Source of the DNA: Caldifarciminota bacterium
Lineage (GTDB): Bacteria; Hydrothermota; Hydrothermia; Hydrothermales; JAJRUZ01
DNA: 64,000 nucleotides
NCBI GenBank assembly: GCA_024277525.1
Contig: JAJRUZ010000042.1
Location: 62,001-126,000, forward strand
Direction of reading: 5' to 3'
Position numbers and translations under genes: made by a program. The first letter of the stretch is position 1; every line of letters starts with the position of its first letter. A model generated the notes under the pieces. That model did not search any database, was not told the origin of the DNA, and saw only the letters and a list, made by a program, of their open reading frames with translations. Shown here in pieces: positions 1-64,000 of this stretch.

Positions 1-1
1 A

Positions 2-127
2 AAAATCGGAATAGAACCGCAACCCGAAAAGCCCGATGAAAGAATACCGGAGATTCTTGAAATGCTTGAAAAGGGAGAAATAACCGTGGACGAGGCTGAA
101 AAGAGGATAAAAGAAATGAGAGGATAA
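2..127 (+). CDS. C-terminal tail of a protein with SHOCT-like helical domain (partial)
   Basis: Forty-one codons are open from the left edge to TAA at 125-127; the start lies outside the window. The tail contains ILEMLEKGEITVDEAEKRI, the short two-helix pattern seen in SHOCT-like ends of LiaX/YvlB-type and DUF4097-type bacterial proteins, where it is thought to mediate oligomerisation. Only this end is visible, so the function of the protein cannot be named. It is followed by about 140 nt of AT-rich spacer before tRNA-Trp. Confidence 0.5.
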   Translation, partial: KIGIEPQPEKPDERIPEILEMLEKGEITVDEAEKRIKEMRG

Positions 128-217
128 TTAGAAAAAAAATTACAAAGAAAAATTGCAAATTATTCCCCGTAAAAATACAGTTATCATCCCTATGTATGAT
201 TTTCATGTGCAGTCGAC

Positions 218-246
218 TTGACAAATCGGAATATTTAATGTATAAT
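218..246 (+). promoter_or_regulatory. Consensus sigma70 promoter for tRNA-Trp and the rpmG-secE-nusG run
   Basis: TTGACA at 218-223 and TATAAT at 241-246 are both perfect consensus hexamers separated by exactly 17 bp. The mature tRNA starts 21 nt after the -10 box. No other promoter this strong is seen before nusG, so the tRNA and ribosomal/RNA polymerase genes are probably co-transcribed from here. Confidence 0.85.
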
Positions 247-266
247 TTAATACCCCTTTTTATTAT

Positions 267-340
267 AGGCCCGTAGCTCAACTCGGGAGAGCGTCGGATT
301 CCAAATCCGATGGTTGGGGGTTCAAATCCCTCCGGGCCTG
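267..340 (+). tRNA. tRNA-Trp (anticodon CCA)
   Basis: A full cloverleaf can be drawn: 7-bp acceptor AGGCCCG/CGGGCCT, D arm GCTC/GAGC, anticodon stem TCGGA/TCCGA with loop TTCCAAA (anticodon CCA), and T arm GGGGG-TTCAAAT-CCCTC. The discriminator is G at 340 and the 3' CCA is not encoded. tRNA-Trp next to rpmG-secE-nusG is a common bacterial arrangement. It lies 29 nt upstream of the rpmG start. Confidence 0.95.
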
Positions 341-369
341 TTTGAAATTGTGAGGGTAGGTGCCTCATA

Positions 370-525
370 ATGAGGGATATTATTTTTTTAACTTGTTCTG
401 TTTGTAAAAGACGAAACTACAGAACCACAAAATCAAAACAGAAAAAGATGATTAAAATGGAATTGAAAAAATATTGTAAATGGTGCAGAAAGCACACCTT
501 ACATAAAGAAACAAAAATAAAATGA
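370..525 (+). CDS. rpmG: 50S ribosomal protein L33
   Basis: This 51-aa protein was too short for the ORF track. It begins [17 protein letters not shown] and has two CxxC pairs (CSVC near residue 9 and CKWC near residue 37), so it is the zinc-binding (C+) form of L33, a small protein of the large subunit near the E site. A GAGGG tract lies upstream of the ATG. The stop overlaps the secE start (ATGA at 522-525), implying translational coupling. The order tRNA-Trp, rpmG, secE, nusG, rplK is classical and supports the call. Confidence 0.92.
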
Positions 526-713
526 GATATGTCAAAAGTTTTATAAATTTTTTAAAGGAGGTAAAAGTTGAAATGGAAAGAGTTGCATGGCCTGATCGAA
601 AATTAACAATGAATGCAACCGTAGGTGTCATTATATTCTCAATTATTGTTGCAATTTTTATCGGTTTGCTTGACTTCATTTTTTCAAGAATCATAGGAGT
701 GATATTGCAATGA
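522..713 (+). CDS. secE: Preprotein translocase subunit SecE
   Basis: This 63-aa protein is the small essential SecE of the SecYEG channel. It has an amphipathic N-terminal helix ([17 protein letters not shown], the conserved cytoplasmic signature) followed by one transmembrane helix from about residue 33 to 60. The length is normal for single-span bacterial SecE. It overlaps rpmG by 4 nt and nusG by 4 nt (ATGA both times), so the three are translated together. Confidence 0.95.
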
Positions 714-1279
714 CAGAGGTCAAAGAAAAAGAAGAAACACAATGGATTGTTTTCTGGACACTTTCTGGAAGGGAAAAAAGGGTTAAAAAGATCCTTGATA
801 ATTTTATTAAAGAGAATAAATTGGAGGAGAAAATTAAACAGGTTCTTGTTCCAACGGAGACAAAGGTCAAAATATTAAAGGATGGAAAGAGGGTTCCGCA
901 TGAAAAACCGCTTTTTGCAGGTTATGTTCTGGTTGAAATAAGAAAAGATGCAAAGGATGTAATCAGCATGCTTCAGAGTTATGCAGGTTTAAGACCCCTT
1001 CTTGCCCGTGACCCCAAAAAGGATATTCCTGTGCTTAAAAAAGAAGAGGTTGAAAAGCTGCTCGCGACCATAAAAGAGGAGCAAGAGAGAAGAAAAGCAG
1101 AAAGTCCGTTTCTGCCCGGTGATAAGGTCAGAATTATGGCTGGCCCGTTTGAGAATTTCACAGGAGTTGTTGATAAGGTTTTTCCTGATAGGGGGAAGCT
1201 CAATGTGGTTGTTACAATTTTCGGAAGAGCGACAATGGTAAGTGATCTCGATTTTGATATGGTTGAAAGGGTGAGGTGA
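710..1279 (+). CDS. nusG: Transcription termination/antitermination factor NusG
   Basis: At 189 aa this is standard NusG. The NGN domain (about 10-120) binds the RNA polymerase clamp and the C-terminal KOW domain (about 130-189, with [17 protein letters not shown]) contacts Rho or ribosomal S10. A short helical insert, EEQERRKAE, lies before the KOW domain. It overlaps secE by 4 nt and precedes rplK by 4 nt. A divergent NusG paralogue is encoded at 31839-32381. Confidence 0.96.
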
Positions 1280-1283
1280 AATT

Positions 1284-1718
1284 ATGAAATCAAAAAAAGA
1301 GGTAATTGCTGAAATAAGATTGCAGATTCCGGCAGGACAGGCAAATCCTGCTCCGCCGGTCGGTCCTGCACTCGGTCAACACGGAGTCAATATAATGGAA
1401 TTCTGTAAAAAATTCAATGATGCAACGAAAAATATGGAACCCGGACTCGTTGTTCCTGTCGTAATAACGGTTTATAAGGACAGGTCCTTTTCTTTTATTA
1501 TAAAAACCCCCCCTGCCTCGGTACTGTTGAAGAAAAAAGCGCAAATTGCAAAGGGTTCCGGAGAACCGAATAAAGTAAAAGTGGGAAAAGTCACAAAAAA
1601 GGACATTGAGGAAATTGCAAAAATGAAAATGAAAGATTTAAATGCAGGTTCCCTTGAGGCAGCCATGAGAATAATTGAAGGAACAGCAAGAAGCATGGGG
1701 ATTGAAGTTATTGACTAA
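1284..1718 (+). CDS. rplK: 50S ribosomal protein L11
   Basis: This 144-aa protein is full-length L11. It has the proline-rich N-terminal domain ([25 protein letters not shown]) and the C-terminal 23S rRNA-binding domain ending in the conserved [11 protein letters not shown]11 sits at the base of the L7/L12 stalk in the GTPase-associated centre. It lies 4 nt after nusG and 14 nt before rplA. Confidence 0.97.
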
Positions 1719-1732
1719 ATAAGGAGGAAAAG

Positions 1733-2449
1733 GTGGCAAAACACAGCAAAAGATACATTGCATTACTTGAAAAGGTGGACAGGAGTAAATTTTACACACC
1801 TGAAGAAGCTATCCCTCTTTTAAAAGAACTTGCAACTGCTAAGTTTCCCGAGACAGTTGAATGTGCAATTAAATTAAATGTTGATCCCAGGAAAGCAGAT
1901 CAAATGGTAAGAGGAACATGCATGTTGCCTTACGGAACGGGTAAAAAAATAAGGGTTCTTGTTTTAACGCCCGGAGAGAATGAAAAAGAGGCAAAGGAGG
2001 CGGGTGCGGATTATGTTGGATTTAAGGAATATATAGATAAAATAAAACAGGGATGGCTTGAATTTGACGCAGTTGTTGCAACGCCTGATGCAATGAAAGA
2101 GGTTTCAAAACTTGGTAAGATTTTGGGACCGAGAGGGCTTATGCCTTCTCCCAAGACGGGAACTGTAACAAAAGATGTTGGAAGGGTTGTTGCCGAACTT
2201 AAAAAAGGAAGAATTGAATTTAAAGTTGATAGAACAGGAAATATTCATGCACCCATCGGAAAGGTTACATTTCCGGAAGAACATCTGATTGAAAATTTCT
2301 ATGCTTTCATAAATGAAGTAATAAATGCAAGACCTTCTGGTGTTAAGGGAAATTATATTGAAAAGATTGCTTTATCAACTACAATGAGTCCTGGGCTTAA
2401 AATTGATGTAAATTATGTGCTTGAAGAAGCAAAAAGGAGGAAGGAATAA
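1733..2449 (+). CDS. rplA: 50S ribosomal protein L1
   Basis: This is a 238-aa L1, forming the mobile L1 stalk that helps tRNA leave the E site. Typical segments are the early TPEEAI..LK and the central LGPRGLMPSPKTGTVT loop. The start is GTG at 1733, chosen because AAGGAGG lies just before it and the protein then begins VAKHSKRY as in other L1 proteins. L1 commonly represses its own operon by binding the rplK leader; no L1-mimic site could be confirmed here. Its stop overlaps the rplJ start by one base (TAATG). Confidence 0.97.
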   Translation: MAKHSKRYIALLEKVDRSKFYTPEEAIPLLKELATAKFPETVECAIKLNVDPRKADQMVRGTCMLPYGTGKKIRVLVLTPGENEKEAKEAGADYVGFKEYIDKIKQGWLEFDAVVATPDAMKEVSKLGKILGPRGLMPSPKTGTVTKDVGRVVAELKKGRIEFKVDRTGNIHAPIGKVTFPEEHLIENFYAFINEVINARPSGVKGNYIEKIALSTTMSPGLKIDVNYVLEEAKRRKE

Positions 2450-2976
2450 TGCCTTCTTTACAAAAGATTAAAATGGTTGAAAATTACAAAGAATTACTGG
2501 ATAATTTTAAAGCTATTTATGTGATTGATTTCACGGGTTTTACCGTGCCTGAGATGACCGAGTTAAGGAGAAGAGTAAAAGAAAGGAAAGGGCTTTTAAA
2601 AGTGGGAAGAAATCGGCTTTTTAAAATTGCTTTAAAAGAAAAAAATGTAAATGGGCTTGATGATTTCCTTGTCGGTGTTTCCGCGCTTCTGATTGCCTAT
2701 GAGGATCCTGTTGAGCCGCTTAAAGTATTTTATGATTATTCAAAGGAAAAAGGTAAGGGTGTTATAAAGGGCGGATATGTTGAAGGTGAGGTATTCGGGA
2801 AAGATAAAGTTGATTTTCTTGCAAAATTACCTTCAAGGGATGTACTTGTTCAGAATCTCCTTTCAAGAATTAAAGGTCCAGTGTATGGGCTTGTTTTTGT
2901 GTTAAGTGGTCTTATGAGAAATCTTGTTTTTATTTTGAATGAAATAAAGAACAAAAAAGAGGGTTCCAACCCCTGA
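2449..2976 (+). CDS. rplJ: 50S ribosomal protein L10
   Basis: This 175-aa L10 anchors L7/L12 dimers to the stalk. The N-terminal rRNA-binding domain carries VIDFTGFTVPEMTELRRRVK, and the C-terminal helix that docks L12 ends NEIKNKKEGSNP. Translation is coupled to rplA through TAATG. The last codons and stop overlap a T-arm-like hairpin (2960-2974) that precedes rplL. Confidence 0.95.
   Translation: MPSLQKIKMVENYKELLDNFKAIYVIDFTGFTVPEMTELRRRVKERKGLLKVGRNRLFKIALKEKNVNGLDDFLVGVSALLIAYEDPVEPLKVFYDYSKEKGKGVIKGGYVEGEVFGKDKVDFLAKLPSRDVLVQNLLSRIKGPVYGLVFVLSGLMRNLVFILNEIKNKKEGSNP
2960..2974 (+). promoter_or_regulatory. T-arm-like leader hairpin 1 (before rplL)
   Basis: AGGG-TTCCAAC-CCCT forms a 4-bp stem and 7-nt loop, 25 nt before the rplL ATG. 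No Shine-Dalgarno sequence is visible in the AT-rich spacer. The loop keeps T at position 1 and A at position 5 (tRNA 54 and 58). It overlaps the 3' end of rplJ. Confidence 0.5.
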
Positions 2977-2999
2977 TATTTAACTTAAATTTTTAAAAA

Positions 3000-3389
3000 A
3001 TGGCGGAAAAATTAACCCTTGATCAGATAATAGAAGGGATAGAAAACCTATCCGTATTGGAACTTGCTGAGCTCGTTAAAAAACTTGAGGAAAAATTCGG
3101 TGTTACCGCACAGGCACCTGTATATGCTGCTCCAGGGGCGGTTCCCGGAGCAGCAGTTGCTGAGGAAAAGGAAGAAAAAACTGAATTTGATGTGATATTA
3201 AAAGAAGTCGGATCCGAAAAAATTAAGGTCTTAAGAGAGGTAAGAGCAATAACGGGTCTCGGATTGAAAGAGGCAAAGGAACTCATTGATAGTGTTCCGA
3301 AACCCATAAAAGAAGGCGTCTCCAAAGATGAAGCGGAAGAAATAAAGAAAAAACTTGAATCCTTAGGTGCAAAAGTGGAGTTAAAATAA
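3000..3389 (+). CDS. rplL: 50S ribosomal protein L7/L12
   Basis: The 129-aa stalk protein has an N-terminal dimerisation helix ([29 protein letters not shown]), an Ala/Pro/Gly hinge (about 39-55) and the C-terminal factor-binding domain with the [19 protein letters not shown] signature. It recruits EF-Tu, EF-G, IF2 and RF3. The ATG at 3000 lacks an obvious Shine-Dalgarno sequence, which is notable for a protein needed in several copies per ribosome; a T-arm-like hairpin lies just upstream. Confidence 0.97.
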
Positions 3390-3421
3390 ATATAAAATTC
3401 AAAATAAAAAGATATTTTTTT

Positions 3422-3440
3422 AACCGGTCCGAATCCGGTT
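3422..3440 (+). promoter_or_regulatory. T-arm-like leader hairpin 2 (rplL-rpoB spacer)
   Basis: AACCGG-TCCGAAT-CCGGTT makes a 6-bp stem with a 7-nt loop, one base off the tRNA T-loop TTCGAAT. It ends 26 nt before the rpoB ATG. A T-rich run (CCCTTTTTT) starts 4 nt after the stem, so the same element could act as a partial terminator controlling the ratio of rplL to rpoB, as the rplL-rpoB spacer does in Escherichia coli. Confidence 0.55.
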
Positions 3441-3466
3441 ATAACCCTTTTTTAAAGGCTTAAAAC

Positions 3467-6400
3467 ATGCCAAGAAAAAGAATCGGAGCAAAAAACGAAA
3501 TATTACCTATACCTGACCTTTTACAGGTTCAGCTGGTATCTTTTAAGGAGTTCTTACAGGAAGATGTTGAGCCTGAGAAAAGAAAAAATGTCGGACTTGA
3601 ACTTTTATTTCGTGAATTTTTCCCTATAGAAGACCCGGGAAAAAAGTTTGTCCTTGAATATGTAAAATACAGGGTTGAAAAACCGAGATTTACACCCGAG
3701 GAATGTATTGAAAAAAGTATGACTTACAGTGCACCGGTTTATGCAACTTTTAGATTAAAAGAATTAGACCCGGAAACAAATGACATAAAAAAAGTAAGAG
3801 AGGAAGAGGTTTTCTTTCTTGACCTTCCTTTAATGACTTATAAAGGTACGTTTGTAATAAACGGAATTGAAAGGGTTATTGTGAATCAGCTTCACAGGTC
3901 CCCGGGGATATACTTTGATATTGAGCAGATAGAAGGGGGTTATAAATACATAGCACTTTTTGTTCCTTATAGGGGACCCTGGATTGAATTTTCAATAGAC
4001 ACACAAAAGGTTTTCGGGGTTACAATTTTGAAAAGGAGAAGATTTCCTGTAACAAGAATTTTGAGAAGTATGGGATATGAGACAAATTCGGATATTCTTA
4101 AGTTATTTTTCGGTGATCCGGAACTTAAACATATTAAATCTATTGAGCCGGAGCTTCACATTCTGGCGGAAGAAGTTGTAGGACCTCAGGGTGAACTTCT
4201 ATATGACACCGGTGAAATTGTGACCGAAAGGACTCTTACAGGTCTTGAGGCAGCAGGGTATGAAAGTATTAAAGTGTATCCGATCGGTACTCCCGGTCTT
4301 GATGTCATTTTAACCACAATAAGGCATGATAGAGCAAAGACAAAGGAGGATGCCCTTACTGCAATTTACCGGCTTTTGAGATACATCGCTCCTCCGAGCT
4401 TGGAAGAGGCACAGGAGTTTTTCAATGAGACATTTTTCTCAAAAGTCAGAATGGAAGTCGGTGCGGTTGGAAGATATAAACTTAACAAACGCTTGGGACT
4501 CAGTATCCCTGAGGATAAATATGAACTTACAAAAGAAGACCTTATTGCTATTTTTAAAAAATTACTTGATTTATATAACGGAGAAGAAAAACCTGATGAT
4601 GTGGATCATCTTGAGAACAGAAGGGTAAGAAGGGTCGGAGAACTTCTGACTAACCATTTAAGAATGGCATTTATGAAGCTACAGAGAAATATAAAGGAGA
4701 AAATGCTTTCCGAGAGAGACCAGATACTTACTCCCAGAGCACTTATAAATCCTAAGATAATAGCAAGTTTGCTTAAATCCTTTTTTACGGTGAACAGATT
4801 ATCCCAATTTCTGGATCAGACAAACCCCCTTTCAGAATTAACTCATAAGAGAAGATTATCAGCGCTCGGGCCGGGAGGTTTAACCAGGGAAACTGCTGGA
4901 TTTGAAGTAAGAGATGTTCATCCCAGTCATTACGGAAGACTGTGTCCGATTGAAACCCCTGAAGGACAGAATATCGGTCTTATCACCTCTTTAACGACAT
5001 ATGCTCAGGTTGATGAATTCGGATTTATAAAGACTCCTTTAAGAAAGGTCAAAAAAGGAAAAGTAACAAATGAAATTGTTTATATGACTCCGGTTGAGGA
5101 GAAAAATTACAAAATAGCTCCTGCTGATGTACCGATTGACAAAAACGGTAGAATAATACCCGAGCTTGTGCCTGTCAGATACGGAGGAGGATATCCTACT
5201 GTTAAAAGGGAGGAGATTGATTTTATAGATGTTTCACCCAGACAGCTTGTTTCTCCTTCCGCTTCTTTAATTCCTTTTCTTGAACACGACGATGCAAATA
5301 GGGCACTTATGGGTTCAAATATGCAGAGGCAAGCAGTGCCGCTTTTAGAGCCCGAAGCTCCTATAGTAGGAACAGGTATGGAAAAGAAGATTGCATACGA
5401 TACAGGAATGGTTTTATTGGCTAAAAGAAGTGGAACTGTTATTGAAGTTGACGCAAGGAAAATTGTCATAAAGCCTGATAAGCCTTCTTCTAAGAACCCT
5501 TTTGAAGAGGAAGATGTGGATGTTTATTATCTTACAAATTTCAAAAAGACGAATCAGGAGACGATTTTGCACCATAGACCAAAGGTAAATCCTGGGCAAA
5601 AGGTAAAAAAAGGAGACCTTCTTGCTGATAATGCAGCAACAGATGAAGGAGAATTATCCTTAGGTAAGAATCTTTTAGTTGCCTTCATTCCTTGGTATGG
5701 ATACAATTATGAGGATGCAATAGTTATATCCGAAAGGGTGTTAAAAGATGATGTATTTACTTCAATTCATATAAAGGAACTTGAGGTTTCGGTAAGGGAG
5801 ACAAAATTGGGACCAGAAGAAATTACAAGGGATATACCTAATGTAAGTGAAGAGGCACTAAAGCACCTTGATGAATATGGAATTGTGAGAGTCGGAGCAG
5901 AGGTCGGACCTGATGATATTCTTGTGGGTAAAGTTTCACCAAAAGGCGAGAGAGAGTATGCTCCAGAAGATAAATTGATACAAGCAATATTCCAAGAAAA
6001 AGCAAAAGAGGTGAGAGACACATCCCTCAGGGTTCCTCCAGGGGTTCAAGGAGTTGTTGTGGATGTGATAATTTTAACCAGAAATTATGAACATCCCCTT
6101 GCGAAAAAAATTATAAGAGAGAGAAGAAGAAAAATTGAGGAAGAATTCATGAAGAGAAGGGAAAGAATCATTTACATATTAAGGGATAAATTAAAAAATA
6201 TGCTTTTGGGTAAAAAAACAAAAATATCTTTAAGAGATGAAAGAGGAAAGGTGCTTTTAAGGAAAGGAGCGTCATTCAGTGAGGAATTTTTCAGAGGAAC
6301 CAAGTATTTGGATATCGTGTTTGAAAAAGGATTTTTGGGTGATTCTAAAAATGAAGAAGAGGTTATAAGGCTTTCGAAACTTGCAAAACAAAAACTCGAA

Positions 6401-7210
6401 GAGATTGAAAAAGAATATAAAGCAAAGAGACAAACCGTTGAGCTGGGAGACGAGCTTCCTCACGGAGTTAATATGCTTGTGAAGGTTTTTGTTGCTCAAA
6501 AAAGGCAGTTAAAAGTCGGAGATAAACTTGCGGGAAGACACGGTAATAAAGGTGTTGTTGCAAAAATTGCACCTATTGAAGACATGCCGTTTCTTGATGA
6601 CGGGACACCCGTTGATATTGTGTTAAATCCCTTGGGAGTCCCTTCAAGGATGAATGTAGGACAGGTTCTTGAGACTATTCTCGGCTGGGCGGGTAAGAAA
6701 AAAGGAGTATATTATGCATGTCCTGTATTTGAAGGTATGACAATTGAGGAAATAGAAAAGGAATTAAAAGAAGCCGGATTACCTTTAAACGGAAGGGTAA
6801 GGATTAGAGACGGAAAAACCGGAGAGTATCTTGATAACGAAGTTACAGTAGGGTACATTTATATGATGAAGCTTGTTCACATGGTTGAAGATAAGATTCA
6901 TGCAAGAGCAGTAGGTCCTTATTCAATGATAACTCAGCAACCGCTCGGAGGGAAAGCAAGGTTCGGCGGTCAGAGGTTCGGTGAAATGGAGGTGTGGGCA
7001 CTTGAAGCCTATGGTGCTGCATATACACTTCAGGAAATGCTGACAGTAAAATCGGATGATGTGAAAGGAAGAAACAGGTTATATCAAGCTGTTATAAGGG
7101 GAGAAGAGGCACCTGAGCCCTCTTTACCGGTTTCTTTTGATGTCCTTTTAAATGAATTAAGAGGTCTTTGTTTGGACATTGAAATTGAAACCGAAAAGGA
7201 AAAAATTTAA
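3467..7210 (+). CDS. rpoB: DNA-directed RNA polymerase subunit beta
   Basis: This 1247-aa beta subunit has the rifampicin-region segment SQFLDQTNPLSELTHKRRLSALGPGG, the GYNYEDAIVISE motif, the GDKLAGRHGNKGV active-site segment and the C-terminal LGGKARFGGQRFGEMEVWALEAYGA clamp anchor. An acidic/basic insertion at about 890-990 (EEEFMKRRERIIYILRDK) is a usual variable region. The ATG at 3467 gives the normal MPRKRIGAKN start. rpoC follows after 15 nt with an AAGGAGG site. Confidence 0.98.
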   Translation: MPRKRIGAKNEILPIPDLLQVQLVSFKEFLQEDVEPEKRKNVGLELLFREFFPIEDPGKKFVLEYVKYRVEKPRFTPEECIEKSMTYSAPVYATFRLKELDPETNDIKKVREEEVFFLDLPLMTYKGTFVINGIERVIVNQLHRSPGIYFDIEQIEGGYKYIALFVPYRGPWIEFSIDTQKVFGVTILKRRRFPVTRILRSMGYETNSDILKLFFGDPELKHIKSIEPELHILAEEVVGPQGELLYDTGEIVTERTLTGLEAAGYESIKVYPIGTPGLDVILTTIRHDRAKTKEDALTAIYRLLRYIAPPSLEEAQEFFNETFFSKVRMEVGAVGRYKLNKRLGLSIPEDKYELTKEDLIAIFKKLLDLYNGEEKPDDVDHLENRRVRRVGELLTNHLRMAFMKLQRNIKEKMLSERDQILTPRALINPKIIASLLKSFFTVNRLSQFLDQTNPLSELTHKRRLSALGPGGLTRETAGFEVRDVHPSHYGRLCPIETPEGQNIGLITSLTTYAQVDEFGFIKTPLRKVKKGKVTNEIVYMTPVEEKNYKIAPADVPIDKNGRIIPELVPVRYGGGYPTVKREEIDFIDVSPRQLVSPSASLIPFLEHDDANRALMGSNMQRQAVPLLEPEAPIVGTGMEKKIAYDTGMVLLAKRSGTVIEVDARKIVIKPDKPSSKNPFEEEDVDVYYLTNFKKTNQETILHHRPKVNPGQKVKKGDLLADNAATDEGELSLGKNLLVAFIPWYGYNYEDAIVISERVLKDDVFTSIHIKELEVSVRETKLGPEEITRDIPNVSEEALKHLDEYGIVRVGAEVGPDDILVGKVSPKGEREYAPEDKLIQAIFQEKAKEVRDTSLRVPPGVQGVVVDVIILTRNYEHPLAKKIIRERRRKIEEEFMKRRERIIYILRDKLKNMLLGKKTKISLRDERGKVLLRKGASFSEEFFRGTKYLDIVFEKGFLGDSKNEEEVIRLSKLAKQKLEEIEKEYKAKRQTVELGDELPHGVNMLVKVFVAQKRQLKVGDKLAGRHGNKGVVAKIAPIEDMPFLDDGTPVDIVLNPLGVPSRMNVGQVLETILGWAGKKKGVYYACPVFEGMTIEEIEKELKEAGLPLNGRVRIRDGKTGEYLDNEVTVGYIYMMKLVHMVEDKIHARAVGPYSMITQQPLGGKARFGGQRFGEMEVWALEAYGAAYTLQEMLTVKSDDVKGRNRLYQAVIRGEEAPEPSLPVSFDVLLNELRGLCLDIEIETEKEKI

Positions 7211-7225
7211 AGGAGGTTAAAAATT

Positions 7226-10200
7226 ATGAAACAAAGTGTCGCAGGACTTTTGCCTGAAGTTTTAAAGGCGGTGAGGATAAAACTTGCCTCTCCGGAGGCA
7301 ATAAGGTCATGGTCATATGGTGAAGTAAAGTCAGCCGAGACAATAAATTACAGAACCCAAAGACCCGAAAGGGGTGGTTTATTCTGCGAAGTGATCTTTG
7401 GACCTGTTAAGGATTACGAATGTGCATGCGGGGCTTTTAAAGGAAAAAGATTCGGGGGAACGGTTTGTGATAAATGTGGTGTTGAAGTAACTTCTTCATC
7501 CGTTATAAGGGAAAGAATGGGACATATTGAACTTGCGGTACCTGTTGCACATATATGGTTTTATAAAATACCCCCATCAACAATTGCTTTATTGCTTGAT
7601 ATACCTTCTACGGATTTGGAGAGTATCTTATATTATGATAAATATATTGTAATAGACCCGGGTGATACGCCCCTTGAGAAAAAACAAATTTTATCAGACA
7701 GGGAATACGAGGAATATATGAGAGAATATAGAGGGGGATTTATGGCTGAAATGGGTGCTCCTGCGATTAAAAGACTCTTAAAAGAGATTAATCTTGAAGC
7801 ATTATCCGCTGAACTGAGGGTTAAATTAAGGTCAGAAAAAGTAGAGCATATTAAAGGAAAAATCCTGAAAAGATTACAGATAGTTGATGCCTTTTTAAAT
7901 TCCGGAAATAAACCTGAATGGATGATTCTTGAAGTTTTGCCTGTAATTCCTCCTGATCTAAGACCCCTTTTTCCTCTTGAAGGAGGAAGATATGCTACAA
8001 GTGATTTGAATGACCTTTACCGAAGGGTTATAAACAGAAATAACAGGATTAAGAATATAACAAAGATGGGAGCGCCTGAAATTATATTGAGGAATGAAAA
8101 AAGATTGCTTCAGGAAGCAGTTGATGCGCTTCTTGATAATTCCAGAAGATCGAGACCTGTGATGGGCAAACAAGGTAAACCTTATAAATCATTATCAGAT
8201 ATGCTCAGGGGTAAAAAAGGAAGATTCAGAAGGAACCTCCTCGGGAAAAGGGTTGACTATTCAGGTAGATCAGTAATAGTGGTGGGTCCCGAACTTAGAT
8301 TGCATGAAGTGGGTGTTCCGAAAGAGATGGCACTTGAACTTTTCAGACCCTTTGTGGAAAGAAGACTTGAGAAAAAAGGTATTGCAGAATCTTTAAGAAG
8401 TGCAAGAAGACTTGTAAGGGAAAGACCGGTGGAAGTGTGGGAAATCCTTGAGAATATTGTGAAAGACCATCCCGTTCTTTTAAATAGGGCGCCGACATTA
8501 CACAGGGTATCAATAGAAGCATTTTATCCCAAATTGATAGAAGGTAAAGCAATCCAGCTCCATCCGCTTGTTTGTCCCCCTTTCAATGCGGATTTTGATG
8601 GAGACCAGATGGCTGTTCATGTGCCTATTTCTCCCGAATCCCGTCTTGAATCACACTTTTTGATGCTTTCAAGACATAACATCTTATCTCCTGCACACGG
8701 TGCACCTCTTATGACTCCAACTCAGGACATGGTAATCGGAATTCATTACATTACAAAAATTAAAAAGGGAGCGAGAGGAGAAGGAAGGAAATTTGCCACC
8801 TTTAACGAAGCAATACTTGCTTATGAATTGGGTAAAATTGATTTACATGCAGAAATAGAGGTTGAAGAAATCGAAAGCAAAAATAAGAAAACAACTGTCG
8901 GTAGGATATTGTTTAACAGGATTGTTCCTGAAGGAATTGAGTATATAAATGAGGAAATGAACAAGAAGAAACTTGCAAATCTTGTAAAAAGGGTATATAT
9001 AGAGAAGGGTTCCCTTATATGTCAAGAATTCCTTGATAATTTGAAAGATATGGGATTTAAATGGGCTACAAGAGCGGGTGTTACTTTCGGTATAGATGAG
9101 ATGATTGTCCCTCCCGATAAAAAGACGATCTTGGAAAAAGCAGAGAGAAAGTTGCATAAAATCGAGAACGATTACATAAAAGGTAAAATTTCCGCGGGTG
9201 AGAGGTACAATGCGATTCTCGATTTATGGACAGAGGTAACCGATTTACTCACCGATAAGATGGTGGACTTAATGCAAAAAGATAGAAAAGGGTTTAATTC
9301 AATTTATATGATGATGAATTCGGGTGCAAGGGGTTCTCTTGATCAGGTGAAACAACTTGCGGCAATGAGGGGTCTTATGGCAAGACCAAAGAGAATAATA
9401 GGTCTTACGGGTGAATTTATTGAAACTCCTATTAAATCAAATCTGAAAGAAGGTATGTCTGTTCTGGAGTATTTCATTTCTACGCATGGAGCAAGGAAAG
9501 GTCTTGCGGATACTGCTTTGAAAACAGCCGATGCCGGATATTTAACAAGAAGATTAGTTGATGTAGCTCAGGCGGTTGTAATCAGTGAAGAAGATTGCGG
9601 AACAATTCAAGGGAGAGAAGTCTCTGCTCTTAAGGAAGGTGAAACTGTTATTGAAAGTTTATCCGAAAGAATTGAAGGACATTTCGCAGCAGAGAATGTC
9701 AGGAATCCGTTTACAAAGGAAATCATTGTAAAGGCAGGAGAACTCATAACAGAGGAAAAAGCAAAGGAAATAGAGAATCTTGGAATCGAAAAGGTAAGGG
9801 TAAGACATGTTTTAACTTGTGAGTCGAAAACAGGTATATGTGTAAAATGTTACGGTAAACACTTGGGAACAGGAAGAATCGTTGAAATAGGAGAACCTGT
9901 CGGAGTCCTGGCCGCTCAAAGTATCGGTGAACCCGGAACACAGCTTACATTGAGGACATTCCATGTAGGAGGAGCGGCTTCAAGGGTTATGGAAAAATCC
10001 AGGCATGAGGCACCTTTTAGAGGAAAAGTTGAATTTGTTAACCTTAAAGTGGCAACAAACAGTGAAGGTAAAAGTGTTGCAATTTCAAAAAAAGGTATGA
10101 TCCGAATATCTCATATTCAGAATCCGGAGGTAAAAAGGTCATTTGCTATACCTCAGGGTGCCGAAGTTCTTGTTAAAAACGGAGAAGAAGTTGATAAAGG

Positions 10201-11266
10201 TGATCCTGTATGTGAATGGGAACCTTATATCATACCCATTCTTGCAACAAAGAACGGAAAAGTAAAATTGGTTGATTTTGAAGAAGGGATTACTTACACA
10301 GAGACAGCAGAAGAAGGAAAGGTTGAGATTACGGTTATTGAGGACAGGACAAAAAAACTTCATCCGAGATTGGAAATTATCGGTTCAAAGGGTAAGGTCC
10401 TTGAAGAAATTGCTTTACCGAAAGATGCAAGGGTTGTTGTAAGGGATGATATGGAAATAAAGGCAGGAGATATTGTAGCAAAGTTGCCCAGGGAAGCAGG
10501 TAAGACAAGAGATATAACAGGAGGTTTGCCCAGGGTAAATGATTTATTTGAGGCAAAAGTTCCAAAGGATAAAGCAATTCTTGCAGAGATAAGTGGAATT
10601 GTAAAGATCGGAAAACCGGAAAAAGGGTTCAGGGATGTAAAAATTGTATCGGAATCCGGATTGGAAAAAACTTACAGGATACCCTATACAAAATATTTGC
10701 TTGTTGATGACGGAGAAAAGATTAATGCGGGTGAACCCTTGACACTCGGTCCGATAGATCCTCATGATGTTTTAAGAATAAAAGGAAGAATAGAAGTTCA
10801 GGAATTCCTTCTTGATCAAATTCAGGAAATATACAGATTGTCCGGTGTAAAAATTCATGATAAACATATAGGCATTATTGTGAGACAGATGATGAGAAGT
10901 GTAAGGATTGAGGATCCGGGGGATACTCATTTTGTTAGAGGGCAATATGTTAATATTGTGAAGCTGGAGGAAGAAAATAAACGAACAATAGAAAGGGGTG
11001 GAAGACCTGCTGTATATTCTCCTGTTATTCTGGGAATCTCAAAGGCGGCTCTTTCTACGGATAGCTTTATCTCGGCTGCCTCTTTCCAGGAAACAACCAG
11101 AGTTCTTGCATCTGCTGCACTTTTCGGAAGGAAGGATGAACTTAAGGGTTTAAAAGAAAATGTGATAGTGGGTTCACTTGTTCCGTGCGGTACAGGTATG
11201 AGAGAATTTCAGCAAATTAAAGTATTGCCGAAAATTGAGGAGGAAGAAGAATATCTTGCAGCATGA
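7226..11266 (+). CDS. rpoC: DNA-directed RNA polymerase subunit beta-prime
   Basis: This 1346-aa subunit carries the absolute catalytic Mg2+ motif [12 protein letters not shown]. It also has the N-terminal zinc finger ([20 protein letters not shown]), the second zinc site ([11 protein letters not shown]), the bridge-helix/trigger-loop region ([20 protein letters not shown]-like) and [19 protein letters not shown]. It has AAGGAGG before the ATG. The stop overlaps the leuS start by 4 nt (ATGA), an unusual direct coupling of RNA polymerase to an aminoacyl-tRNA synthetase. Confidence 0.98.
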
Positions 11267-13737
11267 AAGAGTTTAATTTTCCTGAAATTGAAAAAAAATG
11301 GCAAAAATTCTGGGAAGAGAAAAAACTGTTTAAAGCTCCTGTATCTCCTAAGAATAAGATGTATGTTCTCGGAATGTTCCCTTATCCCTCAGGTGACCTT
11401 CATATGGGACATGCGAGAAATTACACAATAACAGATGTACTTGCAAGATATTTTAGAATGAAGGGCTATGATGTATTACATCCTTTCGGATGGGATGCAT
11501 TCGGATTACCTGCTGAAAATGCAGCTATTACAAGGAATATCCACCCGAAAGAATGGACTTTTAAAAATATAGAGGAATCAAGAGAAGACATAAAGAAAAT
11601 GGGAATTTCCTATGACTGGTCAAGAGAAATTTTTACTTGTAAACCCGGTTATTACAAATGGACCCAATGGATTTTTCTTTTGCTTTATAGAAAGGGGCTC
11701 GCCTACCGGAAAAAAGCATATGTAAACTTTTGTCCCTCTTGTCAGACTGTTCTTGCAAATGAACAGATCGTCGAAGGAAGATGTGAGAGATGTGATACTC
11801 CTGTAACAAAGAAGAATCTTGAACAATGGTTTTTCAGAATAACAAAATATGCGGATAGATTGTTGGAAGACATGAAATATCTTGAAGGAAAATGGCCGAA
11901 ACAGGTGCTTGATATGCAAAGAAACTGGATAGGAAGAAGTGAAGGAACAAAAATAATTTTCAAACTGAAGGAAAAAGATATTAACTTGCCTGTTTTTACA
12001 ACAAGAATTGACACAATTTACGGAGTTACATTTCTTGTTATAGCTCCTGAACATGAATTGATGGATGAAATAATTAAACTCTCACCTGAAAGGGATAAAC
12101 TCATTAAATACAGAGAAAAAACCCTTATGAAGTCAGAAATTGAAAGAACAAGAGAAGAGAGAAAAAAAGAAGGTATTTTTACTGGACTGTATGCTGTACA
12201 CCCCCTGACAGAAGAGCGAATACCTTTATTTACAGCTGATTATGTTCTTGCCCATTACGGAACAGGGATTGTTATGGGTGTTCCCGGACATGACCAGAGG
12301 GATTTTGAATTTGCAAAGATGTATAATTTGCCGATAAAAATTGTTATTCAAAAAAATGGAGAACCCAAAAATGTCGATTCTATGGATGGAGCAATGGAGG
12401 AATACGGGGTAATGGTGAATTCCGGAGAATTTACCGGTCTTTCTTCTGAAGAAGGGATAAAAAAATTAAATGAATATCTGAGAGAAAAAAACCTCGGCGG
12501 ATATGCTGTTTCCTATAAAATAAGGGACTGGCTCATATCAAGACAGAGATATTGGGGTGCACCTATTCCTATGGTGCACTGTGAAAAATGCGGAATAGTT
12601 CCTGTTCCTGAAAAAGACCTGCCGGTCCTTTTGCCAGAAGTTGTGGATTATTTGCCAAAAGGTAAAAGCCCTCTTGCTTCTTCGGAAGAATTCATAAATA
12701 CAATTTGTCCTGAATGCAAAGTGAAAGCAAAAAGGGACCCGGATACAATGGATACTTTTGTTGATTCTTCCTGGTATTTTTTAAGATATGTTGATCCTCA
12801 AAATGATGAGGAAATTTTTGATAAAACCCTCGTCAATAAGTGGCTTCCTGTTGATTATTATATAGGAGGTATTGAGCATGCGACAGGACATCTAATTTAT
12901 GCAAGATTTATTCATAAAGTTCTTTATGATGAAGGATTGGTTAATACTCCCGAACCTTTTGAAAGGTTATTTACTCAGGGAATGGTTTTGAGAAGAACGG
13001 ACGAAGGGAATGTAGAAATGATGAGTAAAAGAGCAGGAAACGCTGTAAGAATCAGGGATTTTGTAAAAGAAAGGGGAGCGGATATTGCAAGGGTATATAC
13101 ATTATTTGCGGGTCCGCCTGATCAAGACTTTGAATGGACGGATGAAGGAGTAAAAGGTGCGGAAAGGTTCCTTTTGAGGGTGAAAAGAATTTTTAATGAA
13201 AATATAGAAATTTTTATAAATATCACAGATAAACCTCCCGCCCCCCGAACCGAAAAAGAAAAAGCTCTAATAAAAAAATGTTATAAAACATTGAAGAAAG
13301 TAACAGAAGATATAGAGAATTTCAGATTCAATACAGCAGTTGCATCAATGATGGAATTTTTGAATAATCTTTATGTTTTTGAAGATAAAAAATCCGGAAT
13401 CTTTGCTCATTGTCTTTATATTTTTATAAAACTTCTATCACCCTTTGCTCCACACCTTGCAGAAGAAATATGGTCATGGAGAAATGAAGGAAGTATTTTA
13501 ACAGCAAATTGGCCTTCTGTATTTGAAGAATTCCTGAAAGAAGAAAAAGTTATAATACCCGTTCAAATAAACGGAAAAATTAGAGGGCAGATAGAAATAA
13601 ATATAGATGCGGATGAAAAAGAGGTTATTGAAATTGCTAAGCAAAATAAAAATGTGAGTAAGTATTTAAATGAAAAAAATATAAAGAAAGTTCATTATGT
13701 AAGGGGTAAAATAATAAGCTTTGTAGTGAGTGACTGA
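11263..13737 (+). CDS. leuS: Leucyl-tRNA synthetase
   Basis: The 824-aa class I synthetase charges tRNA-Leu. Visible motifs are HMGHARNYTITDV (HIGH signature), a zinc-binding pair of cysteine knuckles (CPSC, CERC), the editing domain with TTRIDTIYGVTF, the DSSWYFLRYVDP segment, and MMSKRAGNAV at the KMSKS position. The signature loop reads MMSKR instead of KMSKS, keeping the catalytic second Lys. Length is typical. The start overlaps rpoC by 4 nt and the stop overlaps the GTG start of recG by 8 nt. Confidence 0.96.
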   Translation: MKEFNFPEIEKKWQKFWEEKKLFKAPVSPKNKMYVLGMFPYPSGDLHMGHARNYTITDVLARYFRMKGYDVLHPFGWDAFGLPAENAAITRNIHPKEWTFKNIEESREDIKKMGISYDWSREIFTCKPGYYKWTQWIFLLLYRKGLAYRKKAYVNFCPSCQTVLANEQIVEGRCERCDTPVTKKNLEQWFFRITKYADRLLEDMKYLEGKWPKQVLDMQRNWIGRSEGTKIIFKLKEKDINLPVFTTRIDTIYGVTFLVIAPEHELMDEIIKLSPERDKLIKYREKTLMKSEIERTREERKKEGIFTGLYAVHPLTEERIPLFTADYVLAHYGTGIVMGVPGHDQRDFEFAKMYNLPIKIVIQKNGEPKNVDSMDGAMEEYGVMVNSGEFTGLSSEEGIKKLNEYLREKNLGGYAVSYKIRDWLISRQRYWGAPIPMVHCEKCGIVPVPEKDLPVLLPEVVDYLPKGKSPLASSEEFINTICPECKVKAKRDPDTMDTFVDSSWYFLRYVDPQNDEEIFDKTLVNKWLPVDYYIGGIEHATGHLIYARFIHKVLYDEGLVNTPEPFERLFTQGMVLRRTDEGNVEMMSKRAGNAVRIRDFVKERGADIARVYTLFAGPPDQDFEWTDEGVKGAERFLLRVKRIFNENIEIFINITDKPPAPRTEKEKALIKKCYKTLKKVTEDIENFRFNTAVASMMEFLNNLYVFEDKKSGIFAHCLYIFIKLLSPFAPHLAEEIWSWRNEGSILTANWPSVFEEFLKEEKVIIPVQINGKIRGQIEINIDADEKEVIEIAKQNKNVSKYLNEKNIKKVHYVRGKIISFVVSD

Positions 13738-15813
13738 AAAAACATCCGACCTTTTTATTTCTATTGATAAATTAAAAGGTATAGGGTATAAAAGAAAGAA
13801 ACTTTTTTCCAAATACGGAATTAAAACAATCAGAGACCTTCTTTATTTTAAGCCCAAAAGGTATATTGATCGCAGAAGGATTAAAAAAATAAAAGATCTC
13901 AAGGAAGATGAGGAAGCGGTTGTTATGGGAAAGATATTTTCAAGAGGTGAAAGAAAAGGAAGGGACAGGACCCTTTTTATTGTGATAATTAAAGATAATT
14001 CGGGTTTTATGGAGCTTGTTTTTGTGAATACTCCCTATATGAAAGATTATTTTCCCCTTGATAAAACAATAGTAGCAGCCGGTAAAATAAAGAGATACGG
14101 CGCAGTTTTTCAGATTTTTCACCCGGAATTTGAAATAATTGATAAGAGAAATCAGGATTTAATTCATGCAGGTAAAATAGTTCCTATCTATACCTTTATA
14201 GGCTCAGGGAAAAACAAAATAAGTTCTTTATTTATAAGAAGGGCAATATATGAGGCAATAGGAGAGTATTACAATTACATTCCAGAAACAATTCCTGAAC
14301 AGATAAGAGAAAAATTCGGACTTCTCTCAAGGAGGGAAGCCCTTAGAAATCTCCATTTTCCGGAATCTCATGATAAACTTGACAAAGCACTTTTTACATT
14401 GAAGTTTGAAGAGTTTTTCTTTTTTTTTCTTAAACTTTTTATTTATAAAAGAAGAAAAAAGGAAGCATCTCCTTTTTTAAAAAAGAGGGAACTGACAGAG
14501 AAATTTCTATCGCTTCTCCCTTTTGAACTTACCGATTCTCAAAAAAAGGCGATAAAAGAAATCGAAATTTCCCTTTCAAAACCCTATGCCATGAGAAAAC
14601 TTCTGCAAGGGGATGTAGGATCAGGAAAAACAATTGTTGCCCTTTTTTCTGCTTTAAAAGCAATAGAAAACGGTTATCAGGTTGCTTTTATGGCTCCTAC
14701 CGAAATCTTAGCAGAGCAACATTACGAAACAATGAATGAATTTTTGGATAAATTGAATATAAAATATGAACTTTTGACAGGAACTTTAAGTTTAAAGGAA
14801 AAAAAGGAAATTTATGAGAAAATAAGAAAAGGTGAAACACAGTTACTACTCGGCACTCACGCTTTGCTTGAAGAAAAAGTAAATTTTAAAAATCTCGGTC
14901 TCGTGATAATAGATGAGCAACATAAATTCGGGGTATCACAGAGAGCAAGATTGTTATCAAAAGGCAAAAGTCCTCATTTTCTTGTAATGACTGCAACTCC
15001 GATACCCCGGACACTTGCATTGACTTTATACGGGGATCTGGATGTTATAACACTTAAGGAAATGCCCCCAGGAAGAGGAGAAATAGAAACAAAGGTCATT
15101 TATTATGAAAACAGGGAGGAATTCTATAAAAAATTTTTTTCTGCTTTAAAAAGGGAAAATGCAAAGGCTTATATAATCGCACCTTTAATTGAAGAATCGG
15201 ATAAGATTATTACCGCCTCAATAGTTAAACTTTATAAAGAAATTAAAAATAAATGGGCTCAGAATATTAATATAGCATACATACACGGAAGGATGAAACC
15301 CGAGGAGAGGGAAAAAATAATGAAAAAATTTAAAAATGGAGAGATAAAAGTCTTGGTTGCAACGACCGTAATTGAGGTCGGAATAGATGTGCCTGATGTA
15401 AAATATATGGTGATTGAAGGTGCTGAGAGGTTCGGACTTTCAACATTACACCAGTTAAGAGGAAGGATAGCAAGGAAAATTAAAAAAGGGTATTGTTTTA
15501 TATTTTGTTCAAAAAAATGCCTTCTGAGACATTGAGAAGAATATCCGCCTTCAGAAAGACAAATGATGGGTTCAGGCTTTCGGAAATTGATTTAAGATTA
15601 AGGGGACCCGGTAATATACTCGGTTTTGCTCAACACGGTTTTTTTTCTTTTAATTTCGGAGACTTGATAGAAGATAAGGAACTGCTTGAAAAAGTCAGAA
15701 ATACTGTTAAAAACTTACTTGAAGTGGATCCTTTTCTTTTACGGGAAGAAAATAAATTCTTAAAAAATTTCCTGACAAAGGATGAAAGACTCTGGCTGAC
15801 AGAGGTTGCTTAA
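13730..15813 (+). CDS. recG: ATP-dependent DNA helicase RecG, interrupted by a -1 frameshift
   Basis: RecG reverses stalled replication forks. Frame 1 (13730-15535) contains the N-terminal wedge/OB domain, the P-loop LLQGDVGSGKT, the DEQH box (VIIDEQHKFG), TATPIPRT, and the C-terminal helicase motifs up to QLRGRIARKIKKGYCF. It then stops after CSKKCLLRH. The second frame (from 15517) continues exactly with the RecG C-terminus (SETLRRISAF, DLRLRGPGNILGFAQHG) to 15813. The two join at TCA AAA AAA TGC, where the in-phase heptamer A AAA AAA at 15511-15517 would permit a -1 slip. The joined product is about 694 aa, normal for RecG. Programmed frameshifting, transcriptional slippage, a real mutation, or a one-base homopolymer error are all possible. 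The GTG start overlaps leuS. Confidence 0.9.
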
Positions 15814-15819
15814 GGTATT

Positions 15820-16689
15820 TCAGTGCTTATCATTTTTATAAAAAATTGAAGTCAAAGAAGAAAATCCGGTAGAGAGAGCAAGCCCGAGATTTAGAATAAT
15901 TTTTTTTGTAAAATTTATTGAGTTATGTTTATAGAAAAACTTGTAAATGGATTTTTTTAAAAAATAATCGGATTTTAATCCGAGATACCTTCTTGATTGC
16001 CCGTGAAAGTGAATTACTTTTATTGTCGGATCATGAATTACTTTATAGCCCTCTTTTTTTATTCTCAGACATAAATCAATATCCTCTGCAAAAAGGAAAA
16101 ATCTCTTATCAAATCCTCCGATCTTAAAAAATATTTCTTTTTTTATTGCCATGAAGGCACCAACAACACCTTCTACCTCTACGGGTTCTTTTATGTCTTT
16201 CAAATCCAGATAAAGAAATTCTCTTGTAATAGGATTATTTTTTAGTAAAGAAGAACCTATGGATTTTCTTCCGAAAAGTAAATATTTAAACCTTGGATAT
16301 CTTCTACAACTTGCTTGGAATGTTCCATCCGGATAAAAAAGTTTTGCACCTATGATTCCTATTTTTTTGTTTTCCTCAAAATGTTTTTTAACCTTATCAA
16401 ATGTCCCGTTTGTTATAATAATATCCGCATTGGAGAATATTAATATCTCACCCTTTGCGAGTTTTGCGCCGAGATTACACCCTGCACCGTAACCGAGATT
16501 TTTCCTGTTTAAAACGTATTTAAACTGAGGGAAAACTTTTTTTGCTTTTTCTATTGAACCGTCTCTGGAATCGTTATCTATGATTATTACTTCGTAATCC
16601 CCGGAAGGGGGATTCAATACAATTGATCTTAAAGTATATAAAAGGTAATCTCCGCTATTGAAATTTACTATAATGATAGAAAATTTCAC
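15820..16689 (-). CDS. GT2-family glycosyltransferase (rhamnosyltransferase-like)
   Basis: This 289-aa GT-A protein begins MKFSIIIVNFNSGDYLLYTL and carries DNDSRDGS, the FSNADIII acidic motif that binds metal and nucleotide-sugar, and the later FLFAEDIDLCLRIKKEGYK with the catalytic ED pair. It resembles WbbL-type transferases that extend surface polysaccharide at the cytoplasmic face. The start overlaps the bactofilin stop by 4 nt. It is convergent with recG, with only 6 nt between them. The donor sugar cannot be read from the sequence. Confidence 0.85.
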   Translation of the reverse strand: MKFSIIIVNFNSGDYLLYTLRSIVLNPPSGDYEVIIIDNDSRDGSIEKAKKVFPQFKYVLNRKNLGYGAGCNLGAKLAKGEILIFSNADIIITNGTFDKVKKHFEENKKIGIIGAKLFYPDGTFQASCRRYPRFKYLLFGRKSIGSSLLKNNPITREFLYLDLKDIKEPVEVEGVVGAFMAIKKEIFFKIGGFDKRFFLFAEDIDLCLRIKKEGYKVIHDPTIKVIHFHGQSRRYLGLKSDYFLKKSIYKFFYKHNSINFTKKIILNLGLALSTGFSSLTSIFYKNDKH

Positions 16690-17048
16690 TTTTGTTCTTT
16701 AATTTTTATTTTTTCCTCCATCAAGCATTTTCCGTTAAAAATAACACCTTCTTCAATCATGAGACTTTTACAGTAAAGTTCTCCGTCAAACTTTGCAGTT
16801 TTCTCCATGTGAACTTTGCCTTCAATGATCATTTTACCCGAAAAAACGCCCCCTATTTTTGCATTTTTTGCCTTTACTTCGTTTGCCTTTACCTTTCCGC
16901 TGGAGCCGATTATCAAAAGATCCTTTGTTTCAAGATTTCCTTCAAAATCACCGTCAATCCTTACACCTCCTTTTGCTCTTATTTCACCTTTAATAACAGT
17001 GGTTTCTCCTATGTGGGTATCAACCTGTGGAGTGTTTCCTTTATTCAT
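16686..17048 (-). CDS. Bactofilin (polymer-forming cytoskeletal protein)
   Basis: This 120-aa protein is almost entirely the bactofilin right-handed beta-helix (DUF583/CcmA). It shows six-residue rungs such as IKGEIRAKGGVRIDGDFEGNL and KIGGVFSGKMIIEGKV. Bactofilins self-assemble into filaments that scaffold envelope-modifying enzymes. Its place between a phosphohexomutase and a glycosyltransferase fits a role in surface polysaccharide or shape. It has a short hydrophilic N-terminus and no membrane segment. Confidence 0.9.
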   Translation of the reverse strand: MNKGNTPQVDTHIGETTVIKGEIRAKGGVRIDGDFEGNLETKDLLIIGSSGKVKANEVKAKNAKIGGVFSGKMIIEGKVHMEKTAKFDGELYCKSLMIEEGVIFNGKCLMEEKIKIKEQK

Positions 17049-17066
17049 TTTGAATCAAAAAAATTT

Positions 17067-18452
17067 TCATGGAATTGAACCGAGTTCAACTTCCTCAAAT
17101 TTTGATAGAGCATCCATAATAATACTTTTAATTTCCTCCATCCTTTCAGGGGTTTTACCTTCAAATCTCAATACAAGTACGGGCTGAGTATTGGATGCTC
17201 TTACAAGTCCAAAACCGTCAGGGAATATAATTCTCACTCCATCAATGTCCAAAATTTTATATTTTTTTGAAAATTTCTTCTTGAGTTTTTCGACTACCTT
17301 GAATTTGTGTTCATCAGGACAATTTATTCTTATTTCTGGAGTGGAATAATAAAAGGGGATTTCATCAACAAGTTCAGATACCTTTTTACCGAAAGAATCA
17401 AGTACCTCAATAAATCTTAAAGAAGCATAGATTGCGTCATCAAATCCATAAAACCTGTCATTAAAAAAGAGATGTCCTGACATTTCTCCTGCTATCGGGG
17501 CGTTCTCTTCCCTCAATTTTGCTTTAATTAAAGAATGTCCTGTTTTCCACATAAGCGGAATTCCTCCTAAGGATTTTATGTATTCATAAACTCCTTGTGA
17601 GCATTTCACATCAAAAATAATTTTCTCTCCTTTTCTTTCTTCAAGAACTTTTTTTGAAAGAATTGCAAGAATTTTATCTCCATAAATGATTCTATATTTT
17701 TCATCTATAACCCCGAACCTGTCTCCGTCTCCATCAAATCCGAAACCCGCTGTAAAATCTCCTTTTTTCTTCATAAACTCAATCAAATCTTTCATATATT
17801 TTTCCACAGTCGGATCAGGGAGATGATTTGGGAAATTTCCGTCAGGTTCCATATAAATTCCCTCAAATTTAATATTCATCTCTTTATAAAGTCTTTCAAC
17901 CACAGGACCGCATGTTCCGTTTCCCGGATCAACCCCGAATTTGAAATTTTCCGGATTCCATATTTTTATTCTTTCCTTCACTTCTTTTATATACTCATCA
18001 ACAATGTCCTCTTTAATCCATCTTTTACCATGTCCTTCAGTATATTCTCCTTTTTCAACCATCTCTTTTATTTTCTGTATTTCTTTTCCGTAAACGGTTT
18101 CTTTTCCGCACATTATTTTTATTCCGTTGAACTCTTTGGGATTATGACTTCCTGTAACCTGTATTCCTCCGTCAACTCCGAGGTGAAAAACCGAGAAATA
18201 GAGGAGGGGAGTAGGAACCATACCGATATCTATTACATGAAGTCCTGACTTCAAGAAAGCATCAAGTAAGACATTTTTAATTCTCGGTGAAGACAATCTC
18301 GCATCCCTCCCCAAGGTTACGGTTTTACCTCCTTTGGAAATTAAATAAGAAGCTATTGCCTTTCCTATATGCCATACATTTTCATCCTTTAAATCTTCGT
18401 CTGCAATTCCGCGAATATCGTATTCCCGAAAAATAAAAGGGTTTATTTTCAT
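17067..18452 (-). CDS. Phosphomannomutase/phosphoglucomutase
   Basis: This 461-aa member of the alpha-D-phosphohexomutase family interconverts hexose-1- and hexose-6-phosphates. The four domains show the phosphoserine loop TGSHNPKEFNG, the metal loop GFDGDGDRFG, the sugar-specificity loop GEMSGHLFF (the form found in dual-specificity AlgC-type enzymes) and the phosphate loop RASNTQPVLVLRFEG. It supplies activated mannose or glucose for the following glycosyltransferase. The bactofilin gene starts 18 nt downstream. Confidence 0.92.
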   Translation of the reverse strand: MKINPFIFREYDIRGIADEDLKDENVWHIGKAIASYLISKGGKTVTLGRDARLSSPRIKNVLLDAFLKSGLHVIDIGMVPTPLLYFSVFHLGVDGGIQVTGSHNPKEFNGIKIMCGKETVYGKEIQKIKEMVEKGEYTEGHGKRWIKEDIVDEYIKEVKERIKIWNPENFKFGVDPGNGTCGPVVERLYKEMNIKFEGIYMEPDGNFPNHLPDPTVEKYMKDLIEFMKKKGDFTAGFGFDGDGDRFGVIDEKYRIIYGDKILAILSKKVLEERKGEKIIFDVKCSQGVYEYIKSLGGIPLMWKTGHSLIKAKLREENAPIAGEMSGHLFFNDRFYGFDDAIYASLRFIEVLDSFGKKVSELVDEIPFYYSTPEIRINCPDEHKFKVVEKLKKKFSKKYKILDIDGVRIIFPDGFGLVRASNTQPVLVLRFEGKTPERMEEIKSIIMDALSKFEEVELGSIP

Positions 18453-18481
18453 ATAAATATTTTAAGATAAAACTCGCACTT

Positions 18482-18513
18482 TTTAAAAAGAGGGAGGGGA
18501 ATTTGCCCCTCCC
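18482..18513 (-). terminator. Rho-independent terminator of the secreted-protein operon
   Basis: GGGAGGGG (18492-18499) and CCCCTCCC (18506-18513) form a perfect 8-bp GC stem with a 6-nt loop. On the minus strand it is followed by TCTTTTT, a classical intrinsic terminator, just after the subtilase stop at 18524. Confidence 0.85.
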
Positions 18514-18523
18514 CCGATGTTTT

Positions 18524-21340
18524 CTATTTTGAAATTATAATCTTTTTTGTTTCTGTTCTTTTATCCGTTTCAAGCTTTATAAAGTACACTCCTTTCGGAA
18601 GTTCAGAGGGAATTTTGAATCTGTTTTCACTTGCAAATATTCCTTTTTTAAGAATTTTAACTTTTCTGCCCGCCGAGTTATAAATTTCAAGTATTCCTTT
18701 TTCGATTTGGGGAAGTGTAAGCAATATTTCGTTTGTGTTCATTAAAGGTATAAAACTGAATTTCTTTTTCATTTTTGTATCTTCGGTTGAGGAAAGGAAA
18801 GGTGAGGGTTGTTTTGTTGTGAATTTGATAGCATATGAAGCGGTAGGGTCATGAAATCCCGGTCTCGGAGCGTCCGCATACCATGTTGTTATTCCTGTGT
18901 TTTCATAGGGTGACTCAATGCCGATTACAGAGCCTATGTTCCAAAACTCCGTATTGTCTCCGGTAGCAGGAGCCCTTGCATATTTAAATACAATTTCTCC
19001 GTCTCCTGTCGGGGTGGGACAATAAGCAGGGTCATACAAAATGACCTCAAATTTCTCCAAGGTTGTGAGCCCCCAGTGAGTAACATCCTCCCAAGAAACA
19101 AAGAATCTGTGATTTGTGGAATCATACCATGAAAAGACATTACCGCTTGAGTCAAAGTCTGCCCATAAAGGCGCTATCATAGGATAAGCATCATGATAAG
19201 GAAGAGGTTTATTCATGTAAGGGGAATATGAAGTATTGACAGCAACCATTAAATGACCGTTATTTCCTATAATTATATAATCAATGGGCATACCGTAGTA
19301 TCTGAAAGTGAAAGGTAAAGGAACATAAATCGCGTCATCGTCTCCGAGCTCAGCGTGGTTGACTGCTCCCGGCTGTAAGGAAACATCAACCCACGAATAA
19401 GTAGGAGAATTTGCATCTGGGTCATTTGACTCGTAGGCATAATAACCGTAATCATCCGGACCGTACACATCCGTAGGTAAATAAGGATTCAAAACTACAA
19501 CTGCAAACCTCTTGGCATAATAATTCCCGGAATTTCCGTAAAATTCCGCATCAAATACCGCTCTTTTTTCATTCGGGACATCATTTGAAACAGTAAATTG
19601 AAAAGGTCCGACCCATTTTTCCTGAGAAGAAGCAAAATCACCCGCATTTACAGAATTTGTTGTGATATTTACATACGGAGAATAGGTACTTAAATAGGCA
19701 TTTACTCCGGTAATTGAACTTGTTCCGACATTTTTAACCTTTAGGAAATATGACACATTTTCACCGGGCTCAATTAATCCGTTTCCGTTCTGGTCAGAAA
19801 CCGAATCACCTGTTATCACAAGATGATATTGAGGTAAAGGAGTTGCAGTAATAGCTGAAGGCACATTTACAATGCCTGCACCCGTAGAATTATCCTTTCC
19901 AGTCGGACCCCAATCAGTAGCAGTTGTCTCTAATATAGAATCTGCCTCTCTCGGGGTTAATTCAGGATTTTTTGAAAGTAAAAGTGCAAGAACACCGGAA
20001 ATGTGAGGAGTTGCCATACTTGTTCCGCTCATTAATCTGTATCCATCATTTGTCTCACCCGCAATACTCGGAACATAAACACCGGGTGCAGCAATATCAG
20101 GGTCAATAAGACCTTCTGGAAGCGGAAAGTCATTCCAGGGATAAACATCACTCCAATATGAAGGTCCCACAGAGGAAAATCCTGCGGTGTCACCGGCTTG
20201 ATCTATTGCTCCCACGGTTATAACTCCGGATAAAGACCCCACATTCCCTGTTGCAATCTGGTCAGGATGAAGCCAAGGGGGAGGGGATGAGCCCGGATTA
20301 ACAATGTTGTTGTTCGGAGAATCGTTTCCGTTGTTTCCTGCAGCACATGACATTATAACACCCGCAAGACGTGCCATCTTTGAAACATATCTCCATCTTG
20401 ACCTATCAAGTGTCCAGTCATTCATCCATCCGATTGAGAAACTCATTACATCACAACCGTTTTCAATTCCGTATTCAATCGCAAGCCATACCCATCCTTC
20501 TGCTCCGTAACCTACCGAATTTAGCACTTTTAAAGGCATAATGGTTGCTTCGGGTGCTACACCCGTAAGAAGACCGCCTGTCCCGTCTCCTGCGATTGTT
20601 CCTGCAACATGGGAGCCGTGATAAATAGGATTTCCCCACATATCCCTTAAATCATCCATCGGGTCATTATCCCAATTAGCAAAATCCCATCCCATATAAT
20701 CATCAACATATCCGTTTCCGTCATCATCAACTCCTTCTATTCCGTTATATTCTGCTTCGTTTCTCCATATTCTGTTTTTTAAATCATTATGATTATAATT
20801 AACTCCTGTATCAAAGACACCTACAATAATTCCGTTTCCTTTATATCCCTGATCCCAAGCCGCACTCGCATTTATGAATTCAACACCCCACGCGGTATCA
20901 GGTGCAGGAGGAAGGGATTTTAAAGTAATCTTACTCCCTTTCTTGGTATCTTTCAAAATTGCTTTTTGAGGTTCATCTATCTCAATTCCCCAAATGTCAT
21001 CCCTTTTAAGCAATTCCTTTATTATTTCTATATCAAGTTTTGCGTATATTGCATTAGCGATCCAGATAGGTTTAATATCTTTTACATTTTTCTGAGATTC
21101 AAGGTAGGAGAGAAGCCCTTTCTGTGATTTTTCTGCAAATTCCTTTAATTTCTGAACAACGATTTTCCTTCTCAGTTCCTTTGATTTTCCATTTATAAGA
21201 GGAACAAGTTTATCTTCGGATAAAGTTTCGTTCATATAAATTATGACAGGATATGTTCCGGCTTTACCCTTTGCAAGAATTTCCTTTAATTTAGGTCCTG
21301 CTTGGGCTGTTATTAAAATTGAAAGAATAATTCCGAACAT
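18524..21340 (-). CDS. Secreted subtilisin-like serine protease with C-terminal sorting domain
   Basis: This 938-aa S8 peptidase has a short signal peptide (1-14), a propeptide-like region (about 28-130) and a catalytic domain (about 150-500). The triad is readable: D177 in GVFDTGVN, H241 in YHGSHVAGT and S441 in MSGTSMATPH, with the oxyanion Asn in AAGNNG near 336. Beta-rich modules follow. The last 80 residues (EIYNSAGRKVKIL ... LPKGVYFIKL ... KKIIISK) are a type A Por-secretion (T9SS-like) sorting domain. AGGAGG precedes the ATG. It is second in an operon with 21357-23003 and ends at an intrinsic terminator. Confidence 0.92.
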   Translation of the reverse strand: MFGIILSILITAQAGPKLKEILAKGKAGTYPVIIYMNETLSEDKLVPLINGKSKELRRKIVVQKLKEFAEKSQKGLLSYLESQKNVKDIKPIWIANAIYAKLDIEIIKELLKRDDIWGIEIDEPQKAILKDTKKGSKITLKSLPPAPDTAWGVEFINASAAWDQGYKGNGIIVGVFDTGVNYNHNDLKNRIWRNEAEYNGIEGVDDDGNGYVDDYMGWDFANWDNDPMDDLRDMWGNPIYHGSHVAGTIAGDGTGGLLTGVAPEATIMPLKVLNSVGYGAEGWVWLAIEYGIENGCDVMSFSIGWMNDWTLDRSRWRYVSKMARLAGVIMSCAAGNNGNDSPNNNIVNPGSSPPPWLHPDQIATGNVGSLSGVITVGAIDQAGDTAGFSSVGPSYWSDVYPWNDFPLPEGLIDPDIAAPGVYVPSIAGETNDGYRLMSGTSMATPHISGVLALLLSKNPELTPREADSILETTATDWGPTGKDNSTGAGIVNVPSAITATPLPQYHLVITGDSVSDQNGNGLIEPGENVSYFLKVKNVGTSSITGVNAYLSTYSPYVNITTNSVNAGDFASSQEKWVGPFQFTVSNDVPNEKRAVFDAEFYGNSGNYYAKRFAVVVLNPYLPTDVYGPDDYGYYAYESNDPDANSPTYSWVDVSLQPGAVNHAELGDDDAIYVPLPFTFRYYGMPIDYIIIGNNGHLMVAVNTSYSPYMNKPLPYHDAYPMIAPLWADFDSSGNVFSWYDSTNHRFFVSWEDVTHWGLTTLEKFEVILYDPAYCPTPTGDGEIVFKYARAPATGDNTEFWNIGSVIGIESPYENTGITTWYADAPRPGFHDPTASYAIKFTTKQPSPFLSSTEDTKMKKKFSFIPLMNTNEILLTLPQIEKGILEIYNSAGRKVKILKKGIFASENRFKIPSELPKGVYFIKLETDKRTETKKIIISK

Positions 21341-21356
21341 CTCTTCACCTCCTTTT

Positions 21357-23003
21357 TTATTTAACGATTATAATTTTTGATTTCATCTCTTTTTTACCTA
21401 TGTTTCCTTTAATCATGTAAATTCCTGCAGGGAGATTTTTTCTGTAATTGAAATATCCTTTTATATTTTGCATTTTTAAGACATCAACCTTTCTTCCGTT
21501 GATTGAGTATATAAGCAGGTTTAAATCCGACACATTTTTTGTGAATAATTTCACATCAAGATTTTTCGAAAGGGGAGAGATTTTTATGAATTCTTCATTT
21601 TTATACACCCCTTCCCGTACATTTGTTCCGTAGCCTATCTTTACATAATCAACAACAATATTTGAGGTTCCATCATCCGATATGCCTACAAATTTTACCT
21701 GAATTGTCTGATTTGCATATGCGGAAAGGTCAAAAGCAAACCATTTTTCATAGTTTCCGGAGATAACTTGAAGCAAATTCCAATTTATTCCATCGGTTGA
21801 TACATACAATTTCAGGGTGTCATCATTATTACTTGTTCCTCTATTCCATCCCCAGAAGAAAACACCGGGTGTTCCGTTTGCAGGATTGAGATATACAAAA
21901 GGAGAAACGAGTTCACCTGAAAGACCGGCATAGGTATTAAAAGAAGGAAATGAAGCATATCTGGTTCCATCGTAGGCATATGAAGGTTCTACTATATTAT
22001 CGCCGTAATAAGGTCCCTGTCTCCAAGAAACTGCACCGTTTAAGGTCCAGGAAAGAGGAGGGAATGTATCTTCTTCGAAGCTCTCAATAAGGGATTCTTG
22101 AGGAGTGTAAACATAAAATTGAGAAACAAGAGTATCATCAGGAGGGTACTGGTCAAGGGTATATACAACATAAGCTTTAGCGTTGTACCATCCATCATAA
22201 GGTGGGTTAAATATTTTATTAAAATGAAGTGTATCTTTATTTCCTGTAAGTAATGTATTTCCGGTAAGTGTATCTGCATAGAGAAGATTCAAAAAGAGGG
22301 AGTCATAAATTTCAAAATAGGCGTCATAAGTCGCATCATTTGCCCCAGTGTTTGTGACCTCCATTTCGGGGTAAATTGCAGAAAACCTGCTCACCGCCCC
22401 TTGAGGTTCAACAATTTGTGTGGTCGTAAGATTGTAACTGAGAACACCCTCAACAGAGACATTATCAACAGCAACCGCCCAGTTCCAACCTCCTGAATCA
22501 ATATATTCGAACATCACTTGAAGGCTCTCTGCAGGAAGAAATGAACTTAAATCAATTGTATCTTGTCCGTTTGCATCAGGATAGTGAGTTGCTATGGTAT
22601 CCCAAGTTCCCCAGCTTCCGCCTGAAAAGAATCTTGCTTTTACTACAAGATAATCATCTGCACTCCAGGTGTATATTCCCCAGCCGTAAATTAACCTTAG
22701 ACTACCCACGGAAGGCAATGCAATTGAAGGTGTTATAAGTTGTTCATCACTTGCAGGTGCCGAGGAACCGGCATCATCATCACTGTAATATGCATATGCT
22801 GTTCCATAATTCGGAGGTGCGTAACCGTCAATATCACCGGTTGTCCCCACAACCCATGAATACCCGTCTCCGTTTGCATCTATTACGGTCCATCCGGGCG
22901 GTATCACCCCTGTCTCAAAGTCTTCTTGAAAAAGAGGAGTCCACCCGGCTTTTACTCCTATTACCCCTATGAGGAGCATTACAAATAGTTTGTTTAACTT
23001 CAT
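21357..23003 (-). CDS. Secreted protein with two cleaved-adhesin/MAM-like domains and C-terminal sorting domain
   Basis: This 548-aa protein has a signal peptide (MKLNKLFVMLLIGVIGVKA). Two beta-sandwich modules share the FQEDFETGVIPPGWTV / ESFEEDTFPPLSWTL pattern of the cleaved-adhesin family found in gingipains and FCB surface proteins; a CARDB-like segment lies between them. The C-terminal type A sorting domain ends LPAGIYMIKGNIG..KSKIIIVK. It is probably a surface or exported adhesin or carbohydrate-binding protein; the ligand is unknown. AAGGAG precedes the start and a T-arm-like hairpin lies 23 nt upstream. The subtilase follows after 16 nt. Confidence 0.8.
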   Translation of the reverse strand: MKLNKLFVMLLIGVIGVKAGWTPLFQEDFETGVIPPGWTVIDANGDGYSWVVGTTGDIDGYAPPNYGTAYAYYSDDDAGSSAPASDEQLITPSIALPSVGSLRLIYGWGIYTWSADDYLVVKARFFSGGSWGTWDTIATHYPDANGQDTIDLSSFLPAESLQVMFEYIDSGGWNWAVAVDNVSVEGVLSYNLTTTQIVEPQGAVSRFSAIYPEMEVTNTGANDATYDAYFEIYDSLFLNLLYADTLTGNTLLTGNKDTLHFNKIFNPPYDGWYNAKAYVVYTLDQYPPDDTLVSQFYVYTPQESLIESFEEDTFPPLSWTLNGAVSWRQGPYYGDNIVEPSYAYDGTRYASFPSFNTYAGLSGELVSPFVYLNPANGTPGVFFWGWNRGTSNNDDTLKLYVSTDGINWNLLQVISGNYEKWFAFDLSAYANQTIQVKFVGISDDGTSNIVVDYVKIGYGTNVREGVYKNEEFIKISPLSKNLDVKLFTKNVSDLNLLIYSINGRKVDVLKMQNIKGYFNYRKNLPAGIYMIKGNIGKKEMKSKIIIVK

Positions 23004-23026
23004 ACAATCTCCTTAAAATATTTTTT

Positions 23027-23041
23027 AGGGAATTGAACCCT
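23027..23041 (-). promoter_or_regulatory. T-arm-like leader hairpin 3 (before the adhesin-like gene)
   Basis: In the minus-strand sense it reads AGGG-TTCAATT-CCCT, a 4-bp stem with a 7-nt loop, ending 23 nt before the ATG at 23003. An AT-rich stretch with TATAAA about 12 nt upstream could be the -10 region, which would put the hairpin near the mRNA 5' end. Confidence 0.55.
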
Positions 23042-23166
23042 GTTATTTAAATTTTTATATTTTAAAATATTAACATAAAAAAAATCAAAAATCCATAATA
23101 AGGTTGAAAAACTTAACTTTTTTGTCTTAGAAAAATCTTAGAAAAATTTTCAAAAATTATTTGAAT

Positions 23167-23172
23167 TATATT
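23167..23172 (+). promoter_or_regulatory. Possible -10 box of purD
   Basis: TATATT ends 11 nt before the purD ATG at 23184. No Shine-Dalgarno sequence is present between them, so the transcript would be leaderless or nearly so. No clear -35 box is seen. Confidence 0.35.
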
Positions 23173-23183
23173 AAAATTTTTTT

Positions 23184-24449
23184 ATGGAAAAAATACTTGT
23201 AATCGGAAAAGGAGCAAGAGAACATGCCCTTTCTTATTGCCTTCTGAAAAAGGGACACAGGGTATATGTGGCACCCGGAAATGCGGGAATGAAAGAAGGA
23301 ATGCACCTATGTCCTGAAATCGAATCTGATTTTGAAAATATTAAAAAATTTATTGAAAAAGAAAATATAAAATATGTGATTGTAGGTCCTGAGGAGCCTC
23401 TTGTAAAAGGAATAAAGGATTATCTTAAAGACTCCTGTTTTGTATTCGGTCCCTTTAAAAAAGAAGCAATTCTTGAAGGTGAAAAGGCATACGCAAAAGA
23501 ATTTATGGCTGAATTCGGAATTCCTACCGCAAGGTTTGAAGTTTTTGATGATTATAAGAAAGCACACGAATATGTGGAAAAAAAGGGCACACCCTTAGTG
23601 GTCAAAGCAAGCGGGCTCGCAGCAGGAAAAGGAAGTATTGTGTGTAAAACAAAAGAAGAAGCACATGACGCAATTAAAAAAATAATGGAGGAAAAAATTT
23701 TCGGAGATGCAGGAAATTTATGCGTGATTGAAGACTTTCTTAAGGGAATAGAAATGTCCGTGATTATTGCTGTTGCGGGAGATGAGTATTTACCTTTTTT
23801 AACCTCTCAAGACCACAAACCCGTATTTGATAATGATGAAGGTCCGAATACCGGAGGAATGGGAGCTTATGCTCCTTGCCCTTTTGTTTCAGAATTCTTG
23901 TTTGAGGAAATAGAAGAAAAAATTATTAAAAGAACAATTAAAGGAATGGCATCAAGGGGATTTGAATATCAAGGTTTTCTCTATTTCGGACTCATGCTCA
24001 CAGATGAAGGTCCTTTTATGTTGGAATATAATGTAAGAATGGGGGACCCTGAAGGGGAAGTTCTACTTTATTTGCTTGAAACGGACCTTTTTGAAATTAT
24101 AATTTTTTCCCGAGAGTTTAAACTCGGAAAGTTAAGAAAATTGGAATTTAAAGAAGGATTTGCAACCTATGTTGTACTTGCATCTAAGGGTTATCCGGGC
24201 AAATACGATAAGGGAAAGTTAATAGAAGGGTGGGAAAAAGTTGATACCGAGAACAGAAAAGTGTTCTTTGCAGGTGTGAAAGAAAAAGAGGGTAAACTTT
24301 ATACAGACGGAGGAAGAGTTATGGGTGTTTTAGGCTATGGAAAAACCCTTAAGGAATCAATTAAAAATGCCTATGAAGGGGTTTCCCTTGTCAAATTTGA
24401 AGGAATGCATTATAGAACAGATATAGGAAAAAAGGGGTTAACTAAATGA
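23184..24449 (+). CDS. purD: Phosphoribosylamine-glycine ligase (GAR synthetase)
   Basis: This 421-aa ATP-grasp enzyme catalyses step two of purine synthesis. Recognisable parts are the N-terminal VIGKGAREHAL, VVGPEEPLVKGI, the ATP-grasp segment PLVVKASGLAAGKG, and QDHKPVFDNDEGPNTGGMGAYAP, the PurD signature. Length is standard. It is divergent from the adhesin-like gene and stands alone among unrelated genes. The ATG has no visible Shine-Dalgarno sequence. Confidence 0.97.
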   Translation: MEKILVIGKGAREHALSYCLLKKGHRVYVAPGNAGMKEGMHLCPEIESDFENIKKFIEKENIKYVIVGPEEPLVKGIKDYLKDSCFVFGPFKKEAILEGEKAYAKEFMAEFGIPTARFEVFDDYKKAHEYVEKKGTPLVVKASGLAAGKGSIVCKTKEEAHDAIKKIMEEKIFGDAGNLCVIEDFLKGIEMSVIIAVAGDEYLPFLTSQDHKPVFDNDEGPNTGGMGAYAPCPFVSEFLFEEIEEKIIKRTIKGMASRGFEYQGFLYFGLMLTDEGPFMLEYNVRMGDPEGEVLLYLLETDLFEIIIFSREFKLGKLRKLEFKEGFATYVVLASKGYPGKYDKGKLIEGWEKVDTENRKVFFAGVKEKEGKLYTDGGRVMGVLGYGKTLKESIKNAYEGVSLVKFEGMHYRTDIGKKGLTK

Positions 24450-24471
24450 AACTTTTTTGATACTTTTTCGT

Positions 24472-24477
24472 TATAAT
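24472..24477 (+). promoter_or_regulatory. -10 box of the DUF5916 gene
   Basis: A perfect TATAAT lies 11 nt upstream of the T-arm-like hairpin at 24489. No good -35 hexamer is found at 16-18 bp spacing. If used, transcription would begin only a few bases before the hairpin. Confidence 0.5.
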
Positions 24478-24488
24478 TATATAAATTA

Positions 24489-24501
24489 GGGTTCAAATCC
24501 C
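24489..24501 (+). promoter_or_regulatory. T-arm-like leader hairpin 4 (before the DUF5916 gene)
   Basis: GGG-TTCAAAT-CCC has a 3-bp GC stem and a loop identical to that of the tRNA-Trp T arm in this window. It ends 21 nt before the ATG at 24523. The intervening AT-rich leader has no Shine-Dalgarno sequence. Confidence 0.5.
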
Positions 24502-24522
24502 AAATAAATTTCAAAATTAAAA

Positions 24523-26658
24523 ATGAATTTATTATTATTTTTTTTGATTCTGAATATAAAAAACTTTCTTGAAGTTAAATTCAGCAAAAACGGTATTATT
24601 TTTGATGGAGAAATTGATAGTATCTGGAAGGAATGCGACTCAATAAGGGTATATAAAGAGTTCTATCCATATTACGATTCTGTAACAAACCGCATTACGG
24701 TTATAAAATCCCTTCAGGACGAAGATAACTTATATTTTTTAGTAAAAATAAATTACGGTAAAGACAAACCCAGAACAGCATTAAGCGGAGAAAATGATGA
24801 AGTTGTGATATATATTGATCCTCTTTTATCAAAAGTAAATGCGTATTATTTCACTATAACCCCGGATGGGAGCAGATGGGACGGTATTGTTATTCAGGAT
24901 GGAAGAAGAAGAGATCCTTCATGGGATGGAGTATGGGAAAATAAGATCAAAATTCTAAAAAACGAAAAAGGAGAATATATACTTGTATCCGAAATAAAAA
25001 TACCTTTTAAGACTATAAGTTTTTCCGAGGATAAAAATGAATGGGGATTTCAGGTCAAGACATATTTTTATAAAAATAAAGAAACAAATTTTTTAATTTT
25101 ACCTGACCAGAACGAAGGATTGAGGGTTTCTAAATTCGGATTGTTAAAAAATGTCAAACCGGGGAGCAAGGGGTACGGAATTGAAGTTTTTCCTGTGTTA
25201 CTCCTGAAAAATAATTACTATTTTGCACGGGATACAAGTTTAAAAGGAAAAACAACCCCCTGGTTAGGTGTTGATATATTTTATAAAAAAGAAAATCATA
25301 CACTGAATGTGACAATTTTACCGGATTTTGCGGAGATAGAGTCCGATCCTTTTACAATGTCATTCAGTAAATATGAGATATATTATATGGAAAGAAGACC
25401 TTTTTTCATTGAAGGGAAAAATATCTTTGAACCCACAGGATTCGGGCAGATGGGTTTTTATTCTCCCGTAAGATTGTTTTACTCAAGAAGGATAGGAAGG
25501 AAGATGTTGGACGGAACGGGCGAGGTTCCTATTTTGTCTGGTGTTAAATATACATATAAGTCAAACAGATACGAGACAGGATTTTTAAGTGTTTTGACCG
25601 ATAGAAAGAACGGTGACTGGGACACCGCATACCAGAGTTTATGGAATGTTGTGAGATTAAAAAAATACTATTTTTTAAATTCCGAAACAGGAATATTATT
25701 AACTTATAAGAAAAATCTCGAAAAAAATGAATATTATTTCGGAGGAGACGTAGACGGTGCTTTAAGATGGGGTAAAAATCAAGTTGTTTATCAATTAGTT
25801 TCAAGTGTAAAGGATAAGGAAAAAGCCGGATTTTTGTTTAATTCCGGTGGAAACATGTTTATCACGGATAAATTTATATGGATTTTCAGCACAAGATATG
25901 TAAATGATTATCTTGATATTTCGGAAATGGGGTTTCAAAGATTTTATCCGGGTGACAAAGGATTTTTCACAGGAGTAGGATACTGGAATTTCCCGAAAAA
26001 AGGAAAGATAGCAAGTTATTCATTATTCAGCGGAATGTGGTATACAAAAGAGGGATATGAAAAAGAAAATTCAATGATAGGGATGATTGAGACAAATGTA
26101 AATTTGAGAAATCCTAACGCCAATCTACATTTTTCCGTCGGTTTCGGGAAGGGCTTTGAAAAAGATACTTCATTTAATTATAAATCAATAAATGCAAATA
26201 TATGGTTCAGGTCTTCTCAGTTTTCTTTATGGACAGGTTTTTTTGCAAGTTATGACTGGAATTATAACCGCGATTTTCTTGCATGGAGCTCAAATTTATG
26301 GGGAGGGATGAATTTTCCGATAGGCTCAAGACTCCATCTCAGTGTAAATCTTAACGGATGGATGGAATTTGACACCTCCATGCATTACCTTAGCACAACA
26401 CTCAGCAAAAATATCTGGCTTACATTAAAAATGACCCCTTTTATGCACATAACCCTTTATGTTAATCCGGTATCGGTAATTGAAAAAAACAGCATAAATG
26501 TATCCCTCATCAGAACTTCTCTTTATTACACATGGGAAGTAAAACCGAAATCAAAAATTCACTTCGTGTATAATCACCTTTTTAACAAAACAGGTAATAT
26601 TTATGACACGGTGGAAAGAATTTCCGCAGTAAAAATAAGATGGATATTTTTGTTTTGA
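24523..26658 (+). CDS. DUF5916-type outer-membrane protein with N-terminal CBM9-like domain
   Basis: The 711-aa protein has a short signal-like N-terminus. A family-9 carbohydrate-binding-like sandwich follows (about 20-200; FDGEIDSIWKECDSI, TPDGSRWDGI, WDGVWENKIK). The rest is a beta-strand-rich C-terminal region with MERRPFFIEGKNIFEP and RLFYSRRIGRK, the hallmark of DUF5916 proteins common in Bacteroidetes and other FCB bacteria. It probably forms an outer-membrane barrel; the substrate is unknown. It lacks a terminal sorting domain, as expected for a barrel ending near KIRWIFLF. Confidence 0.82.
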   Translation: MNLLLFFLILNIKNFLEVKFSKNGIIFDGEIDSIWKECDSIRVYKEFYPYYDSVTNRITVIKSLQDEDNLYFLVKINYGKDKPRTALSGENDEVVIYIDPLLSKVNAYYFTITPDGSRWDGIVIQDGRRRDPSWDGVWENKIKILKNEKGEYILVSEIKIPFKTISFSEDKNEWGFQVKTYFYKNKETNFLILPDQNEGLRVSKFGLLKNVKPGSKGYGIEVFPVLLLKNNYYFARDTSLKGKTTPWLGVDIFYKKENHTLNVTILPDFAEIESDPFTMSFSKYEIYYMERRPFFIEGKNIFEPTGFGQMGFYSPVRLFYSRRIGRKMLDGTGEVPILSGVKYTYKSNRYETGFLSVLTDRKNGDWDTAYQSLWNVVRLKKYYFLNSETGILLTYKKNLEKNEYYFGGDVDGALRWGKNQVVYQLVSSVKDKEKAGFLFNSGGNMFITDKFIWIFSTRYVNDYLDISEMGFQRFYPGDKGFFTGVGYWNFPKKGKIASYSLFSGMWYTKEGYEKENSMIGMIETNVNLRNPNANLHFSVGFGKGFEKDTSFNYKSINANIWFRSSQFSLWTGFFASYDWNYNRDFLAWSSNLWGGMNFPIGSRLHLSVNLNGWMEFDTSMHYLSTTLSKNIWLTLKMTPFMHITLYVNPVSVIEKNSINVSLIRTSLYYTWEVKPKSKIHFVYNHLFNKTGNIYDTVERISAVKIRWIFLF

Positions 26659-26690
26659 TGAATTTGATACAGAATTGTGTCAGGTAATAT

Positions 26691-28220
26691 ATGTATTTGA
26701 AAGACATAATTTATATTTTTGAAAGAATAAAAAATGAGAACTCCCTGAATAAAAAAATCTTGATACTCTCAGATTTTTTCGGCAAATTAAATCCCGAAGA
26801 AACAAAAATTTCTTTTGCCCTTTTATCAGGAATTCCTGTTTACGGAAAACTTAATGTCGGATATTCAATTTTAAAGGATATGATAAATACGGTAAAAAGT
26901 CAGATAAAGAAAAACATAACATTAAAAGAAATTGATATATTTTTGAGCAAATTAAAAGAAATAAAAGGAGAGGGAGCTGTCAGCTTTAGATACAGGATGC
27001 TTAAGGATTTTTTCAAAAAACTTGATGAAAAGAAAAGAATTTTTATGTTTTATTATCTTCTCGGGGAAATAAGACAGGGGGCAAAAGAGAAAATTATTTT
27101 TAAAGCACTTTTGAAAGCAAAAAACATTGATTTAAAAGAGGGAGAAAAATTATTGAAAAGGGGAAACATACTTGAACTTGTTTATGACATTGCATTAAAG
27201 GGTAAGAATATTTTAAAGGAAGAAAAGATTAAGATTTTTGAACCCGTTTCTCCGATGCTTGCCGAAATTGAGGAAAACCCCCTTAAACTTTTCAGAACAG
27301 GAAAACCTCTTTTACTTGAATTTAAAATGGATGGGGCAAGACTCCAGATTCATAAGGAAAAGGATGAGGTAAAGATATTTACAAGAAATCTCAGGGATAT
27401 AACGGATAAACTGCCTCATTTAAAAGATTTCTTCAAAAACTTCAAGGATGATTTTATCCTGGATTCAGAAGCAGTTATATTAACGGAAAAAGGAACCCTC
27501 TTACCCTTTCAGGACTTTATGAAAGAATTCGGAAAAAAGATAATAAATATCTCACAAATAAAGCCCTTTATATTTGATATAATTTACAAAAACGGTGAAT
27601 TCCTTTTTGAGTATCCTTTAAGGGAAAGAATTAAAATTCTTGAGGATACAATATCCGATGAAATAAGAATGCCCTATTTGATAACCGATAAAAGAGAAGA
27701 AGCTCAGAAATTCTATGAAGTTTCAATAGAAAAGGGAAATGAGGGTCTTTTAATTAAAGAACTTTCAAGTCCCTATGTTTACGGTAAAAGAGGTAAGCAC
27801 TGGTTTAAATGGAAAAAATTTTATACCCTTGATTTAACAATAACAGGTGCTGAATGGGGGCACGGAAGAAGAAAGGGATTTTTATCAAATCTTCATCTTG
27901 CATGCATTGATGAAAAAAGGGAAAATTTTCTGGAGCTCGGTAAGACCTTTAAAGGTTTAAAAGATGAAGACCTCATTTTTCTGACTCAAAATCTTCCGAA
28001 ATTTAAAAAACAGGATTTCGGCTGGATGATAAAAGTTAAACCCTTTTATGTTGTTGAAATTGCCTTTGATGAAGTTATAGAAAGTAAAAAATATAATTCA
28101 GGATTTTCATTAAGATTTGCAAGGGTAAAAAGGTTCAGATTTGACAAAAATGTTAATGAAATTGCGGATATAAATGAGATAAGGAAAATATTTGAGATGG
28201 AGAGGAAAAGGAAAATTTAA
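26691..28220 (+). CDS. ATP-dependent DNA ligase, archaeal/DNA ligase I type
   Basis: This 509-aa ligase has an N-terminal DNA-binding domain (about 1-180), an adenylation domain with motif I EFKMDGAR (catalytic K212), and an OB domain with KWKKFYTLDL (motif V). Motif order and the N-terminal helical domain match archaeal LigI-type replicative ligases, not the short bacterial LigC/LigD or the NAD-dependent LigA. It seals nicks using ATP. It lies 32 nt after the DUF5916 gene. Whether this cell also has ligA cannot be seen here. Confidence 0.93.
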   Translation: MYLKDIIYIFERIKNENSLNKKILILSDFFGKLNPEETKISFALLSGIPVYGKLNVGYSILKDMINTVKSQIKKNITLKEIDIFLSKLKEIKGEGAVSFRYRMLKDFFKKLDEKKRIFMFYYLLGEIRQGAKEKIIFKALLKAKNIDLKEGEKLLKRGNILELVYDIALKGKNILKEEKIKIFEPVSPMLAEIEENPLKLFRTGKPLLLEFKMDGARLQIHKEKDEVKIFTRNLRDITDKLPHLKDFFKNFKDDFILDSEAVILTEKGTLLPFQDFMKEFGKKIINISQIKPFIFDIIYKNGEFLFEYPLRERIKILEDTISDEIRMPYLITDKREEAQKFYEVSIEKGNEGLLIKELSSPYVYGKRGKHWFKWKKFYTLDLTITGAEWGHGRRKGFLSNLHLACIDEKRENFLELGKTFKGLKDEDLIFLTQNLPKFKKQDFGWMIKVKPFYVVEIAFDEVIESKKYNSGFSLRFARVKRFRFDKNVNEIADINEIRKIFEMERKRKI

Positions 28221-28277
28221 TAAATGATTTTAATATAACCAAATTTTAAAAAAATGGAATTAATAATTTAAAAAGCT

Positions 28278-28283
28278 TATAAT
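28278..28283 (+). promoter_or_regulatory. -10 box for the ATPase/PIN-like pair
   Basis: TATAAT ends only 6 nt before the ATG at 28290, with TGGAAT as a poor -35 at 17 bp. Used as such, it would give a leaderless mRNA starting at or just before the ATG. Confidence 0.45.
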
Positions 28284-28289
28284 ATAATT

Positions 28290-29474
28290 ATGATCCAAAA
28301 ATTATTTATTAAGAATTTCCGTTCAATTGAGAAACAGGAAATTAATTTATCTCCATTAGTAGTATTATATGGACCTACTGCTTCTGGTAAATCCACCTTG
28401 CTTTATTCTCTTCTTGTATTCAGAAATTTCATTATAAATCCCAATCAGCAATTGGATGGGTTCTTTAATCTGGGTTTCCAAAACTTAGGGAATTTTGAGG
28501 ATGTTATTTTTAACAAAGATAAAAATTCAGAAATAGAGTTTATAATTTCTGTAGATAAGGCTGAATACGGTATTTCATTTTCCCAGATAGGAGGGAGAAT
28601 TTTTATAAAGCTACAAACAGACAATATGGGTATTAACCTGGAAGGCACAATCCCGATACCATACGGATTAAATCGAAATTTCCCCGTTAGGAAAAAGATT
28701 GATCAGAACGATTTTACAATAAATTGGAACGGTATAACTGCAAACGTTATTCCATCACAACCTACCGTGGAGTCCAATAAAATAGCAAAGAATATTGCGG
28801 AGCAATTAAATCAGATTCCAGAAATTTTAAGAAGAGTTGATATTGTCCCCCATAGAAGAGGTTTTTTTCAACCCTTTTACACACCTTCTCAGGTATCTTC
28901 TTTGCCTGTATCAGAAGCCGAAGTGGCTACGCTTATTATTACAGATGCAAATCTTGCACCCAGAATTTCGGTAGATTTAGAGGAAATAACAGGAAGGGAA
29001 TTCAGAATTTATACTCCACCAGGAACAGCAACCGTTTATTTTCAAACAATAGATAAGAAATCCAGAATGCCTTCTTATCTTGTAAATGATGGGTTCGGGG
29101 TAAATCAGCTTGTTTATATATTAGCTAAAATATATAGGCAAGAAGTTAAAACGATTTTAATTGAAGAACCAGAGGTTCATCTACATCCTACCGTGATACG
29201 TAGTTTTATTAGGCGGATATGTTCAATCATAGAAGAAGAAAAAAAACAGATAATATTTACTACACACTCAGAGGTTCTGGTTGGTTCTTTACTTGTAGCA
29301 ATTAAAGAAGAATTAATATCCGTGAATAAAGTTAAATTATTTTTAACTCAAAAATACAATAAAGCAACAATTTTTAAAGAACAAAAAGTAAACGATAAAG
29401 GTCAAATTGAAGGTGGCTTGAGTTCATTCATAGAAGGAGAATTGGAGGACTTAAGGACAATGCTTGAAATTTAG
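28290..29474 (+). CDS. AAA-family (RecF/OLD-like, DUF3696-type) ATPase
   Basis: This 394-aa SMC/RecF-like ATPase has an N-terminal FRSIEKQEINLSPLVVLYG followed by the P-loop GPTASGKST (about 28-36), a long insert, a C-terminal Walker B ILIEEPEVHLHPTVIRSF and the H-loop-like IIFTTHSEVLVGSLL. This layout is that of single-chain ATPases paired with nucleases in defence systems (Septu, Gabija, PARIS-like) and of other nucleic-acid sensors. The next gene begins 2 nt after the stop and encodes a PIN-like protein, so the two probably act as sensor and effector. It may be leaderless. Confidence 0.8.
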   Translation: MIQKLFIKNFRSIEKQEINLSPLVVLYGPTASGKSTLLYSLLVFRNFIINPNQQLDGFFNLGFQNLGNFEDVIFNKDKNSEIEFIISVDKAEYGISFSQIGGRIFIKLQTDNMGINLEGTIPIPYGLNRNFPVRKKIDQNDFTINWNGITANVIPSQPTVESNKIAKNIAEQLNQIPEILRRVDIVPHRRGFFQPFYTPSQVSSLPVSEAEVATLIITDANLAPRISVDLEEITGREFRIYTPPGTATVYFQTIDKKSRMPSYLVNDGFGVNQLVYILAKIYRQEVKTILIEEPEVHLHPTVIRSFIRRICSIIEEEKKQIIFTTHSEVLVGSLLVAIKEELISVNKVKLFLTQKYNKATIFKEQKVNDKGQIEGGLSSFIEGELEDLRTMLEI

Positions 29475-29476
29475 AA

Positions 29477-29932
29477 GTGATACTCATAATTGATGAATGG
29501 CTTTGGCATGATATAACAGGTGAAAATGGAGAAGAAAAAAGAAAAGAAAGTTTCAAGTTTCTTGAATGTATATTAAAAATATGCGATGAAATTGCTATAA
29601 TGAAAAAATCAAAATTTTCAAAAAAACTTTGGAAAGTTGCTAAGAATAAAGACCTTAAGACGATTAAAATAGTCAAATTTTTTATATCAAAAATTTTACA
29701 CAATTCCCGGAAATGCAGAATATATGAATATGAAAATAAACACTATTTGGGAGGAATTAAAGAGGACGATATCTACTTATATAATTTATATATTTTAATT
29801 GAAGAAAAAGAAAAATGTATTATTACAACCGATAATCCATTACTAAATGTTCTTAAAAACCACAAAATAAAAGTGTGTTCAAGGGAAAAATTTATAAAAA
29901 GTTATCTAAAAAATTGTGAAGAGACAAAATAA
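29477..29932 (+). CDS. Small PIN-like putative nuclease, partner of the ATPase
   Basis: The 151-aa protein starts at GTG 29477, two bases after the ATPase stop. The fold signature is weak but ordered as in PIN nucleases: an early Asp after the first strand (LIID, D6), acidic KEDDIYLYNLYIL (about 96-98) and a C-terminal CIITTDNPLLNVL strand with D119. PIN domains cut single-stranded RNA using these acidic residues. It is Lys-rich with no membrane segment. I infer an effector nuclease controlled by the ATPase; a regulator without catalysis is the alternative. Confidence 0.55.
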   Translation: MILIIDEWLWHDITGENGEEKRKESFKFLECILKICDEIAIMKKSKFSKKLWKVAKNKDLKTIKIVKFFISKILHNSRKCRIYEYENKHYLGGIKEDDIYLYNLYILIEEKEKCIITTDNPLLNVLKNHKIKVCSREKFIKSYLKNCEETK

Positions 29933-29935
29933 ACA

Positions 29936-31138
29936 TTACATCTCAAAAATAATCTTTAAAGCTTTCCTAAGTTCCTTTTCTCTAAAATAAACAGAAGGCA
30001 CAAAGGATAAAACATTATGTTTTTCTCCTTCAAGAAGTGTTAAAAAACCCCTTTCAATAAGAATTTTCCAGACCTTTAAAGCAAATTTCTCATCCCTAAA
30101 TTCAATTCCCCACATTATCCCCTTCCCCCTTATATCTTTAATTTTTTCAGAATCTTTTAATTTTAATAAATGTTTTTCAAAAATTTTTTCTTTTTCTTTG
30201 ACAATTTTAACGGGTCTTTCTTTTTTATAAAGTTCAAGAAAAGCAAGGGAAGAAATAACGGATACAGGGTGGGTGAGGAAAGTTGTTGCATAAAGGGGGT
30301 CACCTTTTACCTCCCATACCTTCATTATTTCCCTTCTTCCAACACATGCGGAAAGGGGGAAACCGCCTCCGAGAGCCTTTCCGAGACACAAAATATCAGG
30401 AAAATCAATTTCATATTGAAAGCAAAAATCTTTACCCGTTCTTGAAAAACCCGTAAATATTTCATCAATTATAAAAAGAATATCATTTTTTTTACAGAAA
30501 TCATAAAGAATTTTCAAAAAACCTTTCGGAGGAATTCTTATTCCGCCTCTTCCCTGAATCGGCTCAACAATTATCCCTGCAATCTTTGAGGGATTTAATT
30601 TTTTTAATCTCTTTTCCAGTTCCTCAAGTTCCTCTTCTTTTTCAGGAAATTTAAGTTCTATTGAATAATTCTTTAAAAATTTCTTAAAAGGATTTTGAAA
30701 GTGCTTTAAATTTGTTAAAGGAAGGATGCCCATTGAAAGACCGTGATAGGAATTTTTAAAGGAAATAATTTTTTCTTTTTTTGTATAAAGAAAAGCGGTT
30801 TTTATTGCGAGCTCAACGGCATCCGTTCCTGAGATACCGAAGGTAACAGAGAGGTTTTTATTTTTAAAAAGCGAAACAATTTTCTCTGATAATTTTTCCC
30901 TTTCTTCATAGGGAAAAAGGTCTCCCATTGAGTGGGGCTTTTCTTTAAAATAATTCTTGACCCTTTTAATTATAAAAGGATTGAAGTGTCCGAAAAGGGA
31001 AACACCGAAAAAGGAGGTAAAGTCATAATATCTTTTGCCTTTATTATCCCAGATATAATCACCCTTTGCTTTTTTTAAAATTAAAGAAAAGCCCCCTGTT
31101 TTAAGGGAAAGCGATGTGGGAGATTCGTATTTGAACAA
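29936..31138 (-). CDS. Class III PLP-dependent aminotransferase
   Basis: The 400-aa enzyme has FGISGTDAVELAIKTA, SYHGLSMG (pyridine-ring contacts), FIIDEIFTGFSRTG and the Schiff-base Lys in LGKALGGGFPLSA. This is the acetylornithine/4-aminobutyrate/ornithine aminotransferase superfamily; the exact substrate cannot be fixed. The only plausible start is TTG at 31138 (TTG TTC AAA TAC), only 12 nt after the 3' end of the tRNA on the same strand and without a Shine-Dalgarno sequence, so tRNA and mRNA appear to share one transcript. Confidence 0.85.
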   Translation of the reverse strand: MFKYESPTSLSLKTGGFSLILKKAKGDYIWDNKGKRYYDFTSFFGVSLFGHFNPFIIKRVKNYFKEKPHSMGDLFPYEEREKLSEKIVSLFKNKNLSVTFGISGTDAVELAIKTAFLYTKKEKIISFKNSYHGLSMGILPLTNLKHFQNPFKKFLKNYSIELKFPEKEEELEELEKRLKKLNPSKIAGIIVEPIQGRGGIRIPPKGFLKILYDFCKKNDILFIIDEIFTGFSRTGKDFCFQYEIDFPDILCLGKALGGGFPLSACVGRREIMKVWEVKGDPLYATTFLTHPVSVISSLAFLELYKKERPVKIVKEKEKIFEKHLLKLKDSEKIKDIRGKGIMWGIEFRDEKFALKVWKILIERGFLTLLEGEKHNVLSFVPSVYFREKELRKALKIIFEM

Positions 31139-31150
31139 ATTTAAAAGAAA

Positions 31151-31222
31151 TGGCGGCGGGCGGATTCGAACCGCCGACTCAGGGCTTATGAAACCCCCGC
31201 TCTACCCCTGAGCTACGCCGCC
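31151..31222 (-). tRNA. tRNA with CAU anticodon (probably elongator Met)
   Basis: In the minus sense: acceptor GGCGGCG/CGCCGCC, D arm GCTC/GAGC, anticodon stem GGGGT/GCCCT with loop TTCATAA (CAU), T arm GGCGG-TTCGAAT-CCGCC, discriminator A, no encoded CCA. A G1:C72 pair argues against initiator Met, which usually has a 1:72 mismatch. Ile-CAU (lysidine) remains possible. The downstream aminotransferase begins 12 nt after the tRNA end. Confidence 0.93.
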
Positions 31223-31230
31223 TTAATAAA

Positions 31231-31259
31231 ATTATAAAAAATATTCAATAAGAATTCAA
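31231..31259 (-). promoter_or_regulatory. Sigma70 promoter of tRNA-Met(CAU) and aminotransferase
   Basis: On the minus strand TTGAAT (31254-31259) and TATAAT (31231-31236) are separated by 17 bp. The tRNA begins 8 nt after the -10 box, so transcription would start at or just before the mature 5' end. The remainder of 31223-31330 shows no gene. Confidence 0.75.
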
Positions 31260-31330
31260 TTCTTTAAAACAAAAATACACCCCAGGAGCGGAGATGACAA
31301 GTTATTTTCTGAATTTGAATAACTTTTTTA

Positions 31331-31729
31331 TCATTTAATAAGTTTTTCTATGAATCTTTTGGCAAGCTGGAAAGTATCTTTAACTGTTTCAATTCCACTT
31401 AAATTTCCCCTATAATATCCAGCAATGTGAATCTGGTCATACAATTTACTTGCCCATTTTTTCAGTTTTCCATCTTTGTGTGAAAGATATTTCCCGATGT
31501 AAAGTTCATAAGTTTCCCATTTCTGGGGTAATTCATCTTTGGATAAACCTCTTTTCAATAATGCATAATCAATTGCCTTTAAAATAGCAAGCCAGAGTGT
31601 TCCGAATGCTTCCTGAACATATTTGATATTATCATAAAATCCTATTTCATAATCGGGTTCCGCTTTTTTCAAAATTTCCTTTGCGTTTTCATAATATTTT
31701 AATGCTTCAATTTCGGGTTTCTTTTCCAT
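31331..31729 (-). CDS. DUF5618-like helical protein (HEPN-like)
   Basis: The 132-aa all-helical protein (EALKYYENAKEILKKA, YVQEAFGTLWLAILKAIDYAL, YDQIHIAGYYRGNLSG) resembles DUF5618 proteins, which look like HEPN-fold members. No canonical HEPN RxxxxH catalytic motif is seen, so RNase activity is not supported. An AGGAGGAGAAT site lies before the ATG. No partner nucleotidyltransferase gene is adjacent. Its role is unknown. The 109 nt upstream of it show nothing recognisable. Confidence 0.6.
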   Translation of the reverse strand: MEKKPEIEALKYYENAKEILKKAEPDYEIGFYDNIKYVQEAFGTLWLAILKAIDYALLKRGLSKDELPQKWETYELYIGKYLSHKDGKLKKWASKLYDQIHIAGYYRGNLSGIETVKDTFQLAKRFIEKLIK

Positions 31730-31838
31730 ATTTAAATTATATTCTCCTCCTTTTGAGCTTTCAATTTTGTTTAATCCACTTCTACAATCTCTTTTGTTTC
31801 ATACCTGGACCCTTATTTTGAACTTACTGCACTCAAAT

Positions 31839-32381
31839 TTAAAGCCATTCAATTAACAAGTTTTTTTTCAACTTCACCGCTGCACCTGATAAAAGTTCCT
31901 TTATCCATACAATAACAAGATTATTTTTCTCATCAATCTTTTTTATTTTTGCCCTTACTCCTTTCAAAGGTCCTCTTTTAAAAGTTATTTCTTCTTCCTC
32001 TTCCAAAGAATATACAGGAAAAACATCCTTTTTATGCTTATCCGTGATAATTTTTAAAGACTTTATCTCTTCTTCGGTTATAATCGCTGGAATATTGTTG
32101 AACTTAACATAACCGACAACTCCTTCAGCATCCATTGCAATATAAAAAGGTTTTGTTCTCGGAGTAACTTTTACAAAAACATAAGACCTGAATAAAGGAA
32201 TTTCCCTTTCCTTTCCGGGTGAAACATATATAATTCTGGTCGGTAAAAAAGTTTCTATATCAAATTTTTTTAAATAGTTGTGAACCTTTTTTTCATGATT
32301 ACCCTTTGTGAATAATGCAAGCCAGACGGGATGTTTTATTTGATAAAATTTATCCTTTAATTCTTCCATTTTGTAATTCAT
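31839..32381 (-). CDS. NusG paralogue (UpxY/LoaP/RfaH-like antiterminator)
   Basis: The 180-aa protein has an NGN domain (WLALFTKGNHEKKVHNYLKKF, TRIIYVSPGKEREIPLFRSYVFVKV) and a C-terminal KOW-like domain (TFKRGPLKGVRAKIKKI). Specialised NusG paralogues load on RNA polymerase at one or a few long operons, usually polysaccharide or secondary-metabolite clusters. Here no such operon follows directly, so its target may be elsewhere. The canonical nusG is at 710-1279. It is divergent from the heme/porin-like gene, with 48 nt between the starts. Confidence 0.85.
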   Translation of the reverse strand: MNYKMEELKDKFYQIKHPVWLALFTKGNHEKKVHNYLKKFDIETFLPTRIIYVSPGKEREIPLFRSYVFVKVTPRTKPFYIAMDAEGVVGYVKFNNIPAIITEEEIKSLKIITDKHKKDVFPVYSLEEEEEITFKRGPLKGVRAKIKKIDEKNNLVIVWIKELLSGAAVKLKKNLLIEWL

Positions 32382-32398
32382 ATTTAATATGTTATAAT
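32371..32398 (+). promoter_or_regulatory. Promoter of the one-heme outer-membrane protein gene
   Basis: TTGTAA (32371-32376) and TATAAT (32393-32398) are 16 bp apart, upstream of a GGAGG site at 32419-32423 and the ATG at 32430. Confidence 0.55.
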
Positions 32399-32429
32399 TC
32401 TAAAATAACAAATTTTATGGAGGCAAATC

Positions 32430-33383
32430 ATGATTTTGAATTTATTTATTTTTTTTATTCTATCCTTTCCCTATTTTTCAAGAAAGGAAAATATAAGATG
32501 TTATTCCTGTCATCTTACTCCTGAAATTTTGACACAAGAGGGGAAAGATTATATGCATAATTATGAAAATCCCGATAAAAGAAAATTACTTGTTCTTTCT
32601 CCGGATCTTGATATGGAAAGAAGTTTTCCGATATCTGTACAACTTTATTTTGACAATAATAAAAATTTCTTTTCCGATATATTTATAGCGGGTCAGGCAA
32701 GTGCTAACAGAAAACTTTATTTGAAAATAAGGGGAACAGAAAAAATTTATATAAAGGAATTTTTTTTCACTTACAGAAGATTCGGAGCGAATTTTTTTGC
32801 GGGTATGACAAATTTTCTTTTTCACAGCCCTTTGAAATTTGTTTTTAAAGATTCAATATTCTCTTTTTTTTATGTGCCGGAAAATTTATTTCCGCATAAG
32901 GAATTTTCATGGGGAATTTTTAAAAATTTTCATTTTAAAGATTTTATAACAAGGGTATCTTTCAACTATCCGTTTCCGAAAAAAGATGAAAAATTTCCTG
33001 AATATTCATTTTATTCTTTAAGTTTTTATAGTAAAGTTTTTTCTACGGACTTATTTTTTCTTTATTTTAATGAAAATAATTATACTTACGGTCTTATTTC
33101 CGAAATTATTTTTAAGCCTTTGTTTATGAGGGGAATTTTCATTGTGAAAAGCCTCGAAAATTATTTTAATGTGGAAACAGGAATTATAAAAATGTTCAAA
33201 AATCCTTTCAGTTTGTTTTTATTTTTTGATTCAGAATACAAAAATCAAAAATTTTATCCCGGATTTTCAATATACCTTTTTGTTCAGGAAAATATAAGAT
33301 TCGGAGCAGAATACAAAATTTTAAATAATGAGTTAATAAGTGATTTAAATCTTTTAAAATTATTTATAGATGTGCATTTGTAA
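32430..33383 (+). CDS. Putative outer-membrane monoheme cytochrome-porin fusion (Cyc2-like layout)
   Basis: This 317-aa protein has a signal peptide (about 1-16), then one c-type heme site CYSCH at residues 24-28 followed by LTPEILTQEGKDYMHN. The remaining 270 residues are aromatic, strand-rich and end in SDLNLLKLFIDVHL, like an outer-membrane barrel. An N-terminal CxxCH followed by a barrel is the layout of Cyc2 iron oxidases and related porin-cytochromes. It is shorter than typical Cyc2. An exported protein with a chance CxxCH is the alternative. Shine-Dalgarno GGAGG is present. Confidence 0.55.
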   Translation: MILNLFIFFILSFPYFSRKENIRCYSCHLTPEILTQEGKDYMHNYENPDKRKLLVLSPDLDMERSFPISVQLYFDNNKNFFSDIFIAGQASANRKLYLKIRGTEKIYIKEFFFTYRRFGANFFAGMTNFLFHSPLKFVFKDSIFSFFYVPENLFPHKEFSWGIFKNFHFKDFITRVSFNYPFPKKDEKFPEYSFYSLSFYSKVFSTDLFFLYFNENNYTYGLISEIIFKPLFMRGIFIVKSLENYFNVETGIIKMFKNPFSLFLFFDSEYKNQKFYPGFSIYLFVQENIRFGAEYKILNNELISDLNLLKLFIDVHL

Positions 33384-33424
33384 TGACTCTTAATAATTTG
33401 AATTATAATGGGAAAGAGGGAAAT

Positions 33425-36400
33425 ATGAGAGAATGTCCAAAATGCGGTTTCAATAACCCCGAGAATGCGAAGTTTTGCACTCAATGTGCAACAATGCTTT
33501 CCCAAATTTTTGAGGAAAGACGCCTGCTCACAATATTATTTGCAGATTTATCAGGTTTTACAAGATTGGCACACCAACTGGACCCGGAAGACACATCGGA
33601 TGTTGTCAATATTTGTTTCAAACAATTAAATCCTATAATTACAAAATACGGAGGAATAATTCATAAATATGAAGGGGATTTGGTAATTGCTCTTTTCGGC
33701 ATCCCTGTTGCCTATGAAGATGCTGGTGAAAGAGCGGTGAAGGCTTCTTTGGAAATGATGGAAAATTTACCGGAATTAAATAGGAAACTCTCCGATAAAA
33801 TTGACTTCAAAACCGGACTCGGACTTCATATAGGAATAACAAGCGGGATAGTCGCAGTTGGAGAGATCGGCTCAAGTGAGAAAAAAGAATATACCGTGAT
33901 GGGAGATGTAGTAAATATTGCTTCAAGACTTAAAGATACAGCAAAAGATAGAGAGATTCTTGTTTCAGAATCGGTTTTCAAGTCATCAAAGCATCTCTTT
34001 GATTATGAGGAAATTTCATCAGTGAAGTTAAAAGGCATTGATAAACCCGTAAAAGTATTTAAAGTTTTAAAGATAAAAGAAAAACCCGGGGCAAAACGCG
34101 GTATAAAAGGACTCCATTCACCGCTTGTCGGTAGAGGTAAGGAATTTAGATTACTTAAAAGAAAAATATCGGAATTGCAAAAGGGAAAAGGGGGTGTGAT
34201 TCTTATTTTGGGCTCCGCAGGAATCGGAAAATCACGACTGTTGGAAGAAGTGAAAAAACATTTTACTCTCGGCGACATAAACCGAAATACTCCCATTTTT
34301 CTTGAATCTCACTGTTTAGCACACGGAGATGTAATACATTATTACCCTTTTTTGAAAATTATGGAGTCCGTATTCCAAATAACAGAAAGGGACACTGTTA
34401 AAGTGCTTAAAAAGAAATTATTGAAATATATACAGGAGATATTTCCCCAGGGATACGAAGATATTCTACCCTATATCGGATATTTATTCTCGGTGCGCTT
34501 TTCCGATAGAATAGACAGGAAAATAAGATATCTCGGTGCAAAAGCATTAAAATTGCGGGTATTTTTAAGTATCAAAAAACTTCTTTTTAGGTTGGCAAGA
34601 GAAAAACCTCTGGTAGTTGTTATTGATGACCTTCATTGGATTGACACTGCATCGTCAGAGCTTCTGCAATTTATTCTCTGCGCTCCTGAGTCTCTTCCTT
34701 TACTTTTCATAGGGTTATCCCGTATCGAAAGAAGAAATAACTTCTGGAAGATAAGGGAGCAGATAAGAGGAAATTTTAAAGGAAATTGGACAGAAGTCAA
34801 ACTTTTTCCCCTCGGTTATAAAGAGAGTAATCAATTAATAAGCAATTTACTTAAAATTATAAAAATACCCGATGAGTTTAAGAAGAAGATTCTCGCAAAA
34901 GCGGAGGGTAATCCGTTTTATCTTGAAGAAATACTAAAAGACCTCATAGACAGGGGTATCATTATTTTTAAGCACGGAACATGGATACTTAAAACAAAAG
35001 TCAATATTCATATTCCTGATACAATTCAATCCGTGATATTGTCGCGTATTGATAAGTTAAAAAAGGACTCAAGGAATATTTTACAGATTGCATCAATAAT
35101 CGGCAGAAGTTTTAACATAAGAATTTTAGAACACATTTCAAAGTTAGATTCCTTTGCACTTTCCTTAAATTTACTATCACTTGAAGAATCAGACTTTATA
35201 AGAAGGCTGAAACATGGGGTGGAATTTATATTCAAACACCCTTTAATACAGGAAGTGACATACAATACGGTATTAAAGAAAAAAAGAAAAAGACTTCATA
35301 ATGAAATAGGGAAATGTATAGAGGAGATATTTTCCTATCGGATTGAAGACTTTGTAGATTTACTTTCCATTCAATACTTTTTAGCAGAAGATTACCGAAA
35401 GGCATATGATTATTCGGTTCGTGCTGCGGAGAAAGCAAAAAATGCTTATTTAAATAAACAAGCAATAGAACTGTATACACGGGCATTTAATTGTTTAACA
35501 CGTATGAAACCGTCTCTTATGCCTTATGAGGAGCGAATAAAGAAAAAGGTTTTTTTATTAAAGGAAAAGTCGGATGTTTTGAATTTTATCGGTGATAATA
35601 AGAATGCATTGAAATATATTAAAAGGGCAATTAATTTAGCGGGAAAAATCGGAAATAAAAACTTACTTGCGGATTGTGTTTTACAGCTGAGTAAAATTTA
35701 TGATTCCATAAGTAAGTATCAACTTGCTTTGGAAAAGGCAAAATATGCATTTGAAATTTACAGACAGATAAATGACAGAAAAAAAATCGCGGACTGTTTT
35801 CATAATATCGGTGTTACTTATTATCATCTCAGAGATTACCGAAAAGCGCTTGAGTATTATAACGATTCTTTAAGAATAAAAAAAGAGATAAAAGAGAAAG
35901 AAACACAGGCGTCGACCCTTAATAATATGGGGGTTATTTACCGCCAGGTCGGTGAATATGAAAAGGCTCTTAAATATCTTAAGGATGCTTTAAAAATAGA
36001 TAAAGAAACGGAAAATAGAAGGGGAGAGTCAGCAAGTCTCAATAATATCGGGAATGTGTATCGTTCGCTCGGTGACTTTAAAAATGCATTTAAATATTAT
36101 CTTGATTCCCTGAATATAAAAAAAGAGATTGGAGACCGGGAGGGAGAGGCAACAAGCCTTAATAACATCGGAATTATATGTTATTATCGGGGTGATTATG
36201 AAAAAGCAATCAGGTATTACAATGAAGCATTGAAAATAAAGAAAGAAATAGGGGACAAGAAGGGAGAGGCAATGAGTCTTAACAATATCGGTATTGTGTA
36301 CTATCGGCTCGGAGAATATGAAAAAGCGTTTAAATATTATGTTAAATCTTTAAAAATTAGGGAGGAAATACATGACCTTTACGGTCAGGCATCAAGTCTT

Positions 36401-37015
36401 CATAACATCGGTAATGTATTTTTGAATATCGGAGAATACAGAAAAGCATTGAGATACCATAATAATTCTCTAAAAATAAGAGAAAAGATAGGGGACCGGA
36501 ATGCTCAACCTTACAGTTTTCACATACTCGGTAAGATATACACGAAGTTAGGAAAATTTAAGAAAGCAAGAGAAAACCTCATTAATGCAAAAAGAATATC
36601 GCAAGAGACTAAAGAAAAATATATTTTATGCAGCACAGAGATTTCCCTCGCTGATTTAGAATTGGAAGAAAACAATCTTAAAAAAGCATTAATTCATATC
36701 AAAGAAGCTTTTAATCTTGTTCGGGAAGTGGATTCAAAAGAGCTCAAAGGTTGTGTATTTCTGGTGTATGCGAAGGTTAAAACCCAGGAAAGGAAGTATC
36801 AAGAGGCGGAAAGTTATTTCAAAAAGGCAATTAAAATATTTAAAGAATTGAAGCAACCTTTTGAATCAGGAGAAGCATGGTATTATTACGCAAGGCTTAA
36901 GAAATTAGAAGGTGATATTTCAGCCGAGCAGAAATTTCTGGAAAAGTCAAGACAGATCTTTAAAAAACTTTCCGCGCAGGGTTGGCTTAAAAAAATAAAC
37001 GATTTATATTTATGA
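33425..37015 (+). CDS. Zinc-ribbon / class III cyclase / AAA ATPase / TPR signalling protein
   Basis: About 1196 aa from the ATG at 33425, preferred because AGAGGG precedes it and a zinc ribbon begins at once (CPKCGFNNPENAKFCTQC). Next comes a class III nucleotidyl cyclase domain (about 35-220: metal Asp in FADLSGFTRL and YEGDLVIALFG, and VMGDVVNIASRL). A STAND-type ATPase follows (P-loop GSAGIGKSRLL; Walker B VVVIDDLHWIDTAS), then about ten 40-residue TPRs (SLNNIGNVYRSLGDF). Such proteins are thought to make cAMP in response to protein or ligand binding by the STAND/TPR part. Catalytic residues look intact. The 3' end overlaps the convergent REC-like gene by 6 nt. Confidence 0.88.
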   Translation: MRECPKCGFNNPENAKFCTQCATMLSQIFEERRLLTILFADLSGFTRLAHQLDPEDTSDVVNICFKQLNPIITKYGGIIHKYEGDLVIALFGIPVAYEDAGERAVKASLEMMENLPELNRKLSDKIDFKTGLGLHIGITSGIVAVGEIGSSEKKEYTVMGDVVNIASRLKDTAKDREILVSESVFKSSKHLFDYEEISSVKLKGIDKPVKVFKVLKIKEKPGAKRGIKGLHSPLVGRGKEFRLLKRKISELQKGKGGVILILGSAGIGKSRLLEEVKKHFTLGDINRNTPIFLESHCLAHGDVIHYYPFLKIMESVFQITERDTVKVLKKKLLKYIQEIFPQGYEDILPYIGYLFSVRFSDRIDRKIRYLGAKALKLRVFLSIKKLLFRLAREKPLVVVIDDLHWIDTASSELLQFILCAPESLPLLFIGLSRIERRNNFWKIREQIRGNFKGNWTEVKLFPLGYKESNQLISNLLKIIKIPDEFKKKILAKAEGNPFYLEEILKDLIDRGIIIFKHGTWILKTKVNIHIPDTIQSVILSRIDKLKKDSRNILQIASIIGRSFNIRILEHISKLDSFALSLNLLSLEESDFIRRLKHGVEFIFKHPLIQEVTYNTVLKKKRKRLHNEIGKCIEEIFSYRIEDFVDLLSIQYFLAEDYRKAYDYSVRAAEKAKNAYLNKQAIELYTRAFNCLTRMKPSLMPYEERIKKKVFLLKEKSDVLNFIGDNKNALKYIKRAINLAGKIGNKNLLADCVLQLSKIYDSISKYQLALEKAKYAFEIYRQINDRKKIADCFHNIGVTYYHLRDYRKALEYYNDSLRIKKEIKEKETQASTLNNMGVIYRQVGEYEKALKYLKDALKIDKETENRRGESASLNNIGNVYRSLGDFKNAFKYYLDSLNIKKEIGDREGEATSLNNIGIICYYRGDYEKAIRYYNEALKIKKEIGDKKGEAMSLNNIGIVYYRLGEYEKAFKYYVKSLKIREEIHDLYGQASSLHNIGNVFLNIGEYRKALRYHNNSLKIREKIGDRNAQPYSFHILGKIYTKLGKFKKARENLINAKRISQETKEKYILCSTEISLADLELEENNLKKALIHIKEAFNLVREVDSKELKGCVFLVYAKVKTQERKYQEAESYFKKAIKIFKELKQPFESGEAWYYYARLKKLEGDISAEQKFLEKSRQIFKKLSAQGWLKKINDLYL

Positions 37016-37378
37016 AATTTCCGTAAAAATTCTTTCTATCTTTTCCTGAACACCGAAGGAATTCTTCTCAAGTTCAAGCACCTTATCAAAACCGTTTTCT
37101 AAAAGTTCATTTAAAAGTTTATCATTCTTCTTTTTTATTAAAGCAATAAAAGGAATTGAATAATTCTTTTTAACCTCCATTAAATCACTCAAATTGACCT
37201 CCTGCATAAAAGGGTCAATAAATACACATTTTATATCCCCCTTTTTTAAATATTCCTCAATTTTATTACCATCTTTTAAATTTATTACATCATAACCTTC
37301 AAGAATAATTGCAGGCTCGAGGAGATTTGCATTCTCCTCCGCACATAGGCAAAGGATGTATTTTTTATCACCCATCAC
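37010..37378 (-). CDS. Degenerate response-regulator receiver-like domain protein
   Basis: The 122-aa protein has the alternating strand/helix order of a stand-alone REC domain. A central VFIDPF gives the possible phospho-acceptor Asp and a late LIKKK the conserved Lys. The acidic pair expected after the first strand is replaced by CAEE, and the Thr/Ser switch is unclear, so phosphorylation is uncertain. It is convergent with the cyclase-ATPase gene. An alternative start lies one codon later (MGDKK). Confidence 0.5.
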   Translation of the reverse strand: MMGDKKYILCLCAEENANLLEPAIILEGYDVINLKDGNKIEEYLKKGDIKCVFIDPFMQEVNLSDLMEVKKNYSIPFIALIKKKNDKLLNELLENGFDKVLELEKNSFGVQEKIERIFTEIS

Positions 37379-37658
37379 TTATCTAAAAAGCAAATTTTGT
37401 TCCAAATATTTGAACTTAAGGGTACATTAAAAATCCTGCTCTATCACAGAAAGAAATAAGATTGACTTTTCTAAAAGGTGTGTAATTTTTGCAAAAATGT
37501 GTTTCTTTTACTTAACACAAATTGCGGTAAGGATACCGTTCCTACGGTGTTAGGGATTCGGGATTAGGGGTTGAGGAATCTGGATTCGAATTCTCCTTTT
37601 TTCAGTTTCTCCTGCAGGAGCAACTTCGGAGTCGCGAATGTTTTTTCCGGTTTAACAG
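37379..37658. other. Non-coding spacer with short palindromes
   Basis: This 280-nt stretch separates the REC-like gene start from porB and has no convincing ORF. It holds CGGTA-AGGA-TACCG (about 37524-37537), a run of GGGATT/GGATTAGG-like short repeats (about 37553-37575), the palindrome CTCCTGCAGGAG (about 37609-37620) and GCAACT-TCGG-AGTCGC (a 6-bp stem with one mismatch). It is more GC-rich and looks like a composite of REP-like intergenic elements; no function is assigned. Confidence 0.4.
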
Positions 37659-38585
37659 TTATTTATATACTCCTCTTTTTATATTATCAATTGTTCCGTG
37701 CGTTCTTTTGTGTTCTTCCAAAAGTTTTTCAAAATAAGTATTGATCATTTCCTGTATTTCTTTAATATCTTCCTCCTCGAGGTGTCTGAATCTGCCCTGA
37801 AGTTTAAAGTATTCCTCTATGGGTATTTCTTTGGGATAATAATTAATGGTGAGTTTTTCTCCGTCTTCAACTTCGTATAAAGGAAACAATTTTGTATCAA
37901 CTGCAAGGCGTGATACCTTTATTGTAAGTTCTGAATCCATTCTCCATCCCGGGGGACAAGGTGCAAGAACATGGATAAACCTTGTTCCCTTGAGTTCTTT
38001 TGCCTTTTTAACTTTTTTATATAAATCAAGAGGAAAGGCAACTGTTGCGGTTGCAATATAGGGAATTTTATGTGCTCTCATTATCTCAACAATGTTTTTT
38101 TTCGGTCTTTTATTCGGGCTCTCATAAGGTGTTGTTGTTGTCCATGCCTTGTAAGGGGTTGCGCCTGACCTCTGAATACCCGTATTCATGTACGCTTCAT
38201 TGTCATAACATATGTAAAGAATATCTTCATTGCTCTCTGCAACTCCGGATAACGCCTGAAGCCCGATATCAAATGTTCCCCCATCTCCTGCCCAGGCTAA
38301 CACATTTGTGTCCTTATATCCTCTTGTATTTAAGCCAGCTCTTATTCCGGTTGCAGCTGCGGCAGCAGTTTCAAAAGCAGTATGGAAAAAAGGAATTTTC
38401 AAAGAATGATAAGGAAAAGGACCGTCAATGATGGTCCAGCAACAGGCAGGAACAGTAATGATTGTGTTTTTACCCAGTGCTTTTAAAACTTGCCTTATTG
38501 CAATTGTTGAACCGCATCCCTGACAGGAAAGGATTCCGGGATCTAAAACTTCTTCCTGTAAAAGTTCTTCCCATTCAAAAGCCAT
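37659..38585 (-). CDS. porB: 2-oxoacid (probably pyruvate):ferredoxin oxidoreductase, beta subunit
   Basis: This 308-aa TPP-binding subunit has the Fe-S/TPP N-terminus LSCQGCGSTIAIRQVLKAL, the GDGGTFDIGLQALSG Mg-TPP motif, YDNEAYMNTGIQRSG, and a late CPPGWR cysteine segment, as in PorB. With PorA it oxidises pyruvate to acetyl-CoA and CO2, reducing ferredoxin. It is last in the five-gene minus operon; the retropepsin-like gene lies directly upstream with a 1-nt gap. Confidence 0.92.
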   Translation of the reverse strand: MAFEWEELLQEEVLDPGILSCQGCGSTIAIRQVLKALGKNTIITVPACCWTIIDGPFPYHSLKIPFFHTAFETAAAAATGIRAGLNTRGYKDTNVLAWAGDGGTFDIGLQALSGVAESNEDILYICYDNEAYMNTGIQRSGATPYKAWTTTTPYESPNKRPKKNIVEIMRAHKIPYIATATVAFPLDLYKKVKKAKELKGTRFIHVLAPCPPGWRMDSELTIKVSRLAVDTKLFPLYEVEDGEKLTINYYPKEIPIEEYFKLQGRFRHLEEEDIKEIQEMINTYFEKLLEEHKRTHGTIDNIKRGVYK

Positions 38586-38586
38586 T

Positions 38587-39237
38587 TTATTTCCTCCTTT
38601 TTTTAGAGTTTTTTATTTCTATTTTCCCGTCTTTGTGATTTATACAATAATAATTGAGTTTTTTTATAAAGTTTAAATCTAATACTCCGTCTATCTGTCC
38701 TTCCTCAGGAAAATCATGAGCAAGAACCTCTATGTTTTTAATTTCGACCGAATCAATTCTTAGTGCCCTTATGTTTACTTTTGGAACAAATTCTATCCCG
38801 CTCCCTGTAACGAGTCTCACTCTATCTTTATAAGAAACATTTGAAGGGTCATAACCAAGCCACTCAAGGGTATCCCAAGAAATCACTGTATAAGTAGCTC
38901 CTGTATCAAAGGCAAGCGAAATGTAAGCTTCTTCTTCATTTTTCCCCTTTATTATTGCCTTTAAAGTTATAAGGCTTTCACACGGATCAAAATTTATAAC
39001 TTTACTTAAAAAAAGCCCTATTACCTCCGGCAACTTACCTGTATACACTATTGCTATTTTTTTTACTTTTCCTTTAAATTTGTGCATTTCATAAAGAATA
39101 TCCCTTTTTCTAAAACTCGCTAAAAGAACTCTACCCTTTTTTATATTATTCTTTCTATCTATTTCAAAATCACCTATCAAAACCCACATATCCGGATATT
39201 TTCTTTTTATTTGATTGAAGGTGAGCATTTTTTTCAT
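38587..39237 (-). CDS. Retropepsin-like aspartic protease domain protein inside the por operon
   Basis: The 216-aa protein has a poorly conserved N-terminal half (1-90). A retropepsin-like barrel follows: LAFDTGATYTVIS (DTGA catalytic loop, about residue 118), VRLVTGSGIEFVPKV flap region, and VEIKNIEVLAHDFPEEGQIDGVLDLNFIKKL, a typical end of the clan AA fold. Such single-domain proteins act as dimers or as peptide/heme-binding relatives. Its position between porA and porB, with 1-2 nt gaps, is unexpected. No signal peptide is seen, so it is cytoplasmic. Its substrate is unknown. Confidence 0.75.
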   Translation of the reverse strand: MKKMLTFNQIKRKYPDMWVLIGDFEIDRKNNIKKGRVLLASFRKRDILYEMHKFKGKVKKIAIVYTGKLPEVIGLFLSKVINFDPCESLITLKAIIKGKNEEEAYISLAFDTGATYTVISWDTLEWLGYDPSNVSYKDRVRLVTGSGIEFVPKVNIRALRIDSVEIKNIEVLAHDFPEEGQIDGVLDLNFIKKLNYYCINHKDGKIEIKNSKKRRK

Positions 39238-39239
39238 TT

Positions 39240-40439
39240 TTATAAATTTATATTCTCTTTTTTTAATCCCCAGAATATTATATCTTCGTCTTTTTCCCTT
39301 TTTTCAGCATCTTTTATCACACCTTCAACATCCTTTGGAGTTATATCCCTTCCTCCGAGTCCCCATATATAACCGAGCAATATCGGTTTTTCACTCACAG
39401 AATAAAGCGATGACCTTATTTCGTTAAAGAAAATTCCTCCGAGCCCGAAAGATATGTTTCTGTCAAGGACAATCACTTTTTTTCTTCCTGAAAGAATTTT
39501 TCTTATTTTCTCAAAGTGAAAAGGTCTTAAAATCCTCATTCTTAATACCCCTATTTTCTTTCCTTCCCTTTTTCTTATTTCATTAACAGTGTATTTCACG
39601 GTTGATGATACCGCTCCTGATGTTATAAGAACAACATCTGCATCATCCATCATAAATTCCTCTACAAATTCCCATTTCCTTCCGAATAATTCATAAAATT
39701 CATTACATGCTTTTTCAATTTCAGGAATTGCTTTTTCCATTGCCTTTTGTATTTTATATCTTAATTCCATGTAAGGGCCATCAGGCATAACAACCGCTCC
39801 TATTGCATAGGGCTTTTCGGGTGTAAGAGCGTGGGGTAATTCAAGGGGGGGCAAAAATTCATCAACTTCTTCTTGAGCAGGTACCTCAACGGGCTCTGCT
39901 GTATGAGACAAAATAAAAGCATCAAGAACAAGCATTGAAGGAAGAAAAACTTTTTCCGAAACTTTATAAGCAAGAATAACAGAATCCAGGACTTCTTGGT
40001 TTGATTCACAGTAAATTTTCATCCAACCCGTATCCCTCTGGGATAGTGAGTCATTTTGATCGGACCATATCGACCATGGCGCTGCTACTGCACGGTTGAT
40101 AACTGCCATTACAATGGGTAACCTATCCCCTGCTGCCCAGTGAAGAAGCTCATGCATTAAGAGAAGACCTTGTGCAGAAGTAGCAGTAAATGTTCTTACT
40201 CCTGTAATACTTGCTCCTATACATACAGCCATTGCAGAATGTTCTGATTCCACATTTACAAATGTAGCATCAAGTTCACCTTTTCCTACCATTTCTGATA
40301 AAAGTTCAACAACCTGTGTTTGAGGAGTTATCGGATAAGCAGATATTACCTGTGCCCTTGAAACTTTTACGCCATAAGATACAGCATGGTTTCCGTATAA
40401 AACTTTTTTAATACCCTTTTTTGTTTTTAAATCTCCCAT
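39240..40439 (-). CDS. porA: 2-oxoacid (probably pyruvate):ferredoxin oxidoreductase, alpha subunit
   Basis: The 399-aa protein has the PorA domain I signature AYPITPQTQVVELLSEM, ESEHSAMAVCIGAS, TATSAQGLLLMHE and RAVAAPWSIWSDQNDS, then the transketolase C-terminal domain (RILRPFHFEKI). It forms the active site with PorB. Pyruvate is the most likely substrate, but 2-oxoisovalerate-type enzymes share these motifs. AGGAGG precedes the start. Confidence 0.9.
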   Translation of the reverse strand: MGDLKTKKGIKKVLYGNHAVSYGVKVSRAQVISAYPITPQTQVVELLSEMVGKGELDATFVNVESEHSAMAVCIGASITGVRTFTATSAQGLLLMHELLHWAAGDRLPIVMAVINRAVAAPWSIWSDQNDSLSQRDTGWMKIYCESNQEVLDSVILAYKVSEKVFLPSMLVLDAFILSHTAEPVEVPAQEEVDEFLPPLELPHALTPEKPYAIGAVVMPDGPYMELRYKIQKAMEKAIPEIEKACNEFYELFGRKWEFVEEFMMDDADVVLITSGAVSSTVKYTVNEIRKREGKKIGVLRMRILRPFHFEKIRKILSGRKKVIVLDRNISFGLGGIFFNEIRSSLYSVSEKPILLGYIWGLGGRDITPKDVEGVIKDAEKREKDEDIIFWGLKKENINL

Positions 40440-40451
40440 TTTTAAACCTCC

Positions 40452-42125
40452 TTAAATTTCCGAGACCATCTGAATGATTCCTCTCGGACACTCACTTGCA
40501 CATACTCCGCATCCTTTACAAAAATCATAATCCACCACCGGTTTTCCGTCTTTCCATAAGATTGACATATCAGGACAATAAACATAACAGTTTCCGCAGG
40601 AATTACAATAACCGCATGAAAAGCATCTTTTTGCCTCTTTTAACGCCATTTCCTCTGAAAAAGTTTTAACCTCTTCTTCAAAGCTTTTAATTCTTTCCTC
40701 CACAGAAAGCTCCTGGGGATGAATTGCAGGGGCTTTATCAAAATATTCGGTTCTTATAAGCATGAAGGAGACAGTTCTCGGTGGGATTTCCTTTACATTT
40801 ATGTCTTCACCTTTCAAAAATCTATCAATACTTCTTGCAGCCCTTTGAGCCCATGCCTCAGCCTCAACTACGGTTGACGGACCCTGAATGAAATCACCAC
40901 CCGCAAACACCCCTTCAACTTTTGTTGCTCCTGTTTTTTTATCCGCATAAGGCCATCCGTCCTCTCCGAGGTATTCTTCCGGCAAAATTTTCCTATCCGC
41001 TTCTTCTCCTATTGCTTTGATAACAAAATCGTATTCTTCCTGAAATTCAGAACCTTCTATCGGAATGGGTCTCCTCCTTCCGGATTTGTCAGGTTCTCCC
41101 AATTTCATTTTTTGATTGGTTAAAAGAATCTTACCATTCCTGTTTTCTGCTTTTATGGGTAAGGTAAGAAAATGGAAAGGAATACCATCTGCTTTAGCTT
41201 TTTCTCTTTCTTCTTCAAGAGCAGGCATTTCTTTTTCTGTTCTTCTGTAAAGAATACAAGGTTCTGCTCCTATTCTTTTTAAAGTCCTCACCACATCCAT
41301 TGCAACATTTCCTGCACCTATAACAGCCACTTTTTTACCCTTAAATTTACTTGTCTCCTTTCCCTCGTTGACATCTTTAAGAAAGTGAACACCCGATAAA
41401 AGATTCTCTTCTCCTTCCATTCTCATTCTTTTTTCAACCCATGCCCCTATCCCGATGAATACCGCATCAAATTTTTGCCTTAACTCATCAAGATATACAT
41501 CCTTTCCGAGTTCTTTATTTGTTTCAATTTTGATTCCCATATTTAATAGCATCTCAAATTCCTTATCAAGGATATCCTTTGGGAGCCTGTAAGAAGGAAT
41601 TCCGTACCTTAAAACACCTCCCGGCTTTGATTCTCTTTCAAATATTGTTACAGAATGTCCATATCTTCTCAAAAAATATGCAACCGCCATTCCTGCAGGT
41701 CCTGAACCAATAACAGCTATCCTTTTTCCTGTATCAGAAGGGAGTTCTTTTATCTTATAGCCTCTTTTTATAATATAATCACCCACATATCTCTCAAGTT
41801 CTCTTATTGATATTCTTTCATCAAATCTTTTTCTGTTGCATCCTATTTGACAGAAAGCAGGACAAACTCTACCGGTAATTGCGGGAAAAGGGTTTCTTTC
41901 AAGCAAAACATCTGCTGCTTTTTCAAGGTCTTTTTCAATTATCCAATAAAAGTAATGAGGAATTTTTGTTCCCAATGGGCAGGCTTTTAAGCAAGGCGCT
42001 GCTTTATTTTCTATCACGGGTTTAACATTTCTCCATGAACCTGTTTTTAAAACCCTCGTTGTTCCTGTTGATAATGCAACATCCGGGATTTCATCAATGT
42101 TTTTATAACGAATTCTTTCCGCCAT
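40452..42125 (-). CDS. GltD-type NAD(P)H:ferredoxin flavoprotein fused to a PorD-like 2x[4Fe-4S] ferredoxin
   Basis: This 557-aa fusion has an N-terminal Fe-S helical domain (CLKACPLGTKIP, CPAFCQIGCNRKR), an FAD-binding fold (GSGPAGMAVAYFLRR), a NAD(P)-binding fold (GAGNVAMDVVRTLKR) and the GltD-like GVFAGGDFIQGPSTVVEAEAWAQ. It ends with two ferredoxin clusters (CGYCNSCGNCYVYCP and CKGCGVCASECP). The C-terminus replaces the usual separate delta subunit. In the por operon it could pass electrons from reduced ferredoxin to NAD(P)+, or the reverse. Confidence 0.88.
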   Translation of the reverse strand: MAERIRYKNIDEIPDVALSTGTTRVLKTGSWRNVKPVIENKAAPCLKACPLGTKIPHYFYWIIEKDLEKAADVLLERNPFPAITGRVCPAFCQIGCNRKRFDERISIRELERYVGDYIIKRGYKIKELPSDTGKRIAVIGSGPAGMAVAYFLRRYGHSVTIFERESKPGGVLRYGIPSYRLPKDILDKEFEMLLNMGIKIETNKELGKDVYLDELRQKFDAVFIGIGAWVEKRMRMEGEENLLSGVHFLKDVNEGKETSKFKGKKVAVIGAGNVAMDVVRTLKRIGAEPCILYRRTEKEMPALEEEREKAKADGIPFHFLTLPIKAENRNGKILLTNQKMKLGEPDKSGRRRPIPIEGSEFQEEYDFVIKAIGEEADRKILPEEYLGEDGWPYADKKTGATKVEGVFAGGDFIQGPSTVVEAEAWAQRAARSIDRFLKGEDINVKEIPPRTVSFMLIRTEYFDKAPAIHPQELSVEERIKSFEEEVKTFSEEMALKEAKRCFSCGYCNSCGNCYVYCPDMSILWKDGKPVVDYDFCKGCGVCASECPRGIIQMVSEI

Positions 42126-42137
42126 ATTAAACCTCCC

Positions 42138-42695
42138 TTAAATCCCTTTTATGGAATTGAACGCTTCTTCGGCTGCTTTTTTATTTTCTTCTGTCTTATA
42201 AGGTATTTCCTCCTCAATGGCATAGGAGAGATTTTCCATGTCAAAGATGTTCATTATTTTTGCAAGTGCACCGAGTATTGCAGTATTGACTATTGGCTGT
42301 ATCTTTGAACCGAGTTTATATTTTACTGCAATCTGTGTTGCATCCACAGTATAAACCTCAAAATTTTTATTAAATTTTATATTTTCCGGAGATTGAGGAG
42401 TATTAAGGAGTATTTTGCCATTTTCTTTGAGCCCTTCTGTAACATCAATCATTTCAAGAAGAGTCATGTCAAGCACCACAATTATATCGGGTTCATAAAT
42501 ATTACACCTTATAAAAAGATTTTCTTCCGGCTTATGAATTCTTAAAAAAGCCTGAACAGGTGCACCCCTTCTTTCGACACCGAACTGGGGGAAAGCAAGG
42601 GGATAATATCCTGCTTTAAAGCAGGCATTTGCACACACCTTTGAGGCAACTACTGCCCCTTGCCCCCCTCGTCCGTGAAACCGAACCTCAAGCAT
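42138..42695 (-). CDS. porG: 2-oxoacid:ferredoxin oxidoreductase, gamma subunit
   Basis: This 185-aa protein begins with the gamma-subunit signature EVRFHGRGGQGAVVASKV and continues FPQFGVERRGAPVQAFLRI, binding the CoA end of the reaction. It opens the five-gene operon porG, flavoprotein-ferredoxin, porA, retropepsin-like, porB. AGGAGG lies before the ATG and a T-arm-like hairpin is 30 nt upstream. Confidence 0.93.
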   Translation of the reverse strand: MLEVRFHGRGGQGAVVASKVCANACFKAGYYPLAFPQFGVERRGAPVQAFLRIHKPEENLFIRCNIYEPDIIVVLDMTLLEMIDVTEGLKENGKILLNTPQSPENIKFNKNFEVYTVDATQIAVKYKLGSKIQPIVNTAILGALAKIMNIFDMENLSYAIEEEIPYKTEENKKAAEEAFNSIKGI

Positions 42696-42725
42696 TTTAA
42701 AATCCTCCTGATTTCTTAATTAATT

Positions 42726-42740
42726 AAGGAATTGAACCTT
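42726..42740 (-). promoter_or_regulatory. T-arm-like leader hairpin 5 (before the por operon)
   Basis: In the minus sense it reads AAGG-TTCAATT-CCTT: 4-bp stem, 7-nt loop, ending 30 nt before the porG ATG. TATTAAT about 15 nt upstream may be the -10 box. The leader between the hairpin and ATG holds a clear AGGAGG. Confidence 0.5.
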
Positions 42741-42805
42741 TAATCAGAGAAATTAATACTTCGGATAAAAAATAAAATTATATTTAATATTGTGAATCAA
42801 AATCA

Positions 42806-44053
42806 ATGGAAGTTAAAATTATAAATATGGGAATCACAATGTTAATTCCTACATATTGGGCAAGGAAAAGAAAAGAAGGCTGGAAAGAAAAAGATGAAAT
42901 TTATGATCATCCGACCCCTCTTGACTCCGAAGGCACCTTAAGAAGATGCATAGAAAGCATAAGAATACTACGGGATAAAAGTTTTAAATTGGTTATTATA
43001 GCATGCCCGGTTTCAGAAGATATTTCAATAGAAGTTGAGAAAAAAGTTAAAAGACTCGTTAAATCGGTTTCATTACCTGTCGAAACTTTTATCTTTACTC
43101 CCTCACTTTTGAAAGAAATTCATAATTTTTTGATAGAAGAAGGCAAAAAAGAATTTGTATCTTTACTTTCTATTTACGGATACTCAAATATAAGAAATTT
43201 ATGTATTTTTATTACTCATGTTTTTAATTCCGATATAGCACTTTTGATTGATGACGATGAAGTATTTGAAGATCATGAATTTATAAAAAAAGTTAAAGAA
43301 TTTATAGGTAAAAACCTGGGTAAAAAAAAGATATGGGGAATAGCAGGTTACTATGTTGGAGCGGATGGTGATTATCATGTTAAGAAGGAAATAAGACCAT
43401 GGATGAAATACTGGAATCAATATGAAAAAATGAACGAAGCCTTTGATAAAATAATAGGAAAGGGTCCGAGATTAAAGGAAACACCTTTTGTATTCGGTGG
43501 AAATATGATCATTCACAGAAGTCTTTTAAGAAAAATCCCGTTTGACCCAAATATTCCGAGAGGTGAGGATATTGACTACCTTATTAATGCAAAAATGTTT
43601 GGAATAGATTTTTTTCTTGATAATGAACTTAAAATTAAGCACCTCCCCCCTCCTAAGGCACATCCATTATGGCGTCAATTGAGGCAAGACATATACAGAT
43701 TTATCTATGAAAGGGAAAAAATAAGGAAACAGAGAAAAATCTCCGGCATGAGGAAGGTTTATCCCGAAGATTTTGATCCTTATCCAGGTTGTTTTCTTAA
43801 AGATGATTTAGAAGAAAAGATTGAAAAATCATCACGGATCCTTTCCTCAGAGTATCTTGAAAAAGGAGACAAAAAAGGAAGCGAAGAGGCAATAAAAAAT
43901 ATAGAACTTGCAAAAAAATATCTCAATTTTAAATTTGATGTATTTGAGAAGCTCTTAAATTTACAAAAAATGTGGGAGAAATTAATGAAATATATAGATG
44001 AAGAAAATGTACGGTATGTTTTGAAAAAAATTATTAAAAAGGGGAGAATATAA
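42806..44053 (+). CDS. Glycosyltransferase, GT-A fold
   Basis: The 415-aa protein has a GT2-like N-terminal domain. It includes LLIDDDEVFEDHEFI (a DxD-type metal site near residue 148), FGGNMIIHRSLLRKIPFDPNIPRGEDIDYLI (acceptor-side ED motif) and HPLWRQLRQDIYRF. A C-terminal helical tail of about 100 residues is extra. The start at 42806 has no good Shine-Dalgarno sequence; ATG 42827 (MGITMLIPTYW) fits the usual GT2 beginning equally well. The next glycosyltransferase starts 1 nt after the stop. The donor is unknown. Confidence 0.75.
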   Translation: MEVKIINMGITMLIPTYWARKRKEGWKEKDEIYDHPTPLDSEGTLRRCIESIRILRDKSFKLVIIACPVSEDISIEVEKKVKRLVKSVSLPVETFIFTPSLLKEIHNFLIEEGKKEFVSLLSIYGYSNIRNLCIFITHVFNSDIALLIDDDEVFEDHEFIKKVKEFIGKNLGKKKIWGIAGYYVGADGDYHVKKEIRPWMKYWNQYEKMNEAFDKIIGKGPRLKETPFVFGGNMIIHRSLLRKIPFDPNIPRGEDIDYLINAKMFGIDFFLDNELKIKHLPPPKAHPLWRQLRQDIYRFIYEREKIRKQRKISGMRKVYPEDFDPYPGCFLKDDLEEKIEKSSRILSSEYLEKGDKKGSEEAIKNIELAKKYLNFKFDVFEKLLNLQKMWEKLMKYIDEENVRYVLKKIIKKGRI

Positions 44054-44054
44054 A

Positions 44055-45263
44055 ATGCGAATTCTTTTTCTTCCCAAGTTACTTCCCAGGTCAAACATAA
44101 TAGGCGGGCCAATACTTATATATCACCGAATAAAGAATCTTTCTCAAATGGGTCATAAGATAAGCGTACTTGCTCCCTCCTATACAGAAGAAGATAAAAA
44201 GGATAAATCTCTTGAGAAGTTTTGTGAAAGAGTTATAAAAATAGATTCAAAAAAAGAAAAATCCGATTCTGAAATTGAAAGGCTTTATAAAAGATTAAAA
44301 AGACCAAAGTTTTTCTTTACAGGAGACGGAGGGTATGATGAAAATATTGAAAATGCTTTAAGAAAAATTTTAAGAGAAAAACAGTTTGATGTAATAATTG
44401 CGGAATATTCTATGATGGGGCAATATTTAGAATCCAATAGAAAATTTATTCCTCAGGACACACTGACAGTAATTTCTGTCCATGAATGTTATACAAAAGC
44501 ATTTGAATTAAGAAGGAAAAAAGGAGAAAATATAAGTGGAGAAGTAATAGAAGAACTTAGAAATTACGAGTTTAAAATGTATAAATCGGTTGATAAAATT
44601 TTTACGCTTACAAAAGAGGATGCATATTTTTTAGTAGAGTATTCACCTGAGTTGAAAGAAAAGATTTATGTAATTCCTCATGGTGTAGATACTGATTTTT
44701 ATAAGCCTCCGAAAAGAAGGGTATGGGATAGAGATACTAAGAATATTCTTTACATAGGAAATTTTAGACATTATCCGAATGTGGATGCAGTAAAAAATTT
44801 CATATTTAAGGTATGGGAAAAAGTTTTAAAAGCTGTCCCGGATGCAAAATTTTATGCCATAGGCTTTGATCCTCCGGATGAACTTTTGAATTTAAGAAAT
44901 GAAAATATAATTATTCAGCCCGGAGGAGACAATGAAAATGTGAGAAGATTTTATTGGAACAGTGATATATTTGTTGCTCCTATAGAGTTAGGAACAGGAT
45001 TCAGGGGTAAGATTTTAGAAGCAATGGCGTGCGGGTTACCTGTAGTTGCTACCAAACTTGCTACTTTCGGAATTGAGCCTGAACATGGAAAACATATGTT
45101 TATTACGGATGATTATGATGAATTTGCAGAATATGTAATTATGCTTTTAAAGGATAAAAATTTGAGAAAAAAGATTTCTATGAATGCACTCGCACTTGCA
45201 AGAGAATTTGATCATAAAAACGCAGCAAAAAAATTACATAAAATACTTAAGGAAGCCAGATGA
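44055..45263 (+). CDS. GT4-family glycosyltransferase
   Basis: This 402-aa GT-B protein has an N-terminal acceptor domain (RSNIIGGPILIYHRIKNLSQMGH) and the C-terminal nucleotide-sugar site VAPIELGTGFRGKILEAMACGLPVVATKLATFGIE, the EX7E-like region of GT4 enzymes. It pairs with the upstream glycosyltransferase, with 1 nt between them. Both act on an unidentified cell-surface or storage glycan. Confidence 0.85.
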   Translation: MRILFLPKLLPRSNIIGGPILIYHRIKNLSQMGHKISVLAPSYTEEDKKDKSLEKFCERVIKIDSKKEKSDSEIERLYKRLKRPKFFFTGDGGYDENIENALRKILREKQFDVIIAEYSMMGQYLESNRKFIPQDTLTVISVHECYTKAFELRRKKGENISGEVIEELRNYEFKMYKSVDKIFTLTKEDAYFLVEYSPELKEKIYVIPHGVDTDFYKPPKRRVWDRDTKNILYIGNFRHYPNVDAVKNFIFKVWEKVLKAVPDAKFYAIGFDPPDELLNLRNENIIIQPGGDNENVRRFYWNSDIFVAPIELGTGFRGKILEAMACGLPVVATKLATFGIEPEHGKHMFITDDYDEFAEYVIMLLKDKNLRKKISMNALALAREFDHKNAAKKLHKILKEAR

Positions 45264-45309
45264 AAAAAAACTGACGCCCGCATAATAAATTCCTCTTTTA
45301 AAATATCTC

Positions 45310-46008
45310 CTATACAAAAAGTTTTACATATTTTTCAAAGAATTTTTTTAATTCAAAAAAATTATTAAAAACATGATCTGGATCACTCTTTTTTAATTCT
45401 TCAAAAGAAAATCTGAAAGTAGCCATTCCTATGGATTTGAAACCCGCCTCTTTTGCCGCCTTTATATCCCTCGGGGTATCTCCTATTACAAATACATCCG
45501 AAATCTCAAAGTTTTCCCTTTCCGCAATTTTCTTTCCCTTTTGATAAGCAATCTTCAAAATTTCGGTTCTTATATGCGAATCAGAAGCAAATCCCCCAAA
45601 TTTAAAATATTTTAAAAGAGAAGAAGGTCTTAATTTAATAATTGCTCCTTTCTCCAGATTTCCTGTCGCAAGACCCATTAAAAATTTGTTTGAATCCTCA
45701 GCCCATTCAAGAAACTCTTTCACTCCCTCTATTATTTTATAAAAAGGATTTTTTATCTCTTTTTGAAGATATAAAAGATATTTTTGCAAAATTTCCTCTA
45801 TTTCTTTTTTATCAGGGTTCTTTTTCAATTTTTTAACAAAAACTTCCTCAATAATCAAAGGATCCGTTTTTCCATCAGGAGAAATTCCCTTCATTGCCTC
45901 CTTTATCCCGTATGTTTCTCTAAAAGATAAATCAATTGACCTGGTTCCTGCACCACCGGAATAGATCAATGTTCCATCAACATCAAAAAGAAGCATAATT
46001 TTTTGCAT
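45310..46008 (-). CDS. HAD-superfamily hydrolase, phosphoglycolate-phosphatase-like
   Basis: The 232-aa protein has HAD motif I LLFDVDGTLI, motif II ATGN and motif IV VFVIGDTPRDIKAAKEAGF. A four-helix C1 cap lies between them, as in Gph-type phosphatases that clear 2-phosphoglycolate or small phosphometabolites. The substrate is not certain. It is divergent from the TPR membrane gene, and the two upstream regions overlap. Start taken at MQKIMLLFD; MLLFD is possible. Confidence 0.85.
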   Translation of the reverse strand: MQKIMLLFDVDGTLIYSGGAGTRSIDLSFRETYGIKEAMKGISPDGKTDPLIIEEVFVKKLKKNPDKKEIEEILQKYLLYLQKEIKNPFYKIIEGVKEFLEWAEDSNKFLMGLATGNLEKGAIIKLRPSSLLKYFKFGGFASDSHIRTEILKIAYQKGKKIAERENFEISDVFVIGDTPRDIKAAKEAGFKSIGMATFRFSFEELKKSDPDHVFNNFFELKKFFEKYVKLFV

Positions 46009-46065
46009 AATAAAATTATACTAAAATTTGATATAAAAGGGATAAAATTTTTATACTTAATAACA

Positions 46066-47934
46066 ATGAGTGTGATTTTTCTTTTAATAATTAACTTAAC
46101 ATGGTTCCAACGCGACCTTAATTATGCAAAGAAGTTATATAATGAAGCATTGATGGGGGAAGCCGATTCTTTAAATCCCTTTTTATATTTTCTAAAAGCA
46201 ATAGAATTTGAAAGAGGAGGAAGTTTGCAAGAAGCAAGGAATAATTTTGAAAAAGCAAAATTGTTTTCAAATCTTGAACCCGCAATTGTTTTTTTGATGC
46301 TTAAAATAAGTGATAAACAGAATTTACCGGATTTTTATAATGATTTATGGAATGAACTTCTGAAATCAAAGATAAAAAAAGGTGTAAAAGAAATACCAGA
46401 AATTTCATATTATTTTCTGAATAAAGCAGGAGAGAAAATTCTATTATCCGCAAAAATATCCCAACTTAATAAAGCACTCAAAATTTCTCCTTCTTTTTAT
46501 CCTGCCTGGTATGAAAAAATAAAACTTTATTACCTGAATTTTAAATTTTTGGATGCATTAAAGACATTTTTTAATTTTTCTCCCTTTTTCTCAGGGAATC
46601 CTGCTTTAAAAAAAATCTTTCAGGTCACACTGCTCAGAATTTTTATTATTCTTATTTTTGTTCTCATTTCAACATTAATTTTGTCCTTTACGATAAGAAA
46701 AAGACAGAGTATTTATTTTTATCTGCCTCAAAATATTCCTCATGTTCCTGAACTTGAATTTATTTTAAGTATAATTTTTATTTTGTTTATCTTTATAGGT
46801 CTTCCGCTTCCTTTTTTGTTCTTACTTGTTTTCCCTGTTGTTTTCAATTTGGAAAATAAAGAAAAAAAGGCTTTGTTTTTGTTTAGCCTGTTTCTTTTTT
46901 TAATAACCGTTATCGGGATGATATGCGAGAGAAGACTTGTAAATTTTATTAATGACAAAAATAATCCTGATGTTTTACTTTATCTTACCAAAAATTCTCC
47001 TTATGATGAAGAACTTATAAAAAAATGGGACAATGTAAAAGTAAAAGAAGCTGAGCTTTTAAAGGCGATAATTTATTTAAAAGGCAATAAAATTAAAGAG
47101 GCAAAAAGCATACTAAAAAAAATGATTAAAACAAGTTCTGATTATGAAGTTTTAGTGAATACCGGAAATCTTTATTTTCTTGAAAATAAATTTGATTCCG
47201 CAAGTATTTTTTACAGAAGGGCAATTGAGATTGAACCGGAAAGATTTGAGGCACATTTTAATCTTGCACAGGTCGCATTTTCTCTTGTTGATTTAACATT
47301 GTTTCAAAAAGAGATTGACATGGCAAACAGAATAGATCAGCAAAGAACAGAAGAATTTACAAGAAGAATCAAAGAATTCAAATTAATCCCGATCATTTAT
47401 GCATATCCTGAAAAAATAAAAAATTACAAATATAAGGGTGAAAATACATTTCTTTTCACCGATTCATATCTTTTACCGCCTTTTTTAATTCTTGAAATTT
47501 TGGTTCTGATATTTCTGATATTTTTTGTAAAGAGCGGTAGAAGTATTTTCAGGTGCAGGGCATGTTTAAAAGGAATCCCTCAAGGTGGTAAAGAGGTTGA
47601 ACCTGTGGGAGAGGTATGCGATGTATGTGCTAAGGAACTTGAAAGCACTGCTTCCCTTAAATTGAGACAGCGCCTTGCCATGAGACTCAGAGCAAAAAGA
47701 AATAACAAGTTAAAGACCGGGATTCTAATTGCAAATTTCATGATACCGGGGTTGGGATTTGGAATAAATAACTCCTTTTTTCTGTTGACTTTTACATCAA
47801 TGATATTCGGTATTTCTTTGATTATCATCCTCTTTACAAGTTTTAAAACTTTTGGTATAATTTTATATATGCTTTCAATAATCATAGGTCTTATCTATTA
47901 CATAACAGGAGGTAGAATAGATGCAAGCATTTAA
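46066..47934 (+). CDS. Membrane protein with TPR repeats and zinc-ribbon-like segment
   Basis: The track ORF opens at 46003, but that would overlap the divergent HAD gene. ATG 46066 (MSVIFLLIINLTWF) gives an N-terminal membrane anchor at once and is preferred. The product, about 622 aa, has that anchor, TPR-like helices (about 25-190), three or four hydrophobic segments (about 190-300), more TPRs (about 330-430), another span, a four-Cys ribbon (CRACLKGIPQGG ... CDVC) and terminal spans. It overlaps the DUF4388 gene by 14 nt. Function is unknown; it may be an envelope-assembly scaffold. Confidence 0.65.
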   Translation: MSVIFLLIINLTWFQRDLNYAKKLYNEALMGEADSLNPFLYFLKAIEFERGGSLQEARNNFEKAKLFSNLEPAIVFLMLKISDKQNLPDFYNDLWNELLKSKIKKGVKEIPEISYYFLNKAGEKILLSAKISQLNKALKISPSFYPAWYEKIKLYYLNFKFLDALKTFFNFSPFFSGNPALKKIFQVTLLRIFIILIFVLISTLILSFTIRKRQSIYFYLPQNIPHVPELEFILSIIFILFIFIGLPLPFLFLLVFPVVFNLENKEKKALFLFSLFLFLITVIGMICERRLVNFINDKNNPDVLLYLTKNSPYDEELIKKWDNVKVKEAELLKAIIYLKGNKIKEAKSILKKMIKTSSDYEVLVNTGNLYFLENKFDSASIFYRRAIEIEPERFEAHFNLAQVAFSLVDLTLFQKEIDMANRIDQQRTEEFTRRIKEFKLIPIIYAYPEKIKNYKYKGENTFLFTDSYLLPPFLILEILVLIFLIFFVKSGRSIFRCRACLKGIPQGGKEVEPVGEVCDVCAKELESTASLKLRQRLAMRLRAKRNNKLKTGILIANFMIPGLGFGINNSFFLLTFTSMIFGISLIIILFTSFKTFGIILYMLSIIIGLIYYITGGRIDASI

Positions 47935-48859
47935 AGAAGGAATGACAGGCAGTTTGAAAATTTTCTCTGCTCCTGATGTTTTACAGCTTGTTTCACAGCA
48001 GAGGAAAAAGGGAGTTGTTTATTTTTATAAGGGCAAAACAGAAGCAGCGGTGGGATTTGAGGATGGAGCCGTTGTTGCAGCATACATTATAAGAGAAGGA
48101 AAATTTGAGACACTTGAAAATTATCTTGTGAGATCAGGGCTTGTTCCTCTGCATGATTTTAAAACGGCAAAAGAAATTAAGGAGGAAACCGGAGAACCGA
48201 TTGAAGAGATACTTGTAAGGGAAGGTATAATAGGTTCGGATCAGTTGATGGAAATCATAAGTTTTAAAATTCAGGAGGTGATAGATGAAATAATCACTTG
48301 GAAGGAGGGCATTTATAAATTTGAGCCTGATAAGGAAATTTATAAGTTTTCAAAAATTAAAATTAAATTACCGCTTGACTCCCTCTTAATGGAGGCTGCA
48401 TGGAGGCAGGACGAATGGCCGAGAATAAAAGAAAAAATAAATGACCCGAATATGGTCTTTCGTGTAAGTAAGAAAAAACCTCAGATTGATTTGGAACCGG
48501 AAAAGGAAGAAAAGAAGGTTCTTTCGCTTATAAACGGGAAAAGAACGGTACAGGAACTTGTAGAAATAAGCGGTATAGGAAAATTCAAAACATACTTTGC
48601 TCTTTTCAGACTTTATGAAATGGGAAGGATTGAGCCTGTCTTGAAAGAAGAAAAGAAAGCAAAAGCAGAAGTGAAAAAAGAAGTGAAAGTAGAGAGAAGG
48701 AGAGTTGTAAACATTTTACCTGCTTTCGGACATTTTGTGGTGATTTTGGTCCTTGTAGGTTTATTCTTTGCTTTTAAAGTATATAAAAGGGGACTTTTCC
48801 CTAAAATTCAAAAAATAGCCCCTTCTTATTATGAAGAAAATTTAAAAATAGTGCCATGA
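47921..48859 (+). CDS. DUF4388 (PatA-like) domain protein with C-terminal membrane anchor
   Basis: The 312-aa protein starts with MTGSLKIFSAPDVLQLVSQQRKKGVVYFYKG..AAVGFEDGAVVAA, the DUF4388 signature found in gliding/twitching regulators. A second helical domain follows (EILVREGIIGSDQLMEIISFKIQEVI), then a winged-helix-like part (SLINGKRTVQELVEISGIG) and one transmembrane helix near 268-288. The family is associated with two-component and motility regulation. It overlaps the previous gene by 14 nt. Confidence 0.75.
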   Translation: MQAFKEGMTGSLKIFSAPDVLQLVSQQRKKGVVYFYKGKTEAAVGFEDGAVVAAYIIREGKFETLENYLVRSGLVPLHDFKTAKEIKEETGEPIEEILVREGIIGSDQLMEIISFKIQEVIDEIITWKEGIYKFEPDKEIYKFSKIKIKLPLDSLLMEAAWRQDEWPRIKEKINDPNMVFRVSKKKPQIDLEPEKEEKKVLSLINGKRTVQELVEISGIGKFKTYFALFRLYEMGRIEPVLKEEKKAKAEVKKEVKVERRRVVNILPAFGHFVVILVLVGLFFAFKVYKRGLFPKIQKIAPSYYEENLKIVP

Positions 48860-48870
48860 ACGGAGACAAA

Positions 48871-49809
48871 ATGAAATTATCAAAACTTATTTCAAAAATA
48901 GAAGATTTTGAGGAACTTGAGCCGGATATTATAAAAAAAATTTTCGGTTCAGAGGGAAGGGCACATCGAATCGGTTTTACAGGTCCGCCCGGAGCAGGAA
49001 AAAGCACATTGAGCGATATAATTGCAAGAAAACTGCTCGAAGAAAACAAAAAAGTAGGAATTTTAGCAGTTGATCCGACAAGTCCTTTTACAGGAGGAGC
49101 AATTCTGGGTGACAGGATAAGGATGTCAGAAGCAATGAAAAAAGGAGCCTTTATAAGAAGCATAGGCACAAGAGGAGGAATAGGTGGATTATCAAGAAGA
49201 ACTTATCTTTCGTCCCTGTCAATGGAATCTTTCGGCATGGATTACATAATTATTGAGACAGTGGGAGTAGGACAAGCAGATTTTGAAGTGAAGTTCATAG
49301 TTGATACTGTATGTGTAGTTTTAACTCCTGAATCCGGTGATTATGTTCAAGCAATGAAGGCAGGACTTATGGAAATCGGTGATATTTACATTATAAACAA
49401 GTGCGATAGACCCGGAGCAAAGGAAATAGCAGGTGAAATTAAAAATGCCCTTGACCTGATACCCATTGAAACAGAATGGAATCCCCCTGTTCTACTTACT
49501 AACGGCATAAAAGAAGAGGGAATGGAAGAAGTAAAAAAATATATACTTGAACATCAAAGATATTTGAATGGCACCGGTTTAAAAAACGAGATAATAAACA
49601 AAAGGAGAAAAAGATTTTTAATTGAATTTTTAAGAGATGAAATATGGGATGAGATTCAGGAGTTTCTTGAAAAGAACGGTCTTATTGATAATTATTTAAT
49701 AGAACTTAAAAACGGTACAACTTTTGAAGAGATAAAGAAAAAATTTTTAAATATGTTTTTACAAAAAGGGTTCAAAACCCTGAAAACGAAGAATAAAAAG
49801 TATGGATAA
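48871..49809 (+). CDS. meaB: MeaB/ArgK-type G3E GTPase, chaperone of methylmalonyl-CoA mutase
   Basis: About 312 aa from ATG 48871, chosen because GGAG sits 5 nt before it; the track start at 48856 adds five residues and overlaps the upstream stop. The Walker A is [42 protein letters not shown] and [12 protein letters not shown] are diagnostic MeaB motifs, and NKCDRPGA gives base specificity. It protects the mutase and gates adenosylcobalamin loading. It overlaps the mutase gene by 8 nt, confirming the pairing. Confidence 0.95.
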
Positions 49810-51478
49810 AGAAAAAATTTTAGAAGAAAAGAAAAAATGGGAAGAAAATTGTAAAAAGGATTTTAAGGACCAAAAAGAAAGATATTTGACGATTTCAGGA
49901 CTCGAGATCAACGATATTTATACACCGCTTGATGTAGAAAATCTCGATTATTTGAGGGACTTAGGGTTTCCGGGACAATATCCCTTCACACGGGGTGTTT
50001 ACGGGAACATGTACAGGGGAAGAATATGGACGATAAGGCAGTTTTCGGGTTTCGGCACAGCAAAGGATACAAACCAGAGATTTAAATTTTTATTAAAACA
50101 CGGTCAAACCGGGCTTTCAACAGCCTTTGATATGCCAACCCTTATGGGTTATGACTCTGATCATCCGCTTGCAGAAGGAGAAGTTGGAAAGGAAGGTGTT
50201 GCGGTAGATACACTTGCAGATTTTGAAATCCTTTTTGATGGAATACCACTTGATAAAGTCTCAACTTCTTTCACAATAAATTCGCCTGCTGCAATAATTT
50301 TGGCAATGTATATTGCAGTGGGAGAAAAGCAGGGGGTGCCTTATCACATGTTAAGGGGAACAATTCAGAATGACATATTAAAAGAATATCACGCTCAAAA
50401 TGAATGGATTTTTCCTCCCGAGCCTTCAATAAAGATAATAACGGATATATTTGAGTTTGCAAAAGACCATTTGCCGAGGTTTAATACAATTTCAATATCC
50501 GGTTATCACATAAGGGAAGCAGGTTCAACTGCTGTTCAGGAGCTTGCCTTTACACTTGCGGACGGCTTTGCATATGTAGAGGCAGGAATAAGAAGGGGGC
50601 TTGATGTGGACGAGTTTGTTCCCAGACTTTCCTTCTTTTTCAATGCTCATATGGATTTCTTTGAAGAGATAGCAAAATACAGGGCTGCAAGAAGGATATG
50701 GGCAAGGGAATTGAAAGAAAGATATAAGGCAAAAAATCCGAGGTCATTGATGCTAAGGTTCCATACACAGACAGCAGGATGTTCCCTTCAGGCACAGCAA
50801 CCCCTTGTAAATATAATAAGAACAACACTTGAAGCCCTGTCCGCTGTATTAGGAGGGACACAGAGCTTGCATACAAATGCCTACGATGAGGCACTTCAAC
50901 TTCCTGCTGAATTACCTGCGGTTATAGCAGTCAGGACGCAACAGGTAATCGCCTATGAAAGCGGTGTAACAAACACGATTGATCCGCTTGCGGGAAGTTA
51001 TTTTGTAGAAGCACTCACAAACAAGATGGAAGAAGAAGCATACAGGTATTTTGATAAGATTCTTGAAATGGGAAACGGCTCCTTTCTTGATGGTATATTA
51101 AGGGGTATTGAAGAAGGATTTTTCAGAAGGGAAATAGCAAATGCTTCATATGAATTTCAAAAGAGAGTTGAATCAGGTGAATACATAATAGTAGGAGTAA
51201 ATAAATATGTTGATCCCGAGGAAAAAATAGAAGTTCCTCCTTTTAAAATAGACCCTGAACTTGAAAGAAAGCAGATAGAATTCCTGAACAAGGTTAAATC
51301 CGAAAGGGATAATATTCTTGTTCAAAATATGTTAAAGCGATTGGGGGAAGCGGCTGATAGAGGAGACAATCTGATGCCCTATATTATTGACTGTGTAAAA
51401 GCATATGCAACAGAGGGTGAAATAATACAGACATTAAAAGTAAGGTTCGGTGTTTACAGGGAAAAAGTGGTGGTTTGA
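49802..51478 (+). CDS. Methylmalonyl-CoA mutase, large (substrate-binding) subunit
   Basis: This 558-aa TIM-barrel subunit converts methylmalonyl-CoA to succinyl-CoA with adenosylcobalamin. It shows [16 protein letters not shown]-type CoA-channel residues, [35 protein letters not shown] and [12 protein letters not shown]. The C-terminal B12-binding domain found in single-chain mutases is missing. As in archaea and some bacteria, a separate small subunit of about 130-140 aa is needed; none is in this operon. The related isobutyryl- or ethylmalonyl-CoA mutases are less likely but not excluded. Confidence 0.93.
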
Positions 51479-52272
51479 GAATTTTTTCCGAATTTTTCGG
51501 AGAAGAAATAGAAATTCCTCATGAACCGAAAAGAATTGTATCCTTAGCTCCTGATATAACGGAAATAATTTTCAGATTAAAAGCAGAAAATAGGTTAAAA
51601 GGGATAAGTTTGTATTGTAAAAGACCTTTCGGGAAACTTGACCGATATGAAAGAGTGGGCTCTTATTTAAAGGTTTTATGGCATAAGCTTGAAAAAATAA
51701 ATCCTGATTTGATTTTATTGAGCACAGGAGCCCAGAGAAAAATTGCAGAACAAATCAGAAAAAGAGGGCTTACCGTATTTGCATTTTCAGTCCCGGTCTC
51801 AATCTGGGGAATTCTTGATAATATAAAAAAAGCAGGAATAATACTCAATAGAGAAAAAGAAGCGTGTTCACTTATAGATAATCTTTTTAAAAAATTAGAA
51901 AAAATAAGAGAAGACAAAATTTTTTACAGAGTGTATTATGAAGTTTACTTAGGAGATAAAATAACCTGCGGAATTTCGAGTTATATAACGGATGGATTAA
52001 AGATAATAGGGCTTTACAATATTTATTCATTTAAAAAAGAAAGTTATTTTGAACCTGATGATGATTTGACAAGGAGTATGGATTTTGATTTTCTTCTTTA
52101 TGAGCCTCATTCCGAAAAGATAAAAAAAGAAATTTTGGAGGATAAATTAAGAAAAAGGTTCGGGAATAGGAAAATAATAATACTTCCTTCTAATTTTCTT
52201 GTTCATTACGGACCTTCTTTCATTGACGAGATATTGCCGAGGTTGAAAAAACTGATAAATAAAAGAATTTAA
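51475..52272 (+). CDS. BtuF-like cobalamin-binding-fold protein without signal peptide
   Basis: This 265-aa protein of the type III periplasmic-binding fold has [25 protein letters not shown] (BtuF/FhuD N-lobe), INPDLILLS, and a C-lobe ending ..[17 protein letters not shown]. The start is TTG at 51475, overlapping the mutase stop (TTGA). The mature fold begins at residue 1, with no signal peptide or lipobox, so it should stay in the cytoplasm. Overlap with mutase and MeaB suggests intracellular handling of corrinoid; this is inference. It ends 6 nt before the convergent pilT. Confidence 0.8.
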
Positions 52273-52278
52273 ACTTTT

Positions 52279-53394
52279 TCAATCAATCTTTAAATGCTCT
52301 TCGTCCCAAGTTTCTGAAGTTGTTTTAATTCCTTTTAATTTAAGTTTAAATTCATCAGGATTTGTAACATTTTCAAGTGCATCCTCAAGGGTGATAAGTC
52401 CTTCTTTGTAAAGTTTCATTATGGATTGATCAAATGTTTGCATTTTATATTCATAATAACCCTCTTCGATTGCCTGAGGTATTTCAACTGTCCTTTTCTC
52501 ATCCATAATTAACTCTTTAATTCTGGGAGTATTAATCAAAATTTCAACAGCAGGAACCCTTCCCTTACCATCTGCTCTCGGAATTAACCTCTGGGAAATA
52601 ACCGCCACCAGTGTAGAAGCAAGCATTATTCTTATATGCTGATGCTGATGAGGAGGATAGAAAGATATTATTCTGTTTACTGTTTCCGTTGCATTAAGGG
52701 TATGTAAGGTTGACATTACAAGATGACCAGTATCCGCTGCCTTTATTGCTGTATCCATTGTTGCTTTATCCCTTATCTCACCTATCAATATGACATCCGG
52801 ATCCTGTCTTAATATGTATTTAAGGGCAGAGGCAAAAGAAGAAGTATCACTTCCGATTTCTCTTTGAGAAATTACAGATTTTTCGTCCCTGAATAAGAAT
52901 TCTATGGGGTCTTCAATTGTGATTATATGGCGTGCCCTGTTCTGATTGATATATTGAATCATTGCAGCCAATGTTGTAGATTTACCACTTCCTGTGGTAC
53001 CCGTAACAAGAATTAATCCCCTGGGATTTAAACATATTTCTTTCAAAACATTCGGCAGATTTAATTCTTCAAATGTTTTAATTTTTGAGGGAATAGCACG
53101 CATTGCAATTGCGATACTTCCCCTTTGAATAAAACAGTTTACCCTGAATCTTCCGAGTCCGGGAACTCCTATTGCGAAGTCAAGTTCCTTTCTGACAACA
53201 AATCTTCTCTGTTGCTCCTCTGTCATTATGAGTTTCACAATTTCTTTTAAGTCCTGAGGGGTAAGAGGGTCCATCTTTGCTTTTATAAGTCTTCCGTGAA
53301 TTCTGTAAACAGGGGGAAGACCTGCCTTTAAATGGAGGTCAGACGCCTCCATTTCCATCATTTTTCTCAATAAAAATTTCAAATCAACCGCCAT
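52279..53394 (-). CDS. pilT: Type IV pilus retraction ATPase PilT
   Basis: The 371-aa protein has the PilT N-terminal domain (DLHLKAGLPPVYRIHGRL), Walker A GTTGSGKSTTLAAMI, the Asp box, Walker B with IGEIRDKATMDTAIKAADTGHLV, and the conserved AIxEG-type segment EIPQAIEEGYYEYKMQTFDQ. It powers pilus retraction. No other pilus gene is adjacent; it follows accB by 1 nt, in an operon with efp. Confidence 0.95.
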   Translation of the reverse strand: MAVDLKFLLRKMMEMEASDLHLKAGLPPVYRIHGRLIKAKMDPLTPQDLKEIVKLIMTEEQQRRFVVRKELDFAIGVPGLGRFRVNCFIQRGSIAIAMRAIPSKIKTFEELNLPNVLKEICLNPRGLILVTGTTGSGKSTTLAAMIQYINQNRARHIITIEDPIEFLFRDEKSVISQREIGSDTSSFASALKYILRQDPDVILIGEIRDKATMDTAIKAADTGHLVMSTLHTLNATETVNRIISFYPPHQHQHIRIMLASTLVAVISQRLIPRADGKGRVPAVEILINTPRIKELIMDEKRTVEIPQAIEEGYYEYKMQTFDQSIMKLYKEGLITLEDALENVTNPDEFKLKLKGIKTTSETWDEEHLKID

Positions 53395-53395
53395 T

Positions 53396-53863
53396 TTACC
53401 CTGTTGGTTCTATTTTAAATAATTTTTGCCCGTATTCAACGGGCTCACCGTTTTTAACCAGGATTTCCTTTACAATTCCCTCAACGTCGGATTCAATTTC
53501 ATTCATTATTTTCATTGCTTCAATTATACACACAACCTGACCCGGTTTTACATGGGAACCGACCTCAACATAAGGGTCAGCATCAGGAGCAGGTGCTCTG
53601 TAAAATGTTCCGACAAGAGGAGCAGTTATGTAATAAAACTTATCCTCCCTTTCTTCAACAACTTTTTCTTCTTCGGGTAATTTAAGCTCTTTTATTTCCT
53701 TCTCACTTATTTGTGAATTTTCTATTGTCTTACCGGTTTTTATAATTTCCCCTTTTTTTAAATGTATTTTCAAAAATGGCTTTTTTATTTCAATTTCAAC
53801 AAGACCCTTTTTTTCCATTAATTCAATCAATTTTTCGATTTTTTTTATATCTTTATCATTCAT
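53396..53863 (-). CDS. accB: Biotin carboxyl carrier protein of acetyl-CoA carboxylase
   Basis: The 155-aa protein has an N-terminal helix, a charged Lys/Glu linker instead of the usual Pro/Ala hinge, and a biotinyl domain (about 78-155) with the biotin site EAMKIMNE. AccC, its usual downstream neighbour, is absent here. The start overlaps the efp stop by 4 nt. Efp-accB adjacency is common in bacteria; pilT as the third gene is not. Confidence 0.93.
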   Translation of the reverse strand: MNDKDIKKIEKLIELMEKKGLVEIEIKKPFLKIHLKKGEIIKTGKTIENSQISEKEIKELKLPEEEKVVEEREDKFYYITAPLVGTFYRAPAPDADPYVEVGSHVKPGQVVCIIEAMKIMNEIESDVEGIVKEILVKNGEPVEYGQKLFKIEPTG

Positions 53864-54408
53864 GCCCTTTCTATGAATTCTCCTGTTCTTGTATCAACCT
53901 TTATTTTTTCTCCGATTTTAATATAAAGGGGAACCTTAACAACAAGACCTGTTTCAAGCTTTGCAGGCTTTGATCCGCCTGAGGCGGTATCTCCCCTCAC
54001 TCCGGGGTCAGTATCCACAACTTCAAGAACAACCGCAGTCGGTAAAACAATTCCGATGGGTTTTTCTTCCACATATTGAATCCTCACTTCCTGTCCCTCC
54101 GTTAAATAAAGAAGTGCATCTTCTATAAGTTCTTTATTCAAAATAATTTCTTCATAATTTTCGGTATCATAAAAATAATAATTATCACCCTGAGAATAGG
54201 AATAGGTTGCTTCCCTTTCCCTGAGTTCAACTTCTTCAAATGTGTCGGATTCCCTTATTGTTCTTTCAAAGACCTGTCCTGTTTCCACATTTTTAAGTTT
54301 TGCCTTGACAAAAGCATGTCCTCTTCCCAGCATCACATGTTGAAAGTCAACAACCTGAAATATTTTTCCTTCAAATTTAATAACCATTCCGCGTCTGAAT
54401 TCAGGCAT
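53860..54408 (-). CDS. efp: Translation elongation factor P with an Arg tip
   Basis: The 182-aa protein has the three beta-barrel domains of EF-P, which rescues ribosomes stalled at polyproline. The loop tip reads VMLGRGHAF, so the residue matching Lys34 of E. coli is Arg29 and the preceding Pro-Gly is Leu-Gly. That places it with Arg-type EF-P, which in EarP-containing bacteria is rhamnosylated; no earP is in the window. First gene of efp-accB-pilT. The ATG has no Shine-Dalgarno sequence but a T-arm-like hairpin 17 nt upstream. Confidence 0.95.
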   Translation of the reverse strand: MPEFRRGMVIKFEGKIFQVVDFQHVMLGRGHAFVKAKLKNVETGQVFERTIRESDTFEEVELREREATYSYSQGDNYYFYDTENYEEIILNKELIEDALLYLTEGQEVRIQYVEEKPIGIVLPTAVVLEVVDTDPGVRGDTASGGSKPAKLETGLVVKVPLYIKIGEKIKVDTRTGEFIERA

Positions 54409-54425
54409 AATTTTACAAATTTAAA

Positions 54426-54440
54426 AAGGATTTGAACCTT
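54426..54440 (-). promoter_or_regulatory. T-arm-like leader hairpin 6 (before efp)
   Basis: In the minus sense AAGG-TTCAAAT-CCTT forms a 4-bp stem and the exact tRNA-Trp T-loop, ending 17 nt before the efp ATG. TAAAAT about 8 nt upstream is a possible -10. It faces the opposite way from hairpin 7 at 54550, which serves the divergent gene. Confidence 0.55.
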
Positions 54441-54505
54441 AATTTAATATTTTAAAGCAAAAAATGTTAAAATTTAAATTTAATACCAAAACTTATGATT
54501 CTAAG

Positions 54506-54535
54506 TTGCATTTTTTTTTCATTGTATTATATATT
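54506..54535 (+). promoter_or_regulatory. Promoter of the interrupted cysteine-hairpin gene
   Basis: TTGCAT (54506-54511) and TATATT (54530-54535) are 18 bp apart. Transcription would begin near 54542, about 8 nt before T-arm-like hairpin 7, followed by GGGAGG and the ATG at 54589. Confidence 0.5.
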
Positions 54536-54549
54536 ACTCCTTATTTTAG

Positions 54550-54564
54550 AGGGTTGAATTCCCT
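54550..54564 (+). promoter_or_regulatory. T-arm-like leader hairpin 7 (before 54589)
   Basis: AGGG-TTGAATT-CCCT: 4-bp stem, 7-nt loop with one change (C56 to G) from the tRNA T-loop, ending 24 nt before the ATG. A strong GGGAGG ribosome site lies between the hairpin and the start. Confidence 0.5.
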
Positions 54565-54588
54565 TAGAACTTAAAAAGGGAGGAAAAA

Positions 54589-55767
54589 ATGAAAAAAATG
54601 ATAATAGGTAGCATAATAACAGGGGTGATTTTATTCCTGTACTTCTGCAAAAAAGTTTCAAGCACTGTGGAACCCTCTTTAAATATTCAGCATACATATG
54701 GATATATTATTATAAATGAAACATATAAAGATACAATAAATATTTCAGGCAACCCTTATAAAATCTCAACGGGGAGGGAATTTGCGTTAAATCATCTTTA
54801 TGCAATAAAATATTCGTTGGAAAATGGAGAAGCAGAGTTTCGACCAGAAAACAAAAAGAAAACTCTTATAAATAAAATGAATGCATTAATTAATATGGTA
54901 AATACAGGCGGAATAAAGGGGGCAAAACAGAAAATTTTAAATGATATTTTCCCTTATGCTAAAAAATGGGTAAGGGGAGACGTAAGATGTGCATTATTCA
55001 GAGCTTTGGAAAGCAGTTTATATGGACTTTAACATCCTCAGGATACAATAATTTTTGAGCCTTTACAAACTTCCCTTTACCCGCTTGTTGAAAATACTTA
55101 TGAAATAAAAGTGGATGTAATTGTCCTTATAGCTGGTACTTATATTAAGGGAGACTTTGTAGAAATAATTCCTCTTCCATATACAATTTATGAAAAAATG
55201 GACGAAAACACCTTCTCGATGGCTAAGGAATATTTTCTCTCCTTGCCTGAAACACAAAGAGCATTGAATGTACTCCGTCAAAAAGGATGGGCAGATGATT
55301 TTCACTTAGAGGGTTCTTTCGGAATTGTAATGGATCCTGCTGGACCTGGATACCCCGAAGGATATTTCAATAAGCATTACGCAATAATTTTTGGCGTACC
55401 TGTTTTAAAACAGGATTCGTCCAGAATATCGCAAATAATAATTGGAAGTGACGGGTATCTCAATTACGTGTGGGGTGTATCTTGGAAGGTTTATTCTTCT
55501 GATAGTGCAGTAATTGATTATCTTTTTGAAGTTGTAGAAGGTAAAATTTATGAAGAAATAACACCTGCAAATAGGTTACGGATGCTTTTAAGTCCCTTAC
55601 ACCCAATTGTAGCATGTTGGTTAGCATGTATGGCTGCTTGTGAAGCCGGATGTTATTACGAAAACTGGGATAATTGGGAAGATATTGCAGATTGTGTAAA
55701 TGGGTGTGTAATATCCTGCTCCATATTATGCGGACTTTCAGGTTTATTTAGACTTCTACCTCGATAA
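54589..55767 (+). pseudogene. Exported protein with C-terminal double CX3CX3CX3C hairpin, interrupted by an in-frame stop
   Basis: The reading frame from ATG 54589 stops at TAA 55030-55032, then continues open in the same frame to 55767. The second part has no ribosome site at its first start codon (GTG 55111), and meaningful sequence runs from the stop itself, so one gene of about 392 codons has been split. Part 1 has an N-terminal hydrophobic signal/anchor (MKKMIIGSIITGVILFLYFC). The C-terminus has eight Cys: C-X3-C-X3-C-X3-C, 13 residues, then the same again (codons 55615-55731), suggesting a disulfide-stapled helical hairpin. Nothing else is recognised. Readthrough or a sequencing error could make it functional. 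Confidence 0.65.
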
Positions 55768-55809
55768 TGCCCGATTTTGAAATATATTGCTGAAACAGGG
55801 GGAAACGAA

Positions 55810-56103
55810 ATGAAAAGTAAATTATTTTATCTCTTAAAAGGTTATGCATGGTTAACTGCAGGATTGTTAGTTATCTACATTTTTTCACATGTAATTAAAA
55901 TTCCGCTCCTTAAAGATTATCCAAAAGAACTTCTTCCTTATATAATACACTATTTTTTATTTCCCTTTTTATTCTTTTTGCCTACTTTGGTTATTAAAGA
56001 AATATCCTTAAAAAGAGGGTGGAATAAGAAAAAAGTTTCCATTTTAATAAGCTCATATGTAGGGCTTTACAGTGCCTTTATTATAATATCCCTAAGATTT
56101 TAG
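55810..56103 (+). CDS. Small three-helix membrane protein, possible immunity partner
   Basis: The 97-aa protein from ATG 55810 is preferred over the track start at 55777 because GGGGGAAA precedes it. It has three hydrophobic helices (about 10-27, 43-62, 76-95) and basic loops (KRGWNKKK). No family is recognised. It lies 42 nt after the cysteine-hairpin gene on the same strand. By analogy with two-gene bacteriocin loci it could protect the producer, but this is speculation from size, topology and position. Confidence 0.6.
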   Translation: MKSKLFYLLKGYAWLTAGLLVIYIFSHVIKIPLLKDYPKELLPYIIHYFLFPFLFFLPTLVIKEISLKRGWNKKKVSILISSYVGLYSAFIIISLRF

Positions 56104-56109
56104 AGTTTG

Positions 56110-56251
56110 CAGGCTGTCTAAAAACTTGCAAATTTCCATTCCCTTGATGGGAGAGGATTAAGGGGAGGATGAAAATTTTATTGTAGCACATAGACTTTCA
56201 CCCCCACTCAGCCTCCCTCATCAAGTGGAAGGAGAGTTTTCGGACAACCTG
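56110..56251. mobile_element. MITE-like 142-bp imperfect palindrome
   Basis: The ends match as inverted repeats: CAGGCTGTCTAAAAACT at the left and, reverse-complemented, CAGGTTGTCCGAAAACT at the right. Inside, TTCCCTTGATGGGAGAGG on the left mirrors TTCCACTTGATGAGGGAGG on the right. It encodes no protein and sits between two convergent 3' ends. Such elements move with a transposase supplied elsewhere, or act as a bidirectional terminator. Target duplication was not established. Confidence 0.6.
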
Positions 56252-56263
56252 TTGCCCCTCAAT

Positions 56264-57391
56264 TTAAATCTTAATCATTTCCTTTGTAAATCTTGTTATC
56301 ACATTTGCTTTTCCGTTTTTATCAATATAAACAAGGTCTTCTATTCTGACTCCTCCTTTTGTCTCCAAGTATATTCCGGGTTCAATCGTAAAAACCATAC
56401 CTTTTCTTAATTTTTCTTTCCCCAAGGGCGAAATGGAGGGATTTTCATGAACTTCAATACCTACTCCGTGTCCGAGACCGTGCCCGAATTTCTCTCCGTA
56501 CCCTTTTTCTTTTATATAATTCCTGGCAATTGCATCAATTTCCTTTGCATCCTTTCCTTCATAAATTGCTTCCTCTGCTTTTAAAACCGCATCAAGTGTA
56601 ATTCTGTATATTTTTTTAAACCAATCAGGCGGATTGTTTCCGACCCAAAAAGTCCTTGTCATATCGGAATGGTAGCCCTTATACACAGAACCCATGTCTA
56701 TTAGCAAAACGGTATTATTTTTGATAACAACATTTCTGGGTTTTGCATGAGGAAGGGCAGAGTTTCTGCCTGATGCAACCAGAGTAGGAAAAGATATATC
56801 AAATCCATCTTTTTTAAAAAGATACTCAATTTCTGAAGCAAGATCCAGTTCTTTTGTTTTACCGGGTTTTAAACTTTCAACAACTTTTTTCAAAACTTCC
56901 TCTGCTTTTCTTTGTGCCTTTTTTATTTTCTCTATTTCCTCTTTGTTTTTAAACATTCTTATTTTGTATACAGGTGAACTCACGGGCTTTACTTTTAAAA
57001 ATTTCTTTTTTCTTAAATTGCTGTATGTATCATAACTCAGATTTTCTTTCTCAAATAAAAGTTTTACCTTCTTTTTCTTGTTTTTAAAAATGTCAAAAAT
57101 TTCGTCAAATTTTTTTATTATTTTTATCTCATAAAATTTTTCAACTTCCTTCTTAGATTGAATTTTATATCTAAAATCGGTAAAAAAATATGATCTGTTT
57201 CTTGTTAAAATTAAATATCCCGAAGAACCCGTAAATCCGGAAAGATAGAAAACATGCGGTAAATAGTTTATGAAAAACGCATCCGCGTCATTTTCCTTTA
57301 TAAATTTCTTTAAGAATTCAACCCTCTCTTTTGAGGATTTTAATCCATTCGACAAAACTTCTGTAGTTTTTCTCCGAGATTTTACTTTCAT
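56264..57391 (-). CDS. Xaa-Pro aminopeptidase/dipeptidase, M24 family
   Basis: The 375-aa metallopeptidase has a creatinase-like N-terminal domain (to about 145). The pita-bread catalytic domain has all five metal ligands: DMGSVYKGYHSDMTR (two Asp), GHGLGHGVGIEVHE (His), TIEPGIY (Glu) and GGVRIEDLV (Glu). It cleaves peptides before proline. The ATG start overlaps the acidic TPR gene by 74 nt; a later TTG (LSNGLKSS) is a possible start that reduces the overlap. The 3' end adjoins the MITE-like element. Confidence 0.9.
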   Translation of the reverse strand: MKVKSRRKTTEVLSNGLKSSKERVEFLKKFIKENDADAFFINYLPHVFYLSGFTGSSGYLILTRNRSYFFTDFRYKIQSKKEVEKFYEIKIIKKFDEIFDIFKNKKKKVKLLFEKENLSYDTYSNLRKKKFLKVKPVSSPVYKIRMFKNKEEIEKIKKAQRKAEEVLKKVVESLKPGKTKELDLASEIEYLFKKDGFDISFPTLVASGRNSALPHAKPRNVVIKNNTVLLIDMGSVYKGYHSDMTRTFWVGNNPPDWFKKIYRITLDAVLKAEEAIYEGKDAKEIDAIARNYIKEKGYGEKFGHGLGHGVGIEVHENPSISPLGKEKLRKGMVFTIEPGIYLETKGGVRIEDLVYIDKNGKANVITRFTKEMIKI

Positions 57392-59147
57392 CCCTTTCCT
57401 CCTTTTTTTCAGGATAAGTTATTTCCTCTCTTTTTTCCTCTTCCTCAAAAAGCTCGGAAACCTCATCAAAAATTTCCATCTCCTCTTCCTCGGAAGGTAT
57501 CTCCTCTTCAACTTTTTCACTCACCTTTTCTTCTACCTCTTCTTTTACCTCCTGAACCTCCGGAGTTTCTTTAACTTCTTCTTTTACCTCTTCAACCGAA
57601 ACTTCTTTTTCTTCCTCAACCAAATCAAGCAAGTCTTGAGTTTCCCCTGCTTTTTCAATAAATGTCTCTCCGATACTTTCCGCAGGTCTCTCCGGCTCCT
57701 CCATCATTTCTGTGAGTGAAATTTCTTCCTCCTCTCCGATGAGGGTTAATTCTTCTTTCTCCTCCTCTTCCTTTTCTTCAACTTCTTCAAGAAACTGCGA
57801 AGGATGACCGCTCAATTTTTCCTCCTTTTCCTTAAGCATATCAAGTAAATCGGTCTCCTCTTTTTCCTCCATGATTAATCCTTCCTCTTTTGTCTCTTCC
57901 TTTTCTTCAAAAATATCTTTTATCTCCTCGGGCATTACAAAAGTTTCTTCCTCAATTTTTTCCTCCTCCAGTTTTTCTTCTCCACTTACCTCTTCCTTTT
58001 CAACTCCAACTTCGGATATTTTTTCTTCAATTAAAGGTATCTCCTCAATCAATTCCGGTTTCTCCTCTTTTATTTCTGTTTTTTCAGATTCTTCCGCGGG
58101 GACTTCTTCTTCCTTTATTTCTAACCCGAATTTATCTTCATCAAAAGGAGGAGCAGTTTCCTTAAACTCCAACTCCTCATCAATCAAACTTTCTTCTTCT
58201 ATTCCGATTTCTTCCTTTTTTTCTTCTTCTGTTTTTATCTCTTTCCCTTCGGCTTCAACTTCTGGTATTTCTTCTGTTTTTTCCTCAAAAACAGGAATTT
58301 CTCCGAATTCTATTTCTTTATCAACCAGGCTTTCCTCTTCAACTTTTATTTCCTCTTTCGGAGTTTCTTCCGGAGATTTCTCCTTAACGCTTTCGGGTTC
58401 AATCAAAGATTCTTCTTCAATTTTTATTTCTTCTTTTATATCTTCCGCACTTATAAACTCTCCTTCAATTTCCTCGCCTGCTTCTTCAACAAATTTAACT
58501 TCTTTTTCTTTTTCAACTTCTTCCTTTACGCTTTCTTCTTCAATCTCTTTTAATATTTCCTTTGCTTCTTCAGGAACTTCGGGCAATTCTTCTTTTTCCG
58601 GTACAATTTCCTTTTCTTCAAGAATATCAAGTAGCGGTTCATCAGGAGGGGTGAGAAATTCTTCCTCCTTTTCTTCTTCTATTTTGATTGCTCCGAATTC
58701 AAGCATTCCCGAACCTTCTCCTGCTGTATATTCTTTTACTTTTTCTTCAAGTTCCTTTATCTTTTCTTCGACTCCCTGGGCAAGAGGGTCAAGTTCATAC
58801 AATTTTTTATATGCAGAGAGTGCTTCTTCCTCTTTTCCGAGTTTCTCACACGTTTCTGCAAGTAATTTCCATGCCACGACATGATTCGGGTCAAGTTCAC
58901 ATGTTTTTTCAAGGCTTAATTTTGCGAGTTCAAGTTCATTTTTTTCAAGATGGATTCTTGCTTTAATAAAGTGAGCAACAGGATAATCAGGATGGATTTT
59001 GAGTCCCTCTTCAAGCACAGCGAGTGCTTCCTCATACATTTTCCTTTTTCTGTAAGCATCCGCAAGTGCTGCAAATGTCCTTGACTTTCTTCCTTCTCTC
59101 TCCCATTTGTTAAAAAGTTCTTCAATTTCTTTAAATTCAGAGTTCAT
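57318..59147 (-). CDS. TPR protein with long glutamate-rich tail
   Basis: The 609-aa protein has an N-terminal TPR domain of about 4 repeats (1-135; KRKMYEEALAVLEEGLKIHPDYPVAHF). About 440 residues of low-complexity Glu/Lys/Pro sequence follow, then a short C-terminal helix (NYRSFVEWIKILK). Within the tail the unit KEEIKIEEESLIEPE recurs at least three times with small changes. The tail is extremely acidic and probably disordered, acting as a linker or metal/cation-binding region. Its partner is unknown. The mirror-image serine-rich ORF on the plus strand is an artefact. Confidence 0.75.
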   Translation of the reverse strand: MNSEFKEIEELFNKWEREGRKSRTFAALADAYRKRKMYEEALAVLEEGLKIHPDYPVAHFIKARIHLEKNELELAKLSLEKTCELDPNHVVAWKLLAETCEKLGKEEEALSAYKKLYELDPLAQGVEEKIKELEEKVKEYTAGEGSGMLEFGAIKIEEEKEEEFLTPPDEPLLDILEEKEIVPEKEELPEVPEEAKEILKEIEEESVKEEVEKEKEVKFVEEAGEEIEGEFISAEDIKEEIKIEEESLIEPESVKEKSPEETPKEEIKVEEESLVDKEIEFGEIPVFEEKTEEIPEVEAEGKEIKTEEEKKEEIGIEEESLIDEELEFKETAPPFDEDKFGLEIKEEEVPAEESEKTEIKEEKPELIEEIPLIEEKISEVGVEKEEVSGEEKLEEEKIEEETFVMPEEIKDIFEEKEETKEEGLIMEEKEETDLLDMLKEKEEKLSGHPSQFLEEVEEKEEEEKEELTLIGEEEEISLTEMMEEPERPAESIGETFIEKAGETQDLLDLVEEEKEVSVEEVKEEVKETPEVQEVKEEVEEKVSEKVEEEIPSEEEEMEIFDEVSELFEEEEKREEITYPEKKEERDESKISEKNYRSFVEWIKILKREG

Positions 59148-59280
59148 ATTTAAATTTTAATTTTTTTTCTTCAAAATGTCAAGTTGAAAATAATTTTTTG
59201 AAGAGAAGAATAAAATTTGAAATTTTTGAATAAAATATTTTAAAATTTGATTTTGAAAAGTTTTAAGTTCGGAGGTAAAA

Positions 59281-60868
59281 ATGAATAAAAAATTTAAAAT
59301 AAGCGGTTTAAAAGTAGGAGCAATTCTTTTTTTTTGTGTTTTCTTTATTATATTCAGGTTTAAATCTCACCAATTTTGAAATCTTATTTACAAAGCATTC
59401 AACGGGTGATGAGGAATATTCGTCCGCCTACGGAATGGGACTTTGTGGAGGAGACTTTAATCAAGATGGGTATTCAGACATTGTAATAGGAATTATACCA
59501 GAAGACTTATTTATACTTGACACCTCGGGTGTCATAGACACTGTTATAGATACCGTTCTTTATCCCGGTGTTATCCAGATTTTCTTCGGCGGTCCGCTAC
59601 TTGATACCCTACCAGACATTATGATTCCGAATCCCTTCCTCCCTGATAGCGAACTTGCCGCACGTTCGGACTTCTCACGAGTACTTATGTCCGGAGACTT
59701 CACAGGTGATAGTTATGTTGATCTTGTAGCTGAATTGACGGATGGCTCCTTTTGTCTTTTTAAGGGGAAAAGCGGGGGCATTGATACTTTTCCTTATCTT
59801 ATATTCAGAGGAGGCATAGGTTTCGGCAGGGCTTTTTCAAAGGCGGATGTTAACGGAGACGGGTATTTGGACATAATAGCAGGAGAGTATTATTACGGAG
59901 GTAATAAGGGAAGGGTTTGTATTTTTTACGGAGGTCCTTTTATAGATACATTTCCCGATATCATATTAAAACTCCCGTCTGACGCAAATTGGGGGAATTT
60001 CGGCTGGTCAACGAGTGGCTTTCCTGATATAAACAATGATGGGTGTGAAGAAGTATTGGTAGGTGCACCTAATTATCCTGATGGAGGAAGGGGTGCAATA
60101 TTTCTTTATTATGGCGGCAATCCGATGGATACTATTCCTGATTTGATTATCTGGGGTGAATCTCAAGGAATATTCGGGGATTTTGCTTATAGGTTGCGTT
60201 ATATGAAAGATTTTAACGGAGGGGGTATGCCTGACATAATAACTGTTGACCCTGGCTGGTACGGAGAAGATACAACCGCCAGCGGAAAAGTTTATGTTTA
60301 TTTCGGTGAAAACTTCGAAAATTTTGACTCAATCCCTGATATGAGCTTTGTCGCAAGAGATTCCGGCTATTTTATAGGAATTGCTGTGTTAGAAAGCAAA
60401 AATGCCTCTTCCCCATATAGCATGTTTGTTATAGGAGACCCTGGCGGATGGAGCGATTATCCTTCTTTTGTATATCTCTATACAGGTGGAATTAACTATG
60501 ACACATTACCTGATGGTGAAGTTACCGGTTATTATGTTCCCTGGGTTTCTGATTCTGTGGGTGCAGGACTCTCTTTCTATCCCTCAAGTGCAGGGGATGT
60601 TGACGGAGATGGTGTGGATGAGCTACTTATTCAAGGATTTTGGGATACCGACTCCGAAACCGTTTGGCTTTTAAAATATACGGGTCCTTTACCTTATGTT
60701 TTCGAAAACAAAGAGAAGGAAAAGGCATCTGCAAATGGGATGAAAATCGGAATTTACGATATTCAAGGGAGGAAATTAAAAAGCATAAAATTGCCATCAG
60801 GAACTTATTTCATTTTACAAAAAAAACAAAATAAACTCTTTAAAAGAAAAATTTTGAAAATAAAATGA
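59281..60868 (+). CDS. Secreted FG-GAP/VCBS repeat protein with sorting domain; frameshift in T9 tract of signal peptide
   Basis: The true start is ATG 59281, after CGGAGG. It gives MNKKFKISGLKVGAILFF, half a signal peptide, and then runs into T9 (59327-59335). After it the frame is wrong; with T8 the peptide would continue FVFSLLYSGLNLTNFE and join the 59336 ORF. The remaining about 510 residues carry six FG-GAP-like calcium repeats (DFNQDGYSDIVIG, DVNGDGYLDIIAG, DVDGDGVDELLIQ), forming an integrin-alpha-like propeller, and a type A sorting domain (YDIQGRKLKSIKLPSGTYFI). Phase variation or a homopolymer error explains the break. Confidence 0.8.
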
Positions 60869-60881
60869 GGTTCAACTCCTC
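60867..60881 (+). promoter_or_regulatory. T-arm-like leader hairpin 8 (before 60905)
   Basis: GAGG-TTCAACT-CCTC forms a 4-bp stem with a 7-nt T-loop-like loop, ending 23 nt before the ATG at 60905. It overlaps the stop codon of the upstream gene (TGA 60866-60868). GGGGAGG lies between the hairpin and the start. Confidence 0.5.
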
Positions 60882-60904
60882 AAAGACTCGGGGAGGTATT
60901 AAAA

Positions 60905-63900
60905 ATGCGATGGATGTTTGTGCTCACAGCGTGTCTCTTGTGGGCACAGGACCCTGTGAGTTGGGGTGTAGGTAATATAGATTGGTTCTATAACTACAAT
61001 GACCTGTGGATAACCCCAACGGGCGAAGTATGGGCTTGCGGAGATTCGGGGTTAATCCGGAAACCAGACGGAAGTTATATAAACCTTGACGCGAATTACA
61101 ATTTTTACGGAATATGCGTGCAAGGAAACCGCATATTTGTAGTCGGAGAGGATTTAAATTCCACAAGACCCGATCCTTCGGTTAATATTCCGGAAGGTAT
61201 ATTTTTAAAATTAGACCTATCAGGAAATATTTTAATACGGCGAACAAGCCTTGATATAGATATTCCCCCTTCCCCCTTTTACGATGTGAAATTTGTTAAT
61301 GAAATAAGCGGTTGGGTTGCCTGTGCAAATGGGTATATTTTAAGCACCAGAGATGGAGGTGGGACTTGGGAGGCTCATAATTTTTCGGAGATTTCAGGAA
61401 ATCTCATCAGTCGCTCAAATTCCTTTTTGTGTATAGACACTGACGGTAATTTATTTACAACCGCCTGGGCAGTAGCAGATAACAGAGGATGGTATGTGTG
61501 GACAACGGATGGAGGAAATACTTGGAATTATCCTCCTTCTCCCCCTGATACAGAATTAACACTCTTTAATATTCAGAAATTCGGTGCATATGCTTATGTT
61601 GCTACATCCCACGGGAAGTGGATGAGTATAGACAATACCGGCTCTGCTGTTATTTATGACTTATTCGTTCCTGGCACGGAATGGGGCTACGGAATTTCTG
61701 ACCCTTATCATGCGGGTTCAGCAGGAATAATCTGGAAAGGAAGCACAATCAGATATGCGTCCGGTAGATCAGATGTTGTATGGCGTTGTATATGGGAGAA
61801 TGCAGATACCGGCTTTGTAGCAGGGAAAGGAGGAATAAAAAAATTTGGTTATTTTTCATTTCCTCTTGTTCAAATTACAGCAGAACCTGATCCATCAGGC
61901 TATACCTGCGGTATCAAGGTTTCGGTGACAGTATCACCGCGTTTAGGAGAAATAGGCACAATATGGGTCGTAAGGTGCGATTTTGATGAAATCGGTCCAT
62001 ATACTGATACAGTTGCTATTTTCAACTTTGACCAAGATACATTTCAATTTTCTGTATTAGATCTTGATCCGGGGTATGATAGGAATTACTATTATAAAGC
62101 AATTGTTACTTCAAATCTTACGGGTAGTTTTGTATGGTTAGAGACATATCCTTATCCCGTAGATTGGTCAACACCCCCGTTGGGCTGTTACGACCTTCCT
62201 TCTTATCCTCCAAATCCGTCCAATTTTTCTGCATCCAATATACCTGACGATGACGGGAATTGTATAAAACTTAGCTGGAGTCAAGTGACAAGCGCAGATG
62301 GTTATTATATTTACCGTAAGGCAGAATATGAGCCGGAGTTCAGATTTATCTGGAAAGCTTCATCTCTTGAGGACCATTTTATTGATGATAATGTTGCAAA
62401 TGGTGTGTCATATGCTTATCAAATTCGTTCCTATGTGTGGGACCCTATAAAAGATGAAATACGTGCTTCTACAGGAGTGGTGGCTTCAGCAATAAGTTCT
62501 GATGAGAAAGCTCCTCCATTGGTTCAGAATGTGAATACCTATACAGAAACAGATACTCAATATACAAGGTTCTGGATAAAATGGGACCATGTCCCTTATA
62601 CGCAAGAGAGGAATCTTGCAGGATATGAAGTTTGTCCTGAATTTAAATCTCCTACTGCTACTGCTCTGAGTTTAATCACTTTGGGAACAGATACCCTTGT
62701 CGGAACATTAAGAAGGTCTCAACTGATAGACCGTCCCCACAATCCCGCTTTAATAGAAAGGAATTTTTATTTAATAGAATTCCCGACTCCTTTATTCTCC
62801 ACCTGGATGAGACTCAAAGGTGCTTTATTGGCAGGTGGTGTTAGGGCAGTAGATAGGTCAGAAAACATAGGTCCTTGGTCAGGCACTTTTTATCTTAAAT
62901 ACGGAGCGACAAATCCAAACTGGAACAAAGGTTGGTTCTATGCTTATATTCCCGGTCCCGGCTTAACAGATATTTTGCCGAATAATACGAAAAGAGTTTA
63001 TATTGATCAAAACAATAATATCCATGTTTTTTATTCATACAAAGGAATTGTTTGGCATTCTTTTCTTCCAGAAGGTGCAACGGAGTGGGTAAGGGAAAAA
63101 GTCGTGGACGGTGAAGACCCGGCTGCTGTTGTAATACAAAATACAGTTTACATAATATATACCCAAAAAGGAAAAGAGGGCTTTTTAAATATAAGGGTAT
63201 ATAACATTAATTCAAACGGAGCTTTAATTTTCCCTCCTATAGCCACTGCAAGATTCAAAATAACAAGCACATTAACAACACAGGTTGTTCCTGCTATTTA
63301 TCCTACCGAGTATCCTGTTACCTTCGGTCCCGGTGCACCCTCATTTGCAATAAAAAGAGATACAGGATATGCGGTGCTTACACGAGCATACGGAGAAAGA
63401 CAAGGAGAAACAATCACTTTAAAAGGAACCCATCTTATTTTCGCAAAAATACCTCTTCTCTCACCCGAAAACACAATATTTGAACAGATAGATTATCAGC
63501 CGTTTATGATTGCAGAACCGAGTTTTTCCGGTGAATTTCCCGATAGCTTTAAATCCATTTTCCGTTCCCCTACTGTTACAGTTGACAGACTTAATGGTGT
63601 TCACATTGTTTGGGATAAACCTGCATTTCTGGAATTCGGTGGACCAATTCGTCCAGCAGTTGTTATTTTTTCACCTCTTGCATATTACAGATTTTCCTTT
63701 GACACGGTGAGAGCACAGATAATTGACAATGAAGCATATAATCCTTACCTGAGATACGAGGCAGGAAAAATTCATCTTGTATACGCAAGAAGAAATGCAA
63801 ATTATGAATTAATTTACAGAACACTCGGAATTACATATGAATATATTCCTACAATTGAAAGATTCCCTCCGCCACCGGGTGAACTCATTCCGAGATATAC

Positions 63901-64000
63901 AGAATGGTCAGAACCTGTTATTATTGACACATCCGGTTATTTCTTGGATAATCCCTTTTATGAAAAAGGCAAAATTATTTATAATAAATTCACCGCATCC
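60905..64000 (+). CDS. Large secreted protein with BNR/Ycf48-like propeller and fibronectin III domains (partial, open at right edge)
   Basis: I read 1032 codons without a stop from ATG 60905 (GGGGAGG upstream) to the window edge, so the ORF track omits it. It has a short signal peptide (MRWMFVLTACLLWA). Repeats of a BNR/Ycf48 type follow (GEVWACGDSGLIRK, SGWVACANGYILSTRDGGGTW, GWYVWTTDGGNTW) over about 20-320. A beta segment leads to a fibronectin III domain near 440-530 (IKLSWSQVTSADGYYIYRK), and propeller-like repeats continue (HVFYSYKGIVWHS, GVHIVWDKPAFLEF). It is probably an exported cell-surface protein; the sorting domain should lie beyond the window. Confidence 0.88.
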   Translation, partial: MRWMFVLTACLLWAQDPVSWGVGNIDWFYNYNDLWITPTGEVWACGDSGLIRKPDGSYINLDANYNFYGICVQGNRIFVVGEDLNSTRPDPSVNIPEGIFLKLDLSGNILIRRTSLDIDIPPSPFYDVKFVNEISGWVACANGYILSTRDGGGTWEAHNFSEISGNLISRSNSFLCIDTDGNLFTTAWAVADNRGWYVWTTDGGNTWNYPPSPPDTELTLFNIQKFGAYAYVATSHGKWMSIDNTGSAVIYDLFVPGTEWGYGISDPYHAGSAGIIWKGSTIRYASGRSDVVWRCIWENADTGFVAGKGGIKKFGYFSFPLVQITAEPDPSGYTCGIKVSVTVSPRLGEIGTIWVVRCDFDEIGPYTDTVAIFNFDQDTFQFSVLDLDPGYDRNYYYKAIVTSNLTGSFVWLETYPYPVDWSTPPLGCYDLPSYPPNPSNFSASNIPDDDGNCIKLSWSQVTSADGYYIYRKAEYEPEFRFIWKASSLEDHFIDDNVANGVSYAYQIRSYVWDPIKDEIRASTGVVASAISSDEKAPPLVQNVNTYTETDTQYTRFWIKWDHVPYTQERNLAGYEVCPEFKSPTATALSLITLGTDTLVGTLRRSQLIDRPHNPALIERNFYLIEFPTPLFSTWMRLKGALLAGGVRAVDRSENIGPWSGTFYLKYGATNPNWNKGWFYAYIPGPGLTDILPNNTKRVYIDQNNNIHVFYSYKGIVWHSFLPEGATEWVREKVVDGEDPAAVVIQNTVYIIYTQKGKEGFLNIRVYNINSNGALIFPPIATARFKITSTLTTQVVPAIYPTEYPVTFGPGAPSFAIKRDTGYAVLTRAYGERQGETITLKGTHLIFAKIPLLSPENTIFEQIDYQPFMIAEPSFSGEFPDSFKSIFRSPTVTVDRLNGVHIVWDKPAFLEFGGPIRPAVVIFSPLAYYRFSFDTVRAQIIDNEAYNPYLRYEAGKIHLVYARRNANYELIYRTLGITYEYIPTIERFPPPPGELIPRYTEWSEPVIIDTSGYFLDNPFYEKGKIIYNKFTAS

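Follow-up and report, generated by a model that had tools for sequence, protein, structure and literature searches.

A tRNA T-arm-like leader hairpin anchored to start codons in one bacterial family and its probable role in translation initiation

The DNA analysed here, termed the window, is a stretch of 64,000 nucleotides from the genome of a Caldifarciminota bacterium. Within it, the gene of elongation factor P (efp) and an orphan gene with a signal-like N-terminus face away from each other, and each is preceded by a short hairpin resembling the T-arm of tRNA and reading in the sense of its own gene (Table 1). Both hairpins, which had been reported in a first-pass annotation, were found exactly at these positions and on these strands. 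Eight further copies of the element were located in the window, while a search of the window against Rfam at the gathering score returned two tRNAs only and left the element unmatched.

Table 1. Hairpins, element cores and neighbouring genes in the window. SD, Shine-Dalgarno sequence; distances run from the core to the start codon.
Feature	Coordinates	Strand	Remarks
Element core GGTTCCAACCC	2962..2972	+	27 nt before rplL (L7/L12) start, 3000
Element core GGTCCGAATCC	3426..3436	+	30 nt before rpoB start, 3467; U55 to C variant, six-pair stem; position taken from the leader sequence
Element core GGTTCAATTCC	17071..17081	-	22 nt before start codon 17048; no SD; located where the upstream ORF ends
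Element core GGTTCAATTCC, AG/CT outer pairs	23029..23039	-	25 nt before start codon 23003
Element core GGTTCAAATCC	24490..24500	+	22 nt before start codon 24523; no SD
Element core GGTTCAATTCC, AA/TT outer pairs	42728..42738	-	32 nt before start codon 42695; SD AGGAGG
Pyruvate/ferredoxin oxidoreductase subunit gene	start 42695	-	behind the 42728..42738 copy
Element core GGTTCAAAACC	49769..49779	+	22 nt before methylmalonyl-CoA mutase start, 49802; no SD
efp, elongation factor P	53860..54408	-	Pfam EFP_N, EFP, Elong-fact-P_C; downstream of the minus-strand hairpin
T-arm-like leader hairpin of efp, AAGG-UUCAAAU-CCUU	54426..54440	-	core 54428-54438; core end 19 nt before efp ATG (54408); no SD
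T-arm-like leader hairpin of the 54589 gene, AGGG-UUGAAUU-CCCU	54550..54564	+	core 54552-54562; core end 26 nt before ATG 54589; SD GGAGG
Orphan gene, signal-like N-terminus	54589..55032	+	downstream of the plus-strand hairpin
Element core GGTTCAACTCC, TGA/TCA outer pairs	60869..60879	+	25 nt before start codon 60905; overlaps the upstream stop codon

The efp copy is an exemplary member of the set. In the 2.34-Mb genome there are 19 exact occurrences of its 15-mer, AAGG-TTCAAAT-CCTT (AAGGTTCAAATCCTT), versus none of the reversed control, so that chance does not account for the hairpins; the degenerate core GGTTSAANTCC is found 188 times in the genome versus twice in the control. The plus-strand copy fits the element in stem, orientation and spacing and departs from the consensus at loop position 3, where C56 is replaced by G, a change seen in five copies including this one, as compared with 131 copies of exact consensus. 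Its gene had no match in a Pfam search and has weak homologues in three relatives only. Because of this G and of a poorly conserved host gene devoid of known domain, the plus-strand copy is the weaker example of the two, and the pair cannot serve, as had been proposed, as the cleanest argument for an action in RNA, the decisive evidence being family-wide. Behind the 54589 gene, an ORF in a different frame (55111-55767) also lacks a Pfam match. The homologues of the first ORF sit in longer open frames (362 aa in G003, 526 aa in G004), and the two ORFs, spanning 54589-55767, may be one gene split by a frameshift.

Four genomes of the family were sampled, that of the window (G000) and three relatives (G001, G002 and G003), in stretches amounting to about 2.03 Mb, with genes called by a simple codon-usage caller. 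The element was found in sense orientation before 169 of 1,730 genes (9.8%), including those for ribosomal proteins S8, S20 and L7/L12, the alpha and beta subunits of RNA polymerase, IF3, Rho, FtsZ, GAPDH, enolase and SAM synthetase. Across these genomes, the leader motif is R-GG-UUCNANY-CC-Y. Its core, GG-UUCNANY-CC, is the consensus of the tRNA T-arm and is closed by one to two further covarying pairs. With tRNA T-arms counted in, G52-C62 closes GUUCNANNC in 157 of the 165 cases lying 12-45 nt before a start. After removal of true tRNAs with ARAGORN, the next pair outward was Watson-Crick in 104 of 142 copies versus 53 expected (z=9.4), the second outer pair covaried weakly (z=2.9) and the third, which would be the fifth pair of the stem, did not covary. 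The stem is hence made of two fixed and two covarying pairs; a five-pair stem, as in the real T-stem, appeared only as long as tRNAs were kept in the set. In the outer stem, G-U pairs are no more frequent than A-C mismatches (27 vs 28), and this comparison therefore does not separate pairing in RNA from pairing in DNA.

The loop is of 7 nt and matches the base pattern of a T-loop: U54, A58 and the G53-C61 pair are practically fixed, while positions 57, 59 and 60 are free, as they are in the T-loop of tRNA. Among one-mismatch variants lying near the right distance, appreciable variation is confined to position 55 (U to C, nine cases) and position 56 (C to A, G or U, 17 cases). Matches with a 6- or 8-nt loop were considered and discarded, nearly all of them belonging to genes with a 7-nt copy and being mostly re-readings of that copy. 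The bases fixed here are those which make the T-loop fold, and from them alone we infer that the hairpin adopts this three-dimensional fold. Nearest-neighbour folding, a model which credits no T-loop contacts, predicts a weak hairpin, with a mean pair probability of 0.31 for G53-C61. In the sequence outside the hairpin, no conserved flank, no tRNA sequence beyond the T-arm and no acceptor-stem-like flank were found. The copies in which U55 is replaced by C, such as that of rpoB, carry G at position 57 in four of eight cases as compared with 15 of 161 otherwise, and are perhaps a distinct sub-type of hairpin.

The position of the element is set by the start codon. Between the end of the core and the start codon lie 19-28 nt, most often 23, and the median of this distance is nearly identical in operon-like genes, defined by a gap of up to 45 nt (22 nt, n=45), and in divergent genes (23 nt, n=43). 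Moreover, 23 of the 45 operon-like copies begin within the upstream ORF. Since copies behind promoters and copies within operons share this spacing, and since an overlap with the upstream ORF is frequent, the anchor of the element is the start codon, in RNA, rather than a promoter. Similarly, when no gene calls were used and an ATG-opened ORF of at least 40 codons was sought 17-30 nt past each site, one was present for 160 of 263 strict-core sites, versus seven of 181 sites of the reversed pattern. With a relaxed core, such an ORF followed 195 of 531 sites in the sense orientation and 16 of 531 as the reverse complement, which bears out the earlier contention that orientation is informative. 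Nearly all of 81 sites viewed individually lie directly 5' of a start codon in sense orientation, the exceptions being tRNA T-arms.

Collectively, the fixed orientation, the fixed spacing, the covarying outer pairs and the copies within operons and upstream ORFs sustain the proposal of an element at work in the transcript of its downstream gene, as opposed to a symmetric DNA operator. Operon-internal copies are presumably co-transcribed with the gene upstream, which for these copies counters the objection that the hairpins might be missing from the mRNAs. The association with transcription start sites fared less well. A start had been predicted about 8 nt before the plus-strand hairpin, and no sigma-70-like promoter was found to place one there, the nearest plus-strand match ending at 54473; the four promoter matches of the efp/54589 region hardly exceed those of shuffled sequences (mean 1.7, sd 1.5). 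More generally, the distance of the element to -10-like hexamers is loose, whereas its spacing from the start codon varies little whatever the context.

The element is restricted to one bacterial family. AGGTTCAAWTCCT is counted 45 times in G000, 34 in G001, 44 in G003 and six in G002, versus zero to seven times in the remaining 143 genomes surveyed from this phylum. The leader-spaced pattern GGTTCNANYCC-N18-27-ATG is found 182, 131, 145 and 91 times in G000, G001, G003 and G002, respectively, and 3-28 times per genome in the other 143, where many of the matches listed resemble tRNA 3' ends; beyond the family and two outgroups, this distribution is drawn from pattern counts. The two outgroups, one from the same order (G004) and one from the same class (G011), were read directly and contained no leader copy in 657 genes. 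Inside the family, orthologues are mostly 66-70% identical and the element is kept while the remaining leader has diverged. Between G000 and G003, it is present in both orthologues in eight cases and in one only in four and two cases, the corresponding figures for G000 and G001 being eight, zero and three.

The presence of the element is associated with loss of the Shine-Dalgarno sequence (SD) on genes whose outgroup orthologues have one. A strong SD precedes 25 of 31 outgroup orthologues of element genes as compared with 47 of 141 other outgroup genes (p=1.7e-6), and 15 of 41 element genes of the family (p=2.8e-4 vs the outgroup orthologues). For other genes, the proportion goes from 33% in the outgroups to 25% in the family (p=0.09). 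This comparison covers 31 genes from two outgroups, some of them paired with several family genes, and the gene caller weights SDs in family and outgroups alike. For efp, the element is present and a clear SD is absent in all four family genomes, while the leaders of four outgroups (G005, G006, G008 and G009) comprise no copy of the element and an SD in three cases. The anti-SD sequence CACCTCC is encoded at the 16S 3' end in three of the four family genomes. Within the family, SDs are not rarer in element genes, 35% of which have a strong SD versus 23% of other genes; the claim of replacement consequently stands on the orthologue comparison, and the element cannot be regarded as a pure SD substitute. 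Many SD-less genes likewise lack the element. In leaders without SD the spacing is shorter and tighter than in those with one (22.2 +/- 3.8 vs 27.1 +/- 5.1 nt).

Considering these data, the element is rather probably an mRNA hairpin, folded as a T-loop, which promotes translation initiation and supplements or replaces the SD, a reading drawn from sequence comparison. In such a mechanism, a cis-acting hairpin of 3-4 bp, with a 7-nt loop bearing the T-loop signature (U54, A58, G53-C61) about 23 nt before the start, would be read as a T-loop, either by the 30S subunit itself or by a factor associated with it, and this recognition would help the 30S subunit to find or hold the start codon. The pseudouridine synthase TruB is the obvious candidate partner, its substrate consensus in the T-arm being GUUYRANYC and a TruB-type motif being known in bacterial mRNA. 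TruB is a possible binding partner which the sequence pattern does not require; a component of the ribosome, or some other protein that binds T-loops, is no less likely. A further-reaching proposal, to which we give somewhat less than even weight, is that the family evolved a second, SD-independent mark of the start codon: the initiating ribosome, or a factor attached to it, would recognise a T-arm mimic as a T-loop, and this mimic would have displaced the SD on many core genes.

The start signals generally recognised in bacteria are SDs, unstructured leaders and leaderless starts. Like the SD, the element has a fixed spacing to the start codon, is found on genes in high demand and appears to take the place of the SD in some leaders. 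However, it is structured, has no complementarity to the anti-SD and can coexist with an SD, its core lying 19-28 nt before the start and containing no GGAGG, whereas SDs are positioned at 5-10 nt. As in SD-independent initiation from AT-rich unstructured leaders or leaderless mRNAs, genes without SD are initiated, but these modes rely on the absence of structure or of a leader, while the element is a specific, conserved and structured signal. With the tRNA T-arm it shares the 7-nt UUCNANY loop closed by G-C, with the same fixed and free positions; it differs in standing alone in mRNA, in register with a start codon, with a stem of 3-4 pairs and neither partner D-loop nor acceptor stem. The yjdF riboswitch and the T-box also are tRNA-related structures in bacterial leaders, yet they are long RNAs sensing a ligand or a tRNA, whereas the element is a single hairpin of 13-19 nt present on about one tenth of genes.

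None of the known element classes compared was found to match, and a partial survey of the literature on T-arm- or T-loop-like elements in bacterial mRNA contained no description of the element, novelty being in this sense unproven. Given a hairpin about 23 bases before the start and the frequent loss of the usual ribosome-binding sequence, it has the appearance of a translation start signal not described so far. If so, a compact, structured and tRNA-mimicking signal on about one tenth of genes would represent a new way of selecting start sites, which would tie recognition of the tRNA elbow to the choice of mRNA and bear on how SD-less bacterial genes are initiated. The proposal is directly testable, as 13-19 nt can be transferred into a reporter.

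Among other explanations, the hairpins might be mRNA substrates of TruB, perhaps also of TrmFO or TrmA, with pseudouridine at U55 or the bound enzyme setting stability or translation. TruB accepts a 17-nt T-arm with GUUYRANYC (PMC7912444), and a TruB-type motif, GU-Psi-CG, has been seen in bacterial mRNA (PMC13236023). The known mRNA targets of TruB, Pus4 and TRUB1, which are GUUCNANNC hairpins, have a near-identical consensus; they are nevertheless scattered sites identified by modification mapping, while the element is systematic, located in leaders and at a fixed spacing. TruB is present as a single copy in all family genomes, and 117 of the 169 copies fit GUUYRANYC, but it is equally single-copy in relatives devoid of such leaders, and the 52 copies which deviate are all at the right distance. 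Among these 52 are 18 copies without C at position 56 and eight with C at position 55, where pseudouridylation is then impossible. Moreover, modification alone would leave the tight spacing to the start codon unexplained, and we regard this explanation as unlikely. The truB gene of the window's genome (G000:C48, L143 1422-2151) ends after 242 aa and misses a C-terminal stretch which is present in the three family relatives (303-304 aa) and in other relatives, the shortening being either genuine or the product of a frameshift or assembly fault.

Slightly more doubtful still is a function of the hairpin in protection or processing of the mRNA, as a stability or endonuclease signal without direct role in initiation. 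Short hairpins in the leaders of core genes would suit this function, and in tRNA both RNase P and RNase Z make contact with the T-arm (PMC4810234). However, the spacing is set by the start codon, within operons too, and a link to SDs present in the outgroups and lost in the family would not be expected. In addition, RNase P and RNase Z use the acceptor stem, of which the flanks of the element show no likeness.

Binding of a transcription regulator to the element as a DNA operator or promoter motif is very improbable: the outer pairs are palindromic and often shortly follow an AT-rich -10-like sequence, but the single orientation and the start-codon spacing, kept even in upstream ORFs while -10-like hexamers lie at loose distances, rule out such anchoring, and the free covariation of the outer pairs without any conserved flank contradicts it as well. 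Weakest of all, a functionless origin from degenerate tRNA genes or from a mobile repeat of tRNA descent would agree with the T-arm match and with true tRNA genes sometimes lying 9-20 nt before start codons, but is already contradicted by the lack of likeness outside the hairpin, by orthologous leaders which keep the hairpin while other parts differ, and by the same adjacency of tRNA genes in outgroups without the element.

Several tRNA genes, both of the family and of the outgroups, indeed have only 9-20 nt between their end and the next start codon, and such genes were consequently discarded as origin or partner of the element. At L045 ~7296-7325 (minus strand), a tRNA gene is directly followed by a second fragment resembling a tRNA 3' end, GGTTCAAATCCCACGGCTCCCT. 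The T-arm of this fragment lies 23 nt before the next gene, and the fragment is possibly a partial tRNA used as a leader element.
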